A DNA stretch of 22,605 nt from a virus. Positions within the stretch are counted from its first letter, which is position 1. Each line of letters starts with the position of its first letter. The notes below the pieces were generated by a model, which searched no databases, was not told the DNA's origin, and saw nothing but the letters and a program-made list of their open reading frames with translations. The translations under genes were made by a program, and so were the position numbers. Where the stretch lies: positions 1 through 22,605 of the IMG/VR virus record IMGVR_UViG_3300035187_002118; one strand, written 5' to 3'. Shown here piece by piece: positions 1 to 22,605 of this stretch.

Positions 1-1
1 A

Positions 2-481
2 TGGTCTACGATCACGCCGACCGCAGCGCGCGGCGGCGCGCCGGGCGCGGCTTTGTCGGGTTCGTGGATTTGGGGTGTGACGCAAGCGGATTGGACGAAC
101 GAGAGCGCCATCCTCAACGGGCGATTCCTCTACTCGTTCCGTGGCGGCGCGGGCGCGCAACTCGACCGCTACGACATCGCGCTCAACTCGTGGAGCGCCG
201 TCACATACTCGCCAGCCGTCGAAACATTCACCACGGGATCGAAGTGGATCTACGCGGGAGACTACCTGTACGGCACGAAGGAAGTTACTGGCCGATGGTT
301 CCGCTACGACATCGCCCAGAGCGGCATGGACGGCATGACCACAATGAATGTCGGGCAGGGCGCGGCTCTCGTCGGAGACACGGCTTTTGATGTGGTCTAC
401 AAGGACGGCGCAACCAGCATCCCGTATCTGCACATGCTGATGAACACCTCCACTATCCACGCAAGGATGATGGTGATCTAA
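2..481 (+). CDS. Kelch/beta-propeller-like protein, C-terminal part (5' end outside window)
   Basis: This frame is open from the window edge, so the true start lies upstream and only about 159 residues are seen. The visible part has repeating blade-like units: a small hydrophobic strand, then Gly/Arg with Tyr-Asp-Ile and a Trp (LDRYDIALNSW, then WFRYDIAQSGM). This is the pattern of kelch or galactose-oxidase-type propellers. In tailed phages such proteins are often tail-tip or fibre components that bind surface glycans; that role is inferred from position upstream of other virion-type genes. The stop TAA overlaps the ATG of the next gene (TAATG), so the two are translationally coupled. The fold assignment is moderate because only the C-terminal third or less may be visible. 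Confidence 0.7.
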   Translation, partial: WSTITPTAARGGAPGAALSGSWIWGVTQADWTNESAILNGRFLYSFRGGAGAQLDRYDIALNSWSAVTYSPAVETFTTGSKWIYAGDYLYGTKEVTGRWFRYDIAQSGMDGMTTMNVGQGAALVGDTAFDVVYKDGATSIPYLHMLMNTSTIHARMMVI

Positions 482-645
482 TGACGATCCAAGAACTTCT
501 CGACCTCGCGCGGAACAAACTCAACACGCTGTCGCGGCAGCGCGAGCACGCGTGGGCGCAGGGCGACTCGGCGCTCGTCGCCGCACTTGACGAGAAGATC
601 GCGACAACGGAGGACACCATCGCCGCGCTCGAAGGGCTCGCGTAA
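481..645 (+). CDS. Small coiled-coil protein, 54 aa
   Basis: The ATG overlaps the stop of the kelch-like gene, and its own stop overlaps the next ATG (TAATG at 643-647). The protein is almost entirely helical: an N-terminal MTIQELLDLARNKLNTLSRQ segment, then acidic/Ala-rich heptads ending in AALEGLA. There is no membrane segment and no cysteine. Short helical proteins of this sort occur between tail genes in many phages and may be chaperones or minor structural parts, but I do not recognise the family. The stop-start overlaps on both sides are the main evidence that it is real. Confidence 0.7.
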   Translation: MTIQELLDLARNKLNTLSRQREHAWAQGDSALVAALDEKIATTEDTIAALEGLA

Positions 646-806
646 TGTTCCTTACGCTGCTCTCATCGTCTGGCGCACCCCCGGTCGGCACGCAGGCGTT
701 CATCAAGGTGAGCGGCGTGTGGGAACTCGCCACGGTCTTCATCAAGGTAAGCGGCACATGGCAACCCGCGCAGCCGTTCTGGAAGAGTGGAGGATCGTGG
801 CAATGA
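645..806 (+). CDS. Small protein with duplicated FIKVSG-x-W motif, 53 aa
   Basis: The protein begins MFLTLLSSSGAPPVG and contains two near-copies of a strand motif, FIKVSGVW and FIKVSGTW, followed by a third W-x3-GGSW echo at the C-terminus (FWKSGGSWQ). The repeats are visible at DNA level as well: TTCATCAAGGTGAGCGGC and TTCATCAAGGTAAGCGGC. Motifs of the type IKVGGxWK are common as short beta repeats in phage tail-fibre and tail-tip proteins, so a minor virion role is likely but not proven. It overlaps the previous stop and its TGA (804-806) overlaps the ATG at 803. Confidence 0.65.
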   Translation: MFLTLLSSSGAPPVGTQAFIKVSGVWELATVFIKVSGTWQPAQPFWKSGGSWQ

Positions 807-1036
807 GCATCGACCTGAATCTCGTCGTCGCAGTGCTGACCGTCGTCACAAGCATCCTCGGCGTCGGATGGAAGCTCGGGCAGATCGCCTCGGGCATCCG
901 TCTCGAGATCGCGGAAATCAAGGGGATTCTGCAAGTTCACTCGGAGCGCGTGACGCAGCTCGAGCGCCGCGTCGACGCGGTGGAGAAGTCATGTAACACC
1001 AACGCGGCCTCGTGCCGCAGGAAGCAGGCGAAATGA
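803..1036 (+). CDS. Small membrane-anchored coiled-coil protein, 77 aa (holin- or spanin-like candidate)
   Basis: I chose the ATG at 803 because it sits on the previous gene's TGA (ATGA). Residues about 5-23 form one hydrophobic helix (LNLVVAVLTVVTSILGVGW), followed by a charged heptad region (about residues 32-65, with EIAEIKGIL and RVTQLERRVDAVEK) and a short basic tail with two Cys. One N-terminal transmembrane segment plus a coiled coil is the architecture of XhlA-type lysis proteins and of inner-membrane spanins. The neighbour downstream is a lipoprotein-like membrane protein, so a lysis pair is possible. No endolysin is visible, so this is only a candidate role. Confidence 0.65.
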   Translation: MSIDLNLVVAVLTVVTSILGVGWKLGQIASGIRLEIAEIKGILQVHSERVTQLERRVDAVEKSCNTNAASCRRKQAK

Positions 1037-1554
1037 AGTGGCTCCAAGAAAACAAGGCGGCGACAGTCATGGCGGTAATCACGGCAGCGGCGTTCGCGGT
1101 GCTCGCTCTCATGCAGGGATGCGATGTCCGCTCGCAGATTCAGGTCAAGGCTCCGAGCGACATGCTCGCGACGATTGATGTGGAGGAGCCTCTCACCCTC
1201 GACGAGGTCGAGGCGACATGGGAGGACTGGACGGCGTGGGTCGAGTCGCGCACGCGCCAGTACCAGCGCGCGGTCGCGGAGGCTGAGGACCGCGCCGCGC
1301 GGATCGAGGCCATCATCGACCTCGGGCTCGCCGCGGCGAACGAGGGCGCCGCACAGATTCCCGGCGGAGCGTTCCTTGTCGGCGGGCTGAGTCTCCTCAC
1401 GGGCCTGTTCCTGAAGCGGCCCGGCACCGACAAGATGACCGCGAAAGAGAAAGAAGACAGTTACAACGCGGGCTTGGAAGAAGGGCGCAAGATCGTCCTA
1501 TCCGCGATCAAGGGAGACGAACCGAAGAAGTTGGGCGATTCACAGGAGTCTTGA
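1033..1554 (+). CDS. Membrane/lipoprotein-like protein, 173 aa
   Basis: The start at 1033 overlaps the preceding stop (AAATGA). Residues 10-28 form a hydrophobic helix ending in LALMQGC (Cys30), which resembles a lipobox, though Met/Gln at -3/-2 are not ideal. Then comes an acidic helical region (about 55-105: EDWTAW, RQYQRAVAEAEDRAARIEA), a second hydrophobic segment GGAFLVGGLSLLTGLFL (111-127), and a charged C-terminus. Together with the preceding single-pass coiled-coil protein it could form a lysis or envelope-associated pair, or be a holin with two membrane spans. The family is not recognised. Base composition here is high (43 G+C of 60 at 1201-1260), unlike the following gene. Confidence 0.7.
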   Translation: MKWLQENKAATVMAVITAAAFAVLALMQGCDVRSQIQVKAPSDMLATIDVEEPLTLDEVEATWEDWTAWVESRTRQYQRAVAEAEDRAARIEAIIDLGLAAANEGAAQIPGGAFLVGGLSLLTGLFLKRPGTDKMTAKEKEDSYNAGLEEGRKIVLSAIKGDEPKKLGDSQES

Positions 1555-1555
1555 C

Positions 1556-1909
1556 ATGGCAGCAGCTCAATACGCAATTTCGATCAATCAGGGCGAAACC
1601 TATACGAAGAAATTCGTGTGGTGTGACAGCTCGGAAAATCCTCGGAATTTGACTGGGTACACTCCAAGATTTCAAGCGCGATCGTCCCCATCGCAACCCG
1701 CAACATTTCTTGATTCCGCGACAACAACTGGTCTTTCAATCACAATCCCGACCCCTGCAAATGGAGAGGTTCTTCTTTCCATGACTGCGGCCTGCACCGC
1801 GAGTATCCCCTGCGAGGGTGTGTATGCAATTGAGCTATTCACAGCAGGCGGCGTAGTCAAGCGTCTTGTGGAGGGGTTGGTTGATCTCAGCACGGAGAAC
1901 GCGCGATGA
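1556..1909 (+). CDS. Phage beta-sandwich virion protein (LtfC/BppU-like), 117 aa
   Basis: The N-terminus has the recognisable pattern of a widespread phage virion family: ISINQGETYTKKFVW, a D-S-S-E-N-P turn, then NLTGYTPRFQARSS. In that family the strands build an Ig-like or beta-sandwich domain found near tail-fibre genes. The C-terminal part (GVYAIELFTAGGVVKRLVEG) fits the final strands, and the length is typical. An ATG preceded by CAGGAG supports the start. Base composition drops to about half G+C from here to about 2660. Its stop overlaps the next ATG (GATGAG). Confidence 0.8.
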   Translation: MAAAQYAISINQGETYTKKFVWCDSSENPRNLTGYTPRFQARSSPSQPATFLDSATTTGLSITIPTPANGEVLLSMTAACTASIPCEGVYAIELFTAGGVVKRLVEGLVDLSTENAR

Positions 1910-2433
1910 GCGACATAATCAAAATTGAAGAAACGTCCGATGTCGTGAAAATTGTGGCGGTTGCCGGGGCGGTCGGATATGGATTGTTAGGTGGATTTGA
2001 GGCGGGGGAAACACTCGCCGTCGCGCTGAGTTCTGCAACAAATACACTTACGTCCAAGACCGCAGTTACCGCCACGTATGCCAACATTCGGACAATCAGC
2101 CTGGGAGCTGGTACTTGGGCAATTTCGGCTCATGCCGCGGTTGGTGCAACAACTTTGGGTTCAGCTTTAGTAGCAAGCGGAATCTTTGGACTTCGATTGC
2201 ATGATGGAACAAACACGCTTGCAAGTACGCACGGGTTTGTCCCCCGAGATACAACAACTCCTGCCGCGCAGCTTGCGTCTTCTAGTCTTCATGCCATTGT
2301 TGCGGTGGCGTCGACCACTACCATCTCTTTGCAGATAAACGGGAGCACTACGCTATCGGTATATCATCAAGAGCAAGGATCTGGAACCACAAGCGGATCT
2401 TCAACAATCCTTTCGGCGGTGCGAATTGCATGA
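1906..2433 (+). CDS. Tail fibre/receptor-binding-like beta protein, 175 aa
   Basis: After a short N-terminus with acidic and Val/Ile-rich residues, the protein becomes Ser/Thr/Ala/Gly-rich. It has alternating hydrophobic strands typical of a jelly-roll head domain: RTISLGAGTWAISAHAAVG, FGLRLHDGTN and TTISLQINGSTTLSVYH. Phage distal-tail or fibre proteins carrying C1q/TNF-like domains read this way. The start overlaps the previous stop and the stop overlaps the next start (GCATGA). Position in a run of virion-type genes supports a structural role; the exact partner is unknown. It shares the lower G+C of its upstream neighbour (30 of 60 at 2041-2100). Confidence 0.75.
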   Translation: MSDIIKIEETSDVVKIVAVAGAVGYGLLGGFEAGETLAVALSSATNTLTSKTAVTATYANIRTISLGAGTWAISAHAAVGATTLGSALVASGIFGLRLHDGTNTLASTHGFVPRDTTTPAAQLASSSLHAIVAVASTTTISLQINGSTTLSVYHQEQGSGTTSGSSTILSAVRIA

Positions 2434-2660
2434 CCAACCACACCACTTCATCGGATTCTGAGTTCTCAAGATCGCAGGCCGAAATCTTGACGCGATCTTT
2501 TGTAGAGGAAGTGAACGCCGACGCGGTGGTTGTGATGTGGACGGATCGCTGCCGAAACTCCACACGAATCTTTCGACACGACTTCGGAAACAAGCTTCTC
2601 TGCGATGCGCTGATAGCTCATGCCGTCACGCAACAGTGTTCGGAATCAGAAGAGGAGTAG
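2430..2660 (+). CDS. Hypothetical small protein, 76 aa
   Basis: An ATG overlapping the previous TGA and a position exactly filling the space before the next SD support this gene. The protein is hydrophilic at the N-terminus (Ser/Thr-rich), then carries a mixed region VEEVNADAVVVMWTDRCRNSTRIFRHDFGNKLLCDALI and an acidic tail. The middle looks like an alpha/beta segment, but I do not recognise a family. The last codons (AGAAGAGGAG) contain the ribosome-binding site for the large Cys-rich gene, so the two are probably co-translated. Confidence 0.65.
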   Translation: MTNHTTSSDSEFSRSQAEILTRSFVEEVNADAVVVMWTDRCRNSTRIFRHDFGNKLLCDALIAHAVTQQCSESEEE

Positions 2661-2662
2661 CA

Positions 2663-4714
2663 GTGCCATTTCAACCCGCCTGTTGTTGTAGTGATTGCAC
2701 AAGTCGTGATTGTCTCAGTGGCGGCACGATCGACACGGGTTGCTGTCATTCGTGCGATCACCTGCTGCTTTGGTGCGAGCGCCCGGGATTCAGCGGCAAG
2801 CGCGAGGCACTCTGGAATCCACCCGGAAGCGAGACATGGTGTGAAATCTGTGAAACAAAGTCTTGGTCAGGCTTGCCGCCCGTGCAAGCGATCTACCAGT
2901 ATTACGGCACGTTCTGGCGCGTTCAGTACCCCGGTGGCCCACAGCCGCAACGCGGACTGAAGAACCTGCTGCCTCCGTATCCTGAGTGCCCGACTCGGGC
3001 GTGCTTTGGAGATGACCCCGACTGCACTTCATGCAACCCGAGCGGGCCTCTTGGTGGCAATACGAGCGGCTGCGAGTGCAATGGCTCGACCACTAACTCG
3101 GTGTATTCAAAGTACCAACTCGACCGATATCAGGCTGATCCAGAGACGCGGTGGGCGCCCGAGTTGATCTGTTGGAAGGGCGGCGACGATCTCAGCACGA
3201 TTAGTGGGATTGGCCGACTTGATCGACAGGTACTCGGAATCGTGTACTTCGAGCGATGGTGGCGCATCGCTCAAGGCACGTCGGATTGCAACGAGTACCG
3301 AATCGTCGTGCCCGACTGCACGAAAGACCCGGTGACCGGCGACTACTCGTGCTCAGGCGGGCCGGCGGTGCAAGGCGACGATCTCGTGCCGAAGTGGTGG
3401 ATTCACGCTTGCAGCGGCGTTCCGCTGTTCGACTTTGACATTACTGATGCCGTCGCGCGAAAGTTGATCTCAAGCGAGGACGCAGATCAGATTCGCTCGT
3501 TCGCCGCGCAGGGTCTTCAGCCAGATCAAACCATATTGGCACAAATGGCCATTGGCGGTTATTTCGACAGCAAGGACTGGCGCGCCGAGCAGCGGCAGGC
3601 GTACGTCGACTTACACGCGCGATTCCCCGGAGCCGGCTACGGCGCGTGCATTCAAAATGTTGAGGACATGGGTGAACTTGGGCCGTTCCGCAGGCGGCTC
3701 ACAGAATCGTTTGCGATCGCAGACATCTACAACGACCCCGAGCCGATTCTTCGCGCAAGCGACGCGACTGCTAGTGGAAGCACCCTCCAGGCCATGTGCT
3801 CCATCGACTACCCCGGAGGGTGGGGTTCAAACGATGAGGTAGACTACAACTATTGGGCCGAGCGTCAGTGGGTCTACTTCCGGGGTGTCCCCGGCGGTTG
3901 GATTTGGGCCGGATGGAGCGCACCAGCAAGCCAAGAGTGTATCGATCTCGGAATCACCGACGAAGAGCAAGCAATTTTGCAGGGTTGTGGACGATTTGAT
4001 CCCAACTGTATTGAGGCTATCCGTGGCTGGCCGTTGCCTCCGCCGACGTGTACCCCATGCGTCGCTGCGTGTAAATGCGACGAGATCACATACACTAACT
4101 GCTCGTGTGCGCCCAGTTGCCCTGAGTGCGATCCAATCCCCGAAGTTGGTTGTGGGGGATCGCAACAGTGTGATGGCAATGACACTGGTACTGGCAACGG
4201 AGCGTGCGAACAGTTCGGAGTCGAGCCATTCTGCGAGGGGTTGCGAATGGTGTACGCCTACTACAAGTGGGTTCCGATGTTCGCCGGCACGTGTGAGTCG
4301 TGCGATGAAGGCCCGACCGGAGGTGGCAAGGAAACGTGCGCTCGCTCTGTGCTTTCGTACTTGATACCCGCGCGCGTATCGAGTAACTCGTGGGATGACG
4401 TCGTGCCGTACACATGCCGGAAAGAGATTCCTCCGCTCGGTGTGCCGAATCTGTTCCCCGCGATCATTGAAGCGCACCAGGCTACAGAGAAGATTTGCAT
4501 TGGAATCGGACCTGACCCGATTGATCCTGGCCTTTACTCAGAGAGCGATATTTGCTGTGGTGGGTTCTGCCCTTCATTCAGCGGCGAGTTGGACTGTTGT
4601 GGTCGGGTAAGCAACGACTGCGAGGCGAGCACTGATTGCCCCCCACACTCTCTTCAAGGGCAACGAAACTGCATCGGACACGACATTGAGTGTCAGGTTC
4701 AAGGGGGTGAGTGA
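2663..4714 (+). CDS. Very cysteine-rich large protein, 683 aa, probable virion protein
   Basis: I chose GTG at 2663 because AGAGGAG lies five bases upstream; the frame stays open upstream to about 2537 but lacks an SD. By eye there are about 53 cysteines, concentrated in an N-terminal block (ACCCSDC, GCCHSC, WCEIC, CTSC, GCEC) and a C-terminal block (CTPCVAACKC, CSCAPSCPEC, CESC, DICCGGFC, LDCCGR). A central Cys-poor section (about residues 265-370) includes helical EDADQIRSFAAQGL. The paired CxxC spacing suggests metal clusters or disulfide-linked knots, as in extracellular adhesins. No catalytic motif is evident. It lies between tail-type genes and another Cys-rich protein, so a surface or tail role is inferred. 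Family unknown. Confidence 0.8.
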   Translation: MPFQPACCCSDCTSRDCLSGGTIDTGCCHSCDHLLLWCERPGFSGKREALWNPPGSETWCEICETKSWSGLPPVQAIYQYYGTFWRVQYPGGPQPQRGLKNLLPPYPECPTRACFGDDPDCTSCNPSGPLGGNTSGCECNGSTTNSVYSKYQLDRYQADPETRWAPELICWKGGDDLSTISGIGRLDRQVLGIVYFERWWRIAQGTSDCNEYRIVVPDCTKDPVTGDYSCSGGPAVQGDDLVPKWWIHACSGVPLFDFDITDAVARKLISSEDADQIRSFAAQGLQPDQTILAQMAIGGYFDSKDWRAEQRQAYVDLHARFPGAGYGACIQNVEDMGELGPFRRRLTESFAIADIYNDPEPILRASDATASGSTLQAMCSIDYPGGWGSNDEVDYNYWAERQWVYFRGVPGGWIWAGWSAPASQECIDLGITDEEQAILQGCGRFDPNCIEAIRGWPLPPPTCTPCVAACKCDEITYTNCSCAPSCPECDPIPEVGCGGSQQCDGNDTGTGNGACEQFGVEPFCEGLRMVYAYYKWVPMFAGTCESCDEGPTGGGKETCARSVLSYLIPARVSSNSWDDVVPYTCRKEIPPLGVPNLFPAIIEAHQATEKICIGIGPDPIDPGLYSESDICCGGFCPSFSGELDCCGRVSNDCEASTDCPPHSLQGQRNCIGHDIECQVQGGE

Positions 4715-5010
4715 TGTATCTTCGCAAAGGAACGCAAAGCGTTGATTGGCGCAAGGGGAAGGTCACGGTGCGCAACGTCGCGTCGTATGTCGCGGCGGAG
4801 GCGTCTCTCGCGGTGCTCGGCCCTGTCGCGCCGGATGTGTTTGAGGCTCGCAAGGCTGCGTGCATGGGGTGCGAGCATCGAGCCACCGATACCAATCCGC
4901 CGGATGACATCGGCTTCTGCCGGAAGTGCGGGTGCGGGACATCAGCTCGCGCTCGACTGACGATCAAACTCACGATGCCCGCGGCGGAGTGCCCACTAAA
5001 AAAATGGTGA
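4714..5010 (+). CDS. Small Cys-rich zinc-ribbon-like protein, 98 aa
   Basis: ATG at 4714 overlaps the preceding TGA; a GTG one codon earlier (4711) is an alternative. The N-terminal half is helical with an Ala/Val-rich stretch (NVASYVAAEASLAVLGPVA). The second half carries the pattern FEARKAACMGCEH, then CRKCGCG, a basic strand RARLTIKL, and a final CPLKKW. This CxxC - CxxCGC - CP-x-KW arrangement is a familiar zinc-binding signature of small phage proteins located near tail genes. Its function is not established. The gene is followed by a 12-nt gap with an SD for the phosphoesterase. Confidence 0.8.
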   Translation: MYLRKGTQSVDWRKGKVTVRNVASYVAAEASLAVLGPVAPDVFEARKAACMGCEHRATDTNPPDDIGFCRKCGCGTSARARLTIKLTMPAAECPLKKW

Positions 5011-5022
5011 TTGGGAGGCTGC

Positions 5023-5943
5023 ATGGGGAGGCAAAGAACCAAGACGCCGACGCCGCTGTTTCGCGTCACTCAGAAGTCGCGGAACATCCACGTCGTGGAC
5101 ATAGAGCTAAAGAGCCTGTCAGAGGATCGTTGGTTTTTGCTCTCGAGCGATCGCCACCACGACAACCCGCACAGCGACCACGATCTCGAGTTGAAGCACT
5201 TGCGCGAGGCGGTCGATCGCGGCGCGGGGATTGTCGATCTCGGAGATAGTTTTTGTGCAATGGGCGGGCGCGGCGATCCACGGCGGGCGAAGCACGGCGT
5301 GACGCGACCGGAGCACGCGATGGCGAACGATTATTTCGATTCGCTCGTGACTCACGCAGCGGATTTCTACGCGCCGTTCGCGCGGAACTTCGTGGTGATC
5401 GCGCGCGGAAACCACGAGACGAGCGTCTTGAAGAATCAGGAGACTGATCTCACCGAGCGTCTGTGCGAGCGGATGTCTGCCATAAGCCGGCATCGCGTGT
5501 ACTCGGGTGGCTACGGCGGCTGGGTGCTGTTTCGTATCAAGTACACCACGCAGGTCTACTGCTTGAACATGAAGTATTTCCACGGCTCCGGCGGCGGCGG
5601 TTTGATGACGATGGACACGCTGCGAGTGCGGCGCATCGGCTCGTGGACTCCCGACGCGGATGTGATCGCTGGTGGTCACACGCACGATAAATGGGTCATG
5701 GAAGTCGAGCGCGAACGGCTCAAGACCAAGAACGGCGACTACAAGGTTGAACTGAGCACCCAGTACCACGTTCGCTGCGGCACCTACAAGGACGAGTACG
5801 GCGACGGCTTCGGCGGCTGGCACATCGAGCGCGGCGGTCCACCGAAGTCGCTCGGCGCGGTCTGGATGAAGTTGTGCTTGTCTGTGCCGCAGGGAGAATC
5901 GAAAGATCGCCGGGTCAGCATCAAGTTTGAAAGGGCCGACTGA
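5023..5943 (+). CDS. Calcineurin-like metallophosphoesterase, 306 aa
   Basis: ATG at 5023 is preceded by GGGAGG four bases upstream, so I prefer it to the TTG at 5011. The metal-binding motifs of the family are visible in order: D-x-H in SSDRHHDN (Asp43, His45), GD in DLGDSF (Asp75), GNHE in IARGNHETS, and the closing GGHTH followed by DKW. These enzymes hydrolyse phosphomono- or diesters with two metal ions. In phages, close relatives sit with tail or late genes, but the substrate is unknown; nucleic acid, cyclic nucleotides and cell-envelope phosphates are all possible. The long C-terminal extension after GGHTH (about 90 residues, Gly/Tyr-rich) is unassigned. Confidence 0.88.
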   Translation: MGRQRTKTPTPLFRVTQKSRNIHVVDIELKSLSEDRWFLLSSDRHHDNPHSDHDLELKHLREAVDRGAGIVDLGDSFCAMGGRGDPRRAKHGVTRPEHAMANDYFDSLVTHAADFYAPFARNFVVIARGNHETSVLKNQETDLTERLCERMSAISRHRVYSGGYGGWVLFRIKYTTQVYCLNMKYFHGSGGGGLMTMDTLRVRRIGSWTPDADVIAGGHTHDKWVMEVERERLKTKNGDYKVELSTQYHVRCGTYKDEYGDGFGGWHIERGGPPKSLGAVWMKLCLSVPQGESKDRRVSIKFERAD

Positions 5944-5944
5944 A

Positions 5945-6232
5945 ATGGCCCGTCGCAAGGCCATCCGCGCAACGATCCGCGGCGATGTGTGGCGCGTCGA
6001 GTTCGCGCATATCGGAGACTACGGGCACTGCGAGTTTGGCTCGTGCCGCCGCACGCGCCGCATCCGTCTGTCGCCGTCACAATCCGACGCGGAGCTCCTC
6101 GACACAGTGATCCACGAGATGATCCACGCTCAGGACTGGGATTTATCCGAGGAGGCGGTGACGCAGCGCGCGACGGAGATCGCGACGGTGTTGCAAAGAA
6201 TTTTTTTGATTGCTCGACGGAATACGCCTTGA
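5945..6232 (+). CDS. SprT-like HExxH metallopeptidase-fold protein, 95 aa
   Basis: The start ATG at 5945 lies one base after the phosphoesterase stop. The zinc-binding helix is LLDTVIHEMIHAQDWDLSEE, with His57, Glu58 and His61. Upstream are strands containing CEFGSC and RRTRRIRLSP, as in small phage members of the SprT/WSS1-like group. The protein is short, so only the minimal gluzincin-type helix and one flanking helix (EEAVTQRATEIATVLQRI) are present; the third metal ligand may be a Glu in SEE. The catalytic target is unknown. The final codons include a T-run (about 6201-6207) and overlap the -35 box of the downstream promoter. Confidence 0.8.
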   Translation: MARRKAIRATIRGDVWRVEFAHIGDYGHCEFGSCRRTRRIRLSPSQSDAELLDTVIHEMIHAQDWDLSEEAVTQRATEIATVLQRIFLIARRNTP

Positions 6233-6257
6233 CTTTGTTGGGATGCTTCACTAGATT
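6229..6257 (+). promoter_or_regulatory. Sigma70-type promoter for the recombination operon
   Basis: TTGACT (6229-6234), a 17-base spacer and TAGATT (6252-6257) match the bacterial -35/-10 consensus at 5/6 and 4/6 positions with ideal spacing. Transcription would begin near 6264 and give a leader of about 100 nt before the ATG at 6365. The -35 box lies over the last codons of the SprT-like gene. Confidence 0.75.
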
Positions 6258-6287
6258 GGCAACGCCACCCGGACACCAACAATGTTG

Positions 6288-6350
6288 TCCCCGACCGACT
6301 GCGCCCGCGTCCGCTGGGTGGCTCCACGTGTGAGGCGCGTCGGTCGGGGA
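6288..6350 (+). promoter_or_regulatory. Leader RNA hairpin (17 paired bases, 28-nt loop) with anti-RBS loop
   Basis: TCCCCGACCGAC (6288-6299) is the exact reverse complement of GTCGGTCGGGGA (6339-6350). Beyond a one-base bulge (T6300), GCGCC (6301-6305) pairs with GGCGC (6334-6338). The 28-nt loop contains CTGGGTGGCTCCA (6314-6326). Nine of these bases (6318-6326) are complementary to TGGAGCCAC at 6354-6362, the ribosome-binding site of the next gene. All 13 are complementary to TGGAGCCACCCAG at 8907-8919, across the helicase ribosome-binding site. There is no T-run after the stem, so it is not a standard terminator. A regulatory role is inferred. Confidence 0.6.
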
Positions 6351-6354
6351 CTTT

Positions 6355-6362
6355 GGAGCCAC
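6355..6362 (+). promoter_or_regulatory. GGAGCCAC ribosome-binding element, RecE-like gene
   Basis: GGAGCCAC ends two bases before ATG 6365, with the GGAG core six bases from the start codon. The same octamer precedes the starts at 8919, 10627 and (minus strand) 22276. It is complementary to the loop of the leader hairpin just upstream. Confidence 0.7.
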
Positions 6363-6364
6363 GA

Positions 6365-7177
6365 ATGGACATCAAAGTTGTCAGAGGACTTCCTGCGCAC
6401 GAGTATCACGCTATTCGAGCCGCTTCATCAACGCGCTTGAAGGAAATCATGCGCTCGCCGGCGCACCTTCGCCATATGGACGAGAATCCAAAGACGGGGG
6501 ATGCCCTCCTCATTGGCGATGCGTTTCATACGCTTGTGCTTGAGCCGAACGACTACACCAACCGATTTGTGGTGGGGCCTGATGTTGACCGGCGAACGAA
6601 AGACGGAAAGGCCGAGTGGGCTGCGTTTGTTGAATCTATCGGATCGCGCAAGGTGCTCACCTACGACCAGAACCTCTTGGTTACTGGCATGGCGAAGGCC
6701 GTGATGAGCAATTCAATGGCGCACGAACTCATTCTTGCGCGCGCAGAGACGGAGTTGACCCTGTTTTGGCGCGCCCTTGGTATCGCTTGCAAAGCGCGAA
6801 TTGATGGGTTCAATTTGAATCACCGCGCGGCATTTGATCTCAAGTCTTGTGAAAATGCTAATCGCGATGAGTTTGCCCGCAGTGTGGCGAATTTCAAATA
6901 CCACGTTCAAGCGGCCTGGTATCTCGATGCGATGAAGGCCGCTGACTTCCCCGCTGAGACGATCGTGTTCATCGCGGTTGAGAAGTCCTCGCCCTACGGA
7001 GTGGCGTTGTACGAACTCGATGAAGACGCGATTGAAGAGGGTCGGATTCAGATTGCGAAGCATCTTCCGATTCTCGCGAATTGCGAAGAAACAAATGATT
7101 GGCCTGGTTACGAGTCGGGCATTCAGTCGATTTCGCTTCCCAGGTGGTCCGTCAAGGGAGAGGGGGCTACACTTTGA
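6365..7177 (+). CDS. RecE/exonuclease VIII-like PD-(D/E)XK nuclease (DUF3799-type), 270 aa
   Basis: The protein matches the RecE C-terminal nuclease family along its length: SSTRLKEIMRSPAHLRHM near the N-terminus, GDAFHTLVLEPNDY, FVVGPDVDRRTKDGK, and the core CKARIDGF (catalytic Asp) followed by AFDLKSC (Asp-x-Lys). Conserved FKYHVQAAWYLDAM and FIAVEKSSPYGVALYEL follow, then WPGY and a closing LPRW. RecE-type enzymes resect double-stranded DNA 5' to 3' to expose a 3' strand for the annealing protein, here encoded next. ATG at 6365 is chosen for GGAGCCAC upstream. Length is typical for the stand-alone nuclease form. It is the first gene after the promoter and hairpin leader. G+C is near half, lower than the cassette region. 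Confidence 0.9.
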   Translation: MDIKVVRGLPAHEYHAIRAASSTRLKEIMRSPAHLRHMDENPKTGDALLIGDAFHTLVLEPNDYTNRFVVGPDVDRRTKDGKAEWAAFVESIGSRKVLTYDQNLLVTGMAKAVMSNSMAHELILARAETELTLFWRALGIACKARIDGFNLNHRAAFDLKSCENANRDEFARSVANFKYHVQAAWYLDAMKAADFPAETIVFIAVEKSSPYGVALYELDEDAIEEGRIQIAKHLPILANCEETNDWPGYESGIQSISLPRWSVKGEGATL

Positions 7178-8073
7178 GTAATCTTGCGACGATCAGTTTG
7201 GATTCAGAGAAGGTTGCGCTTCTGTCCCGCACAATCGCAAAGGGTTGTTCTCCAGACGAACTTGCGCTGTTTACAGCGATTTGCAAGCGAACGGGACTAG
7301 ATCCTTTCGCGAAGCAGATTCACGCGGTCAAGCGATGGGACTCAGAACTTGGCCGCGAAGTCATGCAGCCCCAGGTTTCGATCGACGGAGCGCGTCTTGT
7401 GGCACAGCGTTCGGGCGAGTATGCCGGCCAAGATGGTCCGTGGTGGTGTGGCGACGATGGGGTTTGGACTGATGTTTGGCTTCGTGCCCCGACGGCTCCT
7501 CCGCGCGCGGCCAAGGTGCTTGTGTATCGGAAGGGATTTGAGAAGCCGATTCAAGCCGTCGCATCTTTCAATGAATACGCGCAGCGAAAGAAGGATGGAA
7601 CTCTCATCAAGATGTGGGCAAAGATGCCCGCGTTGATGATTGCGAAGTGCGCGGAAGCTTTGGCGTTGCGTAAGGCATTCCCGGCAGAGTTGGGGGGTCT
7701 ATACGTTCCCGAAGAAATCAGCAGTGATGAGAATGTGCCGGCGGGCATCAAGAATGTCGTGCTTCGGACCGGAGAGCCTGAGCGCCACCAGCTTGAAACA
7801 GAAGTTGAAGAGGAAGCGCAAGACCCTCCAGCAAAGCTAGTCAAGTGCATCACCAAGGCAGATGCAGTCAGTATCACGAAGGCTCTTGAAGACAAAGAAA
7901 TTTCAAGGGCTGATTTGATTGTCGCCATGCACAAGGCAGGCTTGATGGCGACGGATGAAATGTCAACTTGGCCGAAGGAGTGGCTCCCGCGGATTCAGAG
8001 TTGGATCAAACAGCAGCGGATCCGAAGGGCTGAATCATCGCAAGAAGATGAAGCGATTGCTGATATCGTGTAA
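7174..8073 (+). CDS. bet: Bet/RecT-class single-strand annealing protein, 299 aa
   Basis: TTG at 7174 overlaps the nuclease TGA (TTGA), with an AAGGGAGAGGGGG stretch upstream as SD. The order of segments is that of the lambda Bet family: ELALFTAICKRTGLDPFAKQ, QIHAVKRW, QVSIDGARLVAQRSGEYAG, then basic strand KVLVYRKGFEKPIQA, FNEYAQ, and MPALMIAKCAEALALRKAFP with a following Gly-Leu-Tyr. These proteins form rings or filaments on ssDNA and anneal complementary strands; the pairing with a RecE-like nuclease is the usual two-gene arrangement. The C-terminal 90 residues (acidic EVEEEAQDPP, then helical) are less conserved and may bind host SSB or other partners. Confidence 0.92.
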   Translation: MSNLATISLDSEKVALLSRTIAKGCSPDELALFTAICKRTGLDPFAKQIHAVKRWDSELGREVMQPQVSIDGARLVAQRSGEYAGQDGPWWCGDDGVWTDVWLRAPTAPPRAAKVLVYRKGFEKPIQAVASFNEYAQRKKDGTLIKMWAKMPALMIAKCAEALALRKAFPAELGGLYVPEEISSDENVPAGIKNVVLRTGEPERHQLETEVEEEAQDPPAKLVKCITKADAVSITKALEDKEISRADLIVAMHKAGLMATDEMSTWPKEWLPRIQSWIKQQRIRRAESSQEDEAIADIV

Positions 8074-8085
8074 CTAAACCTTCTT

Positions 8086-8111
8086 CCCCGTCCCGGGGTG
8101 GGCGAAAGCTC
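8086..8111 (+). other. Tandem short hairpins between bet and the next gene
   Basis: CCCCG-TCC-CGGGG (8086-8098) is followed by GGGC-GAAA-GCTC (8100-8111), which would form a GNRA tetraloop hairpin in RNA. No T-run follows, so a classic intrinsic terminator is unlikely; mRNA stabilisation or a processing point is possible. The rest of the 128-base gap (8074-8201) shows no convincing promoter. The SD of the next gene is probably the GGGG at 8191-8194. Confidence 0.4.
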
Positions 8112-8201
8112 ATCTCGGGATTTCATGGAACATATTGGCAATTCAGTTGCTCTCATTGCCTTGATAGCGGTTTGTCTAGAAGGCTGGATAGGGGTTTTGC
8201 T

Positions 8202-8900
8202 ATGCAGGAACTCAAAGAATCGGAAGTAACCCGCCTAGCTCTTCTTGAAGAGACGATCGACAACGGAATGCGATCGTTTATGGAAGTGGGGATTGCACTC
8301 GCTGAAATACGAGAGAAGCGCCTATATCGGTTGGGATACGCCACGTTTGAGGAGTATTGCCAAAGACGATGGCAATTCACCGCATCTCGTGGTCGCCAAC
8401 TGATGTCTGCCGTAGCTGCGATCGCATCGCTCCCCGACGATGCTCCCAAGCCCACAAACGCAGCTCAGGCTAATGCACTTGCTTCTGTTGCGCCAGAAGA
8501 TCGTGCGTCTACATGGGAAACGGCTTGCCAAGAGGCGGACGAAGAGGGAAGGGCGGTAACAGCCAGAGATATTCAAGAAGCATCTCAACGTATCGTGAAT
8601 CCAAACGAAAGTCTTTCGCTTGGCTCAACGGGGATGCTTGAGGTAGATCCGCTGTTTCGGGCGGCTCTTGATGCGATCAAGAAAGCGAGCGATGCCGCCG
8701 ATGCCCTCACTCGATCATCGGCAAAGGCTTGGCTTCTAACCAGCGGATCTGCATTACTGAAGCATCTTCGCGATGCTCGTGACCATGTTCGCGGTGCAAA
8801 GCCCGCAGCAATTTGCCCAGAATGTGATGGCGAAGGATGCGCAAAGTGCCTGGGAGTCGGATGGGTCAACAAGACGCGATTGGATTCTTTGTCGAAGTGA
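8202..8900 (+). CDS. Phage protein with helical N-domain and DnaJ-like CxxCxGxG C-terminus, 232 aa
   Basis: ATG at 8202 follows GGATAGGGG with seven bases between; an upstream TTG at 8172 is an unsupported alternative. The N-terminal 90 residues contain a pattern seen in many phage and plasmid proteins: an LEETIDNGMRSFMEVGIALAEI helix, then EKRLYRLGYATFEEYCQ and RWQFTASRGRQLMSAVAA, which looks like a helix-turn-helix DNA-binding unit. The middle is helical and acidic. The C-terminus ends in CPECDGEGCAKCLGVGW, a zinc-binding half of a DnaJ-type repeat. Lying between bet and the helicase, it probably belongs to replication/recombination, but no activity is established. Confidence 0.8.
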   Translation: MQELKESEVTRLALLEETIDNGMRSFMEVGIALAEIREKRLYRLGYATFEEYCQRRWQFTASRGRQLMSAVAAIASLPDDAPKPTNAAQANALASVAPEDRASTWETACQEADEEGRAVTARDIQEASQRIVNPNESLSLGSTGMLEVDPLFRAALDAIKKASDAADALTRSSAKAWLLTSGSALLKHLRDARDHVRGAKPAAICPECDGEGCAKCLGVGWVNKTRLDSLSK

Positions 8901-8906
8901 ACATCT

Positions 8907-8919
8907 TGGAGCCACCCAG
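8907..8919 (+). promoter_or_regulatory. Helicase ribosome-binding site, complementary to leader loop
   Basis: TGGAGCCACCCAG includes the GGAGCCAC element (8908-8915) and reaches the first base of GTG 8919. It is the exact reverse complement of 6314-6326 in the leader hairpin loop of the same transcription unit. The match extends five bases beyond the octamer shared with other starts. Confidence 0.6.
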
Positions 8920-10583
8920 TGAAACTTCGACCATATCAAGAAGAGTGCGTCAGGGCAATTTGCGATCAGCTCCGTGAGAATCGCAGTACAGTTGCGGTGC
9001 TTGCCACGGGATTGGGAAAAACTGTCTGCTTCGCGGAGGTGATTCGACTCGGTCTTGCAAAGCCGGGTCGGCGCGCCATTGTTCTTGCGCATCGCGAAGA
9101 ACTCATTATGCAGGCCGCTGAAAAGGTCAAGTCTGTAATCGGTCTTGACCCGTCGATCGAAATGGGCGATCTCCGATCTGAAGAAGATGGAATCTATGGA
9201 AAGAATTCCGTTGTGGTATCGAGCATTCAGACTCAAGGTGCTGGTCGCGGAGAACGGAAGCGGATGCACCGCTTCGACAACTCAGTTCCGTGGATCGTGG
9301 TCGTGGATGAATGCCATCACGCCACGAGTAAGTCATACCGGACGGTCATTGACCACTACATGCGGCATCCGGATTCCCGGCTACTTGGGGTGACGGCGAC
9401 TCCCGACAGACTGGATAAGAAGGCTCTCGGCGTCGTCTTCGACACCGTGGCGTACCAGTTCGATGTCTCTGATGGCATTCGTGAGGGATGGCTTGTCCCG
9501 GTGCGACAGAGGTTCGTGCAGTGCGACAACTTAGATTTGAGCGGATGCGGGAAAGCGGGAGGCGATTTCGTCTTGTGCGATCTCGAGGAAGCTCTTGAGA
9601 GATCGTTGCAGCAGATGGTGCTCCCGATGGTTTCGATCGTTGGTTCGCGAAGGACTCTGATCTTCGCCGCAAGCGTCAAGCACGCGGAGCGCATCGCAGA
9701 GATTTTGAATCGCCCCGGAGTAGCAACAGGAGCCGCAGCAATCGTGCACGGCGGAACCCCGAAAGACATCCGTAGGCAGCTGTTCCGTGAATACAGCGAA
9801 GGCAAACTTCAATATCTCGTCAATGTCGCGGTTGCAACCGAGGGCTGGGATGATCCCGCGCTTGACGGGAAGGGCGTTCAAGTCGTTGCGATGATGCGCC
9901 CGACGCAGAGCCGTGCCCTCTACTGTCAAATGCTCGGCAGAGGCACGCGGACTTTGCCCGGAACAATTGATGGCATTGATGGATCTGAAGAGCGTCGGAT
10001 AGCCATTGCCTCGAGTGCCAAGCCCTGTGTGGAGGTATTGGATTTCCTCGGCAACAGTGGTCGCCACCAGCTCGTCCATGCCGGCGACGTTTTGGGCGGG
10101 GACATGAACGAGGGCACTGTGAAGCGCATGAAGAAGTCGAGCGAGAAGAAGGGGCTTGGAGAGGCGGTCGATGTCCTCGAGATGCTCGACCACGCAGAGA
10201 GAGAGCGAATAAAGGCAGAGGAAGCCAAGAGGAGGATTCACGTTGTCGGGCGCGCGAAATTCACGACGCAAGACATTGATCCGTTTGATCGGCTAGGAAT
10301 CGTTCCTCGAAGCGTCCCTTGGTGGCAAAGAAACATTCCAGCCACCGAGAAGCAAAGGGCGATGCTTGAGCGCAACGGCATCATCACAAAGGATCTTGAC
10401 ACAGGGAAGGCGTCTCAACTCATTGAAGCGTTGATGTCTCGCCCTTCTCCGAAGCAAGCTTGGGTTCTTCGGCAGGCGGGAATAGACCCCGCTGGATTCA
10501 GTCGGAAGAACGCAAGCGCAGCCATTGATCTGGTGAAGTCCGGGCGTGTTGACGAGGCCAAGAAATTGTCCGCGCTTGCTTGA
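8919..10583 (+). CDS. SF2 DEAD/DEAH-family helicase, 554 aa
   Basis: GTG start after GGAGCCAC. Superfamily 2 motifs appear in order: Q-like MKLRPYQEECVRAI, Walker A ATGLGKT (residues 29-35), AHREEL (Ia), DECH (130-133), TATPDR (III), then FAASVKHAERIAEIL (IV), VATEGWDDP (V) and QMLGRGTR (VI). The protein is of the RAD25/UvsW type that uses ATP to move on DNA, branch structures or stalled forks. In a phage with RecE-like and Bet proteins it may promote recombination-dependent replication. The C-terminal 120 residues contain two PATEKQRAML and PSPKQAWVLRQAGI repeats, a small module seen in other phage helicases, possibly for DNA or partner binding. It ends just before a strong promoter. Confidence 0.9.
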   Translation: MKLRPYQEECVRAICDQLRENRSTVAVLATGLGKTVCFAEVIRLGLAKPGRRAIVLAHREELIMQAAEKVKSVIGLDPSIEMGDLRSEEDGIYGKNSVVVSSIQTQGAGRGERKRMHRFDNSVPWIVVVDECHHATSKSYRTVIDHYMRHPDSRLLGVTATPDRLDKKALGVVFDTVAYQFDVSDGIREGWLVPVRQRFVQCDNLDLSGCGKAGGDFVLCDLEEALERSLQQMVLPMVSIVGSRRTLIFAASVKHAERIAEILNRPGVATGAAAIVHGGTPKDIRRQLFREYSEGKLQYLVNVAVATEGWDDPALDGKGVQVVAMMRPTQSRALYCQMLGRGTRTLPGTIDGIDGSEERRIAIASSAKPCVEVLDFLGNSGRHQLVHAGDVLGGDMNEGTVKRMKKSSEKKGLGEAVDVLEMLDHAERERIKAEEAKRRIHVVGRAKFTTQDIDPFDRLGIVPRSVPWWQRNIPATEKQRAMLERNGIITKDLDTGKASQLIEALMSRPSPKQAWVLRQAGIDPAGFSRKNASAAIDLVKSGRVDEAKKLSALA

Positions 10584-10607
10584 CAGCAAGAACTCTTGTC
10601 ATACAAT
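10580..10607 (+). promoter_or_regulatory. Strong sigma70-type promoter for the small-gene array
   Basis: TTGACA (10580-10585), exact consensus, a 16-base spacer, and TACAAT (10602-10607), 5/6 to TATAAT. It begins over the helicase stop codon and leads to ATG 10627, giving a leader of about a dozen bases with GGAGCCAC as SD. This is the best promoter in the window by sequence. Confidence 0.85.
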
Positions 10608-10617
10608 CATCAAACAA

Positions 10618-10625
10618 GGAGCCAC
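10618..10625 (+). promoter_or_regulatory. GGAGCCAC ribosome-binding element, small-gene array
   Basis: GGAGCCAC followed by C and ATG 10627; the GGAG core is five bases from the start. Nine bases (GGAGCCACC) match the reverse complement of the leader loop at 6317-6325. Confidence 0.7.
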
Positions 10626-10626
10626 C

Positions 10627-10947
10627 ATGACCGACATCGACACCATGATCAACCGCCTGTCCGACCGCCAGCGCCTCGAGTTTGCAGTGTGGTGCGCGGA
10701 GCGTGTCCGCCACCTGATGACCGACCCGCGTAGCACCGCCGCTCTTGATGTCGCGGCTCGGCATCTGCGCGGCGAGGCGACAGACCAGGAACTGAATGCG
10801 GCGTGGGCTGCGGCGGCTACGGCGTGGGATGCGGCGTGGGCTGCTGGGGCTGCGGCGGCGGCTGCGGCGTGGAATGCGGCGTGGGATGTCGAGCGCGCAG
10901 CGCAGCGCGCCGAACTTGAACGGATGATCGCGGAGGTGAAGCCATGA
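10627..10947 (+). CDS. Ala/Trp-repeat protein, 106 aa (family A, copy 1)
   Basis: The N-terminal 52-residue block (from DTMINRL to GEATDQEL) matches the block of the gene at 13976 at about 45 of 52 positions. It is followed by a low-complexity helix of AAW(D/N/A)AAW units about 35 residues long, encoded by GCGGCGTGGGATGCGG-type DNA repeats, and an AQRAELERM coiled-coil end. Trp spacing of four to seven residues would give an amphipathic helix. Similar Ala/Trp repeats occur in phage hypothetical proteins and some immunity-protein-like sequences; function is unknown. It is the first gene after the strong promoter, so probably among the earliest expressed. Confidence 0.85.
   Translation: MTDIDTMINRLSDRQRLEFAVWCAERVRHLMTDPRSTAALDVAARHLRGEATDQELNAAWAAAATAWDAAWAAGAAAAAAAWNAAWDVERAAQRAELERMIAEVKP
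10795..10890 (+). repeat. GCGGCGTGG-type tandem repeat (Ala/Trp codons), copy 1
   Basis: Imperfect units of GCGGCGTGGGATGCG and GCGTGGGCTGCGGCG encode the AAWDAAWAA helix. The same unit recurs at 14153-14320 and in a short form at about 11566-11598, in three different genes. It is prone to slippage, so length may vary between isolates. Confidence 0.7.
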
Positions 10948-11276
10948 GCGACGGAAAGGGTTGCCAGTGCAACGCGCACTGTGAACACGAATGCGCTTGC
11001 GATGCCGATTGGACGACCAAGGAGGTCTACGACCTCCGCGCCGACCTCGCCACGCGCACCGCCGAGCGCGATGCTCTCGCAGCCGAGGTCGCCGCGCTCA
11101 AGCCCCAAAGCAACGCTGATGAGTTTGCTTCGATCCCACTCAGTTCGTGGGTGATCGAAGTCTTCCATCATCTCTGCGACAGTCCGCACACGCCCGATTC
11201 GTGGAAGCGCGACTTGAATAACAAGACACAAATGCTCCTCAACGCCATCGATCAGGGCAAGAAGGGGGAGCGATGA
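10944..11276 (+). CDS. Cys-rich N-terminus plus coiled-coil protein, 110 aa
   Basis: ATG overlaps the previous TGA. The first 20 residues contain a compact metal-binding-like cluster (CQCNAHCEHECAC), then a coiled coil DLRADLATRTAERDALAAEVAALK related to the RTAERDEA motif of the family C genes downstream. A third part (SIPLSSWVIEVFHHLCDSP and WKRDLNNKTQMLL) looks globular and helical. The combination suggests a small cytoplasmic adapter, but no homologue is recognised. The end, AAGAAGGGGGAGCG, is the SD of the next gene, with which it overlaps by ATGA. Confidence 0.75.
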   Translation: MSDGKGCQCNAHCEHECACDADWTTKEVYDLRADLATRTAERDALAAEVAALKPQSNADEFASIPLSSWVIEVFHHLCDSPHTPDSWKRDLNNKTQMLLNAIDQGKKGER

Positions 11277-11674
11277 GCGACACAACCGAACCCGCACCGC
11301 TGACTGAGCGCGAGATGAACCAGTTCGTGACGCTTGCCGCGCTGCCGACGCTCGAACGCGCGTTGGAGCGGCTGCGGTGGCTGGAGGCGCAGAACGCCGC
11401 GCTCAAGGCGCACGACCCCCTCGCGGAGATGTGGGCGGCGCTTGCGGAGTACCAGCCGCAAGCGGACCGCGATGGACACGGCGAGTCGTGGCGGAAAATG
11501 TGCGAGGAACGCACGGGGGACTGGGCGTGGGCGGCGAAACTTGAGGCGCGGAAGGCATCGCAGGATGCGGCGTGGGCTGCGGCGGATGCGGTGGCGCGGG
11601 CTTTGGCAGACGCGACGGAGTGGGCTGTGGAGGTCATCGAAGCGATCCGCCGGGCGAAGGAGGAGCAGCGATGA
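11273..11674 (+). CDS. Helical protein of duplicated family B, copy 1, 133 aa
   Basis: Begins MSDTTEPAPLTEREMNQF, followed by a helical AALPTLERALERLRWLEAQN segment. Then comes the shared block DPLAEMWAALAEYQPQADRD and GHGESWRKMCEERT, 31 of 34 positions identical to the gene at 12759. An Ala/Trp-rich stretch (DAAWAAADAVARALADATEW) precedes the closing IEAIRRAKEEQR. The shared block is probably a small folded domain; I do not recognise a family. The last codons GCGAAGGAGGAGCAGCG carry the SD for the next gene. The mixture of shared block and repeat DNA suggests shuffling between neighbouring genes. Confidence 0.8.
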   Translation: MSDTTEPAPLTEREMNQFVTLAALPTLERALERLRWLEAQNAALKAHDPLAEMWAALAEYQPQADRDGHGESWRKMCEERTGDWAWAAKLEARKASQDAAWAAADAVARALADATEWAVEVIEAIRRAKEEQR

Positions 11675-11973
11675 GCGAACACAATCTGCTTCCTGTGGGC
11701 GCGTATGTGCTCGCCACGAAGTACGACGATGGAGACCCATGCGATCATTTTTTTGTTGGCTTCGTCGCTGGTCACACATGGCACGGTCGGTATCTGATCG
11801 CTGATAACAACGGAAGGAGCCAGCGACCCGGCGGGTTCAGACGCGCCGAGCGCATAACGCCAGACGAAGGTGCGGCACTCGTCGCGATGATGCCAGACAT
11901 AGGTGACAGAGATGGGCCGTCTCTGTGGTGGCATTTGGATCGAATCCGCCGGGCGAAGGAGGTGCAGCGATGA
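11671..11973 (+). CDS. Hypothetical beta-rich protein, 100 aa
   Basis: ATG at 11671 overlaps the previous stop and follows the SD AAGGAGG. The fold appears beta-rich: VGAYVLATKYDDGDPCDHFFVGFVAG, then GRYLIADNNGRS and GGFRRAERI, with a C-terminal helical EGAALVAMM and LWWHLDRIRRAKEVQR. The start resembles small SH3-like or DUF-type phage proteins that begin with a conserved Val-Gly-x-Tyr strand and D-x-G turn. Function is unknown. The tail IRRAKEVQR is the same as in its neighbours because its DNA contains the next SD. Confidence 0.75.
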   Translation: MSEHNLLPVGAYVLATKYDDGDPCDHFFVGFVAGHTWHGRYLIADNNGRSQRPGGFRRAERITPDEGAALVAMMPDIGDRDGPSLWWHLDRIRRAKEVQR

Positions 11974-12227
11974 GCATGGAGACATACGACAACGCTGGCG
12001 GCGATCTATCTACCGCAATCAGGTGTGCGCATTGCAGCGGTTGCCTCACGCATCCAGCTCGCGCCGATTGGCTGTCGCCCCTGAAGCCGATTGACATCAA
12101 GGACACGGTGTTCGGTGTGCCTTGCAGCTACCTCGGCTGCGAGTCGTGCCCGGCCATTACCGGCGTGTGGCTCGTGTTCCACAAGGGAAGCACTTGGCTT
12201 CACACCAAAAGGATGGAATCGCGATGA
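11970..12227 (+). CDS. Cys/His-rich small protein, 85 aa
   Basis: ATG overlaps the previous TGA (GCGATGAGC). Cysteines are paired as CAHCSGC early and CSYLGCESC in the middle, with His residues nearby, a spacing consistent with a small zinc-binding fold. The C-terminus (GVWLVFHKGSTWLHTKRM) is beta-like. No known family is recognised. It ends with GGATGGAATCGCG before ATG 12224. Confidence 0.7.
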   Translation: MSMETYDNAGGDLSTAIRCAHCSGCLTHPARADWLSPLKPIDIKDTVFGVPCSYLGCESCPAITGVWLVFHKGSTWLHTKRMESR

Positions 12228-12574
12228 GCGACACACCGAGGACGGACGCGCTCACGCAACACTACTTCCCGGGAAATCTTCGCTACGGTTCTGTCGTGCT
12301 ATGGGCAAACTTTGCCCGCGAACTGGAGCGCGAACTCGCGCAGCGCACCGCCGATCTTGACCGCATGACAGGCCAGCGCAACGCGGCACTCGACGCTCGC
12401 GAAATCACGCAGCGAACGCTCGACGGCATCGACGGCGTGTTGTCTCAGCGCACCGCCGAGCGCGACGAGGCGCGGCGGGAGGTGTGCTACGCATACGGTT
12501 CGAGAGCGGAGACGCTGGCTGCTGCCGAGCGGCGCGGCTGGGACTGCTTCAAGGAAGGAAACAAGACATGCTGA
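12224..12574 (+). CDS. MSDTPRTDA-type coiled-coil protein, family C copy 1, 116 aa
   Basis: The N-terminus MSDTPRTDA and the following ARELERELAQRTADL are shared with the genes at 13184 and 13477, and this opening is familiar from many phage hypothetical proteins. The middle is a long coiled coil with two copies of the QRTA(E/D) motif (LAQRTADLDRM and SQRTAERDEARREV). The end has the shared RRGWDCF motif. This copy is longer than the other two because of an extra coiled segment (GQRNAALDAREITQRTLDGIDGV, interrupted). Function unknown; the pattern suggests an oligomeric or adapter protein. Its last codons overlap the next start (ACATGCTGA). Confidence 0.8.
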   Translation: MSDTPRTDALTQHYFPGNLRYGSVVLWANFARELERELAQRTADLDRMTGQRNAALDAREITQRTLDGIDGVLSQRTAERDEARREVCYAYGSRAETLAAAERRGWDCFKEGNKTC

Positions 12575-12762
12575 ACTTCGCAGAGAGCCTGCTTCGCGCA
12601 GGCGTGGCCGTCGTGCGAATCCCCGTCGCGGTCGTGGCCGACACCATTACGCTCGGCGGCGCACTCACCGACGAGAACGAGAGTTTCACGGCGCGGGCTG
12701 CGAAAGACCTCGTCAGGAACCTTGAGGATGCGGCGTCGCCGCGAGATGAGGGGCAGCGATGA
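12568..12762 (+). CDS. Small hydrophobic-segment protein, 64 aa
   Basis: ATG at 12568 overlaps the preceding TGA by seven bases and follows AAGGAAGG. Residues 7-30 are hydrophobic with two Arg (LLRAGVAVVRIPVAVVADTI), so it could be a peripheral amphipathic helix rather than a true membrane span. The C-terminal half is acidic and helical (FTARAAKDLVRNLEDAAS). This resembles small phage membrane or envelope-associated helical proteins, but no family is recognised. The stop overlaps ATG 12759. Confidence 0.7.
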   Translation: MLNFAESLLRAGVAVVRIPVAVVADTITLGGALTDENESFTARAAKDLVRNLEDAASPRDEGQR

Positions 12763-13187
12763 CCGACGAACAACGGCAAATTCTCGATCTCGCGCTGTTC
12801 GACTTGAGTTCGGATAGTGGCGTCAGATGGAGCCGCGAATACATGGCAGAGGTCGCAGCGGCGCTGCGGGCGCTGCTTGACGAACTCGCCGCGCTCAAGG
12901 CGAAGCCCGACCCGCTCGCGGAGATGTGGGCGGCGCTTGCTGACTATCAGCCGCAAGCAGACCGAGACGGGCATGGAGAGTCGTGGCGAAGGATGTGCCA
13001 CGAGCGGACAAACGCTAGCGCGTGGAACGCAGCAAACGCGGCGGCAGAAGCGTTCGCCGCTAGTGCCGCTGGGCATGCGGCTTTCGCAGTTTCGCGATCT
13101 CAGTCGAACGCGACAAAGAATTCGGTGGATGAGGCGGCGCAGTTGGCCATCGCCGCGATCCGCCGCGCGAAGGAGGTGAATCTGTGA
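12759..13187 (+). CDS. Helical protein of duplicated family B, copy 2, 142 aa
   Basis: The N-terminus differs from copy 1 (MTDEQRQILDLALFDLSSDS, then a helical AEVAAALRALLDELAALKAK). From DPLAEMWAALADYQPQADRD onward the shared block is nearly identical to 11399-11505. The C-terminal part is Ala-rich without the Trp repeats, then ends in IRRAKEVNL. Duplication followed by exchange of ends is the simplest explanation. Function unknown. The gene ends with GCGAAGGAGGTGAATCT, the SD of the next gene, which begins with GTG. Confidence 0.8.
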   Translation: MTDEQRQILDLALFDLSSDSGVRWSREYMAEVAAALRALLDELAALKAKPDPLAEMWAALADYQPQADRDGHGESWRRMCHERTNASAWNAANAAAEAFAASAAGHAAFAVSRSQSNATKNSVDEAAQLAIAAIRRAKEVNL

Positions 13188-13480
13188 GCGACACACCGAG
13201 AACGGACGCGGTCACGGAGCACTTCTACAACAGCGGTGTTGGTCTTCGCAGCGGGTCTTTCGTGGAAGCATGCGTCGCCCGCACACTTGAGCGCGACCTC
13301 AACGCCGAGAAGGTCGAGCGCGTCGCTCTAGCAGTCGAACTCGCGCAGCGCACCGCCGAGCGCGACGAGGCGCGGCGGGAGATATGCGTCAGGATTTCAG
13401 CGTATGCGCCATCAATGAGTGCAAAGCAAATCGCAAAGGAACGCGGCTGGGACTGCTTCGACGCGAAGGAGGAGCGATGA
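13184..13480 (+). CDS. MSDTPRTDA-type coiled-coil protein, family C copy 2, 98 aa
   Basis: The GTG start at 13184 overlaps the preceding TGA. The opening MSDTPRTDAVTEHFYNSG and the following ARTLERDLNAEKVERVAL coiled coil are shared with its neighbours, as is LAQRTAERDEARREI and the closing ERGWDCF. Between these lies a short variable insert (CVRISAYAPSMSAKQIAK). The protein is a shorter version of the one at 12224. It ends GCGAAGGAGGAGCG followed by ATG of the third copy, so the two are adjacent tandem duplicates. Confidence 0.8.
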   Translation: MSDTPRTDAVTEHFYNSGVGLRSGSFVEACVARTLERDLNAEKVERVALAVELAQRTAERDEARREICVRISAYAPSMSAKQIAKERGWDCFDAKEER

Positions 13481-13761
13481 GCGACACACCAAGGACGGAG
13501 TCGATTCAGAGTCATCGTCTGTTGTCGCTCATGTTCCCGCTTTTCGCCCGCACACTTGAGCGCGAACTCAACGCCGCGAAGGCCGACCTTGCGCAGCGCA
13601 CCGCCGAGCGCGACGAGGCGCGGCGGGTGGCTTGTCGCAACGATCTTGATGTTTGGATGGGCATTTACACCGCCAAAGAGGTTGCCGCTATGCGCGGCTG
13701 GGACTGCTTCACAACGCACACGAACACGCCAGATGTTCCCGTGCAGAATGGAGGTGAATGA
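13477..13761 (+). CDS. MSDTPRTDA-type coiled-coil protein, family C copy 3, 94 aa
   Basis: The start at 13477 follows GAAGGAGGAGCG. The same scheme recurs: MSDTPRTE opening, ARTLERELNAAKADLAQRTA, ERDEARR and MRGWDCF near the end. The variable parts are the first 20 residues after the opening and the short DLDVWMGIYTAKEVAAM insert. It is the third family C member; copies 2 and 3 are immediately adjacent. Its last bases GGAGGTGAATG provide the SD for ATG 13758. Confidence 0.8.
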   Translation: MSDTPRTESIQSHRLLSLMFPLFARTLERELNAAKADLAQRTAERDEARRVACRNDLDVWMGIYTAKEVAAMRGWDCFTTHTNTPDVPVQNGGE

Positions 13762-13979
13762 TGTTCCTGTGCGGCATCGACGCGGATGGGCAACCATCAG
13801 CAATCAACATCACCGACTGTCGAACGATTAGCCTTGTCTCCTATGACGATGGCGACGTGATTGTTGTCGAGTTCAGCGACAGCGAGATAGCACAGTCGGT
13901 AGAGGCGGAAGACGCGACGATCTGCACACCGCAGCGCGTAGCGGCTGTGCTGATGAGCCTCAAGGAGCGGAACAAATGA
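13758..13979 (+). CDS. Hypothetical acidic beta-rich protein, 73 aa
   Basis: Two ATGs are adjacent (13758 and 13761); I list the first, which overlaps the previous TGA and follows GGAGGTGA. The protein starts FLCGIDADGQPSAINITDC, then a beta segment RTISLVSYDDGDVIVVEFSD and a helical end QRVAAVLMSLKERNK. It is small, acidic and unrelated to the coiled-coil cassettes. Function unknown. The end CTCAAGGAGCGGAACAA supplies the SD for ATG 13976. Confidence 0.75.
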   Translation: MMFLCGIDADGQPSAINITDCRTISLVSYDDGDVIVVEFSDSEIAQSVEAEDATICTPQRVAAVLMSLKERNK

Positions 13980-14374
13980 GCGACACAACGAACATCGACA
14001 CCATGATCAACCGCCTGACCGACCGCCAGCGCCGTCAGTTCGCGCTGTGGTGCGCGGAACGAGTCCGCCACCTGATGAGCGACCCGCGCAGCACGACCGC
14101 TCTTGATGTCGCGGCTCGGCATCTGCGCGGGGAGGCAACCGACGAGGAACTGGCTGCGGCGCGGGATGCGGCGGCTGCGGTGCGGGCTGCGGCGTGGGAT
14201 GCGGCGGCTGCGGCGTGGGCTGCGACGGCATCAGCGCCGGAGGTTGCGGCATGGAATGCGGCGTGGGATGCTGCGCGGGCTGCGCGGGCTGCGGCGTGGA
14301 ATGCGGCGTGGGATGCCGAGCGCGCCGCGCAGCGCGCCGAACTTGAACGGATGCTCGCGGAGGCGAAGCCGTGA
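13976..14374 (+). CDS. Ala/Trp-repeat protein, 132 aa (family A, copy 2)
   Basis: The N-terminal block from DTMINRLTDRQ to GEATDEEL is about 45 of 52 identical with the gene at 10627, and the C-terminal AQRAELERMLAEAKP is also shared. The repeat helix is longer (about 65 residues) and mixes Arg into the units (AAWDAARAARAAAWNAAW), so the repeat has expanded by slippage or exchange. It begins MSDTTN, like the family B opening. It closes the array that copy 1 opens, and its end overlaps the methyltransferase start (GTGA). Confidence 0.85.
   Translation: MSDTTNIDTMINRLTDRQRRQFALWCAERVRHLMSDPRSTTALDVAARHLRGEATDEELAAARDAAAAVRAAAWDAAAAAWAATASAPEVAAWNAAWDAARAARAAAWNAAWDAERAAQRAELERMLAEAKP
14153..14320 (+). 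repeat. GCGGCGTGG-type tandem repeat (Ala/Trp codons), copy 2
   Basis: Longer version of the repeat at 10795-10890, with units such as GCGGCGTGGGATGCGGCG, GCGTGGAATGCGGCGTGG and GCGCGGGCTGCGCGGGCTG. It encodes the Ala/Trp/Arg helix of family A copy 2. Confidence 0.7.
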
Positions 14375-16413
14375 GATACCTATCCGTCTGCTCTGGCATC
14401 GAAGCCGCCACCGTCGCGTGGCATCCGCTCGGTTGGACGCCCGTTGCGTTCAGCGAGATTGAGCCGTTCCCGTCCGCCGTCCTTGCGCACCACTACCCGC
14501 AAGTCCCTAATCTTGGAGACATGACGAACCATGCAACTTGGCCTCTTCAGCCCGGAGACATCGACCTCCTCGTCGGAGGAACCCCATGCCAGTCTTTCAG
14601 CGTCGCAGGACTCCGAAAGGGACTCTCAGACCCACGCGGAGGACTCATGCTTACCTACCTTGAGATCGCTCGTTGTCTTCGGCCTCGATGGGTTGTGTGG
14701 GAAAATGTCCCCGGTGTCCTGTCAAGCGACGGCGGACGGGATTTTGGTTCCTTCCTCGGGGCGTTGGGGGAACTGGGGTATGGGTGGGCTTACAGGGTGT
14801 TGGACGCTCAATGGGTGCGAACACAACGGCATCCCCGCGCCGTCCCGCAGCGCAGGAGACGTGTGTTCGTTGTCGGATGTCTTGGAGACGGAGCCGCTGC
14901 CGCCGCCGCCGCAGTACTCTTTGAGCGCGAAAGCGTGCAGCGGGATTCTTCGCCGCGCCGAGCGAAGGGGGAAGGCGCTGCCGCCGATGCTGCGGATGGC
15001 GCTGGCGCAGGGCGCATCACAAGCCACGATGTAGCGCCATGCATCGAAACCACGGTGCACGATTACAGCCGCGCAGATGGATTCACGATGGTCGCTGACA
15101 TCGTCGGCGCGGTTGACTGCCGCATATCCGCGCAGCGCGCGCAGAACGCCGCAGCCGGCCACCCGATCGCCGTTCCGATCCAAGACGGTCGCGACATCGC
15201 GAACAAGGTGCAGAACGGCATGGGCTTCGGAAAGGACGGCGATCCCGCGTACACGCTGACCAAGGTGGACGCAGCCGCCGTCGCCGTCACCGTCAGCAAC
15301 GGCGAGCCGCGCGTGTCCGACTGCATGGGCACGCTTGACGCGGCGCGCGAAAGCCGCGGATCGAACCAGCAGCGGTTCGTGATGCAGCCCGTCCCCTTCC
15401 GCAAATCGAAGCGCGCGCAGTCCACAACGGACGACGAGTCATGGGTTGAGGCGGAACAGGCGAACACCTTGAACGCCTTCGACACGGGGGAGCGGGACAC
15501 GCACGCGGTAGCGTTCAGCCCCGGCAACCTCAAGCGCGGCGCAGGAGCTGGGCCGAACGACGAGGTTTTTCCGACGCTGTTGTGCCGCGCGGGTCGCGGC
15601 GCGGATGACCAACGTCCGTGCGTCGCCTACCCCATCGACACGCAGAACATGACGGAGGGCCACTCGAGCGGCGGACTCGGCTTCGGTCAGGATGGCGACC
15701 AGTCGTTCACCGTGACCAAGGGGCACAGCCACGCGGTGGCGTTCGCGCAGAATCAACTCGGGGAACTCCGCGTGGGAGAGGTCACGAACACATTGAACAC
15801 AAACAGCAATGCCAGCGGCAGGAACACACCAATGGTGGCTCACGGCTTCTACAGCACGGGCGATGTCGCCGCGACGATGACCAAGGCGAGCGGTGGCCCA
15901 GCCGCATCGGAGCCGGCGGTGCTTTACAGTTTCCATCCAACGCAGGATCCGATCAACTCGGACGATGGTACAACGCATTGCATCGGAACTGGATCAAAGG
16001 GCGGATGCTCTACGGTTGGAGTCGCTCAGTCCATGACTGTTGCGCACGCGAATGGGGGCGGGCAGATTCCGTCGCCGCCGGCGGTCGCCTTCTCCTGCAA
16101 GGATCACGGCGCAGACGCGGGAACTGTCGCACCGACCATGCGCGCGATGCCGCACGACGGGTCGCACGCGAATGGGGGCGGGCAGATTGCGGTGGCGCAA
16201 ACCATGACCGTTCGCCGCCTCACCCCGCGCGAGTGCGAGCGGCTACAGGCGTTCCCCGACGACTACACGATGATCCCGTGGCGCAAGAAGCCCGCTGATC
16301 AGTGCCCGGACGGGCCGCGCTACAAGGCGCTCGGCAACAGCATGGCCGTGAACTGCATGGAGTGGATTGGGGAGCGGATCGCGGCCTATGAGGCCAAGGA
16401 GCGGAAGCCATGA
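14371..16413 (+). CDS. DNA cytosine-5 methyltransferase with very long variable region, 680 aa
   Basis: All core C5-MTase motifs are present: I (SVCSGIEAATVAW), IV with catalytic Cys73 (GGTPCQSFS), VI (ENVPG), VIII (QRRRRVFVVG), IX (RRLTPRECERLQAFPDDY) and X (ALGNSMAVNCMEW). The enzyme would methylate C5 of cytosine in a short recognition site. The region between VIII and IX, which holds the target-recognition domain, is about 430 residues. It contains degenerate repeats of the type GFGKDGDPAYTLTK, GFGQDGDQSFTVTK, NTLNTNS, ATMTKASG and SMTVAHANGGGQI. No restriction gene is nearby, so it is an orphan enzyme, probably protecting phage DNA. GTG start overlaps the previous stop. The 14531-15034 stretch also has a second open frame. 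Confidence 0.92.
   Translation: MRYLSVCSGIEAATVAWHPLGWTPVAFSEIEPFPSAVLAHHYPQVPNLGDMTNHATWPLQPGDIDLLVGGTPCQSFSVAGLRKGLSDPRGGLMLTYLEIARCLRPRWVVWENVPGVLSSDGGRDFGSFLGALGELGYGWAYRVLDAQWVRTQRHPRAVPQRRRRVFVVGCLGDGAAAAAAAVLFERESVQRDSSPRRAKGEGAAADAADGAGAGRITSHDVAPCIETTVHDYSRADGFTMVADIVGAVDCRISAQRAQNAAAGHPIAVPIQDGRDIANKVQNGMGFGKDGDPAYTLTKVDAAAVAVTVSNGEPRVSDCMGTLDAARESRGSNQQRFVMQPVPFRKSKRAQSTTDDESWVEAEQANTLNAFDTGERDTHAVAFSPGNLKRGAGAGPNDEVFPTLLCRAGRGADDQRPCVAYPIDTQNMTEGHSSGGLGFGQDGDQSFTVTKGHSHAVAFAQNQLGELRVGEVTNTLNTNSNASGRNTPMVAHGFYSTGDVAATMTKASGGPAASEPAVLYSFHPTQDPINSDDGTTHCIGTGSKGGCSTVGVAQSMTVAHANGGGQIPSPPAVAFSCKDHGADAGTVAPTMRAMPHDGSHANGGGQIAVAQTMTVRRLTPRECERLQAFPDDYTMIPWRKKPADQCPDGPRYKALGNSMAVNCMEWIGERIAAYEAKERKP
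14531..15034 (+). CDS. Overlapping second-frame ORF nested in the methyltransferase gene, 167 aa
   Basis: This +1 frame lies wholly inside the methyltransferase gene and stays open for 167 codons from ATG to TAG. It opens MQLGLFSPETSTSSSEEPHA and continues with GRWGNWGMGGLTGCWTLN, CSLSDVLET, QYSLSAKACSGILRRAERRG and KALPPMLRMAL. From memory, stand-alone phage hypothetical proteins share this order of motifs (SSGxW, GMGxPTxxxTLN, LSDxLETG, LSxxACxGILRRAEKRG), and those motifs are what the +1 frame of conserved MTase motifs VI-VIII encodes. In the first frame the matching stretch near 14890-15010 is Ala-rich and unlike normal MTases, while the second frame stays family-like. There is no close SD (GGAG is 13 bases upstream). 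Translation is inferred, not shown. Confidence 0.5.
   Translation: MQLGLFSPETSTSSSEEPHASLSASQDSERDSQTHAEDSCLPTLRSLVVFGLDGLCGKMSPVSCQATADGILVPSSGRWGNWGMGGLTGCWTLNGCEHNGIPAPSRSAGDVCSLSDVLETEPLPPPPQYSLSAKACSGILRRAERRGKALPPMLRMALAQGASQATM
16043..16188 (+). repeat. 26-bp direct repeat within the methyltransferase variable region
   Basis: The 26 bases at 16043-16068 recur exactly at 16163-16188, 120 bases apart. Both encode the HANGGGQI unit. The exact DNA identity suggests recent duplication or gene conversion inside the variable region. Confidence 0.8.
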
Positions 16414-16805
16414 CCGAACGTGAACGCCTCCTGCTTGACGCCGCCGCCGCAACTCGCGACAGGGGCGAATCCTACGGCGACCCCCAAACGCACTTCGCCC
16501 GCACGGTCGGAGCGATCAACGCCGTCTTCGCGCACAAGCTCCGCGAGCCGCTCACGCCAGCCGACTGGGGACTCATCATGGTGCTCGACAAGTGCGCCCG
16601 CGAGCAGCACGCTCCGAAGCGCGACAACATGACCGACATCGCCGGGTACGCCGCGTGCGTGGCCGAAATCCGCGACGAGAGCGAGGCGTTCAGCCAGTCG
16701 TGGGCGGGACGTGTCACGGAATCGCTTGGGAAGCGCGACGGCATTCTCGCGACGGCAGAAGTCTGCAACGCGATCAAGGTGGCGATGGGAGAGGCCAAGA
16801 AATGA
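16410..16805 (+). CDS. DUF6378-like phage protein, 131 aa
   Basis: The layout matches the DUF6378 pattern: RGESYGDPQTHFARTVGAIN (Tyr-Gly-Asp-Pro), then LTPADWGLIMVLDKCAREQH and a conserved KRDNMTDIAGYAACVAEI block. The family is widespread in phage early regions and has no firmly established function. The fold is probably all-alpha, and a nucleotide-related role has been guessed from its conserved acidic and His positions. The remaining residues form a helical C-terminus (ESLGKRDGILATAEVCNAIK). ATG overlaps the MTase TGA and its own stop overlaps the next ATG. Confidence 0.82.
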   Translation: MTERERLLLDAAAATRDRGESYGDPQTHFARTVGAINAVFAHKLREPLTPADWGLIMVLDKCAREQHAPKRDNMTDIAGYAACVAEIRDESEAFSQSWAGRVTESLGKRDGILATAEVCNAIKVAMGEAKK

Positions 16806-17005
16806 GCGAGATGAAGGCAGATGACATCGTGTACCTTCGCGCACGGGTCTGCTCGACGCTCAACGAGACGACGGCTGGACGCGAGTGCGTCCTGATCGAG
16901 CCGATCGACAAGTCGGGTAAGATCGTTCCGGGCGCGTGGATATTCACTGTCCCCGTTGAATGGCTGACGACCATCGAGGAGATGCGGAAGGCGGTGCGTA
17001 AATGA
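16802..17005 (+). CDS. Hypothetical small beta protein, 67 aa
   Basis: ATG at 16802 overlaps the preceding TGA and follows GGGAGAGG. The protein has alternating strands (DIVYLRARVCSTL, RECVLIEPI, GAWIFTVPVEWLTTI) and a short helical end. It is small, soluble and of unknown family; the beta pattern with a central Pro-x-Asp-x-Ser-Gly-Lys turn resembles small barrel proteins. It lies in a run of tightly overlapping early genes between DUF6378 and the primase. Confidence 0.75.
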   Translation: MSEMKADDIVYLRARVCSTLNETTAGRECVLIEPIDKSGKIVPGAWIFTVPVEWLTTIEEMRKAVRK

Positions 17006-17199
17006 GACGACCGTACAAGCCGTCATATTGCATCAGCGTGAGGCTTGGGCTTGAATCTCTCGCTCTGCGGAGCGTGCCCAGAGATCGGTGGGAGTCAACG
17101 GCGCTCCGATGGATCGCAGACATGAAGGAATGGCATCGAACCATCGAATCTCCGAAGCAGCGGTCTGAGTATCAGCGCAGGAAAGGTAACCGAAAATGA
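17002..17199 (+). CDS. Basic hypothetical protein, 65 aa
   Basis: Starts at the ATG overlapping the previous stop (AAATGAG). It is rich in Arg and Trp: RRPYKPSYCISVRLGL, then RDRWESTALRWIADMKEWHRTIE and a basic tail SEYQRRKGNRK. High positive charge suggests nucleic-acid contact. No family is recognised. Its stop overlaps the primase start at 17196. Confidence 0.7.
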   Translation: MRRPYKPSYCISVRLGLESLALRSVPRDRWESTALRWIADMKEWHRTIESPKQRSEYQRRKGNRK

Positions 17200-18053
17200 A
17201 CCTACTTGACCAGGACACCGGCGAGGTCGTGTTCTCCGGAAGGCGAGTGACCCGTTCGATGCGCTGTCCGGTCTGCGGCCACGACTCGTGGTGTCTCTTC
17301 GATCCAGATCGTGAGATCGCCATCTGTCCCCGGGTTCAAGGCCCAAGGGTGGTTGGGCGCGCTGGATGGTGGCATTCGACTGGAGGAGCTATTCCCGAAG
17401 GACTCCGATTCAGCAGGCCCGTTGAGGAGCGAAGGCCGCTTGAGGGCGCAGATAGAATGCAGACGCAGTTTGTCCGCCAAGGAGGGCCAAGGCTTAGCCT
17501 ACTCGCCCTTTCGCTCGGGCTTTCACTTCGGTCGCTCGAGCGTCTCGGAGCTGGATGGAACGGGTCGGCGTGGACGTTTCCGATGCGGGACTTTCGCGAG
17601 GAGATCGTCGGGTTCCGGACTCGTTTCGATGACGGCCGCAAGCTCGCGATCAAGGGATCGCGCAGCGGCATATTCATCCCGGCAGAGCGACTCCGAGGAC
17701 CACGGGAGGAGATATGGGTGGTCGAGGGACCGACCGATTGCGCCGCCATGCTGGACATGGGGATCAACGCAATCGGAAGGCCCGCGTGCCGTGGATCGGA
17801 GACGGAGATCAAGAGATGGACGATGAACATGGACGTGATCGTGGTGGCCGACGCAGACGGACCCGGCGTAGACGGGGCCGAAGCTTTGACCCGGACGCTT
17901 CGTGGGTCGGTGAACTCCGTCCGGATGGTGCTTCCCCCGATGGGGCTGAAGGACGCGAGAGAAGTGCTGAATCACGGTGGCTCCATGAGAGAGTGGAGGG
18001 AACTCGTTGGAGATTCCGAAAGCCGGAGGAATTTGAATGGCCAGACACGGTAA
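17196..18053 (+). CDS. DnaG-like primase with zinc finger and TOPRIM domain, 285 aa
   Basis: The N-terminus has a zinc-binding module: CPVCGHDSWC (Cys24, Cys27, Cys33) and a later ICP (Cys44). Then a RNA-polymerase-like segment with WTFPMRDFREEIVGFRTR and KGSRSGIF follows. The TOPRIM fold shows EIWVVEGPTDCAAML (catalytic Glu) and VIVVADADGPGVDGAEAL (Asp-x-Asp). These residues bind metal for RNA primer synthesis in the DnaG/phage P4-type group. No helicase domain is fused, so the helicase is either host-encoded or the SF2 enzyme at 8919. The start is ATG after GGAAAGG. The C-terminus (REWRELVGDSES) is short. Confidence 0.85.
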   Translation: MNLLDQDTGEVVFSGRRVTRSMRCPVCGHDSWCLFDPDREIAICPRVQGPRVVGRAGWWHSTGGAIPEGLRFSRPVEERRPLEGADRMQTQFVRQGGPRLSLLALSLGLSLRSLERLGAGWNGSAWTFPMRDFREEIVGFRTRFDDGRKLAIKGSRSGIFIPAERLRGPREEIWVVEGPTDCAAMLDMGINAIGRPACRGSETEIKRWTMNMDVIVVADADGPGVDGAEALTRTLRGSVNSVRMVLPPMGLKDAREVLNHGGSMREWRELVGDSESRRNLNGQTR

Positions 18054-18064
18054 AGCTGACGGGC

Positions 18065-18271
18065 ATGGAGACTCCGCGCGACCTCGAGGTTCTCCATTGG
18101 CTGGCGACGCGGGGCGAGATCGACCACGTGATCGGACGGGTCAAGTTCGGAGCCGCAGTTCGGGCGTCGATCGTGTACCTGATTCGACTAGGCCATCCGA
18201 TCGCCCCGTTGCTGACCATCCGCGGGAATCGGCAGGAGAGATGGGTATGGCTTCCGCTCCAAAGCCCATGA
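18065..18271 (+). CDS. Small helix-turn-helix-like protein, 68 aa
   Basis: The frame is open further upstream (to 17714) but the upstream part is a shadow of the primase. From ATG 18065 the protein reads METPRDLEVLHWLATRGEID, then HVIGRVKFGAAVRASIVYLIRLG and HPIAPLLTI, ending in a Trp/Arg segment. The pattern of a first helix, a turn, then RxSIxYLxRLGHPI is like small winged-helix or HTH phage proteins. The start is uncertain: no good SD is nearby, and GTG 17993 is an alternative. A strong SD (GGAGG at 18025-18029) instead faces an out-of-frame ATG at 18037. It may regulate transcription. Confidence 0.55.
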   Translation: METPRDLEVLHWLATRGEIDHVIGRVKFGAAVRASIVYLIRLGHPIAPLLTIRGNRQERWVWLPLQSP

Positions 18272-18807
18272 ACTTGTGGCTCCCGGAGTCTGGCTCCGAT
18301 CTGTCCGTCTACAAGAAGATGCTCGCGCATGGGCACATCAAGCCGTTCCTGATGCCGGATGGCGTCGAGAGCCTTGCGGCGCGCGTGATGAGGCTCATGG
18401 AGATTGCAGAAGAGTCTGGACGAATAAAGGACGCGATGAAGGCGGCAGAGATTCTTCGACTTCTTGCAGCGGACAATCGCGCCATTGCTGTCGAACTTGA
18501 TCGGATTGAACGGCTTGATTCCGGAAAGCCAACCAGCATTTCTGGGCAGCTTGACCCAGAGCAGACTGCGAGAATCAAGAAGATCATATCGACACAAAAG
18601 GCTCGCGCGAATACGGAGGAGCGTAATGAAATACGAGGAGCGGGTGGCACAAATCAACCGAGCCGTGGTTTCAGCGATGTCATCGGTAGAGACGGGCAAA
18701 CCCTTGAAGTCAACTTGCGTCCGGATACTTCTGGACGAGATGATTCGATGCCGGCGGATTCTCGAGACGCTGGAGCGAAAGATCGCTCGTATGGAGAGCC
18801 GGGATGA
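18247..18807 (+). CDS. Helical protein, 186 aa, C-terminal part overlaps another gene
   Basis: ATG at 18247 is chosen because AGGAG lies about eight bases upstream (18234-18238); ATG 18241 is close but too near. The start gives MASAPKPMNLWLPESGSDLS, then helical MLAHGHIKPFLMPDGVESLAA and RLMEIAEESGRIKDAMKAAEI, and LDPEQTARIKKIISTQKAR. The remaining about 60 residues are Gly/Asp/Ser-rich and overlap the gene at 18626 in another frame, so the real end may be earlier. A -1 shift at the AAAA at 18596-18599 would end it at TAA 18624-18626, just at the next ATG. The family is not recognised; the helical middle is of the kind seen in small DNA-binding or terminase small subunit proteins, but I do not claim this. 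Confidence 0.6.
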   Translation: MASAPKPMNLWLPESGSDLSVYKKMLAHGHIKPFLMPDGVESLAARVMRLMEIAEESGRIKDAMKAAEILRLLAADNRAIAVELDRIERLDSGKPTSISGQLDPEQTARIKKIISTQKARANTEERNEIRGAGGTNQPSRGFSDVIGRDGQTLEVNLRPDTSGRDDSMPADSRDAGAKDRSYGEPG

Positions 18808-18820
18808 ATCGAATCAATGA
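18626..18820 (+). CDS. Helical protein, 64 aa, within overlap region
   Basis: ATG 18626 has a strong SD (GGAGGAG, six bases upstream) and the stop context TAATG. The protein is helical: MKYEERVAQINRAVVSAMSS, then a short GKPLKSTCV turn and a basic/acidic coil RILLDEMIRCRRILETLERK. It overlaps the tail of the 18247 gene by about 180 bases in another frame and the RusA start by 17 bases. The SD and coiled-coil-like composition favour it being the genuine coding frame here. Function is unknown. Confidence 0.6.
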   Translation: MKYEERVAQINRAVVSAMSSVETGKPLKSTCVRILLDEMIRCRRILETLERKIARMESRDESNQ

Positions 18821-19250
18821 GTGGAACTTCTCTGTGCTAGGAATCCCCAAGGCGCAGCCGCGAATCAAGGCGGCGCGCGGCGGCGGATGGAGGCCGATCA
18901 TCTATACGCCTGGAACCGCGAACGAATGGAAGGCTGAAGTCTCTCGCGCCGCATTACAGGCTATGGAAGGCGCTTCCCTGCCCATTGGAACCGGAGTAGA
19001 AGTTGGTCTTGTGTTTCTGATGCCGCGACCAAAGCGCCTCGAGCGCCGAGACACTATTACACTCTGCGACGTTCCTCACCTCGCCAAGCCTGACATTGAC
19101 AATCTTGAGAAGGCAGTCCTTGACGCGCTCAAGAAGGCTGGCATCTACGTCGATGACGCTCAAGTGTTTCTTGTACACAAAGGAAAATTCTACGCAGACT
19201 TCGGTGAAATGCCCGGAGCGCGAATCACAGTAGTCCAGTATGGAGAATGA
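18804..19250 (+). CDS. rusA: RusA-type Holliday junction resolvase, 148 aa
   Basis: ATG at 18804 follows GGAGAGCCGGG and overlaps the 18247 frame stop. The sequence shows the RusA family features: early PKAQPRIKAARGGG, strand EVGLVFLMPRPKRLER, then the catalytic Asp cluster HLAKPDIDNLEKAVLDALKK and GIYVDDAQVFLVHKGK (acidic residues of the KPDxDN and DDAQV motifs). The C-terminus is MPGARITVVQY. RusA cuts four-way junctions and resolves recombination intermediates or phage concatemers. It pairs logically with the RecE-like nuclease and Bet proteins upstream. Length is close to the usual 120-140 residues. Confidence 0.9.
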   Translation: MNRINEWNFSVLGIPKAQPRIKAARGGGWRPIIYTPGTANEWKAEVSRAALQAMEGASLPIGTGVEVGLVFLMPRPKRLERRDTITLCDVPHLAKPDIDNLEKAVLDALKKAGIYVDDAQVFLVHKGKFYADFGEMPGARITVVQYGE

Positions 19251-19251
19251 C

Positions 19252-19518
19252 ATGCCACGATTCACGACAGTATTGAGGGAGATCCTCGTTCGAGTTGCGC
19301 GAGATCCCGGCGCATCGCAGGCAGACATTGCAGAGGAACTGAAGCGGAATCGCTCCAGCGTCAACGCGGCAATGCGGCGACTGGTTGCGCTTGGATACCT
19401 TGCAAAAGGCGGATTCGGTGATTACAGGGTCACGGAATCGGGTCGAGAGCTTCTGAAGCCATCACCCGCCGCACGCATCTACCGATGCCCCGACTGCGGA
19501 CGGAAGTTCTCGGTCTGA
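19252..19518 (+). CDS. MarR/winged-helix-like regulator with C-terminal Cys pair, 88 aa
   Basis: I chose ATG 19252 (GGAG at 19242-19245, six bases upstream) over ATG 19240. The protein has a clear winged-helix pattern: VRVARDPGASQADIAEELKR, then NRSSVNAAMRRLVALGYLAKG and a wing FGDYRVTESGRELL. The end RIYRCPDCGRKFSV carries only one CxxC pair, the first half of a zinc ribbon, so the metal site would need a partner chain or be vestigial. It probably regulates phage transcription. The last 57 bases overlap the 3' end of the minus-strand recombinase (convergent). Confidence 0.8.
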   Translation: MPRFTTVLREILVRVARDPGASQADIAEELKRNRSSVNAAMRRLVALGYLAKGGFGDYRVTESGRELLKPSPAARIYRCPDCGRKFSV

Positions 19519-20220
19519 TTCAAGAATCCGTTTGATTGTCATATGACCGAGAGATCGGCAACCTCGGCCACGGATACCTGATTCCGAAATGCAGCTTGCG
19601 ATGGCGCGCCACCCTAGTCCCTGCGCTCGAAGTTCTCTCATCCTGCGGATCGCTTCCTGCTCTCCCGCGTCGGGACCAAGCTTATGGCGCTTGCGAACTT
19701 TGTCGCCGCGCATGTAAATCTCAGTTGAGACGACTCGGTATCCAAACGGAACCGCGCCGCCAGTTTTCTCGCTGCGGGTGCGCTTGACCTTGAGGGCGGA
19801 CTTGGTGCGTGCGCGGATCATGTCACGCTCGTACTGGGCGAATGCGTCGACGATGACCCGCATGACGCGACTCATAGGATCATCGGAATCAGTACCCTCG
19901 CCGGCGACGGAGACAAGCCTGGCACGCGCGCGCGCGACGGCGAGATCGACCCAGCCCGCGAGCATGTAGTCGCGGGCGATACGGTCACGCTTAGCGACAA
20001 TAAACACGTCACCTTCGCGGAGTGTCTCAAGAGCCTCTGTGAGTCCGGGGCGCTCCGCGACAGGCGTCGACCCGCCGAATCCCTCGTCAGCGAATACGGA
20101 GATATCCTGCGCCCCCAAGTCGCGAGCCTTGGCCTCGCAGGTTGCGCGCTGTGACTCAAGACCCAAGCCGCTCTCGGCTTGTTCGTCGGTAGACACACGT
20201 AGATAGATGACCGCTTTCAA
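19462..20220 (-). CDS. Serine recombinase (resolvase/invertase family), 252 aa
   Basis: TTG start at 20220 overlaps the upstream TGA; GAGGAAC is the SD. The N-terminal catalytic domain is intact: MKAVIYLRVSTDEQ with Ser10 and Arg8, LESQRATCEAKARD, FADEGFGGS, REGDVFIVAKRDRIARDYML and DAFAQYERDMIRARTKSAL. A recombinase-type domain begins VPFGYRVV and continues with EQEAIRRMRELRAQGLGWRAIASCI. At 252 residues it is far shorter than large serine integrases (about 450-600) but larger than typical resolvases. It is the last gene of the minus operon and probably integrates/excises the phage or inverts a segment. The att site is not identified. Confidence 0.9.
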   Translation of the reverse strand: MKAVIYLRVSTDEQAESGLGLESQRATCEAKARDLGAQDISVFADEGFGGSTPVAERPGLTEALETLREGDVFIVAKRDRIARDYMLAGWVDLAVARARARLVSVAGEGTDSDDPMSRVMRVIVDAFAQYERDMIRARTKSALKVKRTRSEKTGGAVPFGYRVVSTEIYMRGDKVRKRHKLGPDAGEQEAIRRMRELRAQGLGWRAIASCISESGIRGRGCRSLGHMTIKRILESDRELPSAVGASVDACGG

Positions 20221-20534
20221 TTGTGTTCCTCAGTGAGATCGCGAATCACGTTCCCAAACAAATCCATGCGGTCAATGGATCGGAGCACCGGATACCGCAT
20301 TTGATCCTCGGCCCACTCAACCGCATCGTGTGAAGAACCGTCCGATTGCGCGATGCCGATAACAATCCGATAATCAGAATCCATGAATTCCGCGTATATC
20401 GGAGCATTGTCACAGTCTGGTATGCGCCTCATTTGGGCAATATCCGATGCCTTGGCAACGATATCCCCGCGAATCACGAACTGCGCGTTGGGGTCAAGCA
20501 TGCGCATGATGTCTTGAATGGTTTGGCCTCTCAT
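20217..20534 (-). CDS. Hypothetical protein, 105 aa
   Basis: ATG 20534 overlaps the previous gene's stop (ATGA), and its own TGA overlaps the recombinase TTG. The protein is mixed alpha/beta: QTIQDIMRMLDPNAQFVIRG, KASDIAQMRRIPDC, then strand DYRIVIGIAQSDGS and helical HDAVEWAEDQMRY. It is acidic and soluble, with no recognised family. Its position before the recombinase suggests a role in integration control, but that is only context. Confidence 0.75.
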   Translation of the reverse strand: MRGQTIQDIMRMLDPNAQFVIRGDIVAKASDIAQMRRIPDCDNAPIYAEFMDSDYRIVIGIAQSDGSSHDAVEWAEDQMRYPVLRSIDRMDLFGNVIRDLTEEHN

Positions 20535-20797
20535 TTGATGCCCCCCTTTTCTGCCGCGGCCAGCTCATCAAGGATCGCAAGGTACACCCCGCATCCGATC
20601 TGCTGCACGCGGCCTCGCTTCCATTGCTGAATCAATGCCTCTGAGGCAATGCCTCGAGCGTGCATCCGATCCGCAAGCCAGGTCCAATTCCTCCCGAGGA
20701 TGCGCAGCCGGCGATCGACTCCATGCCTCGCGGCAATGCAAACGCTCGTCAACTGTGTGCGCTTTGTAGGTTGCTCTCGAATGGGATCAGTCGTCAT
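20531..20797 (-). CDS. Putative Cro/CI-like HTH protein, 88 aa
   Basis: ATG at 20797 follows GGAG with five bases between. The second half contains LRILGRNWTWLADRMHARGI, SEALIQQWKRGRVQQIGCGV and YLAILDELAAAEK. This fits a small helix-turn-helix regulator in which the WxxLADRMxxRGI helix, a Gly turn and a QQWKRGR recognition-like helix follow each other, as in Cro-type proteins. The match is by pattern only. It is a candidate ligand for the palindrome upstream of the operon. Confidence 0.65.
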   Translation of the reverse strand: MTTDPIREQPTKRTQLTSVCIAARHGVDRRLRILGRNWTWLADRMHARGIASEALIQQWKRGRVQQIGCGVYLAILDELAAAEKGGIK

Positions 20798-20885
20798 TTC
20801 GGCTCCAAACTGGCGCAAGGGCGCCTACGGTGAATAGCACAAGTGAGAATGCAAGCCATGCACAGTCGAATACGGATAGGATCAT
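20787..20885 (-). CDS. Small membrane protein, 32 aa
   Basis: This short gene starts at ATG 20885, which overlaps the preceding TGA (ATGA) and follows AAGGGGGGCGAG. It overlaps the next start by 11 bases. Residues 2-26 form a single hydrophobic segment (ILSVFDCAWLAFSLVLFTVG and beyond) with a short polar tail SRNDD. The overlaps on both sides are the main support. It could be a small envelope protein or superinfection factor; no family is recognised. Confidence 0.55.
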   Translation of the reverse strand: MILSVFDCAWLAFSLVLFTVGALAPVWSRNDD

Positions 20886-21211
20886 CGCTCGCCCCCCTTC
20901 GCCGCGCGGCCCCAGCATTCCCACTTGGCCGCGCGGGCGGTCGTGAACCAGTCGGGGCAGTCGTCGTCTTCGGCAAGCGTGACGCGCCGGCCATCGAGGC
21001 TTGCGTGGACAGGCACGCACCCCTCGCGAGTGAGGGACTCGGAATCGTATACGCCAATGATGCGCCATCCGCAGCGACGACCCGTGAGCCACGACGCGCG
21101 GCGTTCGATCACGGGCCAATGCCCCAGCCAGTCGATGCGCTCGGAGAGATTGCGCTGGTTGAACTCGGCGATCGTGAGGCCGATGGCGGTTTCGCGGGGA
21201 AGAGTCTTCAT
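20882..21211 (-). CDS. Hypothetical protein, 109 aa
   Basis: ATG 21211 follows CAGGAG with eight bases between. The frame is open further upstream to a TTG at 21319 that overlaps the previous gene, but that stretch contains GC hairpins and looks non-coding. The sequence begins MKTLPRETAIGLTIAEFNQR, then DWLGHWPVIERRASWLTGRR and CGWRIIGVYDSESLTREGCV, and ends DCPDWFTTARAAKWECWGRA. It is Trp- and Arg-rich with paired strands; no family is recognised. Confidence 0.7.
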   Translation of the reverse strand: MKTLPRETAIGLTIAEFNQRNLSERIDWLGHWPVIERRASWLTGRRCGWRIIGVYDSESLTREGCVPVHASLDGRRVTLAEDDDCPDWFTTARAAKWECWGRAAKGGER

Positions 21212-21245
21212 GGGTCGGGCTCCTGTAGGGAATGCGGTCCGTTTT

Positions 21246-21287
21246 GGGCGACGGTCGCCCGCTGAGGGCCCGCGTCGCATGCGGGCC
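21246..21287 (-). other. Two GC-rich inverted repeats in the minus operon
   Basis: GGGCG-ACGGT-CGCCC (21246-21260) and GGCCCGC-GTCGCAT-GCGGGCC (21267-21287) lie in the only noncoding gap (21212-21305) of the minus operon. No T-run follows on the minus strand, so these are not typical terminators. They may influence mRNA stability or processing between the first two and the following genes. Confidence 0.45.
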
Positions 21288-21305
21288 TTGGCGGAGGATC
21301 GGCGG

Positions 21306-21545
21306 TCAGTCTCGGCCAAATGCGGAGAGAGAATCCATCCCGCAGGCCCGGGCGCAGGCGTCCTCGTGCGCCATGTCGATCGCGTCGGGCCCGCTACCGT
21401 CTCGCCATTCCGCGATGCGATTCGGGCAGGCGGTCAGGACGCGCCGCGTCCGTCCGCACCACAAAATTTCGCGGCCCTTGTGAACGATCGTGCCGTCGAT
21501 GGCGACGCCGGGATATCGGGCGATGATGATGCGGGATCGGGTCAT
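21306..21545 (-). CDS. Hypothetical protein, 79 aa
   Basis: ATG at 21545 overlaps the preceding TGA. The protein has beta strands RSRIIIARYPGVAIDGTIVH and GREILWCGRTRRVLT, then a helical CPNRIAEW and DAIDMAHEDACARACG. The overall shape is a small alpha/beta protein with several Cys. No family is recognised. It is the second gene of the minus operon. Confidence 0.7.
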   Translation of the reverse strand: MTRSRIIIARYPGVAIDGTIVHKGREILWCGRTRRVLTACPNRIAEWRDGSGPDAIDMAHEDACARACGMDSLSAFGRD

Positions 21546-22276
21546 TGTGCACCCCCGTCCCGATGGCATTCCTCGCACCAGATGACGACGCCGCCGCCGC
21601 AGTCGCCGGCGGGAATGGCCTGCGGACGGACCCCGCAGCACTCGCACGGGGCGGGCTCGGCGGCAAGGGCCGCGCGGCGCGCCGCGATGCGGTTGATCTC
21701 GCGCACGGCGTCGAGGCGCTGGCCTTCGGCGCGCGCCGACGCTTGGCGCCATGACGACCAGTCGCCGTGCTCGGGCGTGCCTGGCACGGTCGCGGCGTGC
21801 TCGAGGATGCCGCGCCGATTCTCGGTCAGCCGCGACTGCCGGCGAATGCGTTCAGCGATCCGTCGCGCCGAGTCAGAGTCGATCGCGCTTTGCGCGACCC
21901 AGATGCGCCAGAGGCTTTCGGTGGCGGCAAGGCGCAGCGCCTCGGGGCCGCTGCCAGCTCCGATCACGTCAAGGCCGACGACGACGACGACGTGCTCGCC
22001 ATTGTGGCGGATCGTCGCTTCGATCGCGCCGTCGCCCGCGACACGGACGCCGGCTCGGATGCGGCGATCCTGCGGGGCGCAGTAGCCATCCGCCGCGGCT
22101 TCGCGCGCCATCGTGATAAGACGGCGCTCGATGCGCCGGCGGACGATCGGAGACGTGATCGCAGAGAATCGGATGACGGCGATCTCAGGCGGCATGTGGC
22201 CGCAGTCGGAGGACGCGATGCGGTCCATGATGTGCTGGCGGGTTTCGGTCAGGTCCAAGTCAAGCAATGCAAACAT
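21542..22276 (-). CDS. Hypothetical protein with C-terminal zinc-finger-like motif, 244 aa
   Basis: ATG 22276 is chosen because GGAGCCAC lies just upstream; the frame stays open upstream to about 22411 but without SD. The protein is helical at the N-terminus (LLDLDLTETRQHIMDRIASS), then contains a long Arg-rich section (VRRRIERRLITMAREAA), beta part HNGEHVVVVVGLDVIGAG, and helical RRIAERIRRQSRL. The C-terminus carries CECCG and CGGGVVIWCEEC (two Cys pairs), a probable zinc ribbon. It is the first gene of the minus operon. Function is unknown, perhaps DNA binding. Confidence 0.75.
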   Translation of the reverse strand: MFALLDLDLTETRQHIMDRIASSDCGHMPPEIAVIRFSAITSPIVRRRIERRLITMAREAAADGYCAPQDRRIRAGVRVAGDGAIEATIRHNGEHVVVVVGLDVIGAGSGPEALRLAATESLWRIWVAQSAIDSDSARRIAERIRRQSRLTENRRGILEHAATVPGTPEHGDWSSWRQASARAEGQRLDAVREINRIAARRAALAAEPAPCECCGVRPQAIPAGDCGGGVVIWCEECHRDGGAQ

Positions 22277-22278
22277 GG

Positions 22279-22286
22279 GTGGCTCC
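22279..22286 (-). promoter_or_regulatory. GGAGCCAC ribosome-binding element, minus operon
   Basis: Minus-strand GGAGCCAC followed by CC and ATG 22276. Together with the starts at 6365, 8919 and 10627 this makes four copies. The 11 bases GGAGCCACCCA match the reverse complement of the leader loop at 6315-6325. Confidence 0.7.
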
Positions 22287-22329
22287 GTTTCTGCGGCTTC
22301 GCGCCGCGATAGTGGGAATGTACACTCTA

Positions 22330-22351
22330 TATCGACCCGTGCAAGTCGATA
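22330..22351. promoter_or_regulatory. Operator candidate: TATCGAC-N8-GTCGATA palindrome
   Basis: Perfect 7-bp inverted half-sites (22330-22336 and 22345-22351) separated by CCGTGCAA. It sits in a local AT-rich region (about 22310-22440) between the first gene of the minus operon (start 22276) and a possible divergent plus-strand ORF (22353). A weak minus-strand TTGCAC...TACATT pair overlaps it. Size and position fit binding of a dimeric HTH repressor. No second copy was found in the window. Confidence 0.5.
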
Positions 22352-22352
22352 C

Positions 22353-22605
22353 ATGATAGATTCTACAGCGAATTCGGTCCGTATTCGCGCATATGCGGGC
22401 GCTACAAGCACTTACGCGCAACAAATAAATGTACGATTGTGGTTTGAATGGGCGAACCTTGCCGCCGATGCCGCGCCGCCCGGCCTCGGGGCCGCTTGCG
22501 CCGACATGATGCGCGGGCACCACGCGGTGCGCCTACCCGAGCCGATCCTCTCGCGCGCGCGTGATGGATTGCGGGCGGCTGTCGGCCCGCGCCGCGCCGC
22601 GCCGT
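22353..22605 (+). CDS. Possible divergent gene, 5' part only (runs off the window)
   Basis: From ATG 22353 the frame is open to the last base (84 codons): MIDSTANSVRIRAYAGATST, then YAQQINVRLWFEWANLAADA and a Pro/Arg/Ala-rich part. Codons from about 22440 have mostly G or C in third position, like real genes here; the first 30 are AT-richer and could be intergenic, in which case the start would be TTG 22437 or ATG 22509. There is no SD before 22353, so a leaderless start would be needed. If real it is transcribed away from the minus operon, with the palindrome just upstream. No family recognised. Confidence 0.4.
   Translation, partial: MIDSTANSVRIRAYAGATSTYAQQINVRLWFEWANLAADAAPPGLGAACADMMRGHHAVRLPEPILSRARDGLRAAVGPRRAAP

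Follow-up and report, generated by a model that had tools for sequence, protein, structure and literature searches.

The 22,605-base IMG/VR phage record IMGVR_UViG_3300035187_002118 (the window; its phage is called W below) carries a leader that we propose to be a pseudoknotted antisense RNA masking ribosome-binding sites (RBSs) that share one sequence word, the helicase RBS foremost. We assign this reading a probability of roughly 60%. The sequence-only reading of the window had reported that the hairpin loop CTGGGTGGCTCCA at 6314–6326 is the exact antisense of TGGAGCCACCCAG at 8907–8919, and that the same loop matches its own RBS over 9 nt, the array-gene RBS over 9 nt and the minus-strand operon RBS over 11 nt; all four matches are correct. 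With the RBS word accompanied by an exact antisense loop, within a covarying structured RNA, in all eight phages whose leader is visible, the idea that one RNA could govern the translation of many genes becomes testable. The features of the window that bear on it are as follows.

6229..6257, plus strand: sigma70-like promoter TTGACT-17-TAGATT, with counterparts at the corresponding position in all relatives
6264..6272, plus strand: A1 element GCCACCCGG, at the predicted 5' end of the RNA, which pairs with loop positions 6314–6322
6271..6277, plus strand: linker GGACACC, the local form of the conserved GAACACCC-like motif found 5' of the stem in the alignments
6287..6299, plus strand: 5' strand of the stem, GTCCCCGACCGAC, which pairs with 6339–6351
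6300..6338, plus strand: apical region, with weaker inner pairing TGCGCC / GGCGC
6314..6326, plus strand: loop CTGGGTGGCTCCA, 13 nt antisense to the helicase RBS, with core B GGTGGCTCC at 6317–6325
6339..6351, plus strand: 3' strand of the stem, GTCGGTCGGGGAC, which pairs with 6287–6299
6352..6354, plus strand: TTT immediately 3' of the stem, shorter than a standard terminator requires
6354..6362, plus strand: RBS of exo (the leader's own RBS), TGGAGCCAC, 9 nt complementary to the loop in W
6365..7177, plus strand: exo, a PD-(D/E)XK exonuclease, DUF3799 / exonuclease VIII-like
7174..8073, plus strand: recT, single-strand annealing protein
8202..8900, plus strand: conserved protein of the operon, with a CxxC...CxxC motif at its C terminus and no assigned function
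8907..8919, plus strand: helicase RBS TGGAGCCACCCAG, its last base the G of the helicase GTG; main predicted target
8919..10583, plus strand: helicase, DEAD/ResIII-type, GTG start
10618..10626, plus strand: RBS of the array gene, GGAGCCACC, 9 nt complementary to the loop; predicted target
22286–22276, minus strand: RBS of the first minus-strand operon gene, GGAGCCACCC, plus the first base of the start codon (GGAGCCACCCA), 11 nt; predicted target

The genes 3' of the leader form a recombination operon in the order exo, RecT, conserved protein and helicase, and a serine recombinase at 19462–20220 on the minus strand suggests that phage W is temperate. A search with the helicase yielded close relatives at 67–81% identity. 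For the leader comparison we used W and seven syntenic relatives that include the region upstream of exo: L012, L013, L014, L015, L018, L019 and L211, the last of which comes from a MAG. A leader lies 5' of exo in all eight of these distinct phages, which belong to one phage group, and the relatives follow a common plan of promoter, GCCACC, linker, G+C-rich stem, GGTGGCTCC loop, TTT and exo. Their promoters mostly read TTGACA with a spacing of 16–17 nt, and the GAACACCC-like linker motif has diverged in L012. Scanning viral contigs with leader patterns (GCCACC..ACACC..GGTGGCTCC and promoter..GCCACC..GGTGGCTCC) to look beyond the group returned convincing hairpins in known members only, and the distant exo homologues that were sampled lack a comparable hairpin. 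Additionally, a scan for the helicase start preceded by GGAGCCAY turned up unrelated helicases that have GGAGCCATGC and lack a leader.

The hairpin, previously placed at 6288–6350, is present, and its perfect stem is slightly longer, comprising 13 bp between 6287–6299 and 6339–6351 and continuing inward as TGCGCC / GGCGC with a one-base bulge. The predicted fold of the leader has a z of −2.7. The stem sequence differs in each of the eight phages while pairing is kept in all eight; because the stems were chosen as complementary, this 100% pairing arises by construction, and the informative point is that eight different sequences pair, with 10/10 compared pairs changed on both sides. TTT lies no more than two bases from the end of the stem in seven of the eight phages, and a terminator scan recognised no standard terminator at the stem. 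Taken together, the comparison indicates that a conserved structured leader RNA at about 6258–6354 is very probably real. Rfam searches of the window and six relatives at gathering score gave no match to c4 or any other family, and lenient scans (E up to 5 for the window leader, up to 1 for the leaders of the six relatives) gave no c4 and returned weak, implausible matches only.

To judge the antisense match, we compared 20,000 dinucleotide shuffles of the loop with the 42 listed starts in the window. A match of 9 nt was reached by 3.6% of the shuffled loops, the longest match was 12 nt, and none reached 13. Thus, the 13-nt match is beyond chance, which a single 9-nt match alone would not be. 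In the alignment of the eight leaders, GGTGGCTCC is the sole fully invariant block. The loop is antisense to the helicase RBS in seven of the eight phages by an 8-nt rule and in all eight when one G-U pair is allowed; outside W the match spans 9–11 nt, or 7 nt plus a G-U pair in one phage. Among distant helicase relatives no loop antisense to the helicase RBS was found, a weak negative since some of their starts were guessed. When all starts were ranked by the energy of their duplexes with the whole apical loop, the helicase did not come first in most phages; this ranking relied on unverified starts and is uninformative because the whole loop has G+C-rich flanks.

Covariation between loop and RBS in related phages had been proposed as a check on the pairing. 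The 8-nt core does not vary independently, and its one change, C to U in a single helicase RBS, leaves a G-U pair; the flanks covary marginally (1,938/40,320 permutations, p about 0.05). Because the loop core and the RBS core are both constant and never change together, covariation cannot prove that the cores pair. The earlier view that the leader's own RBS is an unlikely partner in cis was borne out by the relatives: the exo RBS is complementary to the loop in only three of the eight phages (W, L012 and, in part, L019), and we rejected a cis pseudoknot with this RBS as the conserved function.

The same loop has another partner in the RNA itself. GCCACCC at 6264–6270, within the A1 element, pairs with the loop segment that matches the RBSs, a partner missed by the sequence-only reading, which found the RBS matches and was made without relatives. 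GCCACC is invariant in 8/8 leaders and pairs with GGTGGC in all of them, forming a six-pair core, and each of the three pairs that extend this core changes on both sides across the eight phages. In the closest pair of phages, L015 and L019, the extension ACA/UGU is changed to AAG/CUU. An exact permutation of A1 and loop partners gave p = 0.0007 (Watson-Crick, three columns), and p ranged from 0.003 to 0.09 with other column numbers and G-U rules. The predicted RNA and its putative pseudoknot are in our view well supported by these comparisons. A second possible pairing, present in four phages (for example, GAACGCA/TGCGTTC in L014), may also form and is supported less than the RNA and the A1 pseudoknot, with 129/40,320 permutations under Watson-Crick rules and 1,297 with G-U. 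The CC that ends the loop core is likewise invariant, yet A1 fully matches it in no phage, while the GG of the RBS word complements both of its bases. The invariant CC therefore fits pairing with the RBS, since A1 explains GGTGGC and not CC.

The word itself, GGAGCCAC, occurs nine times in the window against 0.62 expected. Across ten phages of the group it is the commonest GGAG-type start word and the top of all four-base continuations, at 32/354 sites, a count that spans related phages, so the events are not independent, and that includes at least two antisense or spurious sites (17984 in W and the loop itself in G001). The corresponding counts in controls were 2/167 in helicase relatives without the leader and 3/611 in other helicase phages. 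The word stands in sense orientation 0–4 nt 5' of start codons. It precedes the helicase in 10/10 phages, including G002, where the eighth base is changed from C to T. The word also stands before the gene that follows the helicase (W, G001, G003 and L211), before one located between exo and recT (G005) and before genes of the minus-strand operon (W, G001, G002, G003 and G007); the G001 orthologue of the first of these minus-strand genes in W also bears it. The set of word-bearing genes thus differs among phages, the helicase excepted, and no known function was found for those of the other genes that were searched.

In the proposed mechanism, transcription would start at or just before GCCACC, as judged from the promoter spacing, and we infer a transcript in which the long G+C-rich hairpin would present GGUGGCUCC. 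The A1 element at the 5' end would fold back on GGUGGC, giving an H-type pseudoknot in three dimensions, and the UCC end of the loop, left mostly free, could base-pair to GGA in a Shine-Dalgarno sequence, after which GGAGCCAC(C), the RBS word, would displace A1 and form a longer duplex. We propose this displacement because the loop-end CC pairs with the GG of the RBS and because the predicted RBS:loop duplex is more stable than the A1:loop duplex in 8/8 phages. Such pairing in the cell would mask the RBSs of the helicase and the other word-bearing genes, and this putative repression, together with release, would delay or balance their translation. The acting form may be part of the operon mRNA, which also holds the helicase RBS, or an RNA of about 90–110 nt ended at the hairpin, with action in cis or in trans. 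Tentatively, and with more doubt than confidence, the leader may represent a new class of phage regulatory RNA, a strand-displacement switch in which the 5' end imitates the target and locks the loop, allowing one RNA to set a group of genes defined by their RBS and to be opened by their mRNAs. The sequence-only reading had pictured a riboregulator able to silence several starts. The conserved leader in eight phages, the invariant 9-mer, the covarying stem and the enriched word sustain that picture; the 13-nt length proved particular to W, and silencing is something we infer.

Repeated RBS words are known from other phages. The Start Associated Sequences (SAS) of cluster K mycobacteriophages and cluster EF Microbacterium phages are conserved words that extend beyond the Shine-Dalgarno sequence at the RBSs of a subset of genes, whose role is given as unknown (PMC3203893, PMC7302621); phage words of this kind were known by 2011 and have had no function assigned to them since. 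GGAGCCAC is similarly well conserved beyond the Shine-Dalgarno core and precedes several genes per phage, but the SAS consensus is GGGATAGGAGCCC, and only (A)GGAGCC is common to it and the RBS word of this group. Anaya and four sampled relatives (Angelica, Urkel, Peanam and Enkosi) have a hairpin whose loop, CCTCCTATCC, is antisense to the core of the SAS. In Unicorn, Amohnition and Shandong1 the loop is changed and the SAS is not, and Pixie has no such loop. Because phages with the same SAS have altered or missing loops, we do not claim that the antisense-loop idea extends to the SAS of mycobacteriophages.

Several other explanations of the leader were weighed. The most serious is that it acts only in cis, with the pseudoknot and hairpin controlling transcription read-through, mRNA stability or the translation of exo itself, possibly together with a protein that binds them; the loop would be conserved for its pairing with A1, and its resemblance to the RBS word would be a by-product. 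The leader sits in every case right next to exo on the 5' side, with the exo start codon at most a few tens of bases away, which is what such an element would show, as is the TTT after the stem in 7/8 phages, and the conserved, covarying A1:loop pairing would by itself account for GGUGGC. Nevertheless, action in cis alone leaves unexplained both the invariant CC at the loop end and why GGAGCCAC is the commonest start word and always lies 5' of the helicase, and the loop can pair with its own RBS in only 3/8 phages; we consider this explanation unlikely, though worth keeping in view. Less probable still is recognition of the RBS word by a protein or host factor, whose site A1 or the loop would imitate or titrate. 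For the SAS, binding by RNA or by protein was left open by Pope et al. (PMC3203893), and the SAS of cluster K stays unchanged where the sole candidate antisense loop is altered or missing, both of which favour a factor. But what the leader carries is the antisense of the word, placed in a hairpin loop, and in sense only GCCACC, an arrangement that a factor would not lead one to expect in all eight phages (one with a G-U pair), and no candidate protein was found.

The remaining explanations carry little weight. GCCACC...GGTGGC and the hairpin arms are inverted repeats immediately 3' of the promoter, as a DNA operator for a promoter repressor might be; the spacing of the repeats, however, varies from 37 to 66 nt, the partner-specific extensions covary, the stem sequence is different in every phage and the sense word sits just before start codons. 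The variable spacing together with the partner-specific covariation led us to reject this very improbable reading. Chance similarity, amplified by a favoured RBS sequence, is strongly disfavoured and ranks lowest: it could produce 9-nt matches at the rate seen in the shuffles, but not the 13-nt match or a loop kept invariant in eight phages.

The reading of the leader as a pseudoknotted antisense RNA has counterparts among known phage RNAs. The c4 RNA is a short phage RNA made from the leader of the same operon that it acts on. According to a review (PMC12197685), c4 of P1/P7 blocks the region around the RBS of a phage gene by means of complementary segments that likely sit in loops. The leader resembles c4 (RF01695) in that its loop is antisense to the helicase RBS in 8/8 phages, one with a G-U pair, but it does not match the Rfam covariance model RF01695 and has a pseudoknotted 5' end. 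Additionally, c4 targets an antirepressor and has a role in immunity, whereas the conserved target of the leader would be the helicase and a set of genes that share one word. The CI RNA of P4 (seqA/seqB/seqC) is an antisense RNA from the leader of an operon that has sequences complementary to it on either side (PMC4825925). The order A1, loop, RBS is the same in our leader, where the upstream partner (A1) is found in 8/8 phages and the downstream partner (the own RBS) in 3/8. Unlike this arrangement, the conserved partner of the leader appears to be the helicase RBS and not a site in its own downstream part; CI is furthermore processed and acts by premature transcription termination. IsrK of the Gifsy-1 prophage is also a leader RNA, with short and long forms that use alternative pairing to act on a phage operon both in cis and in trans (PMC4825925). 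Our leader has in common with it the leader position, the predicted alternative pairing and the phage operon, but IsrK activates translation, and its sequence, genes and structure are unrelated as far as seen. By analogy, the leader appears closest in logic to P1/P7 c4 and P4 CI, without an Rfam match, and it would extend the few known phage antisense RNAs by a pseudoknotted kind with several targets.

Lastly, we counted the word in two MAG assemblies that contain member contigs. GGAGCCAC before ATG is rare in both, with 11 occurrences against 15 for the reversed control in one and 3 against 0 in the other. Such rarity is not what an ordinary host RBS would be expected to show, with the proviso that the MAGs may not be hosts. 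Several of the sites counted sit on the phage contigs themselves.

A strong intergenic hairpin in five cluster K mycobacteriophages (Anaya, L366, L367, L369 and L372) presents, as its apical loop CCTCCTATCC, the single antisense copy of the start-associated sequence (SAS) of this cluster.

Mycobacterium phage Anaya (L363), JF704106, 59870-59882: antisense SAS copy in a hairpin loop, also found in L366, L367, L369 and L372.

The outer stem of this hairpin varies in sequence while its pairing is largely kept. The loop is changed or missing in other members of the cluster whose SAS is identical.

Within the conserved leader upstream of exo, the related phages L013, L014, L018 and L211 carry a second set of complementary segments, for example GAACGCA/TGCGTTC, which crosses the first pseudoknot pairing, that of the 5' element GCCACC with the hairpin loop. 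Because the two pairings are hard to form together, the second may represent an alternative state. A GAACACCC-like motif separating the 5' element from the stem (6271-6277 in the window, and in relatives) is kept in most leaders and is unpaired in the model despite this conservation. The leader of another relative, L012 (about 3398-3495), has an ATG shortly after GCCACC, opening a frame that spans the hairpin and whose stop overlaps the exo ATG; this open frame is particular to L012 and is not conserved in other leaders.

A different small hairpin accompanies the start of the first minus-strand gene.

22293-22307, minus strand: hairpin of the GCGGC-GCGAA-GCCGC type, with equivalents in G001, G002 and G007, phages of the same group.

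In several phages of the group, hairpins of this type lie immediately 5' of the GGAGCCAC ribosome-binding site (RBS) of the first minus-strand gene. Other minus-strand genes have GGGCGACCGTCGCCC and a ATACGGACCGTAT-like palindrome upstream.

Three further genes of the window were noted.

10627-10947 and 13976-14374: a pair of paralogues containing repeats rich in alanine/tryptophan.
14371-16413: C5-cytosine methyltransferase, 680 aa.

The paralogues flank an array of short genes on either side, and the repeated RBS word, GGAGCCACC, precedes only the one at 10627-10947. A long middle stretch splits the conserved parts of the methyltransferase, and related phages match it chiefly at its two ends.
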